From positions 3,372,001-3,436,000 of the forward strand of contig NZ_CP023737.1 of the NCBI RefSeq assembly GCF_002752655.1: a DNA stretch of 64,000 nucleotides, read 5' to 3'. The position numbers and the translations under genes are program-made. Shown here piece after piece: positions 1 through 64,000 of the stretch (positions are counted from its first letter, which is position 1; each line of letters opens with the position of its first letter). The DNA comes from Methylosinus trichosporium OB3b (GTDB taxonomy: Bacteria; Pseudomonadota; Alphaproteobacteria; Rhizobiales; Beijerinckiaceae). Under the pieces are notes generated by a model that was given only the letters and a program-made list of their open reading frames with translations, made no database searches and was not told where the DNA came from.

Positions 1-156
1 GACGATGCCGCGCACGCCGTGGAGCGCCCCATAGACGCGATCGACGCAGCGGAACTTGCGCGACTCGAGAATCGCGCCGACCAGTGATTGATTGATGACG
101 GCGGTCGGGCCGCCGCCCTGCGCGATGAGGACCTTGGAGAAGTCGATGTCGGACAA
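1..156 (-). CDS. 6-phosphofructokinase, N-terminal part (probably PPi-dependent type)
   Basis: Partial gene that runs off the left edge; about the first 52 codons are visible. The N-terminus carries the glycine-rich nucleotide/phosphate loop AQGGGPTAVINQS, followed by VDRVYGALHGVRGIV. This form of the loop (GGG-PT rather than the GGD-APG of bacterial ATP-PfkA) is the one I associate with pyrophosphate-dependent phosphofructokinases of methylotrophs. These convert fructose 6-phosphate and fructose 1,6-bisphosphate reversibly in the cytoplasm. A TTG start at 156 is chosen because GGAG lies about 7 bases upstream and no in-frame ATG or GTG precedes it closely. The gene lies downstream of secA on the same strand, separated by an inverted repeat. 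The phosphoryl donor cannot be proven from this fragment. Confidence 0.7.
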   Translation of the reverse strand, partial: MSDIDFSKVLIAQGGGPTAVINQSLVGAILESRKFRCVDRVYGALHGVRGIV

Positions 157-169
157 GGATCGGCTCCGA

Positions 170-263
170 GTGAGTAGGGAATAGGGAGTAGGGAGTCGGC
201 AGTAGCGGCGTGGAGCGGAGAGCCGAGAGGCTTGCTCACTACTGCCTACTGCCTACTCCCTAC

Positions 264-267
<4 letters not shown>
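170..267. repeat. inverted repeat of GTAGGGA/CTACTGC units between secA and pfk
   Basis: The left arm (170-205) is built from short GAGTAGGGA-like direct repeats. The right arm (239-267) has the complementary CTACTGCC/CTACTCCC units. Together they can fold into a long imperfect hairpin with a loop of about 33 bases. The right arm covers the secA stop codon. It may act as a transcript 3' end or be a mobile palindromic repeat; no T-run follows. Confidence 0.6.
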
Positions 268-3086
<2,819 letters not shown>

Positions 3087-3348
3087 GCGGGAACCCTTCC
3101 AGATGAGCCTCCGGCGGAGGCCGGGGCTGGCCGCCTTTTCGCACAACTTCCTTTCGATTTGGAAATCTATTTTCGAAAGGCGGCGGGGCGCGACCGCGCG
3201 GCCGCGCCCCGAGGGGCCGGCGCTGCGATGACGCGCGACAGATAAGAGGCGCCCGAGCCCTTGTCAATCAATCGGTCGGCGGCGGTCCACGGCGAAGAGC
3301 TTCGAAGCGGGGACGAGCGATTCAGCTGCTTCGACTGGGCAGGAATAG

Positions 3349-3480
3349 CGAGGCTGAGGGCTCGCGGTCCAGTGGCGGCGCCTGCCGCGACCTCTCCGCT
3401 CTGGCGGGAAGAGGAGGCGGCAGGCGCCGTTGGAGCCCCAAAACTGCGAGCCTTCAGGCTCACTCTTTCTCGAAGCTCAT
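3349..3480. repeat. CCTGAAGGC palindromic repeat, copy 1
   Basis: The left arm is degraded (GCGAGGCTGAGGGCTCGCGG). The right arm is intact (GCGAGCCTTCAGGCTCACTC) and is followed by CTCGAAGCTCATCGATTTCG. The right flank closely matches the flank of the copy at 17300-17400, so the repeat unit is longer than the palindrome itself. Confidence 0.65.
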
Positions 3481-3498
3481 CGATTTCGGTGAAGCAGA

Positions 3499-3533
3499 CC
3501 AGCCGTCGCGGCCACCCACGTCGCGACGGCTGG
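3499..3533. other. 12-bp perfect hairpin
   Basis: CCAGCCGTCGCG (3499-3510) is exactly complementary to CGCGACGGCTGG (3522-3533) across an 11-base loop. No T-run follows on either strand, so an ordinary intrinsic terminator is not supported. It lies between the fdsA and secA transcripts. Confidence 0.5.
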
Positions 3534-3561
3534 GAAAGCCGGAACATGAGGGGAACGACGC

Positions 3562-3615
3562 CGCCGCGCCCCCTCTCTCCTAGAGAAGCGGGGAGGAGGA
3601 GAGAGGGGCGCGGCG
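3562..3615 (-). terminator. long GC-rich hairpin directly after fdsA (possible terminator)
   Basis: The arms at 3562-3581 and 3597-3615 pair over about 19 bases with one bulge. The hairpin begins one base beyond the fdsA stop codon. It lacks a T-tract, so it may be an mRNA 3'-end stabiliser or a palindromic repeat rather than a rho-independent terminator. Confidence 0.4.
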
Positions 3616-3616
3616 T

Positions 3617-6493
3617 TCACTCTCCGGGCGCGGCCGGGGCGGCGATGCGGCGGCTGGTCTCGGAGAGGTCGCGGTAGCGCTCCTGCCATTCGGTGGGGCC
3701 GTTGGAGGGCGAGATCTGCACCGCCGTCACTTTGTATTCCGGGCAATTGGTGGCCCAGTCGGAATTATCGGTGGTCACCACATTGGTCTGGCAGAGCGGA
3801 TGGTGGAAGGTCGTGTAGACGACGCCGGGCGCCACGCGATCGGTGATCCTGGCGTGCAAGGTGGTTTCGCCGGCGCGGCTCTGCACGCGCACCCAATCGC
3901 CGTCGCGCACGCCGCGCAGCTCGGCGTCATGCGGGTGAATCTCCAGCACATCCTCCGGATGCCATTGGCTGTTCTCGGTGCGCCGCGTCTGCGCGCCGAC
4001 GTTATATTGCGAGAGAATGCGTCCCGTCGTCAGCAGCAGCGGGAAGCGCGGCCCGGTGCGCTCCTCGGTCGGAATATATTCGGTGATGACGAATTTTCCT
4101 TTGCCGCGCGCGAAGCTCTCGATGTGCATGATCGGCATGCCTTCCGGCGAAGCGTCGTTGCAGGGCCATTGCACCGAGCCGACCTCGTCGAGCTTGGCGT
4201 AGGAGACATTGCGGAAGGCCGGCGTCAGCCGCGCGATCTCGTCCATGATCTCGCTCGGATGCGCATAGGTCCAATTGCAGCCGAGCGCATTGGCGAAGAG
4301 CTGCGTCGCCTCCCAATCGGCGTAGCGCGCCTTGGGGCTCATCACCCGGCGCACGCGCTGGATGCGGCGCTCGGCGTTGATGAAAGAGCCGTCCTTCTCG
4401 AGAAAGCTCGCACCGGGCAGGAACACATGCGCGTAATTGGCCGTCTCGTTGAGGAAGAGATCCTGCACGACGAGACATTCGAGCGCGCCGAGTCCGGCCG
4501 AGACATGCTTGATGTCGGGGTCGGACTGCAGAATATCCTCGCCCTGCACATACATGCCCTTGAACGTTCCCTCGACCGCCGCGTCGAACATATTGGGGAT
4601 GCGCAGGCCCGGCTCCGGATCGAGCGCGACGCCCCACGCCTCCTCGAAGCTCTGGCGCACCTTGTCGTCGGAGACGTGGCGATAGCCGGGGAACTCGTGC
4701 GGGAATGAGCCCATGTCGCAGGAGCCCTGCACATTGTTCTGCCCGCGCAGCGGATTCACGCCGACGCCGCGGCGGCCGAGATTGCCGGTCGCCATGGCGA
4801 GATTGGCGATGCCCATCACCGTGGTCGAGCCCTGGCTGTGCTCTGTGACGCCCAGCCCATAATAGATCGCCGCGCGCCCGCCGCTGGCGTAGAGCCGCGC
4901 CGCGCCGCGAATATCGGCGGCCGCGACGCCGGTGAGCGTCTCGATCGCCTCGGGACTATGGCGTGGCTCGGCGACGAAATCGGCCCAATCTTGAAACTCG
5001 TCCCAGTCGCAGCGCGCGCGCACGAACGCTTCGTTCACGAGCCCTTCGGTGACGATCACATGAGCGAGCGCGGTGACGACCGCGACATTGGTGCCGGGCC
5101 GCAGCGGCAGATGGAAATCGGCCTCGATATGCGGCGAGCGCACGAGCTCGGTGCGGCGCGGATCGATGACGATGAGCTTCGCGCCCTCGCGCAGCCGCTT
5201 CTTCATCCGTGAGCCGAACACCGGATGCGCATCGGTCGGATTGCAGCCTATGACGAGAACGACGTCGGAATCGTCGACGGAATCGAAATCCTGCGTGCCG
5301 GCCGATGTGCCGAACGCCTGGCTCAGCCCATAGCCGGTCGGCGAATGGCAGACGCGCGCGCAAGTGTCGACATTATTGTTGCCGAAGCCGCTGCGAATGA
5401 GCTTCTGGACGAGATAGGTCTCCTCGCTCGTGCAGCGCGAGGAGGTGATGCCGCCGACCGCATTGCGTCCATATTTCGCCTGGATGCGCTTGAACTCCGA
5501 AGCCGCATGGGCGATCGCCTCCTCCCAGGAGACTTCGCGCCAGGGATCGGTGATCTTCTCGCGGATCATGGGGCTCGTCACACGGTCGCGATGCAGCGCA
5601 TAGCCATAGGCGAAGCGGCCCTTGACGCAGCTGTGGCCATGATTGGCCTTGCCGTCCTTCCACGGGACCATGCGGATGATCTCTTCACCGCGCATCTCGG
5701 CCTTGAAGGCGCAGCCGACGCCGCAATAGGCGCAGGTCGTGACCGCCGAATGCTCCGGCTGGCCGTTCTCGATCACCGACGTCTCGATCAAAGTGGCGGT
5801 CGGACAGGCCTGCACGCAGGCGCCGCAGGAGACGCATTCGGACTCGAAATAGGCTTCGTTCACGCCCGGAGAGACGCGGCTGTCGAAGCCGCGCCCGTCG
5901 ATCGTCAGCGCGAAAGTGCCCTGCGTCTCGGCGCAAGCGCGCACGCAGCGATTGCAGACGATGCACTTCGATGGGTCATAAGTGAAATAAGGGTTGGACG
6001 TATCCTTCGGCTTCCACTCGGGATTGATGCGGCCGTGATTGCGCGCGAAGACGTGATTGGCGCCCTGATCGTAGCGCACCTCGCGCAGTGAGACGGCGCC
6101 GGCCATGGATTGCAGCTCGCAATCGCCATTGGCGGCGCAGGTGAGGCAGTCGAGCGGATGATCGGAGATGTAGAGCTCCATGATCCCGCGGCGGATCTTG
6201 TCGAGCCGCGGCGTCAGCGTCTTCACCGCCATGCCCTGCGCCACCGGCGTCGTGCAGGACGCCGGCGTTCCATAGCGGCCCTCGATCTCGATCACGCAGA
6301 GCCGGCAGGAGCCGAAGGCCTTCAGGCTGTCGGTGGCGCAGAGTTTCGGTATGTCGACGCCCGCGGCCGTCGCCGCCCGCATGATCGAGGTTCCCTCGGG
6401 CGCGGAGCATTCCTTCCCGTCGATGGTGAAGCTGACCATCTTCTCCGACGTGGAGGCGGGAGTGCCGAAATCGATTTCCTTGATCAGTGTCAT
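3617..6493 (-). CDS. fdsA: NAD-dependent formate dehydrogenase, molybdenum alpha subunit (FdsA type)
   Basis: Catalytic subunit that oxidises formate to CO2 at a bis-MGD molybdenum centre in the cytoplasm, the last step of C1 dissimilation. The 958 residues match the usual FdsA length. All cluster ligands are visible: [2Fe-2S] C52, C63, C66, C80; His-Cys3 cluster H112, C116, C119, C125; two ferredoxin-like 4Fe-4S sites C177/C180/C183/C187 and C220/C223/C226/C230; and the 4Fe-4S site before the Mo domain, C254/C257/C261/C289. The Mo-binding Cys and catalytic His are C382-H383 in CARVCHSPTGYG. A molydopterin-dinucleotide-binding domain forms the C-terminus. Unusually, no fdsG, fdsB, fdsC or fdsD gene is adjacent, so diaphorase partners must be encoded elsewhere. 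Methionine 19 is an alternative start. Confidence 0.95.
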   Translation of the reverse strand: MTLIKEIDFGTPASTSEKMVSFTIDGKECSAPEGTSIMRAATAAGVDIPKLCATDSLKAFGSCRLCVIEIEGRYGTPASCTTPVAQGMAVKTLTPRLDKIRRGIMELYISDHPLDCLTCAANGDCELQSMAGAVSLREVRYDQGANHVFARNHGRINPEWKPKDTSNPYFTYDPSKCIVCNRCVRACAETQGTFALTIDGRGFDSRVSPGVNEAYFESECVSCGACVQACPTATLIETSVIENGQPEHSAVTTCAYCGVGCAFKAEMRGEEIIRMVPWKDGKANHGHSCVKGRFAYGYALHRDRVTSPMIREKITDPWREVSWEEAIAHAASEFKRIQAKYGRNAVGGITSSRCTSEETYLVQKLIRSGFGNNNVDTCARVCHSPTGYGLSQAFGTSAGTQDFDSVDDSDVVLVIGCNPTDAHPVFGSRMKKRLREGAKLIVIDPRRTELVRSPHIEADFHLPLRPGTNVAVVTALAHVIVTEGLVNEAFVRARCDWDEFQDWADFVAEPRHSPEAIETLTGVAAADIRGAARLYASGGRAAIYYGLGVTEHSQGSTTVMGIANLAMATGNLGRRGVGVNPLRGQNNVQGSCDMGSFPHEFPGYRHVSDDKVRQSFEEAWGVALDPEPGLRIPNMFDAAVEGTFKGMYVQGEDILQSDPDIKHVSAGLGALECLVVQDLFLNETANYAHVFLPGASFLEKDGSFINAERRIQRVRRVMSPKARYADWEATQLFANALGCNWTYAHPSEIMDEIARLTPAFRNVSYAKLDEVGSVQWPCNDASPEGMPIMHIESFARGKGKFVITEYIPTEERTGPRFPLLLTTGRILSQYNVGAQTRRTENSQWHPEDVLEIHPHDAELRGVRDGDWVRVQSRAGETTLHARITDRVAPGVVYTTFHHPLCQTNVVTTDNSDWATNCPEYKVTAVQISPSNGPTEWQERYRDLSETSRRIAAPAAPGE

Positions 6494-6738
6494 GGCCGCG
6501 CCCCGGGAACTGCCTTCGCTACGTTATGAATATCGATTGCATAGCGATAATCAATAATCGAGTCCGGTATGGCCATCGCCTTTTTCTATCGTCGATAGGT
6601 GTTAGATCGTTTAACGATATTTATCATATAGATATCATGTAATAGGTCGTGCGGTTATATAGCGATGCGAGACTTCGGCCTCGCTCTTGCTTCCCCCCTT
6701 GCGCCGGCGCGACGTCGGCGCCAAACGCAGGGCCGCCG
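6494..6738 (-). promoter_or_regulatory. AT-rich divergent regulatory region upstream of fdsA
   Basis: This 245-base stretch is markedly richer in A+T than its surroundings. It is dense in ATCG-type dyads: CTATCG-T-CGATAG near 6587-6599, repeated TCGATT/AATCGA elements around 6530-6560, and GATAT...ATATC around 6617-6637. Such clustered partial dyads with T...A ends suit a LysR-type regulator such as FdsR, but the regulator is inferred. The region also carries the upstream sequence of the divergent DUF938 gene. Confidence 0.5.
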
Positions 6739-7350
6739 ATGTCAGACGCCGCCGATGATCGCCTCTTTGCTCCCGCCGCGCAGCGCAATCGCGGGCCGAT
6801 CCTCGACGTGCTGCGCGCGGAGCTGCCGGCGTCGGGCCTCGTGCTGGAGATCGCCAGCGGCACGGGCGAGCATGTGACGCATTTCGCGCAGAACCTGCCG
6901 GCGCTGACCTTCCAGCCCTCCGACCCGGACGCCCGGGCGCGAGCGAGCGTCGCCGCCTGGATCGCCGCGACCGGGCTCGGCAATGTCCTCGCGCCCCTCG
7001 AGCTCGACGTGCGCCAGCCCTGGCCCATCGATCGCATCGACGCGCTCGTCTGCATCAATATGATCCATATCTCGCCCTGGGAGGCGAGCGAGAGCCTGTT
7101 CGCGACCGCGGCGACGCTGCTTCCCGACGGCGCGCCGCTCGTCACCTACGGCCCCTATAAGCAGGGCGGCGCCCATACGGCGCCGAGCAATGTCGAGTTC
7201 GACGCCAGCCTGCGCGCGACCAATCCCGCCTGGGGCGTGCGCGACCTCGAGGCGGTGGCCGCCTGCGCGGCGAAGAACGGGTTCTCGGCGCCGCGCATCG
7301 TCGAGATGCCGGCGAATAATCTCGCCCTCGTGTTTCGTCTGAGGGCGTGA
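6739..7350 (+). CDS. DUF938 family SAM-dependent methyltransferase
   Basis: A 203-residue class I methyltransferase-like protein. The SAM-binding motif I is LVLEIASGTGEHVTHFAQ (residues 34-51), followed by the acidic motif FQPSDPD and the post-motif INMIHISPWEA that is typical of DUF938. The substrate is unknown. The ATG at 6739 is chosen because the conserved family N-terminus (APAAQRNRGPILDVL) follows at once; the upstream in-frame extension is unlike the family. It is divergent from fdsA and followed 42 bases later by the Uma2 gene, so these may share a transcript. Confidence 0.85.
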   Translation: MSDAADDRLFAPAAQRNRGPILDVLRAELPASGLVLEIASGTGEHVTHFAQNLPALTFQPSDPDARARASVAAWIAATGLGNVLAPLELDVRQPWPIDRIDALVCINMIHISPWEASESLFATAATLLPDGAPLVTYGPYKQGGAHTAPSNVEFDASLRATNPAWGVRDLEAVAACAAKNGFSAPRIVEMPANNLALVFRLRA

Positions 7351-7392
7351 GCGGCTCGCGCCGCGGCGCGGCGGCGTGCTAGATGAGGAAAT

Positions 7393-7947
7393 ATGAACGC
7401 CCCCGCCGTCAAACGCATGGCCATTGCCGATTTTCTCGTCTGGTCCGAACGCCAGGAGCGGGGCCGCTACGAGCTCATCGATGGCGAGATCGTCGCCATG
7501 GCGCCGGAGCGCGCCGCGCATGTCGACGCCAAGGCGTCGATTTGGCAGGCTCTGGCACGGGCGATCAAAGACGCCGGCGCGCCCTGTAAATCCTATGTCG
7601 ATGGCCTCGGCGTCGCGATCGACGCGCAGACGGTCTATGAGCCCGATGTGCTGGTGAACTGCGGAGACCCGATCGCGCCCGACGCCATGCTCTCGCCCGC
7701 GCCCGTCGTCATCGTCGAGGTTCTGTCGCCCTCCTCGCGCCACATCGACAAGAGCGTGAAGCTCGCCGGCTATTTCAAGCTCGAGAGCCTCGTTCACTAT
7801 CTCGTCGTCGATCTCGATCGACGCACGGTCCTGCATTACCGCCGGCAAGGCGCCGATGAGCCGATCCTGTTGCGCATCGTCACCGAAGGCGCGATCCGGC
7901 TCGATCCGCCCGGCCTCGACCTCACCCTCACGGAGATATTCGCATGA
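7393..7947 (+). CDS. Uma2 family (DUF820) PD-(D/E)XK nuclease-like protein
   Basis: The 184-residue product has the Uma2 restriction-endonuclease-like core: YELIDGEIVAMAPE near residue 28, the acidic EPDVLVNCGD motif, and VVIVEVLSPSSRHIDKSVKLAGY, where Glu and the following Asp/Lys fit the nuclease site. Members of this family are common in cyanobacteria and some alphaproteobacteria and have no settled function. Its stop overlaps the start of the next gene (ATGA at 7944-7947), so the two are translationally coupled. Confidence 0.85.
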   Translation: MNAPAVKRMAIADFLVWSERQERGRYELIDGEIVAMAPERAAHVDAKASIWQALARAIKDAGAPCKSYVDGLGVAIDAQTVYEPDVLVNCGDPIAPDAMLSPAPVVIVEVLSPSSRHIDKSVKLAGYFKLESLVHYLVVDLDRRTVLHYRRQGADEPILLRIVTEGAIRLDPPGLDLTLTEIFA

Positions 7948-8678
7948 ACGCGCTCGTCGGTCGCGTCGCTCTCGTCACCGGCGCGTCGCGCGGCATCGGC
8001 CGCGCCGTCGCTTTGCAGCTCGCGCGGGAGGGCGCGCATGTCGTCGCTCTGGCGCGCGCGCAGGGACCGCTCGAATTTCTCTATGACGAGATCACCGGCT
8101 TCGGCGGCGAGGCGACGATCGTTCCGCTCGACGTCGCCGAGTTCGACAATCTCGATCGGCTCGGGGCCTGCATCCACGAGCGCTGGAAGAAGCTCGATAT
8201 TCTGGTCGGCAATGCGGGCCTGCTCGGACCGCTCACGCCGCTTCCCCATGTCGAGCCCCAGCAATGGGCGCGCATCATGGACGTCAATGTCACCGCCAAT
8301 TGGCGGCTGGTGCGGGCGATGGACATGCTGCTGCGCGCGTCGGACGCCGGGCGCTGCGTGTTCGTCACCTCGGGCGCCGCCTGGCGGATCAAGGCCTATT
8401 GGGGGCCCTATGCGGTCTCCAAGGCGGCGGTCAACGCGCTCGCCCGCACCTATGCGGCCGAGACCGTCAATACGTCCAATGTGAAGGTGATGCTCGCCAA
8501 TCCCGGCCCGCTGCGCACCGACATGCGCGCCGCCGCCATGCCGGGCGAAGATCCGCAGACGCTGCGCACGCCGGAGGAATTCGCGCCGAGGCTCGCGGCG
8601 CTGTGCCGGCCCGACTGGGCCGAGACCGGCAAGCTCTATGACTTTCCCACCGATCGGCTGATCGAATTCGAAGACTGA
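7944..8678 (+). CDS. SDR family oxidoreductase (YciK-like)
   Basis: A 244-residue short-chain dehydrogenase. It shows the NAD(P)-binding TGASRGIG (residues 13-20), the NNAG-equivalent VGNAGLLGPLTPL, a catalytic Ser in FVTSGAAWR and the YxxxK motif in YAVSKAAVNAL. The LANPGPLRTDMRAAAMPGED segment near residue 190 resembles the YciK subgroup. The substrate is unknown. It overlaps the preceding Uma2 gene by 4 bases and is followed by a palindromic repeat rather than another gene. Confidence 0.88.
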   Translation: MNALVGRVALVTGASRGIGRAVALQLAREGAHVVALARAQGPLEFLYDEITGFGGEATIVPLDVAEFDNLDRLGACIHERWKKLDILVGNAGLLGPLTPLPHVEPQQWARIMDVNVTANWRLVRAMDMLLRASDAGRCVFVTSGAAWRIKAYWGPYAVSKAAVNALARTYAAETVNTSNVKVMLANPGPLRTDMRAAAMPGEDPQTLRTPEEFAPRLAALCRPDWAETGKLYDFPTDRLIEFED

Positions 8679-8680
8679 GC

Positions 8681-8801
8681 GTCATCGCTGCGCTCCTCGC
8701 AATGGCATGCGGCGAGGAATCGGCCGTCATTGCGAGCGGAGCGAAGCAATCTAGAGCCGCGGGGCGGCCCCTGGATTGCTTCGCCGCTGCGCTCCTCGCA
8801 A
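8681..8801. repeat. ATTGCGAGC-type palindromic repeat, copy 1
   Basis: The core at 8725-8801 has a left arm GTCATTGCGAGCGGAGCGAA and an inverted right arm GATTGCTTCGC...CTCGCAA around a GGGGCGGCCCCTGG centre. An extra half-copy (8681-8702) precedes it. The same element occurs at 16335-16420 and 50858-50933, always just after a gene end or between transcripts, as REP/BIME-like elements do. Confidence 0.8.
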
Positions 8802-8843
8802 GGCGTCGAGGCGATGGGCGAATACGCCCTTCGCCCATCCACC

Positions 8844-9392
8844 TCACGGCTTGGTGATGAGCCGGCGATGGTGCTTGCGGTGATGGCGGGGCTGCGGCGC
8901 CGGCGCATAGGTCAGTGTCAGATGAGCGATGCCCGCCGAAATATTGAGGCCCGTGCCGCCCTGGACCGCGATCGGCTGCAGCGACACCGAGTCGTTCGAG
9001 CCGCCGACCAGCACCGTGGCGCCGAAGCCGCCGCCGACCGCGAAAGCGCCATGCGCGCCGACGAATTCCCCGGCGAGCGCGCCCTGGCCGACCTTGCCGC
9101 TCTCGACCACCACGCCCCAGGCGAGATCGCCCGGTCCGGTCACGCCGATCACCGCGCCGACATTGGTCAGCTCGCCGACATAATGCTCGGCTGGAGCGTC
9201 GTTCTCGTCCTCGTAATAGCAATCGAGCTTCAGGCTCTCGACGGCGAGGCCGCCCTCCGCGCCCGCGAACGAGCATTCGAGAGAGCCGGCATAGGCTTCG
9301 GCCGAGGCCGAGGCCGGCGCGAGCGCCGCCAGAAGGGCCGCGAGGCCCGCCGGCGCGGCGAGCCGCGCCAAAGATTTGATCGATTTACTCAT
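8844..9392 (-). CDS. DUF992 domain secreted protein
   Basis: A 182-residue protein with a signal peptide (MSKSIKSLARLAAPAGLAAL... ending at ASASA), then the DUF992 fold. The Cys pairs in GSLECSFAG and LKLDCYYED and the motif AEHYVGELTNVGAVIGVTG are typical of this alphaproteobacterial periplasmic family of unknown role. The C-terminus is His/Arg-rich (PRHHRKHHRR). The start at 9392 is chosen over 9533 because the signal peptide starts there and GGAAGAG lies upstream. Confidence 0.8.
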   Translation of the reverse strand: MSKSIKSLARLAAPAGLAALLAALAPASASAEAYAGSLECSFAGAEGGLAVESLKLDCYYEDENDAPAEHYVGELTNVGAVIGVTGPGDLAWGVVVESGKVGQGALAGEFVGAHGAFAVGGGFGATVLVGGSNDSVSLQPIAVQGGTGLNISAGIAHLTLTYAPAPQPRHHRKHHRRLITKP

Positions 9393-9616
9393 GAGACTCT
9401 TCCCCCGTCGCTCGAAGGCCCATCCCACGCTGGGACGGGCGGCGGCCCAACGCCGCGCTTCGGCCAATAATACGCCTTGTCCTCGGCTGTCAGATAGCAA
9501 TCTATGACGCCGGTTGGAAGTGCGTCCGTTCACGCAGCCCGCCGGCCCTTGCGGGCGCGAGGCGGCGATCCGATTTCAAGCGCGGGGCGGACGCGCGACA
9601 AGAGGAGGCGGCAAGG

Positions 9617-10450
9617 GTGACGCAGGGGCTTCCGCAGGCGGCGTTTCGCCAGCTGAGCGAGGCGGATCGCGCGGCGCTCCAGTCCGCGGTGGATATTCTG
9701 GAGCGAATGAGCTTCGTCGAGCGTATGGCGACGGCGACGGGGCGTCGGATCGGCTTTCCCGGCCGCATGCTTCCGCCCGAGGCGCAGGCTTTCGTCGCCG
9801 CCGCGGCGCGGCGCGGCCTCGAGGCGGCGCTGCGCATCGCCGTTTCCAGCCTCGCGGCGACGCCGCCGCGCGACGGCGGGCGTCTGCACCAGCGGCTCGC
9901 GGCGGCGAGCGGCGCGATGGGCGGCGCCATCGGCGTCGCCAGCCTTCCGGTGGAGTTGCCGCTCTCGACGACGATCATGCTGCGCTCCATCGCCGACATC
10001 GCCCGGCGCGAGGGCGAGGACCTCTCCGATCCGGAAGCGCTCATCGCCTGCCTGCAGGTGTTTGCGCTCGGCGGACATGCGGAGGAGGGCAATCTGCTCG
10101 AGGGCGGCTATCTCGCTCTGCGCGGGCTGCTGGCCAAATCGGTGACCGACGCGAGCCGCTTCATGGGCGGCCGCGCCGCCGCCGACGCCGGAGCGCCGGC
10201 GCTGGCGCGCTTCCTCGCGCTCGTCTCCGCGCGTTTCGGCGTCGTGGTGTCGCAGAAGGCGGCTGCGCAGGCCGTCCCGCTCATCGGCGCGCTCAGCGGC
10301 GCGGCGATCAATGTCGCCTTCATCCGCCATTTCCAGCGGCTGGCGCAGGGACATTTCACCGTGCGCCGGCTCGAGCGCGCCTATGGCCGCGAGATCGTCT
10401 ATGGCGAATACGCCCGCATGGCCGGACGCGCCAGCGCCGCCGCCGGCTGA
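9617..10450 (+). CDS. EcsC family protein
   Basis: A 277-residue EcsC-like protein. It is helical with a hydrophobic glycine-rich centre (AAASGAMGGAIGVASLPVELPLSTTIMLRSIADIA) and the conserved IACLQVFALGG segment. EcsC is named for a Bacillus protein encoded with an ABC exporter, but its biochemical function is not settled. The start is GTG, with AGGAGG about 9 bases upstream. The 3' end overlaps the convergent acetyltransferase-like gene by 52 bases, so the two genes share coding DNA tail to tail. Confidence 0.8.
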   Translation: MTQGLPQAAFRQLSEADRAALQSAVDILERMSFVERMATATGRRIGFPGRMLPPEAQAFVAAAARRGLEAALRIAVSSLAATPPRDGGRLHQRLAAASGAMGGAIGVASLPVELPLSTTIMLRSIADIARREGEDLSDPEALIACLQVFALGGHAEEGNLLEGGYLALRGLLAKSVTDASRFMGGRAAADAGAPALARFLALVSARFGVVVSQKAAAQAVPLIGALSGAAINVAFIRHFQRLAQGHFTVRRLERAYGREIVYGEYARMAGRASAAAG

Positions 10451-11682
10451 CCGCGACCGTCGCTGGCCACCGCGTCGGCGCCCGGATGCAGCGCGCGCCA
10501 GAGATTGTCGACCTGGCTCAGCGCGCCGATCTGCGCTTCATTCTCCTCGAGCAGCACCGCATCGGCGGTCTCGAGGCTCGCGCGCAATTGCGAGAGATCG
10601 GCGTCGCGTCTTTCGCCATTGCCGGTCTCGCCCGGCTGCGTGTGATAGCGGACGAGGCCCATATGATCGGTCTCGGAGCGCAACGAGAACCAATAATCGA
10701 CCTCCGGCGGACAGGGCGCGTGAGCGAGCGCGACGATGATCTCGCGCAAGAAGCTGCCGCCGAGCGCGGTGAGGCGCGGCGCGCGCACGCAGGGCGTCGC
10801 TGTTTTCGCCGCGAGCTTCGCCACGGGATAATGCGTGTCGGGCCAGAGCAGATTGAGCAGCTCGAGCAAATCCTGGTCGGTCCCCTTCGCCTCCTGCGAC
10901 AGGCTCCAATCGAAATCATAGCGGCCGAGCGGAAACGCGCCTTCGCGCGTGGCCATCTGCCGCGTCGCCTCGCGTGTCGCGAGCGCAGCGGCGAGCAGAT
11001 TCCAATGCGTGCCGCCGCGTGGAAAAAAGCCGAGCGGATAGGCCGCGCGCCGCGCCGCCAGCAGAGCCGGGGCGTCGACATGCGGCAGAGCGCGCGCGGC
11101 GAGCGCGGAGCGAAACGGCGCGAGTTTGTCGGTGGTTCGCGCCGCGAGGGCCGGGCAATGCGTGCGCTCGGGAAAAGCGTGCGGCGCATAGGACGCCTTG
11201 GAGGGCGAGATCATATAAGCGAAGCCCTTGCCCATCGCGTGCAGCGCCGCGCGATCGGCGGCGACGCGATCGGCCCAGCGATCGACGACGCTTCGGTCGG
11301 GCGCTTCGCCGCGGCTGCAGAACTCATCGATATAGAAGCGCTCGAACAATTGTCCGTCGCGGCCGATCACGATGTTCTGCGCGCCGGAGACGCCGAACAG
11401 CGAGAATAGAAGCTGGTTCTTCGCCCGCACGGAAAAGGGAAACACCCATAGCGAACGACCGAGCGCGGTCGAGGCGGATTTCTGAAGCGCGCCGGACAGG
11501 AAGGAGCGCGTCGAGATATCGAGCGGCGCCGGCTCGGCGACGCCGGCGAGCGGCTTGGCGCTTCGCAATCGCCATTTGGGATGATCGCGCTCGACCGCGG
11601 CGTTCCAGAAGACGCTGAGGAAGTAAAACAGGATCGCGCCGGCGGCGGCGAAGATCGGCAGGCGGGCGAGGCTTTGGCGCAT
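10399..11682 (-). CDS. AlgJ/AlgX-like SGNH-type polysaccharide O-acetylation protein
   Basis: A 427-residue protein with an N-terminal membrane anchor (residues 8-28) and a periplasmic domain. GGTHWNLLAAALATREATR near residue 227 matches the catalytic His block of AlgJ/AlgX acetyltransferases. IVIGRDGQLF and YMISPSKASYAPHAFP also fit the family. It probably transfers acetyl groups from the MBOAT partner to an exported glycan. It begins 3 bases after the stop of the algI-like gene, so the pair is one operon. No glycan synthesis genes are nearby, so the acceptor is unknown. Confidence 0.82.
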   Translation of the reverse strand: MRQSLARLPIFAAAGAILFYFLSVFWNAAVERDHPKWRLRSAKPLAGVAEPAPLDISTRSFLSGALQKSASTALGRSLWVFPFSVRAKNQLLFSLFGVSGAQNIVIGRDGQLFERFYIDEFCSRGEAPDRSVVDRWADRVAADRAALHAMGKGFAYMISPSKASYAPHAFPERTHCPALAARTTDKLAPFRSALAARALPHVDAPALLAARRAAYPLGFFPRGGTHWNLLAAALATREATRQMATREGAFPLGRYDFDWSLSQEAKGTDQDLLELLNLLWPDTHYPVAKLAAKTATPCVRAPRLTALGGSFLREIIVALAHAPCPPEVDYWFSLRSETDHMGLVRYHTQPGETGNGERRDADLSQLRASLETADAVLLEENEAQIGALSQVDNLWRALHPGADAVASDGRGQPAAALARPAMRAYSP

Positions 11683-11685
11683 GGG

Positions 11686-13101
11686 TCAGAAGCGGAAATA
11701 GAGGAAGGGCTTGAACGGATCGGCGAGGCCCTTGCCGACAGCGCAGGCAAAGAGCAGAGCGAGCGCGCCATTGGCTGCGAAGGCGAGGCGCTGCGCGAGC
11801 GGCGCGAGCGCGGCGCGGTCGCCGAGCGACAGCGTGAGCCGCTGCGCGACGCAGATCGCCGCGGCGATCAGCAGGACGACGAGGTCATAGGCCGGAAACA
11901 GGATCGGCTCGGCGGCGGGCCAGGGCCGCGCCATGGCGAGCAGCAGCCGCCCCGCCTGCTCGAGCGAGGTCGCGCGGAACAAGGTCCAGCCAATCATGAT
12001 GACGAGAAAAGTGAGCAGATTGGCGAGCCAGACAGGCCGGCGCTTCAGCCAGTCGAGCAGGAAGGCGCGCTCCAGAGCGAGGAAGAAGCCGTTATAGGCG
12101 CCCCAGGCGACATAGGTCCAGGCGGCGCCGTGCCAGAGGCCGGAGGCGAGGAAGCAGATCCAGAGATTGATCTGCGTGCGCCGCTCGCCGAGCCGATTGC
12201 CGCCGAGCGGAACATAGAGATAATCCTTGATCCAGCCGGTGAGCGACATATGCCAGCGGCGCCAGAATTCGGTGAGGCTCGCCGCGACATAGGGCCTGTC
12301 GAAATTCTCCGGCAGCCGAAATCCGAACATGCGGGCGAGGCCGATCGCCATGTTGGAGTAGCCGGTGAAATCGAAATAGATTTGGAAGGTGAAGAACAGC
12401 ACGCCGGCGAAGGCGTCGGCGCAGCCGATGCGCGAGGCGTCGGCGAGGAAGACGAGATCGGCGCCGTCGGCCAGAGTGTCGGCGAGGAGCAGCTTCTGCG
12501 CGACGCCGAGCATGAAGCGCGCGAACCCCTGGACGAAATCGTCCATGTCGGCGTGGCGGAAGCGGTCGAGCTGCGCGGCGATCTCGTGATATTTGACGAT
12601 CGGCCCGGCGAGCAGCTTGGGAAAGAAGAACACATAGAAGGCGTAGAGCGAGAAGCTCCGCGCCGGCGCCGTGACGCCGCGGCGCACATCGACGAGATAA
12701 GTGATCTTCTCGAACACGATGAAGGAGACGCCGATCGGCAGAGCGATCGCCGGCAGAGCGAGCCCCGGCGCGCCGAAGGCGCGCGCCACCGCATCGACAT
12801 TGGCGACGAGAAATCCCGCATATTTGAAAGTGACGAGCACGCCGAGATTGCAGGCGACGCCGAGCGCGAGCCACAGCCCGCCGGCGCGCGCGTTCGCGGC
12901 GATGCGCCGGGCGATGAAAAAATCCGCGAGGACCGTCGCGAGCACGAGGAAGACGAAGAGCGGCTCGCTCCAGGCGTAGAAGAGAAGGCTGGCGACGAGC
13001 AGCAGGGCGAGCCGCGCGCCGCGTCGGGCGCCGAGCAGCAGATAGAGGCAATAGACGAAGGGCGCATAGAGAAACAGGAACAGCGGTTCGTAAAAGAGCA
13101 T
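11686..13101 (-). CDS. MBOAT family O-acyltransferase (AlgI-like)
   Basis: A 471-residue polytopic membrane protein that moves acetyl groups across the inner membrane for extracellular polysaccharide acetylation. Family marks are FTGYSNMAIGLARMFGFRLPENFDRPY, TEFWRRWHMSLTGWIKDYLYVPLGGNR and the catalytic His in SGLWHGAAWTYVAWG. About ten hydrophobic segments are visible. It forms a two-gene unit with the AlgJ-like gene downstream (3-base gap). The upstream RluA-type gene has the same orientation but is 147 bases away with a hairpin between. Confidence 0.92.
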   Translation of the reverse strand: MLFYEPLFLFLYAPFVYCLYLLLGARRGARLALLLVASLLFYAWSEPLFVFLVLATVLADFFIARRIAANARAGGLWLALGVACNLGVLVTFKYAGFLVANVDAVARAFGAPGLALPAIALPIGVSFIVFEKITYLVDVRRGVTAPARSFSLYAFYVFFFPKLLAGPIVKYHEIAAQLDRFRHADMDDFVQGFARFMLGVAQKLLLADTLADGADLVFLADASRIGCADAFAGVLFFTFQIYFDFTGYSNMAIGLARMFGFRLPENFDRPYVAASLTEFWRRWHMSLTGWIKDYLYVPLGGNRLGERRTQINLWICFLASGLWHGAAWTYVAWGAYNGFFLALERAFLLDWLKRRPVWLANLLTFLVIMIGWTLFRATSLEQAGRLLLAMARPWPAAEPILFPAYDLVVLLIAAAICVAQRLTLSLGDRAALAPLAQRLAFAANGALALLFACAVGKGLADPFKPFLYFRF

Positions 13102-13140
13102 CCGCGGCTCGCTTTTTTAAATAAAGTCGAAGTGAAACCG

Positions 13141-13165
13141 CCGGCCGACGTGCGGCGTCGGCCGG
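13141..13165 (-). terminator. hairpin between the RluA-type gene and algI-like gene
   Basis: CCGGCCGAC (13141-13149) pairs with GTCGGCCGG (13157-13165) across a 7-base loop. On the minus strand it follows the RluA-type gene and precedes an AT-rich stretch (13110-13130) that may hold the algI-like promoter. It lacks an immediate T-run, so terminator activity is only possible. Confidence 0.35.
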
Positions 13166-13248
13166 ATGGATATTGCTGGTCTGTTTCTATGGCCGAGCGG
13201 AGAGGGGAGGAAGCTGTGGAAGGCCCTTAGGGGCGTGCGTGGCGGCCT

Positions 13249-13953
13249 TCAGGCTCGCGTCTCGTCACAGCCGAGCGTGTCCAGCGTTCCGCGCATATGC
13301 GGCGGGACGGGCGCCGTGACGGCGACGCTCTCATGGCCGTCGCGTATCGGCACGACGATGGCGCGCGCATGCAGATGCAGCGGCGGCGCGCCCTCGCGCT
13401 TGCCATGTCCATAGACCGGGTCGCCGAGGATCGGCCAGCCCATCGCTTGCATGTGGACGCGCAGCTGATGCGTGCGGCCGGTGCGCGGCTTCAGTTCCAG
13501 AAAGGCGATGTCGCGCCCCTCCGTATCCTGGCCGCGGGCGAGGGCGCGCCAATGGGTCTGAGCCGGCAGGCCGAGGGGGTCCGGCCGCATCCACCAGCCG
13601 CGCGTCGAATCGAGGCGGCCGAGCGCCATGTCGATCTCGCCCGCGTCGTCCGCCGGCGCGCCTTCGACCACCGCCCAATAGGTCTTTTCTATACGCCCGT
13701 CGCGGAACAGCTTCCCGAGCCGCTCCAGCGCCTTGCGATGGCGGCCGAGCACGAGGCAGCCGGAGGTGTCGCGGTCGAGCCTGTGGGCGAGCGCCGGCGG
13801 CCGCGGCAGGCCGAAGCGCAGCGCGTCGAAATGATCCTCGAGATTGTCGCCGCCCCTGGGGCCGCGATGCACGGGCAGGCCGGCCGGCTTGTCGACGACG
13901 AGCATCAGCCCGTCCCGATAGAGGAGGCGCGAGAGCATGTCTTCAGGCGTCAT
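13249..13953 (-). CDS. RluA-family RNA pseudouridine synthase
   Basis: A 234-residue single-domain pseudouridine synthase without an S4 domain. The catalytic Asp is in LAHRLDRDTSGCLVLGR (near residue 60). LELKPRTGRTHQLRVHMQAMG and GDPVYG are the other family blocks. It isomerises uridine in rRNA or tRNA; the target site cannot be told from sequence alone. It is followed on the same strand by the algI-like gene after a hairpin. Confidence 0.9.
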   Translation of the reverse strand: MTPEDMLSRLLYRDGLMLVVDKPAGLPVHRGPRGGDNLEDHFDALRFGLPRPPALAHRLDRDTSGCLVLGRHRKALERLGKLFRDGRIEKTYWAVVEGAPADDAGEIDMALGRLDSTRGWWMRPDPLGLPAQTHWRALARGQDTEGRDIAFLELKPRTGRTHQLRVHMQAMGWPILGDPVYGHGKREGAPPLHLHARAIVVPIRDGHESVAVTAPVPPHMRGTLDTLGCDETRA

Positions 13954-13970
13954 GGCGTGGCGATCATACG

Positions 13971-14072
13971 CTAGAGCGCTTTCCGATCGAACGGAATCGT
14001 TCGATCGATCCGAATTCGCTCAAAAGAAAGAATGGCTCGAGCGCTATCCGATCGGATTGGATAGCGCTTCGA
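13971..14072. repeat. GCTTTCCGATCGAA repeat, copy 1
   Basis: A repeat with the inner dyad CGATCGAACGGAATCGTTCGATCG, then TTCGCTCAAAAGAA and a second dyad GCGCTATCC...GGATAGCGC. Related copies lie at 15661-15702 and 23870-23936. It fills most of the gap between the pseudouridine synthase and the small membrane protein gene. Confidence 0.7.
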
Positions 14073-14196
14073 GTGCGAAGCGATTTCGCCCTTTTCGTCA
14101 TTTTGCGGCCCTTGCCGCCGGGGCGGGCGCGCTAGCTAGAGTCGAAGGGCGGGCCGCCTCGCGGAAACCGCCGAAAAACAAACGAGGAGAGCAACC

Positions 14197-14379
14197 ATGG
14201 CGGACCAGGACCAGGTCGACCGCATGATGTCGGCGAATGCCTATATATTCGGCGGCGTAGGCGCCGTGCTCGGCGCTCTCACCGGAGCCGCGGTGGTCGG
14301 ATTTCCTGCGGCGATCGGCGCCGTCGTCATCGGCGCGCTGCTCGGCGGGATTCTCGGCTCGTTCATGCCGGGCAAATGA
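14197..14379 (+). CDS. small glycine-zipper membrane protein
   Basis: A 60-residue protein, MADQDQVDRMMSANAYIF followed by one long hydrophobic Gly/Ala-rich span (GGVGAVLGALTG...GALLGGILGSF). The regular GxxxG spacing suggests helix packing within the membrane. A good Shine-Dalgarno (GAGGAGAG) sits 7 bases before the ATG. No known family is recognised and no function is assigned. Confidence 0.7.
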   Translation: MADQDQVDRMMSANAYIFGGVGAVLGALTGAAVVGFPAAIGAVVIGALLGGILGSFMPGK

Positions 14380-14430
14380 GCGCTGCGGACGCGGAGCGAG
14401 GCCGGCGCACGGCCCCGCTCCCCGAAAGGA

Positions 14431-15525
14431 TCAGCCGCCGAGACCGACCATGCCGAGCAGGCCGACGCGCTCCAGCAGCCAATAAGCGCCGAACAGCGCG
14501 ATGATCGTCGAGGCCGCGTAGACGAGCCGCTTGTCGCGCTTGCCGCCGGTCTGCCTGTCGATCAGCAGCAGCGTCGGCACGAGAATGAGCACGACCCCCA
14601 CCTGACCGACCTCCACGCCGATGTTGAAAGAGGCGAGCGCGGGCACGATCGCATGCTGCGGCACGCCCAGCTCCTTCAGGCTGCTGGCGAAGCCGAAGCC
14701 GTGAATGAAGCCGAACAGGAAAGTGTCGCGCCAGCGGCCGTCGACGCGCCGCGAGAAGAAATTCTCCACCGCGACATAGATGATCGACGCCGCGATCGCC
14801 GCCTCCACCCATTGCGAGGGCAGAGTGACGATGTCGAGCGTCGCCAGCGACAGCGTCACCGAATGCGAGACGGTGAAGGCGGTCACGATCTTCACCACCG
14901 GCCAGACGCGCGTCGCCCACAGCAGAATGGCTATCAGGAAGCACAGATGATCGTAGCCGGTGAGAATGTGCTCGACGCCGGCCATCAGGAACTTGCCCAT
15001 CAGCTGCCACGTCGTCTCCAGCGGCTTGGAGAGATCGAGCGGCGGATCGGAGGGGTAGAGCATCGTCTGCCCGGCGTTCTCGCCCTCGAGCGTGACGAGA
15101 TGCTTGCCCTTCGCGCCCTGCGCCGCCAGCAGCTTGGTCGCGTCGTAGGACAGAGTTGCGGGCGCGGCGGCGCAATCGAAGGCGAGAGTGACGAGCGCGC
15201 TGTCGGCGTTGGCCGGGTCCTCGCCGGCGTAATCGACGCGGCTCGTGCAATCATGACCTTCGGCGTCGCGCATCGAGACGCGGCGCTGGATCAGCCGGCC
15301 GATCTCGGTCTCCAGCACGCCGGGCTGCGACAGCTCGGCGCCGGAACGCTCCGACATGGTCTGCGAGAAGATCCGCTCGAGGTCGGTCGCCAGAAAGCCG
15401 ATGTCGACCCGGAAGGCGCGGTCCTTTTCCGGCGTGATCTTGCCCGTCGAAATATCCGCCGTATGGGCGAGGGCCGGAAAAACCGACATCAAGATCAAGG
15501 CGACGACGATCGGCAGCCGTTTCAT
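14431..15525 (-). CDS. HupE/UreJ-like membrane protein
   Basis: A 364-residue protein with a signal peptide (MKRLPIVVALILMSVFPALAHT), a periplasmic domain of about 150 residues, and a C-terminal HupE/UreJ_2 membrane domain with six or so helices. That domain includes GYDHLCFLIAILLWA, TAFTVSHSVTLSLA and GFIHGFGFASSLKELG with the conserved His residues of this family. HupE relatives are thought to handle nickel or other metals, but this long form has no tested function and no hydrogenase or urease gene is near. The start at 15525 is supported by AAGGA and the signal peptide. Confidence 0.8.
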   Translation of the reverse strand: MKRLPIVVALILMSVFPALAHTADISTGKITPEKDRAFRVDIGFLATDLERIFSQTMSERSGAELSQPGVLETEIGRLIQRRVSMRDAEGHDCTSRVDYAGEDPANADSALVTLAFDCAAAPATLSYDATKLLAAQGAKGKHLVTLEGENAGQTMLYPSDPPLDLSKPLETTWQLMGKFLMAGVEHILTGYDHLCFLIAILLWATRVWPVVKIVTAFTVSHSVTLSLATLDIVTLPSQWVEAAIAASIIYVAVENFFSRRVDGRWRDTFLFGFIHGFGFASSLKELGVPQHAIVPALASFNIGVEVGQVGVVLILVPTLLLIDRQTGGKRDKRLVYAASTIIALFGAYWLLERVGLLGMVGLGG

Positions 15526-15660
15526 CGGCGTTCCTTTTGCGTGTGCTGCGGCAAGCCTCGGGTCGAGGCGGAGCGCACAATAGACCGACGGCGCGAAGCG
15601 GGACAAGCTCGCGCCCCGGGCAGGCGCGGCTCTATGTCTCGCGCCCCCGCATTCTTTCGC

Positions 15661-15702
15661 TCGAGCGCGATCGGACGGTTCCGTTCGGTCAAAAAGCGCT
15701 CT
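15661..15702. repeat. GCTTTCCGATCGAA repeat, short copy 2
   Basis: TCGAGCGCGATCGGACGGTT followed by CCGTTCGGTCAAAAAGCGCTCT is a shortened and inverted-arm relative of the repeat at 13971-14072. It ends 28 bases before the pyrE start, so it lies in or near the pyrE promoter. Confidence 0.5.
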
Positions 15703-15730
15703 AATTGGTGGAGCGAGAAAGGGCGGGAGC

Positions 15731-16333
15731 ATGAGCAATCAGGACAGCAGAGGTCACGCAATCTCGGGCGCCGTCGTCGAGGCGGCCGATCCGCGCCGGG
15801 CGCGGCTCCATCATTTGATCGACAGGCATTCTCTGCAGCGGGGCGAGTTCACGCTCTCCTCCGGCCGCAAGAGCAATTATCTGTTTCAGCTCCGCCAGAC
15901 GACCATGCTGCCGGAGGGCGCGCATCTTCTTGGCGACGTCATCGTCGATTTCATGAAGGCGCATGATCTTTCCTGCGTCGGCGGGCTCGCCGTCGGCGCC
16001 ATTCCCATGGTCTCGGCCATTCTCGTCCTCAGCCACGCCAAGGGCGCGCCGGTCGACGCCTTTTTCGTGCGCAAGGAGGCGAAGTCGCATGGCGCGCTGG
16101 AGCGCATCGACGGCCATGTGCGCGCCGGCGCCGATGTGCTGATCGTCGACGATGTGGCGACCTCCGGCGGCTCGATCCTCAAGACGATCGAAGGTTTGCG
16201 GGCGGAGCATCCGGATTGCCGCGCGACCAAGGCGCTGGTCGTCGTCGATCGCGAGGAGGGCGCGACCGAGGCGCTGGCCGAGCAGGGCGTGGAGCTCTAT
16301 GCGCTGTTCAAGCGCAGCGAGTTCGAAATTTGA
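15731..16333 (+). CDS. pyrE: orotate phosphoribosyltransferase
   Basis: A 200-residue enzyme that joins orotate to PRPP to give orotidine 5'-phosphate in pyrimidine synthesis. The PRPP-binding motif is VLIVDDVATSGGS (residues 137-149). The N-terminal FTLSSGRKSNYLFQLRQ and FFVRKEAKSHG (flexible catalytic loop) are characteristic. The ATG at 15731 has GGGCGGGAG upstream. It stands alone; the nearest repeat lies immediately downstream of the stop. Confidence 0.95.
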   Translation: MSNQDSRGHAISGAVVEAADPRRARLHHLIDRHSLQRGEFTLSSGRKSNYLFQLRQTTMLPEGAHLLGDVIVDFMKAHDLSCVGGLAVGAIPMVSAILVLSHAKGAPVDAFFVRKEAKSHGALERIDGHVRAGADVLIVDDVATSGGSILKTIEGLRAEHPDCRATKALVVVDREEGATEALAEQGVELYALFKRSEFEI

Positions 16334-16334
16334 G

Positions 16335-16420
16335 CGTCATCATTGCGAGGAGCGCAGCGACGAAGCAATAGCGAAGTCGCCCCGCTGCTCTGGATTGCTT
16401 CGCTTCGCTCGCAATGACGG
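16335..16420. repeat. ATTGCGAGC-type palindromic repeat, copy 2
   Basis: The left arm GTCATCATTGCGAGGAGCGC and the inverted right arm GGATTGCTTCGCTTCGCTCG, ending in CAATGACG, flank a GCCCCGCTGCTC centre. It begins two bases after the pyrE stop codon. Confidence 0.8.
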
Positions 16421-16467
16421 CAAGCTTGGTGACGGCGGCGGGCGGATGACAAAAGGAAGGCGTCGGC

Positions 16468-16794
16468 ATGAGCAAGACGATTCGAGCGGTTCTTCTCCTC
16501 GCGGCGCTCGCCGGCGCCACAACGGCGCCGGCGCAAACCGCCGATCCGACGGCGGGCCGGCGCCTCGCCGCCTCCCTCTGCGTCGAATGTCATCGCATCG
16601 ACGCCGACACGCCGGCGAGGGATGCGGAATCGAAGGCGCCGAGCTTCGTGGAGCTCGCTCGCATGCCCTCGACCAATGAGCTGGCGATCAAAGTCTTTCT
16701 GCGCACCTCCCATGCGAAGATGCCCAATCTCATTCTGACCGCCGACGAGACCGATTCGATCGCCGCCTATATCGTCGGCCTCGCCAAGAAATAA
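16468..16794 (+). CDS. small periplasmic cytochrome c
   Basis: A 108-residue exported monohaem cytochrome. It has a signal peptide ending at TTAPAQTA, the haem-attachment motif CVECH (residues 39-43) and a likely axial Met in HAKMPNLILT. ELARMPSTNELAIKVFLRTSH resembles small class I cytochromes of methylotrophs and nitrogen fixers. Its electron partners are unknown. Its stop codon directly abuts the convergent stop of the SnoaL-like gene. Confidence 0.88.
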   Translation: MSKTIRAVLLLAALAGATTAPAQTADPTAGRRLAASLCVECHRIDADTPARDAESKAPSFVELARMPSTNELAIKVFLRTSHAKMPNLILTADETDSIAAYIVGLAKK

Positions 16795-17199
16795 TCAGTG
16801 CAGCGAGCGCGGACGCTCCTGCGGCGGCGGCTCGGGCGCGCCGATGGCGAGCGGACTCGCCTGATGATGGACGAGCCGCCAGGCGCCGCCGGCGAAGCGG
16901 AACCAATTGGTCGCCACCAGCGCGGCGCCGCCCACCACCTCGACGCAGATCACGCGCCCCTCGGCGCCGGCGATCAGCGCGCGCTCGTTGCGGCGCACGA
17001 TCGGCTCCTGCATCGGATTGCGCAGAATGTCGCGATAGGAGGCGAGCACCGCCTCGCGGCCGAACAGCGGCGGCCAGCCGGGATGAATGCAGGCGACGTC
17101 GTCCTCGCCCCAGAGGGCGCTCATGCGGTCGATGTCGCCCTCTATGAAGGCGCGATAATAAGCGGCGTTGGCCGCCAGAAGCGAGGTCTCGTCGGACAT
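16795..17199 (-). CDS. SnoaL-like / NTF2-fold protein
   Basis: A 134-residue cone-fold protein of the SnoaL_3/DUF4440 kind. It starts MSDETSLLAANAAYYRAFIEGDIDRM, with the ALWGEDDVACIHPGWPPLFGREAVLASYRDIL block typical of these pocket proteins and NWFRFAGGAWRLVHHQASP at the end. Members often take part in small-molecule turnover, but the ligand is unknown. The start at 17199 is chosen because the upstream extension is derived from a palindromic repeat and repeat-flank DNA. Confidence 0.8.
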   Translation of the reverse strand: MSDETSLLAANAAYYRAFIEGDIDRMSALWGEDDVACIHPGWPPLFGREAVLASYRDILRNPMQEPIVRRNERALIAGAEGRVICVEVVGGAALVATNWFRFAGGAWRLVHHQASPLAIGAPEPPPQERPRSLH

Positions 17200-17299
17200 G
17201 GCCGGCAGAATGCGCCGCGTGTCGATGGAAAGCAACGGTTTCGCCGGGTCGCCTCGGCGGACCGCGGACCAGTGGCGTTCTGCAACCGATTTGACAGGA

Positions 17300-17400
17300 C
17301 TCGAAGAGAGCGAGCCTGAAGGCTCCCGGTCCAAGCGCGATCCAAGTGCAGCCCCTGGACCGCGAGCCTTCAGGCTCGCTCTCGAAGCTCAGCAAATTCG
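17300..17400. repeat. CCTGAAGGC palindromic repeat, copy 2
   Basis: The left arm GAGCGAGCCTGAAGGCTC and right arm GCGAGCCTTCAGGCTCGCTC flank a centre containing GGTCC...GGACC. It is followed by CTCGAAGCTCAGCAAATTCG, as in copy 1. It sits between the SnoaL-like gene and the adenylate-forming-like gene. Confidence 0.8.
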
Positions 17401-17413
17401 TTGAAGCGGGCCA

Positions 17414-18463
17414 TCAGGAGGCGGTCCGCGCCCATTCGCGCGCCGCGGGGCGGGCGGCGCCGTCGGCGGCGACCTCGACGATCGGACAGCTGTCCGCCGG
17501 CGCTCGAAAACCGTCCTCCGCTTCGTCCGGCCGGGCGATGGCGATGCAGCCGACGAGCGCGCCGCTGGTCAGGAGGCCTGCGGCGTCGAGATCGGCGAGG
17601 ATCGCCCGCGGCGCGACGAGCCGCGCCGGGCCGATGGCGTCGAGATGGGCGAGGAAGCCGTCGGCGTCGAAGGGCGAGACGAAATGCAGCGGCGCGCCCG
17701 AAAGGAGCGAGGCCAGCGGGCCGGCGATGAGGCCGCCGATGGTTCCCGGCGAGCACAGAGCGACCAGAGGCGCCGCGCCGCTGACCCGCGCCTCGGCGAC
17801 GAGCGCGAGGCTGCGGGCGAGCAGCGCGCTCTGCTCATAGAAGCGCGGCGCGCCGAATTGATCCAGCACGCCGATGGTCACCTTGCGCGTCGGCGGCGGC
17901 CGTTCCGCCGCTATGTCCCATGCGGGCGGAGGGGTGGGAACGCGATCGAGCGAGCCGAGACAGACGGCTCCGTCGATGGTTCCGGGACCGAGCGAGCCGA
18001 TGAGGCGGATCGACGGCGCGGTCGCGGCGACGCCCAGCAGCGTCTCCTCGAGGCTCTCGCCGGCGATCGACGCCGGGCCGATCAGCGCCGCGGCCGAGAC
18101 GCCGCGGGCGCCGGCGGCGAGCGCCTGCGGGGAGAGGCCGAGCGGGGCCAGCACCGGCTCAAGGCCGGCGGCGATGAGGCCGATGAGCGCGGTGAGGCTG
18201 CGCACGCTCGGGGCCGCGGCCAGCAGCACCCGCTCGCCGGGCTCGAGGTCATAGTCGCGCAGCTCGGCGCGGAAGCCGTCGACGCGGCGGTCGAGCTCGG
18301 CGTGGTCGAGCGTCTCGCCGCCGAGCGCGTCGCTGGCGGCGATGCGGCCGGGTCGCAGCTTGGCTGCGCCGGAGATCAGCGCATCGAAGCCGAACATGGT
18401 CAGCGGATGCGCGCGGGAGAGCGCCGCGGCCTGGCGGGCGGCGGGATCGGGCGATGTGGTCAC
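17414..18463 (-). CDS. degenerate, C-terminally truncated adenylate-forming (ANL/AMP-binding) protein
   Basis: A 349-residue protein that resembles the N-terminal part of acyl-CoA synthetases. ALGGETLDHAELDRRVDGFRAEL, PGERVLLAAAPSVRSLTALIGLIAAGLEPVL and GTIGGLIAGPLASLLSGAPL follow the AMP-binding order. The phosphate-binding motif (normally TSGTTGxPKG) is replaced by GVLDQFGAPRFYEQS. The sequence ends before the conserved hinge and C-terminal catalytic lysine, so activity is doubtful. I chose GTG at 18463: it overlaps the TGA of the upstream binding protein gene (GTGA), has GGAGG 8 bases upstream, and avoids a 103-base overlap. Coupling to the binding protein suggests a linked role. Confidence 0.65.
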   Translation of the reverse strand: MTTSPDPAARQAAALSRAHPLTMFGFDALISGAAKLRPGRIAASDALGGETLDHAELDRRVDGFRAELRDYDLEPGERVLLAAAPSVRSLTALIGLIAAGLEPVLAPLGLSPQALAAGARGVSAAALIGPASIAGESLEETLLGVAATAPSIRLIGSLGPGTIDGAVCLGSLDRVPTPPPAWDIAAERPPPTRKVTIGVLDQFGAPRFYEQSALLARSLALVAEARVSGAAPLVALCSPGTIGGLIAGPLASLLSGAPLHFVSPFDADGFLAHLDAIGPARLVAPRAILADLDAAGLLTSGALVGCIAIARPDEAEDGFRAPADSCPIVEVAADGAARPAAREWARTAS

Positions 18464-20286
18464 GGCGCCGTCCTCCACCAGCTCTCCAAGGTCGCCCCGA
18501 ACAAGGGCGAGTAGCGCGGCAACGTCTGCGGCCGCGCGAGTTTCGTCGAGTGAGCGATCCATTGCTTCGATGCGTGAAAGAGCGGCACGACGTAGAAACC
18601 GGAAAGCAGCACGCGATCATAGGCGCGCACTGCGGCGACGAAGTCTTCATGCCCGCGCGCGGAGACGAGCGCCGCTATGAGCGCGTCGATCGCCGGCGAG
18701 GAAGCTCCCGCGAGATTAAAGGAGCCTTCTTGCGCGGCGCTTGCGGAGCCCCAGCGCATGCGCTGCTCATTGCCGGGCGAGGCCGAGGCCACCCAATTGC
18801 CGATCATCACGTCGAACTCGAATTTCTGTCGCCGCCGCTGATATTGCACCTCGTCGACGAGCCGCACCGAGGCGGCGACGCCGATGCGCCGCAGCGAATC
18901 GGCGTAGAAGAGCGCGAGCCGCTCCTGATCTCGATTGGTGACCATGATCTCGAAGGCGAGCGGAACGCCGTCCTTGACCAGCGCATTGTCGACGAGCTTC
19001 CAGCCCGCTTGCGAAAGCAGCTCCAGCGCGCGCCGCGCCGGCTCGCGGTCGCGCCCGGTGCCGTCATGGACCGGCGGCGTCCAGCGGCCTTCGAGAATGT
19101 CCTCGCGCACGGCGCCGGGGAAGGGCGCGAGCAGAGCGCGCTCCGCCTCGCTGGCTGGACGGCCGGTGGAGCAGAGCTCCGATTCGTCGAAGAAGCTCTT
19201 GGTGCGGGTGTAGAGGCCGGAATAGAGATTGGCGTCGACCCATTCGAAATCGAACATCAGCCCGAGCGCCTCGCGCAGGCGGATATCGGCGAAAGGCGCG
19301 CGCCGCAGATTGAAGACGAAGCCCTCGAGCCCCTTGGGCCCCGGGCTCTTCAGGGTTTCGAGCGCGATGCGGCCGTCGCGCGCGGCCGGGACGTCATAGC
19401 CACTGGCCCAGCGCGCGGTGCTGGTCTCCTCGCGATAATCGACGAGCCCGGCCTTGAAGGCCTCGAACAGCGCATTTCCGTCGCGGAAATAATCGATGTC
19501 GATCTCGTCGAAATTATACATGCCCCGCTGCAGCGGCAGATCCTTGCCCCAATAATTCGGATCGCGCCTCAGCACGAGCCGCGCGCCGGGCTCGACCTCG
19601 GCGATCACATAGGGGCCGGAGCCGATGGGCGGCTTCAAGGAGGCGTCGGTGAAATGCTCGACGTCGGTCGCATGCGCGGGCAGCACCGGCATCAGGCCGA
19701 GGATCAGCGGCAATTCGCGATCCTTGGCGCCGGTCAGATCGAAGGTCACCGTCTGCGCGTCGGGCGCCTCGGCGCGCTTGACGAGGCCATAGGCGATGCG
19801 CTGCTGCGGCCGGCCCTTGGTCTTCAGAAGATCGAAGGAGAACAGCACATCGGCCGAGGTGAGCGGCGCGCCGTCGGAGAAATGGGCGCGCGGATCGAGG
19901 CGGAAGGTCACATGCTCGCGGGAGTCGTCGGTCTCCACCGAACGCGCGACGAGGCCGTAGAGCGTGAAGGGCTCGTCATTGGAGCGCGCCAGCAGGCTCT
20001 GGAACACATTGCCGTTGATCCCCTGCGCGGTCGAGCCGGATTTCAGATTGAAGGGATTGAGGCTGTCGAAGGCGCCGGAAAGACCGATGCGGACCTTGCC
20101 GCCCGGGATGGCGTTCGGATCGGCGTAAGGAAGATGCGCGAAATCCGGCGGCAGCGCAGGCTCGCCATGCATGGCGATTCCATGCGTCGCGGCGCGCGCC
20201 GCCGGCGCCAGGGCCGGCAAGGCGAGAAGGAGGGCGAGGAGAAGCCGCGTGCTCGAGATGGCGTCGCGAATCGCTCTCATCGTCAT
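18460..20286 (-). CDS. ABC transporter family 5 substrate-binding protein (YejA-like)
   Basis: A 608-residue periplasmic binding protein of the oligopeptide/microcin C type. It has a signal peptide, then HGEPALPPDFAHLPYADPNAIPGGKVRIG, FDSLNPFNLK, and the family 5 block AHFSDGAPLTSADVLFSFDLLKTKG. GYDVPAARDGRIALE and LRRAPFADIRLREALGLMFDFEW are YejA-like. No permease or ATPase gene is adjacent. The start at 20286 is preceded by AGAAAGG. The downstream gene overlaps it by 4 bases. Confidence 0.9.
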   Translation of the reverse strand: MTMRAIRDAISSTRLLLALLLALPALAPAARAATHGIAMHGEPALPPDFAHLPYADPNAIPGGKVRIGLSGAFDSLNPFNLKSGSTAQGINGNVFQSLLARSNDEPFTLYGLVARSVETDDSREHVTFRLDPRAHFSDGAPLTSADVLFSFDLLKTKGRPQQRIAYGLVKRAEAPDAQTVTFDLTGAKDRELPLILGLMPVLPAHATDVEHFTDASLKPPIGSGPYVIAEVEPGARLVLRRDPNYWGKDLPLQRGMYNFDEIDIDYFRDGNALFEAFKAGLVDYREETSTARWASGYDVPAARDGRIALETLKSPGPKGLEGFVFNLRRAPFADIRLREALGLMFDFEWVDANLYSGLYTRTKSFFDESELCSTGRPASEAERALLAPFPGAVREDILEGRWTPPVHDGTGRDREPARRALELLSQAGWKLVDNALVKDGVPLAFEIMVTNRDQERLALFYADSLRRIGVAASVRLVDEVQYQRRRQKFEFDVMIGNWVASASPGNEQRMRWGSASAAQEGSFNLAGASSPAIDALIAALVSARGHEDFVAAVRAYDRVLLSGFYVVPLFHASKQWIAHSTKLARPQTLPRYSPLFGATLESWWRTAP

Positions 20287-20569
20287 GTATCGACCTTTCT
20301 CGAGGTGAGCCGGAGCGGTTCCGGCGGGCGACGATTCGCAAATCTTATTGGAAAAAGCAGGGCCGAACGTGGCGATATCGCGGCGCGCCGCGCAAAGGCC
20401 GCAAAGCTCGAGCAATTCGCTGCGACGACTGGCGTTCGCCGCGTCGATTTTGTATGAGGCGTTCCGTCACTCTCTCGCCCGCCATGAGGGGCGACGACCG
20501 ATGAAAGGGACGTGACGAACCCTTCTTCGAGCGAACGAGCCCACGAGCACCCACTCGAAAGGACGACTT

Positions 20570-21304
20570 ATGTCAATTCTATTTCCGCGGCTCCTCGCCG
20601 CGGCTCTCACGGGGGCCCTCCTCGTCTCGGCGGGCGCGCAGGCGCAGCAGAAGCCAGCGCCGCGCAAGCCTGCGCCTGCCCCCGCTGCGCCGGCGCCAGC
20701 GCCTGCGTCGCCCGCGGCTCCCGCACAGCAGGCGCAGCCGCAGGCTCCTCAGGGGCCGATCAAGGCGGACCTCGTCGCTGTGCAGCCCGATTGGACCAAG
20801 GTCTGCGGCGGCGATCCGCAGTCGAAGAAGGAAGTCTGCTATACGACGCGCGACTTCGGCGCGCAGGCCGACCAGCCGCTGCTGGCGCTCGCCGTCTACG
20901 ACCCCAAGGGCGAGGACACCAAGGTCGTGCGCCTGCTGCTGCCTCCGGGACTGATGCTGCGGCCGGGCTTCCGCTTCGCGGTGGACAAGGGCGCGCTCGA
21001 GGCCGGCGAGTTCGAGATCTGCTTCCCCAACGGCTGCTTTGCTCTCGCCAAGGTCAAGGCGTCGCTCGTCGACAGCATGAAGAAGGCCGAGAAGCTGACG
21101 ATCATCGTCAAGAATCAGTATAATAACGAGGTCACTTTCCTGCTGCCGCTGGCCGGCTTCGGCAAGGCCTTCGATGGCCCGCCGATCGACCCCAAGGTGC
21201 TCGAGGAGCAGCAGAAGAAGCTGCAGGACGAGCTGCAGAAGAAGGCCGAGGAAGAGCGTAAGAAGCTCGAGGCGCAAAAGCCCGCGGCGCCCGCCGGCAA
21301 GTAA
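20570..21304 (+). CDS. invasion-associated locus B (IalB) family protein
   Basis: A 244-residue exported protein. A signal peptide (to AGAQAQ) is followed by a Pro/Ala-rich tether of about 40 residues, then the IalB domain with conserved Cys pairs (WTKVCGGDPQSKKEVCYTTRDF and FEICFPNGCFALAKV). It ends in a charged helix rich in E, K and Q (EEQQKKLQDELQKKAEEERKK). IalB relatives are periplasmic or surface proteins of unclear activity, widespread in Rhizobiales. The ATG has AAAGGA 7 bases upstream. The long tether suggests anchoring through the peptidoglycan layer. Confidence 0.88.
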   Translation: MSILFPRLLAAALTGALLVSAGAQAQQKPAPRKPAPAPAAPAPAPASPAAPAQQAQPQAPQGPIKADLVAVQPDWTKVCGGDPQSKKEVCYTTRDFGAQADQPLLALAVYDPKGEDTKVVRLLLPPGLMLRPGFRFAVDKGALEAGEFEICFPNGCFALAKVKASLVDSMKKAEKLTIIVKNQYNNEVTFLLPLAGFGKAFDGPPIDPKVLEEQQKKLQDELQKKAEEERKKLEAQKPAAPAGK

Positions 21305-21346
21305 GCGAGAACACCGCATCCCGCATGCGCGGGTCTCGAGGCGAGC

Positions 21347-21523
21347 GCCCTTCTCCCGCAGGGCGGGAGAAGGTGGCCCCGCGAAGCGGGGTCGGATGAG
21401 GGTCCTCGACGATAAATCGTTTCGAACTCGAGGCGTAGCGCTGCACGACTCGGAAAACTGCATGGACCCTCATCCGACCCTCGCTAAAGCGAGGGCCACC
21501 TTCTCCCACGAGTGGGAGAAGGG
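21347..21523. repeat. large inverted repeat with GGAGAAGGTGGCC arms
   Basis: The left half contains a small hairpin (TTCTCCCGC...GCGGGAGAA), then GGTGGCC, a GCGAAGC hairpin and TCGGATGAGGGTCC. The right half (21474-21523) is its inverse: GGACCCTCATCCGA, a CTAAAG hairpin, GGCCACCTTCTCCCAC. About 60 bases separate the halves. This form, a palindrome made of two units each with its own hairpins, looks like a pair of REP-type elements or a tiny non-autonomous mobile element. Confidence 0.75.
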
Positions 21524-21585
21524 ACGCGCGTCGAGAGTCGGCTAATGAAGCAGTCGTTTCGCCGTGTCGCCTAAGGCCGGCCAGC

Positions 21586-21918
21586 TCAGTGCCGCTTGGC
21601 GGACTTCACCCGATAATACCCGTCCTCGGCGCGCTCGAAGGTCTCATCGACCTGCGGATGGCGCACCGGATCGCCCGATTCGTCGGGAACGAGGTTCTGC
21701 TCGGAGACATAGGCGACATATTCCGTCTCCGAATTCTCCGCGAACAGATGATAGAATGGCTGGTCCTTGCGCGGCCGCACTTCCTCGGGAATGGAGAGCC
21801 ACCATTCCTCGGTGTTGGCGAATTCGGGGTCGACATCGTAAATCACGCCGCGAAACGGGTAGCGGCGATGCTTGACGACCTGCCCGATCGCGAATTTGGC
21901 GACACATTCTCTCGGCAT
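21586..21918 (-). CDS. hspQ: heat shock protein HspQ (YccV-like)
   Basis: A 110-residue small protein of the HspQ/YccV family. It shows AKFAIGQVVKHRRYPFRGVIYDVDPEFANTEEWW and DQPFYHLFAENSETEYVAYVSEQNLVPDESG, both near-diagnostic. In enterobacteria HspQ promotes degradation of mutant DnaA and is an adaptor for Lon; whether the same holds here is inference. The start at 21918 gives MPRECVAKFAIGQ, close to other alphaproteobacterial members. An upstream GTG at 21942 is possible. No strong Shine-Dalgarno is seen. Confidence 0.9.
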   Translation of the reverse strand: MPRECVAKFAIGQVVKHRRYPFRGVIYDVDPEFANTEEWWLSIPEEVRPRKDQPFYHLFAENSETEYVAYVSEQNLVPDESGDPVRHPQVDETFERAEDGYYRVKSAKRH

Positions 21919-22054
21919 GACAAACGACGCCACTCTGTACACTGTCCGGATGATGTTCGTAGCGCAGGCGTGCGCCTCCCGTCAATGTCGCGGATGTGAC
22001 AGTCGGCGGCGGCGCGCTTTCGCGAGGGAGCGCGCCGGCCGATCGGCGGCGCCC

Positions 22055-23098
22055 TCAGAAGCCGTAGACCGCCGCATAATCCGGGTCGTTGGCGGCGACC
22101 TGCCGGGCGAGGTCGACGACCACCTTGCATTGCTTCCAGGTGGCGTCGTCCTGCATGCGGCCGTCGATCATCACCGCGCCGGCGCCGTCCGGCATCGCCT
22201 CCAGCACGCGGCGGGCGAAGGCGACCTCCGCCGGATCGGGCGAGAACACTTTCTTGGCGATGGCGATCTGCGTCGGGTGCAGCGACCAGGCGCCGGCGCA
22301 GCCGAGCAGGAAGGCGTTGCGGAACTGCGATTCACAGGCGGCCGGATCGGAGAAATCGCCGAACGGGCCGTAAAACGCCTTGATGCCCGCGGAGGCGCAG
22401 GCGTCCACCATCTTGGCGATGGTGTAATGCCACAAATCCTGCTGGAAGGTCGCGCGCGCCGCCTCGCCGGGGACGGCGTCGGCGATGACGCGATAATCGG
22501 GATGGCCGCCGCCGACGCGCGTCGTCTTCATCGCGCGCGAGGCGGCGAGATCGGCCGGGCCGAGGCTGACGCCATGCATGCGCGGGCTCGCCGCGGCGAT
22601 GGCGTCGACATTCTTGACGCCCTCGGCGGTCTCGAGGATCGCATGGATCAGGATCGGCTTGGTCACGCCGTTGCGCGCTTCGAGCTGGGCGAGCAGCTGG
22701 TCGAGATAATGAATATCCCACGGCCCTTCGACCTTGGGCAGCATCACCACATCGAGCTTATTGCCGACCGCGGCGACGATCTCCATCAGATCGTCGAGGA
22801 TCCAGGGCGAGTTCAGCGCGTTGATGCGGGTCCACAGGCCCGTGGAGCCGAAGTCGGTCGCCTTCGCCATCTCGATGAAGCCCTTGCGGGCGGCCTCCTT
22901 GGCGTCGGAGGGGATGGCGTCCTCGAGATTGCCGAGCACGACGTCCACCTGCTTGGCGAGCTCGGGAACCTTGGCGCGCAGCTTCTCGAGATGCGGCGGC
23001 ACGAAATGGATCATGCGCTCGACCTTCACCGGCGGCTCCCGCATGGGCGCCGGCGCTCCGATGGCGAGCGGACGATAGAATTGGTTGGGGAGCTTCAT
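22055..23098 (-). CDS. HpcH/HpaI/CitE-family CoA ester lyase (malyl-CoA lyase-like)
   Basis: A 347-residue aldolase-type lyase. Mg-binding acidic motifs are [21 protein letters not shown] and [20 protein letters not shown]; the substrate block is [43 protein letters not shown] and [18 protein letters not shown] complete the family pattern. It belongs to the longer (about 345-residue) branch, not the roughly 320-residue serine-cycle MclA. It could cleave malyl-CoA or beta-methylmalyl-CoA, or act as a malyl-CoA thioesterase. With mcd elsewhere in the window, an ethylmalonyl-CoA-pathway role is plausible. It stands alone. Confidence 0.88.
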
Positions 23099-23367
23099 GA
23101 CGGTCTCTTTCGCTCGGGGGCTCGACCGCGAGCGATAGCCGCTCTTTACAGGAAAGGGAATAGGGCGCCGGCCGCGCGGGGCGGCCGGCGCTCATGCCTC
23201 GGCGTCGCCCGGCGCAGCGAGCCGCGGGTGGATAAAAACGCCGCGGTCGCGTGCGTCTGAGCGATGTGGCGCAGCGGTAAATTTTTCCTGAACGACTTAA
23301 CGGTTCCTCCGGCTTTGGCCCCTATTTCCGCTTCGCGCGCCGATCCATGGCGGCGAAGGGGGTCGAC

Positions 23368-23571
23368 ATGCCGGTCGATCAAGAGCTCGAGCGCCTCCTC
23401 GCGCGGAGCCTCGAGCAGACGGACGCTCTGCTCGAGCGGAACGAAGTTACGTGGGAGACGGCGTCGCGGGGAGTCGAGGCCATCGCGCTCGACCTCGAGC
23501 GGCGCTATCCGGAACGGACGGACTGGATTCGCGCGCAGGTCGCCGATTGGCGGCGACGGCGCGCTCATTGA
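23368..23571 (+). CDS. small helical hypothetical protein
   Basis: A 67-residue acidic/basic helical protein, MPVDQELERLLARSLEQTDALLERNEVTW... ending WRRRRAH. The ATG at 23368 is preferred to 23347 because GAAGGGGG lies 5 bases upstream. No family is recognised. Regular charged heptads and no hydrophobic span suggest a soluble helical protein. Confidence 0.5.
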   Translation: MPVDQELERLLARSLEQTDALLERNEVTWETASRGVEAIALDLERRYPERTDWIRAQVADWRRRRAH

Positions 23572-23659
23572 GAGAATATCGCGTCGAGCGAGAAAGTTTT
23601 CGATTGCCGGCCGGCTTCACCCCTGCTTTCTGACTCTGGCAGCGCCGGGAGGGGTGGGC

Positions 23660-23869
23660 ATGATTCGCAACAAGCCGCCGAAAGAATCGCCGCTCACTCA
23701 GGCCGCCGGCGCCGAGTTCGATCGCTTGGCCGCTCTGATCGGCATGCTCGATTATCTGATCGTGGAATCACGGGAGATCGAGCCGTTGGCCGAATATTTC
23801 CTCAAAATGGCCCGCTTGTCCTTGCTCGAGGCCGAGCAGACCCGCGCCGACGTCGACGGTCGCAACTAG
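23660..23869 (+). CDS. small helical hypothetical protein
   Basis: A 69-residue protein, MIRNKPPKESPLTQAAGAEFDRLAALIGMLDYLI... with an amphipathic C-terminal helix (EYFLKMARLSLLEAEQTRADV). GGGAGGGGTGGGC precedes the ATG. No family is recognised. It is one of a run of small genes between 23.3 and 25.3 kb. Confidence 0.55.
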   Translation: MIRNKPPKESPLTQAAGAEFDRLAALIGMLDYLIVESREIEPLAEYFLKMARLSLLEAEQTRADVDGRN

Positions 23870-23936
23870 AACGCTTTCCATCGAAGGGAATCGTTCGATC
23901 GATTTGAGTTCGCTCAAAAGAATTCTAGAGCGCTGC
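23870..23936. repeat. GCTTTCCGATCGAA repeat, copy 3
   Basis: ACGCTTTCCATCGAAGGGAA, TCGTTCGATCGATT and TTCGCTCAAAAGAATTCTAG match copy 1 in order. It starts directly at the stop codon of the preceding small gene. Confidence 0.7.
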
Positions 23937-24013
23937 GTCATCGACATTCCATTCGAGCGCAAAGGGCTTCAATTTTCTCGGGGCTTCAATTCTCTCACCA
24001 AAACCCGCGGCCG

Positions 24014-24038
24014 AAAAAAAGCCCGGCTGTCGCCGGGC
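24014..24038 (-). terminator. rho-independent terminator on the minus strand
   Basis: GCCCGGC-TGTC-GCCGGGC (24021-24038) forms a 7-bp GC hairpin, and on the minus strand it is followed by seven T residues (24020-24014). No ordinary gene ends close by on that strand; the nearest is the small membrane protein ending at 24305. The terminator may belong to that transcript or to an unannotated small RNA. Confidence 0.75.
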
Positions 24039-24151
24039 TGGGAGGGGATGAGGCGACCCCCTGGGAGATGAGCCGCCCTATTATTATTCTCAGCTCCAAA
24101 TGCAATATTGGGAATGCGTCTCTTTGACGCGAGCGGGTTGGGAGGATGGCG

Positions 24152-24244
24152 ATGGAGGAGTTCGAAGGCGGGTTCCTGGTCAATCTGCTGATCGGTTTCG
24201 GCCTCGCTCTCGCGGTCGGATTGGTGTTCGTTTGGCTGCGCTGA
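24152..24244 (+). CDS. 30-residue single-span membrane protein
   Basis: MEEFEGGF followed by a hydrophobic span (LVNLLIGFGLALAVGLVFVW) and a terminal Arg. GGGAGG lies 6 bases before the ATG at 24152; an ATG at 24146 is too close to it. Acidic N-terminus and basic C-terminus suggest the C-terminus faces the cytoplasm. No family is recognised. The size is like that of small subunits of respiratory complexes, but there is no evidence of a partner. Confidence 0.55.
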   Translation: MEEFEGGFLVNLLIGFGLALAVGLVFVWLR

Positions 24245-24304
24245 GCGCGCAGCCATAGGGCTCGCTCGTTCGCGCGCGGCGGCTCCTCCCGCGCGCGGCG
24301 CGCG

Positions 24305-24442
24305 TCAGCTCTTCGATTTCAGCGCGCGAAGCCCCGCATTGACCGCGAGCGTCGCGACGATGGCGACCGCGACGGTCGCGATGACGACGGCCTCGCCGAG
24401 CAGCACGAAGACAACGGGATCGTCGGTTCCATAAGTGGACAT
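24305..24442 (-). CDS. 45-residue single-span membrane protein
   Basis: MSTYGTDDPVVFVLLGEAVV then a hydrophobic Ala/Val span and a basic tail ending LRALKSKS. GGAG lies 7 bases before the ATG. No family is recognised. A perfect FNR/FixK-type box lies about 138 bases upstream in a suitable orientation, and a clear terminator lies about 270 bases downstream. Confidence 0.55.
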   Translation of the reverse strand: MSTYGTDDPVVFVLLGEAVVIATVAVAIVATLAVNAGLRALKSKS

Positions 24443-25131
24443 GGCGTCTCTCCGATCGCCCGTGCGCATCTCATCGGCGCCGGGCTTGCCGAGAAACGTA
24501 GAGCGCGCGCGCTCGCCGTGGCGAGCCGACGCGCCGTCGCAGCGTCAAACTAACGCAGCAGTCTTTCGTTTTATTGATCTAAATCAAGAGCAATGCTGTG
24601 AGCATTCGGCGGAAGACTACGTGATAACAATGAATTTCAGTATTTGGCACAAAATGCGGAGATGTCGTCCGAGCCGCGCGTCGCTGTCGGCAATCCGCGA
24701 GATCACTGACGACTCGACCCGATGCGGAGGATCCGCAGGCTCGATATGACGCATCGTCCCCGACATGACGCATTGTCGCGATGGTCGGATGCGCGAAGAA
24801 TGCGTCTCGGGATCGTCGCCGTCTCGATTGCCCGCTCGCACGGCTCCTTGACAAGCATGGGCGCCTGCAATTATGCCCACCTCGCGCCGCTACAGTGGGA
24901 CGCGGCGCCGATCGGCTCGCCCGACTTTTGGCTTCGAGCGACGGACCGACGCGTGAGCGAGGTCCATCGTCGCGAGCCGGCGCGCCTCAGCCGTTCGGGT
25001 CGCTCGCATGTCGGCGACCGGCATCCACCGAGCGATTCGCGTGTGACGGCGAGACTCCGCATGTCATCAGTGATATCGTGGAGCGGCTGGTGGCCCGACC
25101 AATCTCGGGCTTGACAGGAGGAGGAAGCGTT
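24443..25131. other. 689-base region without a convincing gene
   Basis: It is less GC-rich than its surroundings between 24550 and 24650. It holds a perfect FNR/FixK-type site (24574-24587) and two closely spaced GACGCAT-[CT]-GTC units near 24745-24775. A possible 39-codon frame starts at ATG 24632 but has no ribosome binding site. Longer open frames lack any plausible protein character. Possibly a regulatory RNA or promoter region. Confidence 0.45.
24574..24587. promoter_or_regulatory. perfect FNR/FixK-type operator
   Basis: TTGAT-CTAA-ATCAA matches the FNR/Anr/FixK consensus TTGAT-N4-ATCAA in all ten defined bases. It suggests control by oxygen or a related signal. A weak -10-like element (TTAGTT) lies at about the class II distance on the minus strand, towards the 45-residue membrane protein gene. 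The plus strand shows none, but the direction is not certain. Confidence 0.65.
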
Positions 25132-25245
25132 ATGGGAGCTATTCTCGAGTTGACAACCTATGCGGCGACGCCGGTCGGCATGGTCGCGATCATCGCGATC
25201 GGCGCTGCGGCTTATTTCGCCGCTCGTTGGGTCCTCAGCGACTGA
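25132..25245 (+). CDS. 37-residue single-span membrane protein
   Basis: MGAILELTTYAATPVGMVAI then a hydrophobic Ala-rich span and RWVLSD. GGAGGAGGAAG precedes the ATG with good spacing, the strongest ribosome binding site in this cluster. A long in-frame upstream extension exists but looks non-coding. No family is recognised. Confidence 0.6.
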   Translation: MGAILELTTYAATPVGMVAIIAIGAAAYFAARWVLSD

Positions 25246-25319
25246 CGCGACGGTTTCAGTTCATGCATCTGCGCGGCGTATCGGCGACGGCCGATGCGCC
25301 GCGCCGGCTTTTCGGCCAT
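25212..25319 (-). CDS. possible 35-residue basic protein
   Basis: MAEKPARRIGRRRYAAQMHE... is rich in Arg and Lys, with GGGAGAG 3 bases before the ATG. It overlaps the convergent small membrane protein gene by 34 bases. There is no family match and the region is GC-rich, so chance is a real possibility. Confidence 0.22.
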   Translation of the reverse strand: MAEKPARRIGRRRYAAQMHELKPSRQSLRTQRAAK

Positions 25320-25518
25320 CGTCTCTCCCGCCCGCCGAAGCTCTGACGGCGGCGCGCCACTCGCGGACATCCTCGCCCCTTCGGTCGGCAGCCGAGGCTT
25401 TCCAATCGGAATCACAATCTATATATTCGAGGCCTCGCCCTTCGGGCTCGGCGGCGGGCCGCTAGCGCTCGGCTAAGAGCGATTTCCTGCCGGCTCAGCG
25501 CTTTCTGTGGAGTGGTCC

Positions 25519-26370
25519 ATGGCCTCGACGTCTTCGACGAAGCTCGGAGATGAAAGACCGCGAGTCGCCGGCTCTGGCGGGCTCGCCGCCCAATCGAGCG
25601 TCGACGGTCAGAGATCCGCCCTGCGACAAAAGACGGCGGACGGCCCGTCCGAAGGGGCGGATCGCAATGAGACGGTCGGCGCCTTTCCGATCGATGTGGC
25701 CATTGCGGACAAGAGCCCTCTGATCCTCGCCGGGCTCGAGTCGCTGCTCGCCGCCGACCGTCGCTTCCATCTCGTGCTGAAAGTGACGGATGGCGAGGAG
25801 TTCCTGGACGCGGCGAAGCTGCATCAGTTCCAGATCGCCATCATCGGCTGGCAATTGCCCACGCTGCACGCCCGTGAGGTTCTGCGCGCGCTCTCGCGCC
25901 AGCCTTCGGCGCCGAAGATCGTCGTCTACAGCGGCACCAATGATCCCGCCGCCCCGGCGGAGACGCTGCAGCTCGGCGGCGCCGGCTTCGTCAGCAAGCG
26001 CGCGCCGCCGGAGCGGCTGCTCGACGTGCTGGCGTCCGTGGCAGCCGGCGACATGGTGTTCCCCTTCGTCGACATTCGTAAGATGCGCTCCGATCCGCTG
26101 GAGAATCTGACGCTGCGCGAGCGCAGCCTGCTCTCGGCGCTCGGCTCCGGCCACACCAACAACCAGCTCGCCAAGGATTTCGGCGTCTCGATCAACACGA
26201 TCAAATTCCATCTGCGCAATTTGTTCGAGAAGCTCGAGGTGCGCAATCGCGCCCAGGCCATCTCGCTCTTCCTCGAGATGAAGCACGGCTCCTGGTCCGC
26301 CGCCTCGCCGACGGGACGCGCCGTGGACGCGCCGGGTCCCGGCCGTTCGAAGAAGCCGCCGCGCGACTGA
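25519..26370 (+). CDS. LuxR-type regulator with a pseudo-receiver domain
   Basis: A 283-residue regulator: a disordered N-terminal tail of about 55 residues, a receiver-like domain (58-180) and a LuxR/GerE helix-turn-helix (196-252, LTLRERSLLSALGSGHTNNQLAKDFGVSINTIKFHLRNLF). In the receiver the phosphoacceptor Asp is replaced by Gly110 (QIAIIGWQLPTLHA), though D64 of the acidic pair and K160 remain. So it probably works without Asp phosphorylation. No histidine kinase is adjacent. ATG 25519 is preferred; GTG 25507 is in frame. Its TGA abuts the convergent stop of the YdcF gene. Confidence 0.85.
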   Translation: MASTSSTKLGDERPRVAGSGGLAAQSSVDGQRSALRQKTADGPSEGADRNETVGAFPIDVAIADKSPLILAGLESLLAADRRFHLVLKVTDGEEFLDAAKLHQFQIAIIGWQLPTLHAREVLRALSRQPSAPKIVVYSGTNDPAAPAETLQLGGAGFVSKRAPPERLLDVLASVAAGDMVFPFVDIRKMRSDPLENLTLRERSLLSALGSGHTNNQLAKDFGVSINTIKFHLRNLFEKLEVRNRAQAISLFLEMKHGSWSAASPTGRAVDAPGPGRSKKPPRD

Positions 26371-27168
26371 TCAGGGCGCAGGAAACAGAGCGTCGGTCTT
26401 GCCGGTCCAATGATAGACGGCGAGGCCGATCCATTCATGCGCAGCTGTGTCGAAAAAGGCGAGCCCGTCGGCGATGTGCTTGTCGGGCCGCAGGCTCCAG
26501 CCGATGTGGCCGGTCGTGCGATAATCCACCGGAAAGGCGGTGGCCGGAAAACCGACCTGCCGAAAAATCCCCATGGCCCGCGGCATATGCGCCGCCGAGG
26601 TGACGAGGAGCCAGCGCTCGGACGACGCGGGTCGCGCCAGATCGCGCGTATAGACGGCGTTTTCCCAGGTGTTGCGTGAGCGGTTCTCGTAGAGCACGCG
26701 CTCGGGGGCGAGCCCCGCCTCGCGGAAGAAGACCGCGGCGGCGTCCGCCTCGGTAAAACGTGCTTCCGTCAGCGACGCCGAGCCGCCGGAGAAGACGAGA
26801 CGCGCCTGCGGATAGCGGCGGGCGAGCTCGACGAAGGCGAGGAGGCGCTCTCCCGCCTCGTTGAAGGCGGCGCGCCCGCGCGCGGCGGTGATGTGCTCGT
26901 CCATCGCGCCGCCGAGAACGACGATTCCATCCGGCGGCGGCGCATCTTGCGGCGGCGCCGGAAAGCGATTCTCGAGCGCCGCCATCAGAGCGCCGCCGAG
27001 CGGCGTGGCCGCCATGATCAGCAATGCGGCGAGGCCGAGCGTCGCCAGACGCCGCCCGGTCTTCGCATAGCGCGTGAACAGCAAAGCGACGCCGAGGGTC
27101 ATCAGAAAGACGACGGCGTTGGAGGGAGAGATGAAGAATGCGGCGATCTTCGAAAGGATGAAAAACAT
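26371..27168 (-). CDS. YdcF family (DUF218) membrane protein
   Basis: A 265-residue ElyC/SanA/YdcF-type protein. It has two N-terminal membrane spans (residues 8-32 and 40-62), then the DUF218 domain with DGIVVLGGAMDEH, ARLVFSGGSASL, ENRSRNTWENAVYTRDL and WLLVTSAAHMPRAMGIFRQVGF. E. coli ElyC affects envelope peptidoglycan synthesis; the function here is unknown. The nearest gene upstream on the same strand, an alpha/beta hydrolase, is 92 bases away. Confidence 0.88.
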   Translation of the reverse strand: MFFILSKIAAFFISPSNAVVFLMTLGVALLFTRYAKTGRRLATLGLAALLIMAATPLGGALMAALENRFPAPPQDAPPPDGIVVLGGAMDEHITAARGRAAFNEAGERLLAFVELARRYPQARLVFSGGSASLTEARFTEADAAAVFFREAGLAPERVLYENRSRNTWENAVYTRDLARPASSERWLLVTSAAHMPRAMGIFRQVGFPATAFPVDYRTTGHIGWSLRPDKHIADGLAFFDTAAHEWIGLAVYHWTGKTDALFPAP

Positions 27169-27260
27169 CGGGGCGCTCGGATGAGAGGGCGGAAAGGCGG
27201 TAGCGCGCGGGAGGCGCGCTCGTCAATCGGCGGAGGCGCGCGCGGTCGCAGACGCCTGCC

Positions 27261-28055
27261 TCAGCCGAGCGCTTCGATCGTCGCGACGAGATGGTCGAGA
27301 TCCTGGCGTCGCGACAATCGGTGATCGCCGTCGACGATCAACGACAGGCTCACCGGATCGGCGGGGAGACGTTCGACGAGCCGCAGCGCATGGGCGTAAG
27401 GGACGTCCTCGTCCTGCATGCCCTGCAGAATGGTCACGGGCGCATGAGTGCGGATCAATCCGCCGAGCAGAAGATGCGCGCGCCCCTCCTCGACGAGCCG
27501 CCTCGTGATCGGCGTCGGATGCGGCGCATAGCGCGAGGGCCGCGGCCAGACGCCCTGCTGGAGGATGGCGCGGCGCGCCTCCGCGTCGGCGGAGGCCCAC
27601 AGCAGCTCCTCGGTGAAATCGACGGCGGGGGCGATCAGCACGAGCGCGTGCGGCCGCCGCCCGGTCGCCGCCAGCCTCTGCGTCAGCAGCAGGGCGATCC
27701 AGCCGCCCATGGAGGTTCCGACGAGGATTTGCGGACCTTCGGTCGCGGCGTCGAAGGCGGCGAGGCTGTCCTCCAGCCAGTCGCCGATGGCTCCGTCCTC
27801 GAAGCGCCCGCCCGATTCGCCATGGCCCGAATAATCGAAGCGCAGCAGAGCGCGGCCTTCCCGCTGCGCCCATTCGTCTAGAAAGGAGGCCTTGGAGCCG
27901 CGCATGTCGGAGGCGAAGCCGCCGAGAAAGACGATTCCCGGCCGCAGCGCCCCGGCGCCGCGCGGCAGGCGCCGCCGAAATGCGATGCTGCGGCGCGGCG
28001 TCCCCCCGGCCGGAGCGACCTCCACGAAGCGCAGCTCGTCCTTCGCGCCCTCCAC
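27261..28055 (-). CDS. alpha/beta hydrolase (ABHD10-like)
   Basis: A 264-residue serine hydrolase. The nucleophile is in VGTSMGGWIALLL, with an acid in GMQDEDVPY and His in VDGDHRLSRRQD. RPGIVFLGGFASDMRGSKASFLDEWAQREGRALLRFDYSGHGESGG is typical of the bacterial ABHD10/palmitoyl-thioesterase-like group. The natural substrate is unknown. I chose GTG at 28055 because GAGGAG lies 6 bases upstream; an in-frame ATG at 28100 has no good ribosome binding site. Confidence 0.83.
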   Translation of the reverse strand: MEGAKDELRFVEVAPAGGTPRRSIAFRRRLPRGAGALRPGIVFLGGFASDMRGSKASFLDEWAQREGRALLRFDYSGHGESGGRFEDGAIGDWLEDSLAAFDAATEGPQILVGTSMGGWIALLLTQRLAATGRRPHALVLIAPAVDFTEELLWASADAEARRAILQQGVWPRPSRYAPHPTPITRRLVEEGRAHLLLGGLIRTHAPVTILQGMQDEDVPYAHALRLVERLPADPVSLSLIVDGDHRLSRRQDLDHLVATIEALG

Positions 28056-28185
28056 GTGAGACTCCTCTCGATCCTGCGCCGTGAAACCGCCGCGGGCCAT
28101 ACTCTCGGCTCAATTCTCGGTCGAAGACGAGGGGAGGCCCGCCTTCCTCGCACCGACGTTCTCGTTTATCCAGCTCGGACGCCCC

Positions 28186-29385
28186 ATGCTACAGGATATC
28201 GCCGCCTTCCCCTCGAGCAGCCGCTTGCTCGCCGGACGCACCGTGCTGCAGATCGTCCCCGATCTGCAATCGGGCGGGGCCGAGCGCGCCGCGACCGATG
28301 TCGCGCAGGCGCTGCACGAGGCTGGGGCGCGCGCGCTCGTCGCCACCACTGGGGGGCGGATGGTCAGCGAGCTGCAGGCCAAGGGCGGCGTCTGGCTGCC
28401 CTTTCCCGCGGCGACCAAAAACCCCGTCGCCATGGCGCTCAATTCCCTGCGCCTCGCCCGCATTCTGCGCGAGGAGCGCGTCGACATCGTCCACGCCCGC
28501 TCGCGCGCCTGCGCCTGGGTGGCCTGTTATGCGGCGCGGCGGGCCGGCGCGCGCTTCGTGACCACCTATCACAGCGTCTATGGCGGCTCCTCGGCGATCA
28601 AGCAGCGCTATAATTCGATCATGGCGGCGGGCGATGCGGTGATCGCCAATTCGCAATTCACCGCCCGGCATATCGCCGCGCTCTATCCGGAGGCGGCGGA
28701 GCGCCTCGTCGTCATCGCCCGCGGCGTCGATCTGCGCGCCTTCTCGCCCAATGCGGTCGAGCCCGCCCGCGTCGAGCGGGCGCGCGCGGCCTGGGGCGTC
28801 GCGCCGCACCATCGGGTCGTGCTGCTGCCGGCGCGGCTCGCCGCGCGCAAGGGCCATCTCGTGCTGATCGAGGCCGCCGCGCGCCTCGTCGCCGAGGGCC
28901 TCGCCGATGTGCGCTTCGTCTGCGTCGGCGACGCGCCCAACCCCGGCTTCCGGGCCAGCGTCGCGGCCGAGATCGCCCGCGCCGGCCTCGCCGGTCTGGT
29001 GCTGACGCCGGGCTATTGCGCCGACATGCCGGCCGCCTATCTCGCCGCCGCCGTCGCCGTGGCGCCTTCGATCACGCCCGAGGCGTTCGGCCGCGTGGCC
29101 GTCGAGGCGCAGGCGCTCGGCGCGCCGGTCGTCGTTTCCGATTGCGGGGCCGCGGTCGAGACGGTGCTGGCGCCGCCTCAGGCGCCGGCGGCCGAGGCCA
29201 CGGGCTGGCGCGTCGCGCCCGGCGACGCCGCGGCGCTGGCGCTGGCGATCCGCGCCGCGCTCGAGCTGCGGCCCTCGGAGCGCGACGCTCTGACGGCGCG
29301 CGCGCGGCGCCATGTGCAGGCGCATTTTTCCATCGACCGCATGTGCGCCGCGACGCTCGAGGTCTATGAGCGACTCATCGCCTGA
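28186..29385 (+). CDS. family 4 glycosyltransferase
   Basis: A 399-residue GT-B enzyme. The N-terminal half has VLQIVPDLQSGGAERAATDVAQAL and DIVHARSRACAW. The C-terminal half has RLAARKGHLVLIEAAARL and the nucleotide-sugar motif SITPEAFGRVAVEAQALGAPVV with the EX7E pair. It is likely to act at the cytoplasmic face in lipopolysaccharide or capsule assembly; donor and acceptor are unknown. The ATG at 28186 gives the standard N-terminus but its Shine-Dalgarno is weak. tRNA-Tyr follows on the same strand. Confidence 0.9.
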   Translation: MLQDIAAFPSSSRLLAGRTVLQIVPDLQSGGAERAATDVAQALHEAGARALVATTGGRMVSELQAKGGVWLPFPAATKNPVAMALNSLRLARILREERVDIVHARSRACAWVACYAARRAGARFVTTYHSVYGGSSAIKQRYNSIMAAGDAVIANSQFTARHIAALYPEAAERLVVIARGVDLRAFSPNAVEPARVERARAAWGVAPHHRVVLLPARLAARKGHLVLIEAAARLVAEGLADVRFVCVGDAPNPGFRASVAAEIARAGLAGLVLTPGYCADMPAAYLAAAVAVAPSITPEAFGRVAVEAQALGAPVVVSDCGAAVETVLAPPQAPAAEATGWRVAPGDAAALALAIRAALELRPSERDALTARARRHVQAHFSIDRMCAATLEVYERLIA

Positions 29386-29512
29386 CGGGCGCTGAGCGCG
29401 CCATCCTCGGCCGCAACCATTTTCGGCAACCATTTTCGGGTTGACAGCGGCGGGGCAATTTCCGCATATGCGCCCTGCTCGTCCGCCCGGTTTCGACGGG
29501 GCGCGCGGCGCT

Positions 29513-29597
29513 GGGGGAATGTCCCGAGCGGCAAAGGGGGCGGACTGTAAATCCGCTGGCTATGCCTTCGTAGGTTCGAGTCCTACTTCCCCCACCA
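29513..29597 (+). tRNA. tRNA-Tyr (GTA)
   Basis: An 85-base tRNA with acceptor stem GGGGGAA/TTCCCCC, a D-arm beginning TCCCGAGCGGC, anticodon arm GCGGACTGTAAATCCGC (anticodon GTA), a long variable arm as expected for bacterial tRNA-Tyr, T-arm GTAGGTTCGAGTCCTAC, and an encoded 3' ACCA. Confidence 0.97.
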
Positions 29598-29639
29598 TTC
29601 GCGGACGCGAAATCGGTCTCGGCCGCTCAGCTGGTTCAG

Positions 29640-29975
29640 CCGTCCCTCCTTCCTGCCGTGACGAATGAAATGCAGCAGCGGGGGCCCCGAAACTGCAGAA
29701 CATCGGTGTTCTTGCGCAGATAGAACGTCTCGTCGAAGCCGAGCCGCTTCAGCCGCGCGATCTCCAGACGTTCGAACAGATTCACGATCGGATAGAAGCG
29801 GCTGGCAAGGCGAAGGCCGTCAGCGGACCGGGGCGCGTGAGCCGCTCCACAAGAAGGCGAAGCGGATCGGCGATCGCCTCGAGCCTCGAGGCGTCGTAAA
29901 TTTGGTCCCGCAGACGATGATTGGAGATTTGCGCGACGCCGGCCAGCGCGCGGAGTTTTCGGCGGCGCGTCAAAT
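29640..29975 (-). pseudogene. frameshifted remnant, glycosyltransferase-associated protein
   Basis: Two overlapping minus-strand frames give pieces of what looks like one protein. The upstream piece is NHRLRDQIYDASRLEAIADP...LLVERLTRPGPLTAFALPA. After a one-base frame change near 29800 it continues ASRFYPIVNLFERLEIARLK and LGFDETFYLRKNTDVLQ. The last part resembles the FD-x-x-(F/Y)YL-x-x-NPDV motif found in glycosyltransferase-linked proteins. The frame then ends in unrelated residues. It is probably a decayed fragment beside the tRNA; family assignment is tentative. Confidence 0.4.
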
Positions 29976-30210
29976 GAGTGGTCAGGACGGCTGGAGCTTG
30001 GAGAAGGCGATGGCGCCGTAGGAGCCCGGTTGTTGAAGGCGAAGGCGATTTTTTCCCGGCTATTCGCGTCGCTCCAGAGATAATCTATGTGCAGGCTCTG
30101 CGACGCGCAGATGCTTCTGCTTCCCGACATTCCCCGCCGCTCTCGCGATGCCCGAGCTTTTCGCCGGGACTATCGGCGCGGCGCGCCTTGGCGAGCGCGC
30201 GCCGCGCGGG

Positions 30211-30240
30211 GCAGGACGCCGATGCGGCTCGGCGTCCTGC
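30211..30240. other. perfect 12-bp hairpin after the TonB receptor gene
   Basis: GCAGGACGCCGA (30211-30222) pairs exactly with TCGGCGTCCTGC (30229-30240) around a 6-base loop. It begins 11 bases past the receptor stop codon on the minus strand. No T-run follows, but the position suits a transcript end for the modE-linked operon. Confidence 0.5.
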
Positions 30241-30251
30241 CGGATCGCCGG

Positions 30252-32408
30252 TCAGAAGGTGGTCTTCGCGCTGAGATAGAAGCTGCGGCCGGGCTCGGGG
30301 AAGCCGTCGGTCAGCGTGTAGGCCGTGTCGAACAAATTGCGCACGCCGGCGGTGAGCTTCAGATTCTCGTGGACCTGATAATCCGCCTGCATGTGGGTGA
30401 GGAAATAGGCGCCGGTCCGGTAATAGAGCGATCCGCTGGTGTTCGAGGTCCAGCGATTGCTGGCCATCTCGATATTGGGCGACAGAGTGAGCTCGGCGAT
30501 CGGCCGATAGGCGGCGAAGAGGAACATTTTGGCGTCCGGCACGCCGATCGGCTGGAAATTGGCGATATAGGGCGCGTTCACGCGGCGGCGCATCAGAGTG
30601 AGATTGCCGCCGAGCGAGAAATTCTCCGCCGGCGCGTAATCGACCGTGATCTCGCCGCCCCAGAAGCGGCCGTCGCCGACATTCTGGCTCTGCGTGACGC
30701 CAGCGCCGAATTGGGGAACCGGGACGCTCTGAATGAGATCGCTGACGATGCTGTGAAACACGTCGATGGCGACGCGGCCGCCCGGCGCGAACTCGCTCGA
30801 CCAGCCGAGATCGAAATTGACGGCGCGCTCCGGCCGCAGCGACGGATTGGAGGTGGCGCCGCCGAAACGCGTGCTGAAGCGCTCGAACAGAGTGGGAAAG
30901 CGGGCGCGGTCGGAGACGTTGAAATAGACCTTGTCCGTGTCGTTGTAGCGCCAGATCGCCGCGCCCTGATAATTGGGCGCCGTCATGTCGCGCAGCGGAT
31001 AGTTCAGCACGCCGGAGCCGACCACATAATCCTCCGCCTTGCGCAGATGGCGCCAGTCATAGGCGAAGCCCTGCACGAGATCGATGTCCTTGGTCGGATG
31101 GAAGGTGTTCTCGATCGCCAGTGAATACGTGTCCTCCTGCGCATAGACGGTCGGCTGGGTGAAGCAGACGACATTGGTCGCGCAGCCGGCCGAGCCGCCG
31201 GAGGCGTTCACGCCATAATATTCCTGCCAGGCGCCATGCTCGTCGAAGCGATAATGTCCGGCGAGCTTCAGCGTGTCGACGCCCTCGATGTCGGCGCCGG
31301 CCTCGACATCGGCGCCGAGCGCATAATCGGCGTAATAGCTGCGGAACGCTTTCTGCGTTCGCTGAATCGTCAGGTCGGCGTCGTTGTAGGAGAACAGGCC
31401 ATTGTCGAACTTGCTCCAATAGGCCTTGGTCTTCAGATAGAAATCGTCGCCGAGCTTGGTGTTGGACAGGAAATAGAGATTCTGCACGCGCCAATAGGGC
31501 CAGCTCCAGTATTTCTGGCTGGCGACCGGATCGGTGATATGGAGCGGCGCGCTCTTCTTGCCATCCTGCCGAACGAAGCTGAGCGAATATTCATCGGTGG
31601 CGTTGGGCGTGTAGCCGGCCTTGGCGTTCACGTTCCAATCATAGGCGCCCGAATTGGCGCGTTGACCCGCGCCCTGATTGGCGGTCGGCGTGAAGCTCTC
31701 CGGCAGCATCCATCCACGCAGGTCGCGCCAGGCGCCGCTCACCTGGAGATAGTAATTCTCCTGCTTCGTTCCGATGAGCCCATAGGTCTTGATCCCCTCA
31801 TAGGTTCCGTCGCGGCCGAATTCGAGGCCGGTGCGCATTTCGCCCTCGATCTCGCGGGTCGGCTTGCGCGAGACGAGATTGATCTGTCCGCCCATGCCGC
31901 CGGGGCCGTCGAGCACCGAGACATAGCCCTTGGCGATCTGCACGGAGGCGATGTCGGGCGTCAGGAAGCGCGCGAAATCGAGCCTGTTGTCGGCGGGCAG
32001 ATAGACGCGCACGCCGTCGATGGTGAGCGGAACCTGCCAGCGATCGAAGCCGCGCACATAAATGTTCTGCTCATTGCGCGAGCCGCCGGTCGTGTTGCTG
32101 TTCACGCCTGGAGCGAGATTGATCGCGCGATCGAGCGAGTCGCGCTGATAGGTTTCGATCTGCCGATTGCTCAGCACAGAGCCGCCGAAGGAATCGGTCG
32201 TTTGCCGCGGCGCCGGGCCGTCGTCCTTTTTCTGCGGCGTCTTCTTTTCCGGCGTGCTCATGCGCTGCGCGCCGACATGGATCTCGCCGAGATCGAAAGG
32301 CTGCGGCTGATCCATGGCGAAGGCGCTCGCCGTCATGGCGCTCGCAGTCATGGCGGCGACGCTCGCAGCGGCGAAGGTGAAGATAAGAGTGGCGTCGTGC
32401 TTCATCAT
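30252..32408 (-). CDS. TonB-dependent outer membrane receptor
   Basis: A 718-residue energy-dependent outer membrane transporter. It has a signal peptide, then a plug domain with ETYQRDSLDRAINLAPGVNS, NIYVRGFDRWQVPLTIDGVRV and GPGGMGGQINLVSRKP. A 22-strand barrel follows with FPTLFERFSTRFG, NPSLRPERAVNFDLGW and the terminal beta-signal ending in Phe (SFYLSAKTTF). Full length. It is third in an operon behind a Tat-exported binding protein and a di-heme protein, downstream of modE. By context the ligand is probably a molybdate, tungstate or other metal complex; this is inference. Met 41 or 42 of the open frame may start; GGGGGATT precedes 32408. Confidence 0.93.
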   Translation of the reverse strand: MMKHDATLIFTFAAASVAAMTASAMTASAFAMDQPQPFDLGEIHVGAQRMSTPEKKTPQKKDDGPAPRQTTDSFGGSVLSNRQIETYQRDSLDRAINLAPGVNSNTTGGSRNEQNIYVRGFDRWQVPLTIDGVRVYLPADNRLDFARFLTPDIASVQIAKGYVSVLDGPGGMGGQINLVSRKPTREIEGEMRTGLEFGRDGTYEGIKTYGLIGTKQENYYLQVSGAWRDLRGWMLPESFTPTANQGAGQRANSGAYDWNVNAKAGYTPNATDEYSLSFVRQDGKKSAPLHITDPVASQKYWSWPYWRVQNLYFLSNTKLGDDFYLKTKAYWSKFDNGLFSYNDADLTIQRTQKAFRSYYADYALGADVEAGADIEGVDTLKLAGHYRFDEHGAWQEYYGVNASGGSAGCATNVVCFTQPTVYAQEDTYSLAIENTFHPTKDIDLVQGFAYDWRHLRKAEDYVVGSGVLNYPLRDMTAPNYQGAAIWRYNDTDKVYFNVSDRARFPTLFERFSTRFGGATSNPSLRPERAVNFDLGWSSEFAPGGRVAIDVFHSIVSDLIQSVPVPQFGAGVTQSQNVGDGRFWGGEITVDYAPAENFSLGGNLTLMRRRVNAPYIANFQPIGVPDAKMFLFAAYRPIAELTLSPNIEMASNRWTSNTSGSLYYRTGAYFLTHMQADYQVHENLKLTAGVRNLFDTAYTLTDGFPEPGRSFYLSAKTTF

Positions 32409-32436
32409 CCAATCCCCCGATTGGTTGCAAGGGCTG

Positions 32437-33750
32437 TCAAAGAGAGTCGAGGAAGGCGAGCAGCGCTTCCCGTTCGGCGCGGGGCAGAGCGCGAAAGCGC
32501 CCTTGCGCGTCCTCCGCCTCGCCGCCATGCCAGAGGATCGCCTCGGCCGTCGTGGCGGCGCGTCCGTCGTGCAGCAGGCCTGTCGTGGCGAAGCGCCCGG
32601 CGAGGCCGAGGCCCCAGAGCGGCGGCGTGCGCCAGTCGCGCGGGCCGGCCTCGAAATCGGCGCGGCCGTCGGCGAGGCCTTCGCCCATGTCGTGCAGCAG
32701 CAGGTCGGTATAGGGATGGATCTCCGCGCCGCTCAGCGCCGGCGCAAAATCCACGGCGCCGAGCCGCAGCGTCTCGCGGTGGCAGGATGAGCAGCCGAGC
32801 GCCGCGAACAAAGTCGCGCCGCGCCGCACGCGCGCATCATCGGTCTGGCGTCGCGCCGGAACGGCGAGGCCGCGAACATAGTCGAGCACGGCGCCGAGCT
32901 GCTTCGGGGAGAGCTCGGCGCCCGCGCCGGCCGCCGCGCGGCAGGCGAGCTGCGCGGGCGCGCAGCCGGCCTCCGGGAACAGCGCCGAGGCGACGCCGAT
33001 GTCCTCGGCGAAGGCGGCGGCGATCTGCTGACGGAGAGTCGGCTGATTGGCCTTGAGGCCGAAGCGGCCGAGCCTGATGCGGCCGGCCGCCATGTCATAG
33101 ACATGGTTGGGCCGGCCGCCGCCCGGGCCCGCCGCATGGGAGATGATTTCGTCGTCCGGAACGGCCTCGAGCAGGCCGAGGCCGAAGACCGGAGGCGCAT
33201 TGCGCAGCGACATCCGCGTCTCCGGACCGATCGGCCCATAGGCGAGATCGCGAAAGGAGAGGCGGGGGCGGCGCATGGTGACGATCTCGCCGTCGTCGAG
33301 ACGCGTCGCGAAGGCGTCGAAGGCGAGAATGGCGCGGCCTTCGCCCGGAACGCCGGGTATTCCCTCCGGATTGAGCTGCGCCCCATAGATCGGATGCGAG
33401 AGCGGCCCGCCCTCGGCGTCGCGTCCCTCGACGCCGAGGCGCAGGACCATGGCGCGCGCGACGCCATTCTCCGCGTCGGGCGTCGGGCCGCGGCCGTTCT
33501 TCACATGGCAGGCGATGCAGGAGAGCCGGTTGTAGAGCGGTCCGAGGCCGGTCAGTTCGGACGGCTCGGCCGATGGGCCGATGATCCAGGCGCGGCGGAA
33601 CAGGCTGTTTCCCACGCGGAAGGCGCTCTCGAGCGTCTCGTCGAGGCCGGGGAGGGGCCGAGAGAAGATTTCGCCGTCGATCTGCGGCGTTTCGTATGGC
33701 GCGCCGGCCGTGAGCAGGATGAGCGCGGCCGCCGCGAGAAGGAGTCTCAC
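32437..33750 (-). CDS. di-heme cytochrome-like protein (DUF1111, putative peroxidase/oxidoreductase)
   Basis: A 437-residue exported c-type protein. It has a signal peptide (MRLLLAAAALILLTAGAP), a first haem motif CIACH (residues 78-82) after LTGLGPLYNRLS, and a second CSSCH in ATLFAALGCSSCHRETLRLG. LHDGRAATTAEAILWHGGEA near the end is a family hallmark. DUF1111 proteins resemble di-heme peroxidases and are often encoded with imelysin or metal uptake genes. The GTG start overlaps the TGA of the upstream binding protein (GTGA), which means translational coupling. The TonB receptor follows 28 bases later. It may change the redox state of an imported metal or ligand. Confidence 0.9.
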   Translation of the reverse strand: MRLLLAAAALILLTAGAPYETPQIDGEIFSRPLPGLDETLESAFRVGNSLFRRAWIIGPSAEPSELTGLGPLYNRLSCIACHVKNGRGPTPDAENGVARAMVLRLGVEGRDAEGGPLSHPIYGAQLNPEGIPGVPGEGRAILAFDAFATRLDDGEIVTMRRPRLSFRDLAYGPIGPETRMSLRNAPPVFGLGLLEAVPDDEIISHAAGPGGGRPNHVYDMAAGRIRLGRFGLKANQPTLRQQIAAAFAEDIGVASALFPEAGCAPAQLACRAAAGAGAELSPKQLGAVLDYVRGLAVPARRQTDDARVRRGATLFAALGCSSCHRETLRLGAVDFAPALSGAEIHPYTDLLLHDMGEGLADGRADFEAGPRDWRTPPLWGLGLAGRFATTGLLHDGRAATTAEAILWHGGEAEDAQGRFRALPRAEREALLAFLDSL

Positions 33751-35087
33751 AGCCGCGCGTCGAGCGAGGCGAGCAGCCGCGTCGCTTCCGCCCGCGCGGC
33801 GCCGATTTCGGCGCGCCAGCGCCCCGCGAGATCGGGGTCTTTGACGTCGCGTCCGCTGAAACGGTCGAGCAGCGTCGGCTCCGACGCTTCGGCGGCGGAA
33901 ACCGGAACGAAGCCGGCGAGCTTGCGCGCTTCGGCGACGATCGCGGCGCCCCCGGCGGCGGGCGCGGCGGCGAGCCGCGCCTCGGCCGCATGGAGCGCGC
34001 GCCAGAAAGCGACGGTCTCCGCATGGCGCTCGGCGATGGAAAGATCGAACAGAACGCTGATGAGGCCGGGACGTCGCCGCCCGATCTCGGCGTCATAGCT
34101 GAAGAAGGAGCCCTCGGGCAGAGCGAAAGGATCGACGATCCGCACGGCCTTGCCGGCATAGGCGTCCGGCCGCGCCGGATGACGGCTGCTGTCGGCCTCC
34201 ATCAACAGCTTCTGGCCCTTGGTCGAGAGCGCGAAATCGACGAAGGCGCGCGCCGCCTCGGGACGGCGCGTCGCCGCTGTGACCGCGATATGGCCGGGCA
34301 GAAAGGCTGTGCGCTCGGGATAGGCGAAGCCGACGCCCGCGCCATTGGCCTGCGCGCCCAGCGCCAGGAAGTCGATGGTGAGGCCGAGCGCGGCGCGCCC
34401 CTCCTTCACCGCGCCGGTGGGGCCGGGGCCGGAGCCCGAAAGCTGCGCGCCGCCGGCGATCTCGCAGAGCAGCGCCCAGCCGCGCTCCCAGCCTTCGGCC
34501 TGAAGGATGATGTCGTAGAGCGCCGGCGAGAAGCCGACCTTGCCGGCGAGCGGCATGGCGATGCGGCCGGCGAGGGCCGGCGCGGCGAGATCGCTCCAGC
34601 GCTTCGGGACCGCGGCGCCGAGCGCCGCGAGCGCCGCCGGATCATAGACGATCCCATAGCCCGCGAGGTCGTAGGCTTCGAACATGCCCTTCGGATCGGA
34701 AATCGGCTGGGCGCCGAGACGGCCCGGCAGAGCGGCGCGATCGACCGCCAGCGGGCGGAAGGCGCCGCTGTCCCGCAATATAGGAAAATTGCTGAGCGAA
34801 GGCGCCCAACACACGTCGACGCCGCCCTGATCCGGCTGGCTCAGCAGAGCGAGCGCGTCGCGCGACTGCTTCCAGACGAATTGGACATGCAGATCCGGAT
34901 GCGCCTTTTCGAACTCGGCCTCGTAACGTGTCGTCAGCTCTTCGGGAAAGCTGGTGACGACCACCAGCGCGTCGCCCGCGGCGCGCGCCGGGCGGGAGAC
35001 GAGAGCGGCCCCGAGGGCCGCAGGCAGTCCGGCGAGCAGGGCGCGGCGGCTGGGGCGGAGGGATTTCGCTATGTGTTCGAAGTGCAT
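33747..35087 (-). CDS. Tat-exported ABC-type substrate-binding protein
   Basis: A 446-residue periplasmic binding protein of the ferric/AfuA-like group. The N-terminus has a twin-arginine signal (SLRPSRRALLAGLPAALGAA, ending ARAAG), then LVVVTSFPEELTTRYEAEFEKAHPDL, which starts the binding fold. AYDLAGYGIVYDPAAL and LPLAGK-like MPLAGKVGFSP follow. It has a C-terminal extension of about 110 residues beyond the usual 340. No ABC permease or ATPase is adjacent. It is the first gene of the operon with the di-heme protein and the receptor. A promoter directly abuts the ATG and a ModE-like box overlaps the start. Confidence 0.87.
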   Translation of the reverse strand: MHFEHIAKSLRPSRRALLAGLPAALGAALVSRPARAAGDALVVVTSFPEELTTRYEAEFEKAHPDLHVQFVWKQSRDALALLSQPDQGGVDVCWAPSLSNFPILRDSGAFRPLAVDRAALPGRLGAQPISDPKGMFEAYDLAGYGIVYDPAALAALGAAVPKRWSDLAAPALAGRIAMPLAGKVGFSPALYDIILQAEGWERGWALLCEIAGGAQLSGSGPGPTGAVKEGRAALGLTIDFLALGAQANGAGVGFAYPERTAFLPGHIAVTAATRRPEAARAFVDFALSTKGQKLLMEADSSRHPARPDAYAGKAVRIVDPFALPEGSFFSYDAEIGRRRPGLISVLFDLSIAERHAETVAFWRALHAAEARLAAAPAAGGAAIVAEARKLAGFVPVSAAEASEPTLLDRFSGRDVKDPDLAGRWRAEIGAARAEATRLLASLDARL

Positions 35088-35092
35088 AACGA
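35066..35092. promoter_or_regulatory. ModE-like operator overlapping the start of the binding-protein operon
   Basis: Left half TCGCTATGTG and right half TGCATAACGA are separated by 7 bases (TTCGAAG). Against the E. coli ModE consensus as I remember it (TCGCTATATA-N6/7-TATATAACGA), 16 of 20 positions match, including both outer 7-base blocks exactly. The site covers the predicted transcription start and the first codons, a position that fits repression by ModE-molybdate. The modE gene is immediately upstream. Confidence 0.7.
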
Positions 35093-35094
35093 AA

Positions 35095-35123
35095 ACATAA
35101 AGCCGCCATCGTCGCCCTGTCAA
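35095..35123 (-). promoter_or_regulatory. sigma-70-type promoter, predicted leaderless transcript
   Basis: On the minus strand TTGACA (35123-35118) and TTATGT (35100-35095) are separated by exactly 17 bases. The expected start point, 6-8 bases past the -10 element, falls on or next to the A of the ATG at 35087. There is no Shine-Dalgarno before that ATG, so the mRNA is probably leaderless. Confidence 0.65.
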
Positions 35124-35162
35124 TCGACAGGGGCGCCGAAAGTGGCGGCGATCTGCTCGAGA

Positions 35163-35969
35163 TCAGTCGACGGCGAGAATCACATCCGAGGGCTTGAATG
35201 TGGCGACGATCTTGTCGCCCTCGGCGATGGAGAGGTCTTCCGCGGTCTGGCGCGGGACGACGCAGCTCATCGTCTTGCCGGAGCCGATGTCGACGAGCAC
35301 CTCGCTGTTGCGCTCGGCGTCGATGCGCCGACGCACGACGCCGGCGAAGCGGTTGCGCGCGCCGCTCGGCGGCGGCTCGGCCCCCGCGAGATCCGCGGGC
35401 GCGAGGCCGACGAAGGAGGATTTGATCAGCGCCAGCGCCTTGCGCCCGGGCGCGAGGCCGAGCTCGTCGGCGGCGTCATTGGTCACGACGGAGAGAATAT
35501 AGGTCTCCGGCGACACGCGCAGCGTGACCTCGACGTCGACCGGCCAGCGCTTGACCTGCACCACCTCGGTTTGAAAGATGTTCCGGGCTGAAATCTTGAG
35601 GCCGACGCTCCACAGCAGAAAATCGTCCTGATCCTCGAGCCCCTCCTCGGCGATCAGCGAGGAGATGCGCGAGAGCCGCTCCTCGAGCCGGTGGAAGGTG
35701 GCGATGAGCCGGCGCCCCTCCGCCGTCACCTCGGCGCCGCCGCCCGAGCGGCCGCCGGCCTTGGTGACGAAGGCCGGGCTCGGCAGAAGATTGTTGATGG
35801 AGTTCACCGCGTCCCAGGCGGTCTTGTAGCTGAAGCCGACCGCCTTGGCCGCCTTGGTGATGCTGCCATGCTCGGCGACGGCCTCCAGCAGCTTGATGCG
35901 ATCGCGCCCCACCAGAAAGCGCCCTTCGCGGCGCAGCGCCAACAAAGCGTCGATCTTGTTCTCGGTCAT
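35163..35969 (-). CDS. modE: molybdate-responsive transcriptional regulator ModE
   Basis: A 268-residue regulator with the standard ModE architecture. The N-terminal winged helix (residues 20-110) has [37 protein letters not shown] and the [19 protein letters not shown] wing. Two TOBE/Mop molybdate-binding domains follow (about 128-195, with [20 protein letters not shown], and 205-268). ModE dimers bind molybdate or tungstate and usually repress uptake genes. It lies 75 bases upstream of the binding-protein operon on the same strand, and a ModE-like box covers that operon's start. No modABC genes are in the window. Confidence 0.9.
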
Positions 35970-36085
35970 GCCATTTCTCTTCCGCTCGGGCGCCCGGAGA
36001 CTATACTCCGGCGCGACGCCGCATCAAAATCCGCGCCGCGCGGATTTTCCTTGACCGCGCGCGCGCCTTCGGATCGAACCGGCGC

Positions 36086-36547
36086 ATGACCAAGACGCAC
36101 AAAGGCCCCGAATTGCTCGGGCGCAAGGCCGCGCTGCCGGCCTCGCCGGACGAGGCCGAGCTCGACCTCGTCGCCAATCCGCATCCTTCGGAGACCTATC
36201 TCGTGCGCTTCGTCGCGCCCGAGTTCACCTCGCTCTGCCCGGTCACCGGGCAGCCGGATTTCGCGCATATCGTCATCGACTATGCGCCGGCGGAATGGCT
36301 CGTCGAGTCCAAATCCTTGAAGCTCTATCTTAGCAGCTACCGTAACCACGGGGCCTTTCACGAGGATTGCACCTTGCGCATCGCCAAGGACCTCGTCGCG
36401 GCGCTCGCGCCGCGCTGGCTGCGCATCGGCGGCTATTGGTATCCGCGCGGCGGCATTCCGATCGACGTGTTCTGGCAGACCGGCGCTCCGCCGCAAGGAT
36501 TGTGGCTGCCGGACCAGGGCGTGCCGTCCTATCGCGGCCGCGGCTGA
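36086..36547 (+). CDS. queF: preQ1 synthase (7-cyano-7-deazaguanine reductase)
   Basis: A 153-residue unimodular QueF that reduces preQ0 to preQ1 with NADPH in queuosine biosynthesis. The catalytic Cys and Asp are in [16 protein letters not shown]. The QueF motif is [24 protein letters not shown]. Length is that of the short YkvM-type branch. It is divergent from modE, with about 116 bases between them. Confidence 0.96.
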
Positions 36548-36642
36548 GGCGCGCCGGGCGTCGGAAGGGCCGCTCCGATTTTGAAATGCTCCGAATGATC
36601 TGGCAAGCTTCGTCGTCGCAATGCGATCGAGAGGAAGCGGAC

Positions 36643-37557
36643 ATGAGCTCGGGCGAAGGCGGGTTTCTCGGCGGCGGCGGCATTTGGGGGGCTTATCCTT
36701 CGGTGCCGTCGGTCGCGCCCGGGGCGAATCGCTCGCCCGCGGAGGCGCTGCGCTTCGAGATCAAAGGCCATGAGATGCAATTCGTCGAGATCGAGCTCGA
36801 TCCCGGCCGCGCCTGCGTCGCCGAAGCCGGCGCCATGATGTTCAAGGAAGCGGCCGTCGGCATGGAGACGATCTTCGGCGACGGCGCGCAGGAGGATTCG
36901 GGGCTGCTCGGCAAGCTCTGGCGCGGCGCCAAGCGCGCGCTGTCGGGCTCCACTTTGTTCATGACGCGCTTCACCAATAATGGCTACAGCCCGGCGCGCG
37001 CCGCCTTCGCCGCGCCCTATCCGGGAAAAATCCTGCCGCTGCGGCTCGATCTCCTCGGCGGCGAGCTCCTCTGCCAGCGCGACACCTTTCTCGCCGGCGC
37101 CCCCGGCGTCGCCATCGACATCGCCTTTCAGAAGAAGATCATGACCGGCCTCTTCGGCGGCGAGGGCTTCATCATGCAGCGCCTCTCCGGGAACGGAATC
37201 GTCTTCGTCCACGCCGGCGGCGCGGTGGTCGAGCGCGAGCTCGCGCCGGGCGAGGAGCTGCATGTCGATTCGGGCTGCCTCGTCGCGCAGACCGCGACCG
37301 TCTCCTTCGACGTCGTGCCGGTCGGCGGCGTCAAATCCATGTTCTTCGGCGGCGAGGGCTTTTTCTTCGCGCGGCTCGTCGGGCCGGGCCATGTGTGGCT
37401 GCAATCCATGCCCTTCTCGCGCCTCGTCGGCCATATCGCCTCGCGCATGCCCTCCTCGGGCGGCGGCGTCGGCGTGTCCTGGCCGGTCGGCGGCGGCTCG
37501 GAGTCCGGCTCGGGCGGCGGCGGCTGGGGCGGCGGAGGGGACAACAGCGAAGCGTGA
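36643..37557 (+). CDS. AIM24/TIGR00266 family protein
   Basis: A 304-residue protein of the TIGR00266 family (related to mitochondrial AIM24). RFEIKGHEMQFVEIELDPGRACVAEAGAMMFKEAAVGMET and GGEGFIMQRLSGNGIVFVHAGGAVVEREL are typical beta-rich blocks. The tail is very Gly/Ser-rich (GGGSESGSGGGGWGGGGDN), as in many bacterial members. The function is unknown. The start at 36643 has GAGGAAG upstream and leaves out an implausible extension. A stretch of about 95 bases separates it from queF. Confidence 0.88.
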   Translation: MSSGEGGFLGGGGIWGAYPSVPSVAPGANRSPAEALRFEIKGHEMQFVEIELDPGRACVAEAGAMMFKEAAVGMETIFGDGAQEDSGLLGKLWRGAKRALSGSTLFMTRFTNNGYSPARAAFAAPYPGKILPLRLDLLGGELLCQRDTFLAGAPGVAIDIAFQKKIMTGLFGGEGFIMQRLSGNGIVFVHAGGAVVERELAPGEELHVDSGCLVAQTATVSFDVVPVGGVKSMFFGGEGFFFARLVGPGHVWLQSMPFSRLVGHIASRMPSSGGGVGVSWPVGGGSESGSGGGGWGGGGDNSEA

Positions 37558-37610
37558 TCGGATCCGCGCGTTCCGAGCGGAGGGCCGGAACGCGCGGGGA
37601 AGGCGGGTGA

Positions 37611-37994
37611 TTACATCTTCGAGGCGCGGATCACGAAGCCCGGGCCGCTCGAGCATTTCACCTTGCCGATGAGCTTGAAGTGCTTCGGATCGGACTTCTC
37701 GGGAGCGGCGCCGGTCCAGACGCAGCCGGTCAGCTTGTCTTCCCGCTCGCCGATCGTGATCGTGTAGACCTCGCCGCTCTTCGAGCCCTCGAAGGTGTAG
37801 GCGGTCGGCGCGCCTTCGGCCGACTGCATCTCGGCCTTGCCCGACAGCTTGTCGCCGTCGGCGGTGACGGCCCATGTTCCGGTCGAGCTCTTGATGCCGG
37901 AATTGCTCTCCTCGGAGACATTCCAGCTTTCGGCCAGCGCCGGAGCGCTCATGAGGACGAGCGCGACGGCGGCTTTCGTTGCGAGCTGAAGCAC
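37611..37994 (-). CDS. small secreted hypothetical protein
   Basis: A 127-residue exported protein. The signal peptide cleaves after APALA and the mature domain begins ESWNVSEESN. The remainder is a beta-rich sequence (TGTWAVTADGDKLSGKAEMQ, TAYTFEGSKSGEVYTITIGE) with two Cys residues that could pair. GGGAG lies 7 bases before the GTG start. It looks like a small beta-sandwich or lipocalin-like periplasmic protein; no family is assigned. Confidence 0.7.
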   Translation of the reverse strand: MLQLATKAAVALVLMSAPALAESWNVSEESNSGIKSSTGTWAVTADGDKLSGKAEMQSAEGAPTAYTFEGSKSGEVYTITIGEREDKLTGCVWTGAAPEKSDPKHFKLIGKVKCSSGPGFVIRASKM

Positions 37995-38246
37995 GTTTCT
38001 ACTCCCATAAGGATTTGTGATTGCGATGAGCGGCGATGGCAGACGCGAGGGGAGTTGAGAAAGGGCGACGCGATTTGCAGCGCAGATTCGATCATCCAGA
38101 CGCGCGATTGTAAGCGACGCTCGTTAAGGGCGCCCGCGACATGCGGATGATCCCTGCCGCTGCGTCATATGGCGTCGACGCGAGCGTGCCCGCAAGTTCG
38201 CACAGAATTGGTTCAGCTGTAAATAGTGATACTGAGCCTCTCCAAG

Positions 38247-40418
38247 TCAGAATTGGGCGTGCAAGCGCAGTCCGAACACATTCACCGGCCCGCGTGCGAC
38301 ATTATGTCCCGGGTTGCCGATGAACTGATAGTCGAGCGTCAGCTCGATTCCGTCGCGCATATTATATTTGTAATAGGTTTCGAAGACCTTCTCGCCGGCG
38401 TAGGAGAGTCCGCCGTCGCCGATATAGACGCTGAGGCCGCCGAGGCCGAAATAGCGGATGCGTGGCCCCGCGAGGCCCGAGAACACGCCGGCGAGGCCGA
38501 TCTCGTCCTTGTCGCGGCCCCAGAGCGCGCCCTGCAGGGTGACGCCGGTGGCCAGCGAGCGGTCGATGTCGGTGAAGTCCACCGTCTCGAAACGACCGTC
38601 CGCCATGCTGGCGCGCAGGAAGAAGCCGATCTCCTCCGAGATCTGCTGCTGCACATTGATTCCGCCGCCGAGCTTGAGATGACGCCGGCGCAGCCAGGGC
38701 AGATTCACATCGGGCGGCAGCGCGCCGGTGAGCAGCGCATAGTTGACGGCGTCGCCGACCGTGGCGAAATTGCCATTGTCGCCATAGCCGAGAAATTTGA
38801 TCACGCCCGGCTGGCGGAACAGCTCGTAGCGCCCCTCCAATTCGACGACGCCCATGAACTGCCGGCCGATCTGCGGCTCGATATTGGGGCTGTTGGGAAT
38901 GTCCGAGAGCTGGAACAATCCGGCGCGCGCCGTCCACCAATCCTGCTTCCACTCTGCCGCGATTCCGTGGGTGTAGCCCCAGGCGTCGGCGGCATAATCG
39001 AAAGCGCCCATCGAGTTGACGCCGAAATTCAAGAAGCCGGTGTTGGGATCATGGGCGTATTTATTGTCGTCGAACACGTCCGGCACGGCGAACTTGCCGA
39101 TGGTGAGGACGATGCGATCCTTGTCGACCTTGCCAGAGAGCTGGTTCTGCGTCGATTCGAGCACCTCGTTGAAGGAGCCCGTCTCCGGATCGCTCACCTT
39201 GGCGTCGCCGTCGAGCCCGACGATCTGGCGCAGGAAATAGCGCTGGAACCGCATATAAGGCGCGGCGCGCCCGACCTTGGCGACGGCGCCGTCGACGAAA
39301 GAGGCGGCGCCGATCGAATTGGCGAGGCCATAGCCGACGTCGATCTCGGGATTGAGATAGACGGCGCCGCCGTCCCAGAGCCGCAGGCCGAAGAAGAGAT
39401 TGCTGGTCGAGCCGGCGTTGGCGAGGCCGTTCGGCGGAAAGCTGTTCTCTCCGCTATATTGCGCGCGGAACTTCGGATAACCCTGCACGACGGCGGTGGT
39501 CTGGCCGTGGAAGCTGTAGCGCTCCTCCTGCGATTGATCGTCGCTCTTCTCGTCGTTTTCGCCCTTCTTCCCCTTCTTCTCGTCCTTTTTCTCGTTATTC
39601 TCGTCCTTCTCGTTCTTCTTGTCCTTCGTGCTCGCGTCCGCGGCGCTCGCGCCGTCGCCCGCCTCCTCCTGAGGGTCGAAACGATAATCGAGCCCGAGCC
39701 GCAGCAGATGCGCTTCGCTGCGCTGGCGCACGTCGAAGGCCGAGGAGGAGTAATCGTCGAAATGGCGAATCTGCAATTGCTGATTGACATAGGTATATTC
39801 GAGACGCGCCGACCAGCGGTCGAACAGCGCCTGCTCCACGCCGGCGCCGATCACGAATTTCATGCGCGAAGAGTCCGACACCGGCGCGAAGAAGGGGCCG
39901 GCGACGCCCGGAGTCACGGTGAGGAGAGAGGCGCCGCGCCAGCCGCCCGCGGCGACGCCGGCGGCCGCATAGACGAGCGTGCGGCCGAAGGCGTAGCCGA
40001 GCCGGCCGCGAACGCTCGCGACATATTGGCCGTTCTCCTGCGTCGTGAGCCGGCGCGTCGCGGCGCCGAGCGCGCCAAAGCCGGCGAAGACGCCGTCGTC
40101 GCCCCTGCGCAGATCGAGAAAGTTCAGCTCGGACTCGAGGCCATAGACCCAGGGCCCCTTCTGCCAGTCATAGCCGATCCGCGCGCCGAAGCTGACGCCG
40201 GCGCGATCACGGCCGGGCGCGATCAGCGCATGGGCCGTCGGCGAAAGACCCGCGGCGGCTTCGACGCGGCCGCCGCTCGCGACCGGCAAGCCCACGCCCG
40301 CATCGACGCCGAGGTGAAGCCCGGCCCAGGAGAAGATCGGCGGCGGCGCCGGCTCCGCGCAGGCGCCGGCGCTCGCGGCGAGGAGCGGAGGCAGGGTCGC
40401 GAAGAGGTGGAGTCTCAT
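38247..40418 (-). CDS. two-domain outer membrane protein: OmpA-like barrel fused to OprB-like porin (copy A)
   Basis: A 723-residue outer membrane protein. After the signal peptide, residues of about 25-250 form an Omp25/OmpA-type 8-strand barrel (GLHLGVDAGVGLPVASGG, RAGVSFGARIGYDWQKGPWVYGLE, LEYTYVNQ). A highly charged Lys/Glu/Asp/Asn linker (about 250-300) follows. The C-terminal ~420 residues are an OprB/carbohydrate-selective-porin-like barrel (RQIVGLDGDA, NTGFLNFGVNSMGAFDYAADAWGYTHGI) ending in FGLRLHAQF. The adjacent upstream gene on the same strand is a paralogue. Two barrels in one chain is unusual. The solute is unknown. Confidence 0.82.
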   Translation of the reverse strand: MRLHLFATLPPLLAASAGACAEPAPPPIFSWAGLHLGVDAGVGLPVASGGRVEAAAGLSPTAHALIAPGRDRAGVSFGARIGYDWQKGPWVYGLESELNFLDLRRGDDGVFAGFGALGAATRRLTTQENGQYVASVRGRLGYAFGRTLVYAAAGVAAGGWRGASLLTVTPGVAGPFFAPVSDSSRMKFVIGAGVEQALFDRWSARLEYTYVNQQLQIRHFDDYSSSAFDVRQRSEAHLLRLGLDYRFDPQEEAGDGASAADASTKDKKNEKDENNEKKDEKKGKKGENDEKSDDQSQEERYSFHGQTTAVVQGYPKFRAQYSGENSFPPNGLANAGSTSNLFFGLRLWDGGAVYLNPEIDVGYGLANSIGAASFVDGAVAKVGRAAPYMRFQRYFLRQIVGLDGDAKVSDPETGSFNEVLESTQNQLSGKVDKDRIVLTIGKFAVPDVFDDNKYAHDPNTGFLNFGVNSMGAFDYAADAWGYTHGIAAEWKQDWWTARAGLFQLSDIPNSPNIEPQIGRQFMGVVELEGRYELFRQPGVIKFLGYGDNGNFATVGDAVNYALLTGALPPDVNLPWLRRRHLKLGGGINVQQQISEEIGFFLRASMADGRFETVDFTDIDRSLATGVTLQGALWGRDKDEIGLAGVFSGLAGPRIRYFGLGGLSVYIGDGGLSYAGEKVFETYYKYNMRDGIELTLDYQFIGNPGHNVARGPVNVFGLRLHAQF

Positions 40419-40450
40419 GGCGTCGTTCGCTGCGAATCACATTCTGATGT

Positions 40451-40520
40451 CTCGAGAGCGAGTCTGAAGGCTCGCGGTCCGAGAGCGGCCCTGGACCGCG
40501 AGCCTTCAGGCTCGCTCTTG
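40451..40520. repeat. CCTGAAGGC palindromic repeat, copy 3
   Basis: CGAGTCTGAAGGCTCGCGGTCC and GGACCGCGAGCCTTCAGGCT form a near-perfect palindrome with a 12-base centre (GAGAGCGGCCCT). It sits between the two paralogous porin genes. Confidence 0.85.
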
Positions 40521-40622
40521 CTTCCCTTCCGTCCGGATGACGCACGCCACCCGGTTTCGTCGCCGTCTCGCACAAGAGAGCGTTACAGTCGAGCCGAATG
40601 ACGTCTTCGTGACTCCCTGCGG

Positions 40623-42788
40623 TCAGAACATCGCGCGCAGCCTCACGCCGAAAATATTGACCGGGCCGCGCGCGACATTGTGCGAGGGATTGCCGATGAA
40701 CTGATAATCGAGCGAGAGGTCGACGCCCTCGCGCAGACGATATCGGTAATAGCCCTCGATCACCTTCTCGCCGGCATAGGTCATCGCGCCGTCGCCGATG
40801 AGAAGGCCCGTTCCGCCGAGCGCGTAATAGCGCGCCTGCGGGCCGGAGAGGCCGGAGAACACCATTGCGGCGCCGAACTCGTCCTCGGCGCGGCCCCAGA
40901 GCCCGCCGCGGGCGACGAAGCCGAGCGCCAGCGAGCGCTGAATATCGCTGAAATCGATGAATTCGAACCGCCCGTCGGAGATGCTGGCGCGCAGGAAGAA
41001 GCCGAGCTCGGACGAGAGCTCCTGCTCCAGATTGAGCCCTCCGCCGAGCTTGAGATGGCGCTTGCGCAGCCATGGATAGCTCGGGTCCGGCGGAAACTCG
41101 CCGGCGAGGAAGGCATAGTTCACGACGTCGCCGAGATCGGCGAAATAGCCGTTGTCGCCATAGCCGAGCAGTCGCAGCGCGCCCGGCCGGCCGAACAGCT
41201 CATAGCGGCTCTCGAGCTCGGCGACGGCGCAGAACTGGCGGCCGATGCGCGGCTCGATCGTCGGCCAGTTCGGATATTGCGAGAGCTGAAACAGTCCCGC
41301 CCGCGCGGTCCACCGATCCTGCTTCCATTCGACCGCCGCGCCATAGGTGTAGCCCCACCAGTCGGCGCCATAATCGAAAGCGCCCATCGCATTGACGGCG
41401 ATGTTGAGGAAGCCCGTGGTCGGATCATGGGCGTATTTGTTGTTGTCGAAAATATCGGGCGCGGCGAATTTGCCGATGGTGAAGGTCAGCCGATCCTTGG
41501 GGACCTTGCCGGCGAGCTGATTCTGCGCGGTCTGCAGCGTCTCGTCATAGCCGCCGAATTCGGGATCGGCGCCGCTCGCCGACCCGCCGAGGCCGATGAT
41601 CTGGCGCAGAAAATAGCGCTGGAAACGCAGATAGGGAGCCGAGGCGCCGACCCTCGCCACGGCGCCGTTGACATAGGCGGCGGCGCCGACGGAATCGGCG
41701 AGCGCATGGCCGGCGTTGATCTCGGGATTGAGATAGGCGGCGGCGCCCTCCCAGAGGCGCATGCCGAAGAAGAGATCGTTCGTCGCTCCGACGTCGGCGC
41801 GGCCATTGGGCGGCAGGCTGAAAAGGCCGCTGTAGAGGGCCGGAAATTTCGGATAGCCCTGCAGCACGGCGGTCGTCTGCCAATGAAAGTTGAAATTTTC
41901 CGGCTCCGCCGTTTCCTCGTCCTTCTCTTTGTCCTTCCCCTTCCCTTCTTCGTCGTCGTCCGTCTTCGAGGCGGCCGTCTCGCGGCCGCTCTTCGTCTTC
42001 GTTTCGTCGCGCGGCTGCTGCGGCGTTTCGGCCGAGCTGGTGCGCTCTTCCGGCGCGAAGCGATAGTCGAGGCCGAAGCGCAGAATGTGCGATTCGCTGC
42101 GCTGGCGCGCCAAGAAGGGCGGCGTCGCCTCGGCGGTCTCGTATAGCTGCTTCTGCGATTGCTGGTTCAAATAGAGATATTCGAGTCGCGCCGACCAATG
42201 GTCGCCGAGCGCGCGCTGCACGCCGGCGCCGATCGCATATTTCATGCGCGATGACTGCGAGAGGGGCGCCGAATAGAGCGCGAGCGACGGCAGCCGCGCC
42301 AGATTGGAGGCCCCGCGCCAGCCGCCGGCGGCGACGCCGCCGGTCCCATAGACGAGCCAGGGGCCGTAGGCGCGCCCGAGCCGGCCGCGCAGGCTCATGA
42401 AGCTATTGCTCGACTCGTCGGCGGTGAGGGCGTAGCCGCCGAGGCCGAAGGACGAGGGTGCGGCGAAGAGTCCGGTCGCGGCGCGCCGCAAGCCGAGATA
42501 ATTGAAATCGGTCTCGACGCCATAGACGATCTCGCCCTTGCGCCAGTCATAGCCGATCTGCGCGCCGATGCTCGCGCCGGCCCGGTCATGGCTCGGCGCG
42601 GCGAGGCCGAAGGCGTCGGCGCCGAAGCCCTCGAGGCGGCCGCCGCTCGAGAGCGGAAAGCCGGCGCCGGCGTTGACGCCGATATGCATGCCCTCCCACA
42701 GGGTGGGGGGCGACAGAGCGGTCTCGGCGGCGCGCGGCGTCGCGGCGGCCGCAGCCAGCGCAGCCGTCGCCAGAAATATTCGTCTCAT
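40623..42788 (-). CDS. two-domain outer membrane protein: OmpA-like barrel fused to OprB-like porin (copy B)
   Basis: A 721-residue paralogue of the downstream gene with the same order: signal peptide, 8-strand barrel (GMHIGVNAGAGFPLSSGG, ASIGAQIGYDWRKGEIVYGVE, LEYLYLNQQ), charged linker (DETKTKSGRETAASKTDDDE...KDKEKDEE) and OprB-like barrel ending FGVRLRAMF. The two genes are clearly a tandem duplication. The linkers are the most divergent part while the barrel ends are nearly identical. ATG 42788 gives a clean signal peptide; 42821 is an in-frame alternative with GAGGAG upstream. Confidence 0.82.
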   Translation of the reverse strand: MRRIFLATAALAAAAATPRAAETALSPPTLWEGMHIGVNAGAGFPLSSGGRLEGFGADAFGLAAPSHDRAGASIGAQIGYDWRKGEIVYGVETDFNYLGLRRAATGLFAAPSSFGLGGYALTADESSNSFMSLRGRLGRAYGPWLVYGTGGVAAGGWRGASNLARLPSLALYSAPLSQSSRMKYAIGAGVQRALGDHWSARLEYLYLNQQSQKQLYETAEATPPFLARQRSESHILRFGLDYRFAPEERTSSAETPQQPRDETKTKSGRETAASKTDDDEEGKGKDKEKDEETAEPENFNFHWQTTAVLQGYPKFPALYSGLFSLPPNGRADVGATNDLFFGMRLWEGAAAYLNPEINAGHALADSVGAAAYVNGAVARVGASAPYLRFQRYFLRQIIGLGGSASGADPEFGGYDETLQTAQNQLAGKVPKDRLTFTIGKFAAPDIFDNNKYAHDPTTGFLNIAVNAMGAFDYGADWWGYTYGAAVEWKQDRWTARAGLFQLSQYPNWPTIEPRIGRQFCAVAELESRYELFGRPGALRLLGYGDNGYFADLGDVVNYAFLAGEFPPDPSYPWLRKRHLKLGGGLNLEQELSSELGFFLRASISDGRFEFIDFSDIQRSLALGFVARGGLWGRAEDEFGAAMVFSGLSGPQARYYALGGTGLLIGDGAMTYAGEKVIEGYYRYRLREGVDLSLDYQFIGNPSHNVARGPVNIFGVRLRAMF

Positions 42789-43087
42789 GATGCTCGTCGT
42801 CGATCGCTCGGCGATTCGCATCCTGTCACGGCTCCTCGCCGGTATGGGCGATGGACTTCACTTAAGGCGCGACGCCCGATCCGCTCTCACCGAGCGTGGG
42901 CGTGCGAGCCGAGATCGGACGCTATGATTGGCGCTGCGCGCCCGATTCGAGTAGTATGCGTGCGAGCCGAAGCCTCGACCATTCCCGCGAAATTCGGCTG
43001 GCTCGCTTCTTGCCACGCAATGCTCACGGGCGCGCCGCGTCGCGCGAACGGCCGCCCTTGCCGGAAACCCCTCGAGGAGAGCGACAC

Positions 43088-44530
43088 GTGCTTTCGAAGG
43101 CAGCGCAATTCGACGAAATGGGCGGCGTCGACGGCTCGACCCGCCTCCCTTACGAAAAGCTTTCGAGATGGTTGTCCACGGTCGAGCCCGAATTTCTCGC
43201 CTCGCGGCGAGCGCAGGCCGAATATTTGTTTCGCCGTATCGGCATCACCTTCGCCGTCTATGGCTCGCAGGAGGCGACCGAGCGCCTCATTCCCTTCGAT
43301 ATTCTGCCGCGCATCATCGCCCGCGCCGAATGGGCGCAGCTCGAGAAGGGACTGGTGCAGCGGGTGAAGGCGCTGAACCTCTTCCTCGGCGATCTCTATG
43401 GTCCTGGAGATATTCTGCGCGCCGGGGTCGTGCCCTCGGAGCTCGTCTATCGCAATCCTTCCTTCCGTCCGGAAATGGCGGGACGCCGCGTCCCGCATGA
43501 TATTTTCGTGCATATCGCCGGCATCGACATCATCCGCACCGACGACGACGGCTTCTATGTGCTGGAGGACAACGCCCGCACGCCGTCGGGCGTCTCCTAT
43601 ATGCTCGAGAATCGCGAAGTGATGATGCGGCTGCTGCCCGATCTCTTCGCGCTGCATCGCGTCGCGCCGATCGAGAACTATCCCGACCAATTGCTTGCGA
43701 CCCTGCGCTCGGCCGCGCCGCGCAGCGCCGGCGCCGATCCGGTCAGCGTGCTGCTGACCCCGGGCCAATATAATTCCGCCTTCTACGAGCACTCATTCCT
43801 CGCCGACAAGCTCGGCATAGAGCTGGTCGAGGGCCGCGACCTCTTCGTCAAGGACGATATCGTCTACATGCGCACGACCGAGGGTCCGCGCCGCGTCGAT
43901 GTGATCTATCGCCGCATCGACGACGACTTCCTCGATCCGCTCGCCTTCCGCCCCGATTCGGCGCTGGGCGTCGCCGGGCTGATGGGCGCCTATCATGCAG
44001 GCAATGTGACGCTCGCCAATGCAGTCGGCACCGGCGTCGCCGACGACAAGGCGATCTACACCTATATGCCCGAGGTGATCCGCTTCTATCTCGGCGAGGA
44101 GCCGCTGCTGAAGAACGTTCCCACCTGGCGTTGCCGCGAGAAGGAGGCGCTCGCCTATGTGCTCGAGCATCTCGACGAGCTGGTGGTGAAGGAGGTCAAT
44201 GGCTCGGGCGGCTATGGCATGCTGGTCGGCCCCCATGCGACGCGCGCGCAGATCGCCGATTTTTCCGTAAAGCTCGCCGCCAATCCGACCAATTTCATCG
44301 CCCAGCCGACGCTCGCGCTCTCGACCTGCCCGGTGTCGGTGGAGCGCGGCGTCGCGCCCCGCCATGTCGATCTTCGGCCCTTCGTGCTCTATGGTCCGAA
44401 TGGCGCGAGCGTCGTCCCCGGCGGCTTGACCCGCGTCGCCATGACGGAGAATTCGTTGGTGGTGAATTCGAGCCAGGGCGGGGGAACCAAGGACACATGG
44501 ATCATCGACGACGCGCCGGCGCGGGCGTGA
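43088..44530 (+). CDS. circularly permuted ATP-grasp type 2 protein
   Basis: A 480-residue ligase-like protein of the DUF404/407 circularly permuted ATP-grasp family. QRVKALNLFLGDLYGPGDIL, VHIAGIDIIRTDDDGFYVLEDNARTPSGVSYMLENR, FVKDDIVYMRTTEGPRRVDVIYRRIDDDFLDPL and VVKEVNGSGGYGMLVGP are family blocks. ATP-grasp enzymes form amide bonds through acyl phosphates. This family sits in a conserved cluster with alpha-E and transglutaminase-like genes and is thought to modify peptides. GTG 43088 is chosen because GAGGAG lies about 8 bases upstream and the family N-terminus follows. Confidence 0.92.
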   Translation: MLSKAAQFDEMGGVDGSTRLPYEKLSRWLSTVEPEFLASRRAQAEYLFRRIGITFAVYGSQEATERLIPFDILPRIIARAEWAQLEKGLVQRVKALNLFLGDLYGPGDILRAGVVPSELVYRNPSFRPEMAGRRVPHDIFVHIAGIDIIRTDDDGFYVLEDNARTPSGVSYMLENREVMMRLLPDLFALHRVAPIENYPDQLLATLRSAAPRSAGADPVSVLLTPGQYNSAFYEHSFLADKLGIELVEGRDLFVKDDIVYMRTTEGPRRVDVIYRRIDDDFLDPLAFRPDSALGVAGLMGAYHAGNVTLANAVGTGVADDKAIYTYMPEVIRFYLGEEPLLKNVPTWRCREKEALAYVLEHLDELVVKEVNGSGGYGMLVGPHATRAQIADFSVKLAANPTNFIAQPTLALSTCPVSVERGVAPRHVDLRPFVLYGPNGASVVPGGLTRVAMTENSLVVNSSQGGGTKDTWIIDDAPARA

Positions 44531-44589
44531 TCGGTCGATCAAGAGCTTGCGCGAAACAAACCCGCACGAAGACACGATGATGGGACCTC

Positions 44590-45534
44590 ATGCTCTCACG
44601 CACGGCGGATAATCTCTACTGGCTGGCCCGCTACATGGAGCGCGCCGATTTTCTCGCGCGCATTCTGCAGGCGACGCGCCGCCTCGCCACCCTGCCCAAG
44701 GCCTATGGCGGGGCCGAGACGGAATGGGAGAGCGCGCTGCTCTCCTCGGGCGCGGCGCCGGCGTTCCACGCCGCCGGCCTGCCGGTCGACGAAGCCCATG
44801 TCACCGACTTCCTCGCCTTCTCGGCGGAGAATTCGAGCTCGATCCGCAATTGCATCGAGACCGCCCGCGCCAACGCCCGCGCGGTGCGTACGGCGCTGAC
44901 CGTCGAGATGTGGGAGGCAATCAACGGCGCCTATCTCGAGCTGAAAGCCTTCGGCCAGCGCGGCGGCCGCTCCAGCGAGGATTTGACGCGCTTCCTCGAT
45001 GCGGTGAAGCAGGTGTCGGCCGCCTATGACGGCGGCGCGCATCGCACCATGCTGCGCAACGACGCCTATTGGTTCTCGCGGGTCGGCCTCTACATCGAGC
45101 GCGCCGACAACACCGCGCGCCTGCTCGACGTGAAATATCACGTGCTGCTGCCGGATTCGGAAGCCGTCGGCGGCTCGCTCGACTATTTCCAGTGGAATGC
45201 GATTTTGCGCGCGGTGTCGGCGCACACCGCCTATCATTGGGTCTATCGCGACAGCCTGAAGCCCTGGCTCGTCGCCGATCTCCTGATCCTGCGGCCGGAA
45301 ATGCCGCGCTCGCTGCTCGCCTGCTATGAGAGCGTCGTGCAGAATCTCGATCGGCTCGGCAAGTCGCACGGCCGCCACGGCCCGGCGCAGCGTCATGGCC
45401 GCGCCGTGCTCGGCCAGCTCGAGAACGCCACGATCGAGAGCGTGTTTCACACCGGCCTGCACGAGTTCATCCAGACCTTCATCGCCGACAATCATCGGCT
45501 CGGGGCGCTGGTGTCCGAGCAATATCTCTTCTAG
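44590..45534 (+). CDS. alpha-E domain protein (DUF403)
   Basis: A 314-residue all-helical protein with the diagnostic start MLSRTADNLYWLARYMERAD and repeated LYIERADNTARLLD-type helices. ENSSSIRNCIETARANARAVR and VFHTGLHEFIQTFI also match. It always accompanies circularly permuted ATP-grasp genes; the activity is unknown. It starts 59 bases after that gene, and the transglutaminase-like gene follows 36 bases later, so the three form one operon. Confidence 0.93.
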   Translation: MLSRTADNLYWLARYMERADFLARILQATRRLATLPKAYGGAETEWESALLSSGAAPAFHAAGLPVDEAHVTDFLAFSAENSSSIRNCIETARANARAVRTALTVEMWEAINGAYLELKAFGQRGGRSSEDLTRFLDAVKQVSAAYDGGAHRTMLRNDAYWFSRVGLYIERADNTARLLDVKYHVLLPDSEAVGGSLDYFQWNAILRAVSAHTAYHWVYRDSLKPWLVADLLILRPEMPRSLLACYESVVQNLDRLGKSHGRHGPAQRHGRAVLGQLENATIESVFHTGLHEFIQTFIADNHRLGALVSEQYLF

Positions 45535-45570
45535 GATTACGCGCTTGCGACAGGACCAACCGGCGACGAC

Positions 45571-46389
45571 ATGCTGATCCGAGTGAGGCGGGAGACGATC
45601 TATCGCTATGCCGAGCCGCAGAAGGCGGCGATGCAGAAGCTGGCGCTGACGCCCCGTAATTACGACGGGCAGCGCGTGCTCGGCTGGCGCATCGACGTCG
45701 ATCACGATTGCCGCCTGCGCGCCTGCGAGGACGCCTTCGGCAATATCGCGCATAGCCTTTGGGTCGAGGGTCCGCTCGAGGCGCTGACCATTCTGGTCGA
45801 GGGCGAGGTCGAGACCTTCGACACGGCCGGCGTGGTGCGCGGCGCCGTGGAGCGCTTTCCGCCGCAGCTCTATCTGCGCGAGACGCCGCAGACCGAGATC
45901 GAGCCGACGCTGCGCGATTTCGCCCGCGCCGCGACCGCAACAGCGTCGGACGCGCTGTCGAAGCTGCATGCGCTGGTCAAGGCGCTGCACGAGGCTGTGC
46001 TGTTCGATCCGTCGGCGCCGGAGCCCAAGGGCGCGGCCGCGGACGCGCTGGCGCGGCGCAATGGCGGCGGCGCCGATCTGGCGCATGTCTTCGTCGCCTG
46101 CTCGCGCGCGCTGGACCTCCCCTCCCGCTTCGTCTCCGGCTATGCGTTGCGCGCCGAGCGCGCGGCGGAGCATTGCTGGGCCGAGAGCCTCGTCGGGGGG
46201 CTGGGCTGGGTCGGCTTCGATCCGGCCGAAGGCGCCTCGCCCGACGAGAGCTATGTGCGCGTCGCCGTCGCTCTCGATCATCTCGGCGCCGCGCCGATCC
46301 GCGCCGCGCGCTACGGCGGCGGCGAGGAGACCATGGAGGTCCGCGTCCTGGTGGCGCGCGGCCAGAGCCAGTTCCAGAGCCAGGCCTGA
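45571..46389 (+). CDS. transglutaminase-like protein lacking the catalytic Cys
   Basis: A 272-residue protein with an N-terminal bacterial transglutaminase beta-domain (IRVRRETIYRYAEPQKAAMQKLALTPR) and a transglutaminase core. The core keeps the second triad position as H201 (EHCWAES) and the third as D217 (GWVGFDPAEG). The nucleophile block, normally G-V-C-Q-D-x-A-H, reads G-G-G-A-D-L-A-H at 165-172, so Cys is replaced by Gly167 and Gln by Ala168. It cannot be a normal cysteine transglutaminase or protease. It may be a binding or scaffold protein for the ATP-grasp ligase. Third gene of the cluster. Confidence 0.9.
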   Translation: MLIRVRRETIYRYAEPQKAAMQKLALTPRNYDGQRVLGWRIDVDHDCRLRACEDAFGNIAHSLWVEGPLEALTILVEGEVETFDTAGVVRGAVERFPPQLYLRETPQTEIEPTLRDFARAATATASDALSKLHALVKALHEAVLFDPSAPEPKGAAADALARRNGGGADLAHVFVACSRALDLPSRFVSGYALRAERAAEHCWAESLVGGLGWVGFDPAEGASPDESYVRVAVALDHLGAAPIRAARYGGGEETMEVRVLVARGQSQFQSQA

Positions 46390-46413
46390 CGCGCGAGGGT
46401 TTCGCGCGGCGTC

Positions 46414-46425
46414 CGTAGATCTACG
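46414..46425. other. 12-base perfect palindrome upstream of rpsA
   Basis: CGTAGATCTACG lies 25 bases after the transglutaminase-like stop and about 250 bases before rpsA. No clear role is seen. The rest of this 288-base gap holds a possible rpsA promoter (TTGCCC, 16 bases, TTAGAT near 46443-46470). Confidence 0.35.
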
Positions 46426-46677
46426 CAGGCCGCTCGCGTCGCTTGCCCGGGGCGCGTTGCTTTGTTAGATTATCCATAGGATCGGCCGGCGGGATTTCCC
46501 CTCCGGCCTCTCCTGTTTTGAATCAGAGCTTTTTCGATCGGGCCGCGCCGGCCAGTTCTCGTCAGAGAACTCTCGTTTCCCAGAGGGCACAGCTCGCGGG
46601 AAGCCTCCGACCGAAGAAGCCCGTCCGCAACGCCAACCCCAGCCGGCGCCCGCCCGAGAGGGTCTCCAGGAGAACGA

Positions 46678-48411
46678 ATGTCCACTGCAACAGAGCGCGC
46701 GCCTTCGCGCGAGGATTTTGCCGCCCTGCTCGACGAAAGCTACGGCCAGAACGAGGCTTTCGAAGGGTCCGTCATCAAGGGCCGCGTGGTCGCCATCGAG
46801 AAGGACGTCGCCGTCATCGATGTCGGCCTGAAGACAGAAGGGCGCGTCGCCCTCAAGGAATTCACCGGCTATGGCCGCGATCCCGCCCCCAAGGTGGGCG
46901 AGGAGGTCGAGGTCTATCTCGAGCGCATCGAGAACGCGCTCGGCGAGGCCGTGATCTCGCGTGACAAGGCGCGCCGCGAGGAGAGCTGGGTCAAGCTCGA
47001 GAAGGGCTTCGAGAACAACGAGAAGGTCGAAGGCGTCATCTTCAACCAGGTCAAGGGCGGCTTCACCGTCGACCTCGACGGCGCCGTGGCCTTCCTGCCG
47101 CGCAGCCAAGTGGACATTCGTCCGATCCGCGACGTCGGCCCGCTGATGAATGTCCCGCAGCCGTTCCATATCCTCAAAATGGACCGCCGCCGCGGCAATA
47201 TCGTCGTGTCGCGCCGCACCGTGCTCGAGGAGAGCCGCGCCGAGCAGCGTCACGAGATCGTGGCCAACCTCGAGGAGGGGCAGGTCATCGAGGGCGTCGT
47301 CAAGAACATCACCGATTACGGCGCCTTCGTCGATCTCGGCGGCATCGACGGTCTGCTGCATGTCACCGATGTGGCCTGGCGCCGCGTCAATCATCCGAGC
47401 GAGGTTCTGTCGATCGGCCAGAGCGTTCGCGTGAAGATCATCAAGATCAATCACGAGACGCACCGCATCTCGCTCGGCATGAAGCAGCTGCTCGAGGATC
47501 CGTGGCAGGGCATCGAGGCGAAATATCCGATCGGCGCCAAGTTCCATGGCCGCGTCACCAACATCACCGACTACGGCGCCTTCGTGGAGCTGGAGCCGGG
47601 GATCGAGGGCCTCGTCCACGTCTCGGAAATGTCCTGGACGAAGAAGAACGTGCATCCCGGCAAGATCGTCGCGACCAGCCAGGAAGTCGACGTGCAGGTG
47701 CTCGAGGTCGATCCGGTCAAGCGCCGCATCTCGCTCGGCCTCAAGCAGACGCTGCAGAATCCGTGGGAGGCCTTCGCCGAGAAGCACCCGCAGGGCTCGA
47801 CCGTTTCCGGCGAGGTCAAGAACAAGACCGAGTTCGGCCTGTTCATCGGCCTCGACGGCGATGTGGACGGCATGGTCCATCTCTCCGATCTCGACTGGAA
47901 CCGCCCCGGCGAGCAGGTGATCGAGGAGTATAAGAAGGGCGATATGATCACCGCTCAGGTGCTCGACGTCGACATCGAGAAGGAGCGCATCTCTCTCGGC
48001 GTGAAGCAGCTCGCCAACGACCCGTTCGCCTCCATCTCCGCCGAGGAAGGCGCGGGCGAGGTGAAGAAGGGCGCCGTCGTCACCACCGAGGTGCTCGAGG
48101 TGAAGGAGGCCGGTCTCGAGGTGAAGATCATCGGCACCGATCTCACCACCTTCATCAAGCGCAACGAGCTGGCGCGCGATCGCGCCGACCAGCGTCCCGA
48201 GCGCTTCGCCGTCGGCGAGAAGGTCGATGTCCGCATCACTCTGTTCGACCGCAAGGCGCGCAAGGTCGCGGTGTCGATCAAGGCGCTGGAGATGGCCGAG
48301 GAGAAGGAGGCGATCGCCCAATACGGCTCCGCCGATTCGGGCGCTTCGCTCGGCGACATTCTCGGCGCCGCTCTGAAGGCGAGAGAAGCCGAAGGCCCGA
48401 AGAAGGGCTGA
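46678..48411 (+). CDS. rpsA: 30S ribosomal protein S1
   Basis: A 577-residue S1 protein with six S1/OB-fold repeats (roughly residues 29-95, 113-180, 200-268, 285-355, 372-442 and 459-530). Repeated motifs are VIDVGLKTEGRV, ITDYGAFVDLGGIDGLLHVTD, ITDYGAFVELEPGIEGLVHVSEMSWTKK and FGLFIGLDGDVDGMVHLSDL. S1 binds mRNA leaders on the small subunit and is needed to initiate on structured messages. In many alphaproteobacteria cmk precedes rpsA; here a transglutaminase-like gene does. The start has CAGGAGAACGA upstream. A strong terminator follows. Confidence 0.98.
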   Translation: MSTATERAPSREDFAALLDESYGQNEAFEGSVIKGRVVAIEKDVAVIDVGLKTEGRVALKEFTGYGRDPAPKVGEEVEVYLERIENALGEAVISRDKARREESWVKLEKGFENNEKVEGVIFNQVKGGFTVDLDGAVAFLPRSQVDIRPIRDVGPLMNVPQPFHILKMDRRRGNIVVSRRTVLEESRAEQRHEIVANLEEGQVIEGVVKNITDYGAFVDLGGIDGLLHVTDVAWRRVNHPSEVLSIGQSVRVKIIKINHETHRISLGMKQLLEDPWQGIEAKYPIGAKFHGRVTNITDYGAFVELEPGIEGLVHVSEMSWTKKNVHPGKIVATSQEVDVQVLEVDPVKRRISLGLKQTLQNPWEAFAEKHPQGSTVSGEVKNKTEFGLFIGLDGDVDGMVHLSDLDWNRPGEQVIEEYKKGDMITAQVLDVDIEKERISLGVKQLANDPFASISAEEGAGEVKKGAVVTTEVLEVKEAGLEVKIIGTDLTTFIKRNELARDRADQRPERFAVGEKVDVRITLFDRKARKVAVSIKALEMAEEKEAIAQYGSADSGASLGDILGAALKAREAEGPKKG

Positions 48412-48430
48412 TCGGTCGAGCTTTACAAAG

Positions 48431-48466
48431 GCTCCGCCCTCCTCGCGAGGGCGGAGCTTTTTTTTT
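48431..48466 (+). terminator. rho-independent terminator of rpsA
   Basis: GCTCCGCCCTC and GAGGGCGGAGC form an 11-bp stem around a short loop, followed directly by nine T residues. It starts 19 bases after the rpsA stop codon. Confidence 0.95.
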
Positions 48467-48605
48467 GAAGCAGCGCCTCGCGGCGTTTCATCTCTCGAGT
48501 TTTGAACGGATGATCGGCTCGGACCCGGCCCCAGCCCATAGCTTGCGCGGACGCCCTGTGGCCGGGCCGCCTATCCCGCTATGCGGAAGAAGAAAGCGCG
48601 CGCCT

Positions 48606-49016
48606 TCATTGCGGCACGACCACCATCCAATTGACGCCGAAGCGATCGGTGAGCATGCCGAACAAGGGTGAGAAGAACGTCTTGCCGAGCTTCATCTGCG
48701 TCTCGCCGCCCTCGGCGAGCGCGGCATAGACGCGCTCGGCCTCTTCCGGCGTCTTGGCGCTGTAGGAAAGCGAGAAGCCTTTGAAGCCGGTGGCCTCGCC
48801 GTCGCCGTCCGAGCCGAAGATCACCGAATCGCCGACCTTGAAGCACATATGCATGACCTTGGCGCTCCAGCCGGGCGGCAGCATCTCCTCGGGCGTCGGC
48901 ACAGGACTGTCCTTGTAGCGCATCAGCATGGTGATCTGCGCGCCGAGCGCTTTTTCATAGAAGGCGGCGGCCTCTTCGGCGCGGCCGTCGAAGACGAGAT
49001 AGGGTTGAACGCTCAT
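48606..49016 (-). CDS. VOC family protein (PhnB-like), last gene of the ArsR operon
   Basis: A 136-residue glyoxalase/bleomycin-resistance-fold protein. MSVQPYLVFDGRAEEAAAFY, KVMHMCFKVGDSVIFGSDG and GKTFFSPLFGMLTDRFGVNWMVVV are characteristic of the PhnB-like group. The substrate is unknown. It is about 46% alike by eye to the next gene upstream, so the two VOC genes look like a tandem duplication within the ArsR-SRPBCC operon. Confidence 0.88.
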   Translation of the reverse strand: MSVQPYLVFDGRAEEAAAFYEKALGAQITMLMRYKDSPVPTPEEMLPPGWSAKVMHMCFKVGDSVIFGSDGDGEATGFKGFSLSYSAKTPEEAERVYAALAEGGETQMKLGKTFFSPLFGMLTDRFGVNWMVVVPQ

Positions 49017-49104
49017 GACATCCTCTTGTCCTCGGGCGTCGCCGAGAGCGCGGCGCCCGTTTGGAGGGGATCATGGCCCGGCTGTTCGGTTCGTCAACCG
49101 CCGC

Positions 49105-49518
49105 TCACTGCGGGACGATGATCATCCACAGCACGCCGAAGCGGTCGACCACCATGCCGAAGCGCGGCGAGAAGAAGGTTGTTCCGAGCGGCATCCGGAT
49201 CTCGCCGCCATCGGAAAGCGCGCCGAAGACTCGATCCGCCTCGGCCTCGCCCTTCACCGCGATCGAAAGGCCGAAGCCGTTGAAGCTGCTCGCGAGATTG
49301 CCGCAGCCATCCGAGGCGAAGAAGCTCGTCTCGCCGATCTTCAGGCAGGAATGCATGATCTTGTCATCCCAATTCGGCGCGAGGACGCCGGGCGGCGGCG
49401 GCTCGGGACAGTCCTTGTAGCGAAGCAGCATCAGCGTCTCGGCGCCGAGCCTGTCCTTGTAGAAGGCGATGGCGTCGTCGAGCCGGCCGTTGAAGAACAG
49501 ATAGGGCTGAATGTGCAT
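49105..49518 (-). CDS. VOC family protein (PhnB-like)
   Basis: A 137-residue paralogue of the following gene: MHIQPYLFFNGRLDDAIAFY, KIMHSCLKIGETSFFASDG and GTTFFSPRFGMVVDRFGVLWMIIV. The ATG at 49518 has AGAGGAGAAACC upstream. A long in-frame upstream extension lies inside the SRPBCC gene on another frame and is not real. Third gene of the operon. Confidence 0.88.
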   Translation of the reverse strand: MHIQPYLFFNGRLDDAIAFYKDRLGAETLMLLRYKDCPEPPPPGVLAPNWDDKIMHSCLKIGETSFFASDGCGNLASSFNGFGLSIAVKGEAEADRVFGALSDGGEIRMPLGTTFFSPRFGMVVDRFGVLWMIIVPQ

Positions 49519-49553
49519 TCGGTTTCTCCTCTGCTGATGATCGAATTGCTTTG

Positions 49554-50456
49554 TCACTGACCCAACGCCGCCAACTCGCGCGCAAGCTGGCCGAGATAAT
49601 CGAAGGCGCCGGTCCAGCCGTGCCGATGCGAGAGCGCGGAAGCTTCCGTCGCGAGGCCGCTCTGCACGAAGATCATCTCGGTCTTGCCGTCTTGCTCGAC
49701 GAGTGAAATCTCCAGCGTCGTCAGCGCGACGGGCTCGAGATGATTGCGCTCCCAGCGATGCGTCATCACGAGGCGCGAAGGCGGCGCGATCTCGACATAT
49801 TCGCCGTGATGGATGAACTCCTCGCCCTCCGGAGAGCGCATGCCGGAACGCCATGCGCCGCCGATGCGAAAGTCGTTCTCGGCGAAGAGAACCGTGAAGG
49901 TCGCGGGACAGAGCCAGCGCATCATGTGCCGCGGCTCGGTCCAGCATTTGTAGACGAGCGCGCGCGGCGCCTCGAAGCTGCGGATCAGCACGAGGCTGTG
50001 CGGCGCGTCGGCTTCGCCGGTCTCGCGCGCGAGGCCGTCGAGAATGCCGCTCCAGCCGGCGCGGAAGGCCGGGGTTTTCGGCGCGACATCCGGGGCGATG
50101 AAATGGGTGAGCGTCAACAGCGAGCCGGCGCCGTCCGGCGCAATGTCGACCGCAATGCGCGAGAACGGCCCTTCGCGGCTCGTTCCCATGAGGAAAACCA
50201 AGCGGCGCGGAGGATCGATCTCGATATATTCGCCGAAATGCGTGGCCAGCGTTTCCCCGCGCGTCTCGTGGATGGCGAAGCCGCCGCCGACGCGCGCGTC
50301 GATCTCGACATGTGAGGACACGCCGCCGGGCGTCGCGAACAGCCAGCGGCCCACGGCCTTCGCATCAAGCCAGGCGCCGAAAAGCAGCGCCGGCGGCGCG
50401 GCGAAGCGGCGCGTGACGACGAGCGGCGCGATCGTTTCGTCAGTTCTTCGGGGCAT
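49554..50456 (-). CDS. tandem AHSA1/SRPBCC-domain protein
   Basis: A 300-residue protein with two START-like ligand-binding domains. The first (residues 10-140) has VVTRRFAAPPALLFGAWLDAKAVGRW; the second (about 152-300) has LVLIRSFEAPRALVYKCWTEPRHMMRWLCP and FRIGGAWRSGMRSPEGEEFIHHGEYVEI. Usually one such domain is found per gene in ArsR-linked operons; here two are fused. Ligand unknown. Its ATG lies inside the end of the arsR-like gene (17-base overlap), so translation is coupled. Confidence 0.9.
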   Translation of the reverse strand: MPRRTDETIAPLVVTRRFAAPPALLFGAWLDAKAVGRWLFATPGGVSSHVEIDARVGGGFAIHETRGETLATHFGEYIEIDPPRRLVFLMGTSREGPFSRIAVDIAPDGAGSLLTLTHFIAPDVAPKTPAFRAGWSGILDGLARETGEADAPHSLVLIRSFEAPRALVYKCWTEPRHMMRWLCPATFTVLFAENDFRIGGAWRSGMRSPEGEEFIHHGEYVEIAPPSRLVMTHRWERNHLEPVALTTLEISLVEQDGKTEMIFVQSGLATEASALSHRHGWTGAFDYLGQLARELAALGQ

Positions 50457-50784
50457 CGGGATCGCCTTTCTGCAATTCGGCGAGATAGGCGTCGAGCCGA
50501 TCGAAGCTCTCCTCCCAGAAGCGCCGATAGGTTTCGAGCCAGTCCGAGACCTCGCGCAGCCGCGCCGCATTGAGCTTGCAGGGCCGCGATTGCGCGGCGC
50601 GGCCGCGGGTGACGAGGCCGGCCTGCTCGAGCACCTTCAGATGCTTCGAGACGGCCGGCTGACTGATCGTGAATGGAGCGGCAAGCTCGCCGACCGAGGC
50701 CTCTCCCCGAGCGAGCCGGGCGAGAATGGCGCGGCGCGTCGGGTCGGCGAGGGCGGCGAAAGTGGCGCTGAGGGGGTCGGACAT
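50440..50784 (-). CDS. ArsR family winged-helix regulator
   Basis: A 114-residue regulator starting MSDPLSATFAALADPTRRAIL. The helix-turn-helix is VGELAAPFTISQPAVSKHLKVLEQAGLV. It lacks an ELCVCDL metal-binding box, so it is of the non-metal SRPBCC-linked kind. First gene of the operon arsR-like, SRPBCC, VOC, VOC. A perfect palindrome upstream (50804-50817) is the likely operator. Confidence 0.92.
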   Translation of the reverse strand: MSDPLSATFAALADPTRRAILARLARGEASVGELAAPFTISQPAVSKHLKVLEQAGLVTRGRAAQSRPCKLNAARLREVSDWLETYRRFWEESFDRLDAYLAELQKGDPDAPKN

Positions 50785-50803
50785 CGATAGCCTGCCAGAT
50801 ATG

Positions 50804-50817
50804 TAACTTATAAGTTA
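50804..50817. promoter_or_regulatory. palindromic operator of the ArsR-type operon
   Basis: TAACTTATAAGTTA is a perfect 14-base palindrome in a short AT-rich stretch, 20 bases upstream of the regulator's ATG. It suits autorepression by the ArsR-type protein. Confidence 0.65.
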
Positions 50818-50857
50818 TATAACTAACATGGAAAGCGCCTGTCAATGCTCTTTCAGC

Positions 50858-50933
50858 CGTCATCGCGAGCGCAGCGAAGCGATCCAGAGTCGTGGGGCGG
50901 GTCCTGGATCGCTTCGCTGCGCTCGAGATGACG
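50858..50933. repeat. ATTGCGAGC-type palindromic repeat, copy 3
   Basis: GTCATCGCGAGCGCAGCGAA and its inverse TTCGCTGCGCTCGAGATGAC flank GATCCAGAG...CTGGATC. It lies between the ArsR-type operon and mcd. Confidence 0.85.
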
Positions 50934-51042
50934 AGGCGGCCGAGAGGAAGAAAGGCGTCGGTTGCGTCCGCCGCCAAATGGCGGCATGTAAGATTCACAT
51001 TTCACCACGGCCCGAGCGGCCCTTCGGAAAGAGCGAGAGAGA

Positions 51043-52704
51043 ATGAGCGCTGAGACCTCCTCCACGAATTGGCTGCCGGACGCAAAGGCGGCTTTCGCCT
51101 CGGTGGAGGCGCTCTACGCCCAAGCGCTCGCCGCCGTGCGCGCGCGCGTCACCAAGGACGGCAAGCTCTCCAATGAGCTGATCGAGACTGAGCAGCACGC
51201 CGCCCACGGCCTCTCCTGGTTCGCGACTTATGTGCAGGGCCTGCGCGAATTGCTCGCCTATGCCGATCGCCTCATCGCCGAAGGCGCCTATGGCGAGACC
51301 GAGAACCTCCTCACCCGCATCGCTTTCAGCGAATATCTCGCGCAGGTGTTCGGCGGCATTCCGATGAGCCAGGGCGAGTTCGTGCGCCTCTCGGATTTCG
51401 GCCTCACGCCCGCCGATGTCGCCGCCCGCCGCATTGCCGAGGTCGACGCGCTGATCGCCACCGGCTCCACCGCGCCGAACCGCGCCCGCCTCGCCGAGCT
51501 GATCGATCATCACGAGGCGGCAGAGACCATCGGCGCCACCGGTCTCGACGAGACGCTGGAGGCGATCCGCAGCGAGATGCGCAAATTCGCCTCCGACAAT
51601 GTGACGCCGCATGCGCATGAATGGCATCTGAAGAACGACTATATCCCGCTCGAGGTCATCACCGGCCTCTCCGAGCTCGGCGTGTTCGGCCTCACCATTC
51701 CGGAAGAATATGGCGGCTCCGGCATGGGCAAGATCGCCATGTGCGTAGTGTCGGAAGAGCTGTCGCGCGCCTATATCGGCGTCGGCTCGCTGGGCACGCG
51801 TTCGGAGATCGCCGGCGAATTGATCCTCGTCGGCGGCACGGAAGAGCAGAAGCAGAAATATCTGCCGAAGATCGCCAGCGGCGAGATTCTGCCGACCGCC
51901 GTCTTCACCGAGCCGAACAATGGCTCCGACCTCGCAAATCTGCGCACCCGCGCGACGCGCGAGGGCGATGTCTACAAGGTCGTCGGCAATAAGACCTGGA
52001 TCACCCATCCGGTGCGCGCCGATGTGATGACGCTGCTGGTGCGCACCAATCCGAACGAGAAGGGCTATAAGGGCCTCTCCATGCTGCTGGCCGAGAAGCC
52101 GCGCGGCACCGACGAAAATCCTTTCCCGGCGAAGGGCATGACCGGCGGCGAGATCGAGGTGCTCGGCTATCGCGGCATGAAGGAGTTCGAGATCGGCTTC
52201 GACAATTTCGAGGTGCCGGCCGCAAACCTTCTCGGCGGCGAGGAAGGCAAGGGCTTCAAGCAGCTGATGGAGACCTTCGAATCCGCGCGCATTCAGACGG
52301 CGGCGCGCGCGCTCGGCGTCGCTCAGGCGGCGCTCGACTTGGGCCTGCGCTACGCCAAGGAGCGCGTGCAATTCGGCAAGCCGCTGTTCTCCTTCCCGCG
52401 CGTCTTCGACAAGATCGTCACCATGGCGATCGAAATTCACGTGGCGCGCCAGATCACCTATTTCGCCGCCCGCGAGAAGGACGAGGGCAAGCGCTGCGAT
52501 CTCGAGGCCGGCATGGCCAAGCTGCTGGGCGCCCGCGTCGCCTGGGCGGCGGCCGACAATGCGCTGCAGATTCACGGCGGCAACGGCTTCGCCCTGGAAT
52601 ATCCGGTCTCCCGCGTGCTCTGCGACGCGCGCATCCTCAACATCTTCGAGGGCGCGGCGGAAATACAGGCGCAGGTCATCGCGCGAAGGCTGCTGGAGGG
52701 CTGA
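51043..52704 (+). CDS. mcd: (2S)-methylsuccinyl-CoA dehydrogenase
   Basis: A 553-residue acyl-CoA dehydrogenase with the extra N-terminal domain of about 160 residues found in Mcd, which oxidises (2S)-methylsuccinyl-CoA to mesaconyl-CoA in the ethylmalonyl-CoA pathway of glyoxylate regeneration. Family marks are the N-terminal VTKDGKLSNELIETEQHAAHGLSWFATYV, TIPEEYGGSGMGKIAMCVVSEELSRAYIGVGSLGTRSEIA, FTEPNNGSDL, QIHGGNGFALEYPVSRVLCDARILNIFEGAAEIQAQ. FAD-binding, cytoplasmic. It stands alone between a repeat and the DUF4160 gene. Its presence supports an isocitrate-lyase-negative C1 or C2 metabolism. Confidence 0.93.
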   Translation: MSAETSSTNWLPDAKAAFASVEALYAQALAAVRARVTKDGKLSNELIETEQHAAHGLSWFATYVQGLRELLAYADRLIAEGAYGETENLLTRIAFSEYLAQVFGGIPMSQGEFVRLSDFGLTPADVAARRIAEVDALIATGSTAPNRARLAELIDHHEAAETIGATGLDETLEAIRSEMRKFASDNVTPHAHEWHLKNDYIPLEVITGLSELGVFGLTIPEEYGGSGMGKIAMCVVSEELSRAYIGVGSLGTRSEIAGELILVGGTEEQKQKYLPKIASGEILPTAVFTEPNNGSDLANLRTRATREGDVYKVVGNKTWITHPVRADVMTLLVRTNPNEKGYKGLSMLLAEKPRGTDENPFPAKGMTGGEIEVLGYRGMKEFEIGFDNFEVPAANLLGGEEGKGFKQLMETFESARIQTAARALGVAQAALDLGLRYAKERVQFGKPLFSFPRVFDKIVTMAIEIHVARQITYFAAREKDEGKRCDLEAGMAKLLGARVAWAAADNALQIHGGNGFALEYPVSRVLCDARILNIFEGAAEIQAQVIARRLLEG

Positions 52705-52742
52705 GGGGGCGAGCAAGTCGAGAAGGAAAAGGACCGAATCTG

Positions 52743-52982
52743 ATGCCGGCTGTTTTTCGTCAGAACGGATACCGGTTCTTTTTCTATTCGAACGAGGGCG
52801 ACCCGCGCGAGCCGATCCATATTCATGTGATGAAGGACGGCCGCACTGCGAAGTTTTGGCTGGAGCCTGTCGGCCTCGCGCAGAGCGCGCGCTTCGATGC
52901 GCGGGCCTTGCGCGAATTGGAGCAGATCGTCCAAGATCGGGCCGGAGACATCAGGAGGGCTTGGCGTGAGCATTTCGGCTAA
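52743..52982 (+). CDS. DUF4160 domain protein
   Basis: A 79-residue protein, MPAVFRQNGYRFFFYSNEGDPREPIHIHVMKDG..., a textbook DUF4160. The conserved EPxHIHV and Lys-rich turn are seen. Members are small and nearly always paired with DUF2442, as here; a toxin-antitoxin-like role has been suggested for the pair but is not proven. Its end overlaps the DUF2442 start by 17 bases. Confidence 0.9.
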   Translation: MPAVFRQNGYRFFFYSNEGDPREPIHIHVMKDGRTAKFWLEPVGLAQSARFDARALRELEQIVQDRAGDIRRAWREHFG

Positions 52983-53214
52983 ATCCGTTCGCTTCGACGA
53001 CGATAGCTTCTGGGTAGAGCTATCGGACGGGCGCACTCTCGGCGTTCCCCTCGCCTGGTTTCCGCGCCTGCTGCACGCGTCCAGCGAGCAGCGCCTCGCC
53101 GTCATGATCAGCGACGAGGGGCTGCACTGGGACGAGCTGGACGAGGACATCTCTATACCTGGACTGCTCGCCGGTCGCGGTGACCAGACGAAACGCGAGC
53201 AGTTCGCGGCGTAA
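52966..53214 (+). CDS. DUF2442 domain protein
   Basis: An 82-residue protein, MSISAKSVRFDDDSFWVELSDGRTLGVPLAWFPRLLHAS..., with the DUF2442 core and WDELDEDISIPGLLAGRG at the end. The GTG start at 52966 is chosen because CAGGAGGG lies 7 bases upstream and because it lies inside the end of the DUF4160 gene. The pair is probably transcribed together. Confidence 0.88.
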   Translation: MSISAKSVRFDDDSFWVELSDGRTLGVPLAWFPRLLHASSEQRLAVMISDEGLHWDELDEDISIPGLLAGRGDQTKREQFAA

Positions 53215-53487
53215 AATCGGCTCGGCGGGACGAAGCCCACGTCGTCGCCTCGCGTCGAGCGCGGATCGCTGCAGATTCACGGCTCACTTCTTCCCGCCCG
53301 CGATGATCGGCGCTATTTTCCCGGCGATGGTTAGCAAAACCCTACGCGAGCTCGGCCGTTCGTCGTTCGATAACCATTACATATGCTTTCGATTTACCCT
53401 TAAAATCGATGGTTTATTCTGATCGGCGTCGAATAGACGCGGATCGCGCCGTCTGTTCGTTCCGGCGCAGAGGAAGTGACGCGTTCC

Positions 53488-54270
53488 ATGTCCAGCACAG
53501 CTCAGCACAGATCCGCGACGCGGCTCGTCGCCGCCTTCGGCCTCGCTCTCGCAGCGACGGCGGCCAGCGCCGAGCCGCGCGTCATTTCCGGCATCGGCGA
53601 GCGGGAAGCCGCGCGCATGCTCGCTGCTCCGGCGCCGGTCGGCGCGCCCGAGCCGGCGCCGATCGCCGTCGCCGCCGCCGCCGCCTCTCCGGGCGCCTAT
53701 GGCGGCGGCTTCATCGAGCTTCTGATGACCGGCTCCGCGCCGTCCCGGGCGCAACGCGCGCCGCAACCGCGGCCGCAGCTCGCCGCCTATGCGCCGGCGC
53801 AGGAAGCCAATCTGCAGCGGCAGATCGATCCCGTGTTCCAGCGCGCGGAAATCGATTATGGCGGCGGCGAGCGGCCCGGCACGATCGTCGTCGATTCTGA
53901 CAATAAGCTGCTCTATTATGTGCTCGCTCATGGCCGCGCCGTCCGCTACGGGATCGGCGTCGGCCGGCCCGGCTTCACCTGGACCGGCGTCAAGCCGATC
54001 ACCCGCAAGGCGCAATGGCCCGACTGGACGCCGCCCTCGGAAATGCTGGCGCGCCGGCCCGATTTGCCGCGCCATATGGCCGGCGGTCCGGCCAATCCGC
54101 TCGGCGCGCGCGCGCTCTATCTCGGCGGCTCGCTCTATCGCATCCACGGCACCAACGAGCCCTATACGATCGGCCAGAACGTCTCGTCGGGCTGCATCCG
54201 CATGATGAACGAAGACGTGATCGACCTCTATGACCGCGTGCATGTCGGCACGCGAGTCGTGGTTCGTTGA
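53488..54270 (+). CDS. L,D-transpeptidase (YkuD domain)
   Basis: A 260-residue exported enzyme that cross-links peptidoglycan or attaches proteins to it. It has a signal peptide (to ATAASA), a Pro/Ala-rich region of about 70 residues, then the YkuD domain. GTIVVDSDNKLLYYVLAHGRAVRYGIGVGR starts it. The catalytic block is YRIHGTNEPYTIGQNVSSGCIRM with the His and Cys in place. ATG 53488 gives a better signal peptide; GTG 53476 is adjacent to an AGGAAG and is too close to it. The gene downstream is separated by about 20 bases. Confidence 0.9.
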   Translation: MSSTAQHRSATRLVAAFGLALAATAASAEPRVISGIGEREAARMLAAPAPVGAPEPAPIAVAAAAASPGAYGGGFIELLMTGSAPSRAQRAPQPRPQLAAYAPAQEANLQRQIDPVFQRAEIDYGGGERPGTIVVDSDNKLLYYVLAHGRAVRYGIGVGRPGFTWTGVKPITRKAQWPDWTPPSEMLARRPDLPRHMAGGPANPLGARALYLGGSLYRIHGTNEPYTIGQNVSSGCIRMMNEDVIDLYDRVHVGTRVVVR

Positions 54271-54289
54271 CTCTGTCGCTGCATCGGCC

Positions 54290-54547
54290 ATGGCCGGACG
54301 CGGCGAGAGCGCCGATATTTCGAGCGGGCCGGCGCCGTTGCAATTGCGCCGGCTTCGCGCGATACCCGCCGAGAAGATTTTTCTTTTGCATGAGGGCGTC
54401 GACTTGCCCAGCCTGATCCGCTTCCTGGTCATCGTCGCCGTGCTCGCCGGCCTCGCTTATGCGGCGATGCTGGCGATCGTCGCCACGGTCACGCCGCAGC
54501 CGCGTGAGATGACGCAGACCATCAATCCGCAGCGTCTCAACAAGTGA
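54290..54547 (+). CDS. small single-span membrane protein upstream of xerD
   Basis: An 85-residue protein whose conserved part is KIFLLHEGVDLPSLIRFLVI, followed by a hydrophobic span and PQPREMTQTINPQRLNK. I recognise this as the short protein often found before xerD in Rhizobiales. ATG 54290 is the in-frame choice that avoids overlap with the L,D-transpeptidase. An earlier frame start at 54230 would overlap it by 41 bases. It ends 7 bases before xerD. Function unknown. Confidence 0.6.
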   Translation: MAGRGESADISSGPAPLQLRRLRAIPAEKIFLLHEGVDLPSLIRFLVIVAVLAGLAYAAMLAIVATVTPQPREMTQTINPQRLNK

Positions 54548-54554
54548 GCGAAGC

Positions 54555-55499
<945 letters not shown>

Positions 55500-55521
55500 G
55501 CGGCCGCCCGAGGCGGCGTCG

Positions 55522-56418
55522 CTAACCCCGCCTCTCGATGAAATCCACGACCGCGGCGATCGTCGGCGGGTCCAGCAGCAGCGGCGCATGGCCCTGGCCT
55601 TCGACTGTCAGCCGCTCGAGCAGCGGATGCCCCTCGGCCATCGCCGCGAAGGTCTCCGGCGAGAGCAGATCGGAAAGGCCGCCGCGAATGACCAGCGCCG
55701 GGATCGACTCCATCGCCTTCCACTCCTCCTCGAACAGGATCGGGCCGCTGTCGGGGCCGACGTCGTCCAGCACATGGGCGAGCTCGGGGTCGTAGCGCAG
55801 CGTCAGTCGGCCGTCCGTCTCGGCGAAGCTCGCGCGCGCGAACGCCTCCCATTCGTCCTGCGTCAGCGCCGGGAACTGCGGGCCGGCGACCAGCTTCAGC
55901 GTCGCCACCGCGATCGCCATCGAGGGGACGGTTGGCATGCGACCGACATAGCTCTTGATGCGGCGCAATCCGCCGGCCTCGATCACCGGGCCGATGTCGT
56001 TCACGACCGCCGCATGCAGAATTTCCGGCCGCCGCGCGGCGAGGCGCATCAGGTGAATGCCGCCGCGCGAGGTGCCGATGAAGCTCGCCCGGCCGACGTC
56101 CGACGCGTCGAGCACGGCGAAAAGATCGGCCTCCTCGACATCGAGGCAGTAGCGGCGCCAATCCGGATCCCAGTCGGAAAGGCCGCGGCCGCGATAATCG
56201 AGCGCCAGCACGCGCCGACCCCGCTGCGCCAGAGCGAGAGCGACCCGCTCGAAATCCTCGGCCGAGCGCGTGAGCCCGGGCAGGCAGACGACGGGCGTCG
56301 CCGCCGCGCCATCGGCGAGGAGCGAGCCCTCGGCGGGGAGATAGTCGACGACATGCAGACGCCGACCGTCCGCGGCGGAAACGAAGCGGCTCTCGCGCCG
56401 CACGGCCTGACGATCCAT
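55522..56418 (-). CDS. alpha/beta hydrolase
   Basis: A 298-residue hydrolase with the nucleophile elbow FIGTSRGGIHLMRLAA, oxyanion region VVCLPGLTRSAEDFERVALALAQRGRRVLALDYRGRGLSDWD, an acid in VIRGGLSDLLSPET and His in VEGQGHAPLLL. Substrate unknown. The start at 56418 has AGAGGA just upstream; 56433 is an in-frame alternative. It is convergent with xerD. Confidence 0.87.
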   Translation of the reverse strand: MDRQAVRRESRFVSAADGRRLHVVDYLPAEGSLLADGAAATPVVCLPGLTRSAEDFERVALALAQRGRRVLALDYRGRGLSDWDPDWRRYCLDVEEADLFAVLDASDVGRASFIGTSRGGIHLMRLAARRPEILHAAVVNDIGPVIEAGGLRRIKSYVGRMPTVPSMAIAVATLKLVAGPQFPALTQDEWEAFARASFAETDGRLTLRYDPELAHVLDDVGPDSGPILFEEEWKAMESIPALVIRGGLSDLLSPETFAAMAEGHPLLERLTVEGQGHAPLLLDPPTIAAVVDFIERRG

Positions 56419-56783
56419 GCTTCCTCTTCGCATCGGCTGCGGCCGCGACGCGGCCGGCCGATAAGATATAGGCTCCGCCGGCGCGGCGCGCCTGTCATTT
56501 TCGGCCGGGTTCGCGAGTGGCGGCGCCTAGAAATTCTCCGGCTCCGAGAAAAGTCGGGCATTCTGCCATTATTTCGCGCAGCAGCGAAAGCCCCTTCCGC
56601 GTTTCGGCGCCTTGATGCGCGCGAGGCGTCCAGATATTTTGCAATCATGCAGGCCGAAGCGCAGCAAAACGCGCCTCTCGGCCTGAGAAAATCCGCCGCG
56701 GCGCCCTCCACATCGAGTTCTGGCGGGAGCGTGGCGGTCCGATTCCGGCGGCGAGGGTGCGCCGCGACGCCCCAGGGACCCAA
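56419..56783. other. 365-base region upstream of sucD
   Basis: This gap separates the divergent hydrolase and sucD. No gene is supported; a small open frame that continues into sucD (56757) is not conserved in character. There is no sucC here. The sucD promoter must lie in this stretch. Confidence 0.5.
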
Positions 56784-57668
56784 ATGTCCGTCCTCATCGA
56801 CAAGAACACCAAGGTCATCTGTCAAGGTTTCACCGGCAAGAACGGCACGTTCCATTCGGAGCAGGCCATTCTCTACGGCACGCGCATGGTCGGCGGAGTC
56901 TCGCCGGGCAAGGGCGGCTCGAAACATCTCGACCTCCCCGTCTTCGACACCGTCGCCGAGGCGCGCGAGAAGACCGGCGCCGACGCCAGCGTCATCTATG
57001 TGCCGCCGCCGGGCGCGGCCGACGCTATTTGCGAAGCGATCGACGCCGAGATCCCGCTCATCGTCGCCATCACCGAGGGCGTGCCGGTTCACGACATGAT
57101 CCGCGTGCGGCGCGCGCTCTCGGGCTCCAAGTCGCGGCTCATCGGGCCGAACTGCCCCGGCGTCGTCACCGCGGGCGAGTGCAAGATCGGCATCATGCCG
57201 GGCAATATCTTCAGCAACGGCTCCGTCGGCGTCGTCTCGCGCTCGGGCACGCTGACCTATGAGGCCGTGTTCCAGACGACGCGCGAGGGCCTCGGCCAGA
57301 CCAGCGCGGTCGGCATCGGCGGCGATCCGGTCAAGGGAACCGACTTCATCGAGGTGCTGGAGTTGTTTCTGGCCGACGACGCCACCAAATCCATCATCAT
57401 GATCGGCGAGATCGGCGGCTCCGCGGAAGAAGACGCGGCCGAGTTCCTTCGGGACGAGGCCAAGCGCGGCCGCAAGAAGCCGATGGTCGGCTTCATCGCC
57501 GGCCGGACTGCGCCGCCCGGGCGGCGCATGGGACATGCCGGAGCGATCGTCTCCGGCGGCAAGGGCGACGCGGAGAGCAAGATCGCGGCGATGGAGTCGG
57601 CCGGGATCAGAGTGTCGCCCTCGCCAGCGCGGCTCGGCAAGACTCTTGTCGAGATGCTGAACGGCTGA
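56784..57668 (+). CDS. sucD: succinate-CoA ligase, ADP/GDP-forming, alpha subunit
   Basis: A 294-residue alpha subunit. CoA-binding Rossmann domain: [19 protein letters not shown] and GGVSPGKGG. The phosphohistidine is in [39 protein letters not shown] and [16 protein letters not shown] are diagnostic. With a beta subunit it makes succinate and ATP from succinyl-CoA in the TCA cycle. The beta subunit gene (sucC) that normally precedes it is absent from the window. MtkB (malate-CoA ligase alpha) is a close relative, but the sucA-sucB context favours SucD. Confidence 0.92.
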
Positions 57669-58003
57669 GGGGAAAAAGCGTCGTCTCGATCCGAGGCGGC
57701 GCTCCCCTCCTTCGCGCCCCACCGCTTCGTGGAACGGCGCGGTCGCGATGATGCGCGGGCCTCGTGGCGCGCGGTATATGCTCCTTCTCCCGCGTAGCGG
57801 GGGAGGGCCGGGGAGGGGGCTTCAGGAGCCCCCGCGCTCTTGTTCATGCAAACAATCGGAAGCCGGAGCCCGGCGAATGACGAGCAAGCCGACGCCGCGA
57901 GGCGCCGGCCTCTCGTCGTCTCCGGTGCGGAGCGAAATCGTAAGGAAGCGTAAAAAAGATTTCGCTCTAGTTGATGCGAGCTCGACGCTCGGGAGATAGA
58001 AGA
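57669..58003. other. 335-base region between sucD and sucA
   Basis: It contains a CTCCTTCTCCCGC-GTA-GCGGGGGAG hairpin near 57780-57806 and a run of G-rich repeats (to 57830) related to the large inverted repeat at 21347-21523. The DNA just upstream of sucA is AT-richer and may hold a second promoter (around 57940-57970). No gene is supported. Confidence 0.5.
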
Positions 58004-61021
<3,018 letters not shown>

Positions 61022-61023
61022 AC

Positions 61024-62283
61024 ATGACGGAAATCCGCGTTCCCACGCTCGGTGAATCGGTCACCGAGGCGACGATCGGCCGCTGGTTCAAGAAGGCGGG
61101 CGAGGCGGTCGCCGCCGACGAGCCGCTGGTCGAGCTCGAAACCGACAAGGTGACCCTCGAGGTCAACGCTCCGGCCGCCGGCGTGCTCGCCGAGACCTTG
61201 GCCAAGGAGGGCGAGACGGTGACGCCGGGGGCCCTGCTCGGCCAGATCACCGATGGAGCCGGCGCCGTCTTCGCCCCGGCTCCCGCCCCGCGCGCGGCGC
61301 CGGTCGCGGCCGCTGTCGCGGCGCCCGAAACCGTCGCGGCCGGCGCCGGCGCGACGGTCTCCGAGGCGCCGAGCCGTCCGCCTGCCCCGTCCGCCGCCAA
61401 GATCGCACGCGAGCAGGGCGTGGATCTCTCCGGCGTCATAGGTTCCGGCAAGCAGGGTCAAGTGCTGAAGGAGGATGTGCTGGCGCTCGCGGCGAGGCCC
61501 GCGCCGGTCGCGCCGCCGCCGGCGCCCCTTCCCCCCGTCAGCGCGCCGCCGGCGCCGCGCCCCGCCTCCGCCCCCGGCGACGTGGAGCGCGAGGAGCGCG
61601 TCCGCATGTCGCGCCTGCGCCAGACCATCGCGAGGCGCCTGAAGGAGGCGCAGGCCAACGCCGCCATGCTGACGACCTTCAACGAGGTCGACATGTCGGC
61701 GGTGATGGCGCTGCGCAACCGCTACAAGGATCTGTTCGAGAAGAAGCATCATGTGAAGCTCGGCTTCATGGGCTTCTTCGTGAAGGCCTGCTGCAAGGCG
61801 CTCGAGGAGGTCCCGGCGGTCAACGCCGAGATCGACGGCGCCGACGTCATCTACAAGCATTATTGCCATATCGGCGTGGCCGTGGGCACGGATAAGGGCC
61901 TCGTGGTGCCGGTGGTGCGCGACGCCGACCGGCTCAGCGTCGCCGAGATCGAGAAGGCGATCGGCGAGTTCGGCCGCCGCGCTCGCGAAGGCCGGCTCGA
62001 CCTCGAGGATCTGTCCGGCGGCACCTTCACCATCTCCAATGGCGGCACCTATGGCTCGCTGATGTCGACGCCGATCCTCAACGCCCCGCAATCGGGCATT
62101 CTCGGCATGCATAAGATCGAGGAGCGCCCGGTGGTCGTCGCCGGCAAGATCGAGATCCGGCCGATGATGTATCTCGCCCTCTCCTACGACCATCGCATTG
62201 TCGACGGGAAGGAGGCGGTGACCTTTCTGGTGCGGGTCAAGGAGCAGCTCGAGGACCCGGCGCGCATCGTTCTCGACCTGTAG
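61024..62283 (+). CDS. sucB: dihydrolipoyllysine succinyltransferase (E2 of 2-oxoglutarate dehydrogenase)
   Basis: A 419-residue E2. It has one lipoyl domain (residues 1-77; lipoyl Lys42 in [11 protein letters not shown]), an Ala/Pro-rich linker, the E1/E3-binding domain ([20 protein letters not shown], about 125-160), a second Pro-rich linker and the catalytic domain (about 195-419) with the active-site [15 protein letters not shown]. It forms the core of the complex in the cytoplasm. It follows sucA after 2 bases; lpd is not adjacent. Confidence 0.97.
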
Positions 62284-62408
62284 CGTTAGCAGAACGAGAA
62301 TCCTCGGCGCCGCCCCTAACAATCCGGGGCTACGATGTACAAATATCTCCTGTGCTACGAAGGTAGGCGCCCGTAAGGCGGGTCGTACCGACCGCCGAGG
62401 AGAGTGTC

Positions 62409-62678
62409 ATGGAAGGCAAGATCACATACGAGAGAAAGCTCCCGCCTCTGACCACCGAGCAGTTCGCCCATCTCGGCGATGGAGCCATCGCCTATGTGCG
62501 GACCATGCGGTCGGAGGATGTGACGCGCCTCTATCCCCAGGCGCCTCCGATCCAGCCGGGCATCACCCTCTTCGCCCTGCTCGGCGCCGATGGCAGCCCG
62601 ATCGTGCTCGCCGACACGGAAGAAGGCGCGCGGGCCAACGCCTGGGAGCATCAGCTGCAGACGGTGAGCCTCCACTGA
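62409..62678 (+). CDS. DUF1150 family protein
   Basis: An 89-residue protein with the DUF1150 pattern, LTTEQFAHLGDGAIAYVRTM and GITLFALLGADGSPIVLADTEEGARANAWEHQL. These small alphaproteobacterial proteins often follow small heat-shock genes; none is here. GAGGAGAGTGTC lies directly before the ATG. The function is unknown. Confidence 0.9.
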   Translation: MEGKITYERKLPPLTTEQFAHLGDGAIAYVRTMRSEDVTRLYPQAPPIQPGITLFALLGADGSPIVLADTEEGARANAWEHQLQTVSLH

Positions 62679-62698
62679 ACGTATGATGCAGAGCTGAA

Positions 62699-62722
62699 AG
62701 AGCGAGCCTGAAGGCTCGCTCT
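62699..62722. repeat. CCTGAAGGC palindromic repeat, minimal copy 4
   Basis: AGAGCGAGCCT-GA-AGGCTCGCTCT is an 11-bp perfect stem with a 2-base centre. It is the compact version of the repeats at 3349, 17300 and 40451. Confidence 0.85.
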
Positions 62723-62826
62723 CGAGACACGTTCGTCGACGCAGCACAAGAGAAGCTGGCGGACCGACGTGACTGGTGTAAACTTATGCTGTCGGCCGGG
62801 TCACGGTCCGAGACGGGAGCGGTGTC

Positions 62827-63051
62827 ATGAATGATTCGCGGTTCCACCGCATAGAGTCTGCGTGGCCGCGTTCCAACCTCGCTCTCGGTATTCGAGATTT
62901 TCTCCGAGCCACCCACCACCGCTTCCAGTCCATGCGCCAGCAAGCAGCCGAGCTCGACAAGATTTCGGCCGAGGTAAAAAATCTCGCAAAGTCCATGCAG
63001 GAATACAAAGCAGAATTGCGAGATTACCAAGCTTGGGCAAAAAAGTTCTGA
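62827..63051 (+). CDS. small helical hypothetical protein
   Basis: A 74-residue protein, MNDSRFHRIESAWPRSNLALGIRDFLRATHHRF..., with a C-terminal charged helix (LDKISAEVKNLAKSMQEYKAELRDYQAW). GGAG lies 6 bases before the ATG. The base composition is less GC-rich than that of its neighbours. No family is recognised. It is followed by another coiled-coil gene and may form a unit with it. Confidence 0.55.
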   Translation: MNDSRFHRIESAWPRSNLALGIRDFLRATHHRFQSMRQQAAELDKISAEVKNLAKSMQEYKAELRDYQAWAKKF

Positions 63052-63081
63052 GCGTTTTTATTTCTCTTTGCGGAGCATTTC

Positions 63082-63447
63082 GTGTTCGGCAATAGGATAT
63101 TGTCGCAGCTCACGGTGAAGCTCGCGGAACTCTACAAGGAGATCGTGACGACGACGGTGCAGTTCGACGAGCTGCGTCGATATACGAGAGAGTCGCTCGA
63201 CGAATTCAAGCGTCTGATCGAACGGCAGAGCGACAAGATCGATCGCATCGAGCGAGAGCGGATCGCCGCCGAAGCGGAATCGACGGCGCGGATCAAATAT
63301 CTCGAAAGTCGCCTCGATTTGTTGAGCGAGAAAGCGCTTCACGTCGCCATGTCGGAGATGGCCGCCGAATATGCGAAGCGTGGACGGAATGGAAGCTCGG
63401 ACGAGGCGCCGCCGGCCCAAAGGCTGACCGACGGCGCAAAAGGACCG
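63082..63447 (+). CDS. coiled-coil protein, 3' end unclear
   Basis: GTG start at 63082 with CGGAG 7 bases upstream. The first ~115 codons give a typical charged coiled coil: LTVKLAELYKEIVTTTVQFDELRR...IERQSDKIDRIERERIAAEAES...KYLESRLDLLSEKALHVAMSEMAAEYAKRG. The frame then has no stop and stays open to the window edge, running antisense through the DegP-like gene. The meaningful part seems to end near 63420, so the annotated end is arbitrary. A run of seven C at about 63451-63457 could mark a frame change that would give a TGA shortly after. Confidence 0.45.
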
Positions 63448-64000
63448 CTACCCCCCCACTACCGTCGTGAACACCTGCCCGCCGCGCGCCAGCGTGATCT
63501 TCCAGTAATAGCGGCGCCCGCCCGTCGCCTGCTCCAGCTCGCGCGTCGTGCCGATCTTCTCGTCATTGATGGCGAGGATCACGTCGCCCTTCTGCAAATT
63601 GAGCCGCGCAGCGGTGGAGTCCTCGTCGATCTCGGTCACCACCACGCCGATGGCGACGCCCTGCACCGACAGCTCCTCGACCACGGCCGGCGACAGATTG
63701 ACCACCGTCGCGCCGGCGAAGGGCGAAGCGCCCTTCACCTTCACCGGATCGCGCGCCGGAGTCTCCGGCGCCGGGGCGAGGCGCAGTGGCAGAAACACCG
63801 TCTTGCCGCCGCGCAGCACGCCGAGCGTCGCCTGACCGCCGAGCGGCTTGGTGGCGAGCCGATAGCCGACCGCCTCCGGATCGTCGGCCGACTGGCCGTC
63901 CACCGAGACGATGACGTCGCCGCGCTTCAGCCCCGCCTCGGCGGCCGGACCCTTGGCGATGAGATCGGCGATCAGCGCGCCGGCCGGCCGCTCGAGCCCG
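63448..64000 (-). CDS. DegP/HtrA-like serine protease, C-terminal PDZ region (partial)
   Basis: The 3' end of a Do-family periplasmic protease or PDZ protein. It continues off the right edge. The visible 183 residues hold the end of PDZ1 (ALIADLIAKGPAAEAGLKRGDVIVSVDGQ) and PDZ2 (VVNLSPAVVEELSVQGVAIGVVVTEIDEDSTAARLNLQKGDVILAIND). The tail ITLARGGQVFTTVVGG is DegP/DegQ-like. The protease domain is outside the window, so catalytic residues cannot be checked. Confidence 0.88.
   Translation of the reverse strand, partial: GLERPAGALIADLIAKGPAAEAGLKRGDVIVSVDGQSADDPEAVGYRLATKPLGGQATLGVLRGGKTVFLPLRLAPAPETPARDPVKVKGASPFAGATVVNLSPAVVEELSVQGVAIGVVVTEIDEDSTAARLNLQKGDVILAINDEKIGTTRELEQATGGRRYYWKITLARGGQVFTTVVGG

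Follow-up and report, generated by a model that had tools for sequence, protein, structure and literature searches.

In the 5.18-Mb genome of Methylosinus trichosporium OB3b (four contigs), a gene for a ModE-type regulator is followed on the same strand by genes for a binding protein, a di-heme protein and a TonB-dependent receptor, which raises the question of what such a set takes up. We analyzed a window of 64,000 nucleotides (C1:3372001–3436000), to which positions refer unless a contig is given. All four genes that a first, sequence-only reading had listed were found on the minus strand: modE (35163..35969; 268 aa, winged helix and two TOBE/Mop domains), the gene of a periplasmic binding protein (SBP; 33747..35087; 446 aa, SBP_bac_6 PF13343, Tat-like signal), that of a protein of the di-heme oxidoreductase family (DHOR; 32437..33750; PF06537 with 261 bits, two CXXCH sites) and that of the TonB-dependent receptor (TBDR; 30252..32405; 717 aa, plug PF07715 and beta-barrel PF00593, above cut-off). 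PF06537 is the renamed DUF1111. The DHOR gene starts with GTG and shares 4 bases with the SBP stop, the GTGA overlap reported before. On the far side of modE lies a divergent queF, and on the far side of the TBDR gene a convergent glycosyltransferase gene. None of the four operon genes encodes a permease or an ATPase; the operon contains no inner-membrane transporter, which counts against an uptake role. The earlier remark that modABC is missing holds for the genes adjoining the operon, but not for the genome: modABC is encoded on contig C2, and contig C1 has another gene of the modA type.

The regulator aligned with E. coli ModE (1b9m) over residues 7–266 (E 1.6e-25) and has the same HTH core sequence. 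It matched TOBE PF03459 and, above cut-off, Mop TIGR00638; scores for ModE_repress TIGR00637 (94.1 vs 98.5) and the equivalog NF007957 (134.3 vs 369) stayed below the respective cut-offs. The N-terminus of SBP carries SRRALLAG, which we take to be a twin-arginine-like motif. DHOR contains the sites CIACH and CSSCH, and both CXXCH motifs were fully kept in 19 of 20 alignment rows; in the remaining row (L154) the frame departs before the second site. The structural model of DHOR was weak (pLDDT 73.9), and no known fold matched it at E ≤ 0.001; the top two hits were the di-heme proteins hydrazine synthase and cytochrome c peroxidase (E 1.3e-3 and 5.2e-2).

Reading of the sequence upstream of SBP revealed a –35-like TTGACA (35118..35123, minus strand), which recurs in most of the relatives listed, and, 18 bases after it, a –10-like TATGTT (35094..35099, minus strand). 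Transcription starting here would yield an mRNA with little or no leader. Over the SBP start codon lies a ModE-type operator, CGNTAT-N13-ATANCG (35067..35091), with 10/10 fixed bases; the E. coli modA operator also scores 10 under the same rule. The palindrome, which is kept in relatives, agrees to within one base with the 27-base ModE-like operator that had been proposed for the operon start. Its sequence is CGCTATGTGTTCGAAGTGCATAACG; read on the minus strand, CGTTATGCACTTCGAACACATAGCG starts two bases past the –10-like TATGTT. Since the operator is located just downstream of the –10 box, repression by Mo-ModE is predicted. The other Methylosinus orthologs and Blastochloris (L175) likewise have an operator that overlaps the start codon. 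Codon 6 of SBP, inside the operator, is ATA in 7/7 Methylosinus orthologs. Among the Ile codons of the window genes (simple gene finder), ATA is uncommon (56 of 825), and we read its constancy at codon 6 as a sign of selection on the DNA. Four further sequences with ATA were left out of this count, because they had been picked for a box overlapping the frame and because L119, with a box of 8/10, has ACG at the codon-6 position. As judged from sequence, the regulator probably recognizes CGNTAT..ATANCG palindromes near its target promoters. With the E. coli ModE–modABC system the locus shares the HTH core, the two Mop domains and the operator half-sites. The differences are that E. coli ModE controls an ABC importer and not a TBDR–SBP–DHOR set, and that the operator here covers the start codon and has a spacer of 13 in the genus, compared with 12 in E. 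coli.

The conservation of the box was scored as the best match to CGNTAT-N12/13/14-ATANCG (10 fixed bases) from –150 to +45 of the SBP start, and p-values were taken against equal windows of the same locus. We collected 49 SBP upstream regions and dropped five identical ones to obtain 44; the start of L119 was set by hand. Boxes scoring 9 or 10 near the SBP start were present in 29 of these 44 distinct regions (p ≤ 0.05 in 28/44), whereas control SBP homologs belonging to another system (30–36% identity, drawn from across the order) yielded neither a score ≥9 (0/39) nor p ≤ 0.05 (0/39). According to inspection by eye, the control loci encode a two-domain permease, an ATPase, a sensor kinase and a regulator. 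High-scoring boxes (9–10) had a spacer of 13 in Methylosinus, Methylocystis and Blastochloris and a spacer of 12, as in E. coli, in Azospirillum, Reyranella, Dyella and a Rhodospirillaceae MAG. As the loci are related and do not represent independent trials, the weight rests on the spread over seven genus-level groups. Scores below 9 were obtained for 15/44 regions, among them Rhodovulum (L174) with 6, which counts against the proposal. Where the TBDR gene of Azospirillum is detached from SBP, it has its own box with a score of 9–10 in 5/5 loci (L166, L168, L171, L181 and L184), a count given with no null.

On the genome scale, CGYTAT-N13-ATARCG occurred 4 times in the 5.18 Mb at zero mismatches, two of these being copies of an unrelated hairpin, and the looser form CGNTAT-N13-ATANCG was found at 7 places (reversed control, 0). 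Two of the seven places belong to a hairpin repeat and two lie within predicted genes; the remainder comprises the SBP operon, fdhA2 and, on contig C2, a gene for a FecCD-type permease. We rejected the palindromes at window position 14042 and C1:3646042 as ModE sites, because each is a copy of the same longer hairpin, whose inner arms read CCGATC, and also the matches L018 and L186, which are inside predicted genes. The tighter pattern CRNTATG-N11-CATANCG was present at two places in the genome, the SBP start and upstream of fdhA2. It occurred at least once in 12 of 16 sampled genomes (reversed control, 0 in 16/16), and many of its places in other genomes are apparently not close to Mo genes. 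The N12 form gave 5 places in the OB3b genome, and none of the four examined (L188–L191) precedes a recognizable Mo gene; one match is within a gene (L188) and another precedes a cupredoxin/FTR1-like pair (L190). The start of the strain's own modA scored 8, as did 19 of the 44 windows tested at its locus, and the region upstream of its modE scored 6, so that autoregulation and control of modABC are unsupported by the box test. A search restricted to the window and tolerating 2 mismatches found 9 matches vs 5.45 expected, and 9 of 100 shuffles reached 9, which is not significant. The significance of the box hence stems from exact matches and conservation and not from the window-only count.

The surroundings of related clusters offered a second line of evidence. 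A single profile scan of genome contigs returned 34 named loci of unequal length, some cut by contig ends, with SBP/(DHOR)/TBDR clusters in Methylosinus, Methylocystis, Beijerinckia, Azospirillum, Blastochloris, Rhodovulum, Reyranella and Dyella; the closest named SBP relative found is that of Methylosinus sp. Sm6 (86%). With the ModE of the window as query, a ModE-type gene was detected in the fetched piece of 19/34 named loci, compared with 0/29 control loci (573 kb and 426 kb, respectively). Any Mo gene (ModE, ModA-like, ModB, NifQ, YqeB or Mop) was found in the piece of 25/34, a descriptive count that carries no test, since some queries came from the loci themselves. In the 29 control loci, the same queries produced nothing but permease-superfamily matches. 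Nine of the 34 loci contain no Mo gene within the fetched piece and count against the proposal; of these, six have a box of 9–10 (L170 and L176–L180), while L154, L167 and L171 show neither a Mo gene nor a box at SBP. In Azospirillum melinis (L168), genes for TBDR, NifQ (PF04891, 111.6 bits) and a ModA-like protein, whose best models are molybdate-binding, yet below their cut-offs, share one strand and converge on the SBP–DHOR pair. In Azospirillum sp. B506 (L184), SBP is divergent from a permease that matches the Mo_ABC_porter model and from a ModA scoring above its cut-off, and the NifQ match is a fragment. A TonB-family gene follows the TBDR gene in four Azospirillum loci (L165 and L177–L179). 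Divergent from SBP in most of the named Methylocystis loci is a YqeB relative (148.9 bits, under the cut-off of 220) or ModE alone; a single Mop/TOBE protein takes this place in Beijerinckia mobilis (L169; L125 is the same gene). Blastochloris and Rhodovulum have SBP and TBDR without an adjacent DHOR, which we counted against the proposal; DHOR thus looks helpful but not essential.

Hyp-like hydrogenase-maturation genes, named by eye, were observed as convergent neighbors in the Methylocystis loci L121 and L123 and were counted against the proposal.

A survey of 199 genomes of the family (SBP at ≥46% identity) revealed SBP, among the matches listed, in six of the eight other g1 genomes, in five g5 genomes and in two g125 genomes; G238 (g5) has no SBP. 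Full-length ModE was present in 14/14 sampled SBP genomes, that of OB3b included. ModE occurs without SBP in G414 and G238, which we counted against the link. Genome G431 contains a distant SBP–DHOR pair (L128); next to it come a ModA-like protein, which scores below cut-offs, and then a receptor. No ModE box was found at this set (score 7).

Boxes in several genera, a clean control and Mo-gene neighbors, all of them comparative evidence unavailable to the earlier reading, support its proposal of Mo or W acquisition under ModE. We assign a probability of roughly 0.7 to the reading that the operon is a ModE-controlled molybdenum acquisition system working through the TBDR. A more specific reading sees in the TBDR a TonB-driven importer dedicated to bringing a Mo chelate (molybdophore) across the outer membrane, served by a periplasmic carrier that is not ModA and by a di-heme redox protein; this appears to us somewhat better than an even bet. 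When cytoplasmic molybdate is ample, Mo-ModE would occupy the operator over the SBP start and block the promoter. When Mo is scarce, the promoter would open, so that the operon would act as a molybdenum-starvation system. The TBDR, energized by TonB, would bring into the periplasm a Mo species (most likely a chelate) whose scarcity or size makes porins inadequate, and SBP would receive it there. DHOR may then act by redox chemistry, either releasing the metal or altering the chelate or SBP, and molybdate would be passed to importers of the inner membrane whose genes lie at other sites (modABC, contig C2).

By neighborhood, the metal would be the same as that of ModABC/WtpABC, and ModA-like proteins and ModB adjoin the cluster in Azospirillum. 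ModABC combines a ModA-family binding protein with a permease and an ATPase, whereas the operon is without the latter two, and its SBP is of the SBP_bac_6/FbpA kind. SBP gave no match to a ModA-family model and does not belong to this family, which counts against the molybdenum reading. Molybdate is usually held to cross the outer membrane by diffusion through passive pores. No described ModE–TonB system was found in the open-licence literature (titles and abstract beginnings). An outer-membrane step for molybdate has been described in Pseudomonas aeruginosa, in the accessible text of PMC8602904; it employs a T6SS-secreted ModA and IcmP, i.e., a protein carrier and not a TonB receptor, and that text yielded no link to ModE.

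The main rival is a tungsten system repressed by Mo-ModE, which under Mo shortage would supply a formate dehydrogenase that depends on W; we regard it as unlikely. NifQ serves Mo nitrogenase, and its presence next to the cluster in Azospirillum makes us lean to Mo. Tungsten is kept in play by a second SBP in genome G366 (L118, 59%), which is divergent from a formate dehydrogenase of the NuoE/F-fused type with moeA beyond. We take this enzyme to resemble the tungsten enzyme Fdh1 of Methylobacterium; the paralog itself has no good box (score 7). A further point in favor of tungsten is a ModE-type box (6522..6546) located 28 bases upstream of the start of fdhA2 (3617..6493, minus strand), which encodes a stand-alone formate dehydrogenase alpha subunit (TIGR01591, 945.7 bits). 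This gene, about 24 kb away, had previously been taken for fdsA but turned out to be a stand-alone fdhA paralog, which shares 82% identity with the fdsA found at another site. The latter belongs to an fds-like operon at ~C1:3480–3488 kb, ~74 kb from the ModE operon, with genes named by eye as regulator, fdsG, fdsB, fdsA and fdhD-like. A ModE box was detected at 2/8 fdhA2 genes, those of OB3b (L192) and G446, and at 0/15 readable fdsA genes; one fdsA start (L208) was not found. The link between fdhA2 and ModE is accordingly limited to the closest pair, which weakens the case for tungsten, and fdhA2 is a possible second ModE target, as judged from its box. For OB3b, the accessible text of PMC3615186 reports an fdhA with 81% identity to fdsA and expression of fdsA only. 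A second alpha subunit that is repressed by ModE, and hence silent in Mo-replete medium, would fit this silence of fdhA.

We consider an iron system improbable, and more so than a tungsten one. It would comprise a ferric-siderophore receptor whose control by ModE reflects either the Fe-S clusters required by Mo enzymes or the binding of Mo to siderophores. In its favor, the SBP model (mean pLDDT 89.3) has the ferric-binding fold of FbpA/AfuA (Foldseek to FbpA, FutA, AfuA and MctA, E ~1e-15 to 1e-12). The closest models of the TBDR, among the matches listed, describe receptors for heme and siderophores, and its scores remained far below their cut-offs; the receptor fell under the curated cut-off of every NCBIfam receptor model among 25 of 28 matches. 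FbpA binds iron through His, Glu and two Tyr, but in our reading of a profile alignment these positions align with P48, P96, F240 and L241 of SBP. With its iron ligands replaced, SBP is no canonical iron binder. It further differs from FbpA, AfuA, FutA and MctA by a C-terminal helical extension of ~100 residues and by an operon without an ABC partner. The conserved ModE boxes and Mo-gene neighbors likewise argue against iron.

A copper system akin to the methanobactin receptor with its MbnP/MbnH pair seems very improbable. The host is a methanotroph, and the accessible text of PMC3621798 describes the methanobactin operons of methanotrophs (MbnT/MbnP/MbnH), in which a TBDR gene is likewise near those of a di-heme protein and a partner. 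According to the same text, the pair is represented by the models TIGR04039/TIGR04052. However, those operons concern copper and a different di-heme family, neither DHOR nor SBP gave an NCBIfam match to the MbnH/MbnP models at E ≤ 1e-3, and the cluster also occurs in non-methanotrophs, with Mo neighbors. There is scarcely any chance that modE adjoins an unrelated operon and that the palindrome is fortuitous: the window-only count would permit it, but the box is kept in several genera against 0/39 in the control, and a separate box appears where the TBDR gene is a separate unit.

Returning to the molybdophore-receptor reading, we deem it somewhat more likely than not that the cluster supplies the outer-membrane step so far missing from Mo uptake under ModE control in methanotrophs and nitrogen fixers. 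The gene set occurs in several nitrogen-fixing and methane-oxidizing relatives. If the reading is true, the TBDR clade and the DHOR protein would gain a testable role; a receptor family to seek would be named, and the finding would point to an unknown chelator. It would also mean that Mo scarcity in nature is severe enough to pay for active outer-membrane uptake, and it would tie the supply of Mo to methane oxidation, through formate dehydrogenase, and to nitrogen fixation.

The modABC genes of Methylosinus trichosporium OB3b are located on contig C2 (180000-196000), where they adjoin a divergently oriented Alginate_exp porin gene. Among their other neighbours are genes for a FecCD permease and its ATPase, for a Peripla_BP_2 binding protein and for a TonB receptor, and a weak radical-SAM match was also found near modABC. 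Immediately 5' of the FecCD gene lies an exact ModE-type box (CGNTAT-N13-ATANCG). The locus could represent a second Mo system, resembling MolABC. In genome G475 of the genus-level group g5 (C1:3512901), an exact box, CGATATGTATAGCATTTACATATCG, was observed 5' of another Alginate_exp porin gene. Together with the pairing of modABC and a porin gene in OB3b itself, this arrangement hints at a Mo-linked anion porin. Within the window, a tandem pair of outer-membrane proteins (38247-42821) is 59% alike, the first matching an OprB porin and an N-terminal OMP barrel domain.

A box that closely resembles the operator of the binding protein SBP, CATTATGTATCGTTGTTACATAGCG, was located in genome G472 (C5:4185223), 5' of a gene whose small product is rich in cysteine and matches CxxCxxCC below the threshold. 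Relatives of SBP itself are carried by large Azospirillum plasmids (NZ_CP007796, NZ_CP032325, NZ_CP022369), with an identity of about 52% that covers part of the protein only. Contig C1 of OB3b holds a second, shorter ModE-like helix-turn-helix protein (3553000-3561000), accompanied by a TOBE-type gene on the opposite strand and by a gene that, as judged by eye, resembles YqeB. Long, near-identical hairpins with a perfect, ModE-like outer palindrome were observed at window 14042-14066 and at C1:3646042-3646066; they probably constitute a dispersed repeat and are likely to be a trap for ModE site scans.

The formate dehydrogenase alpha gene fdhA2 stands alone with a ModE box (window 3617-6546) and shares 82% identity with fdsA of the fds operon. 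FdhA2 is possibly an alternative alpha subunit for Mo shortage.
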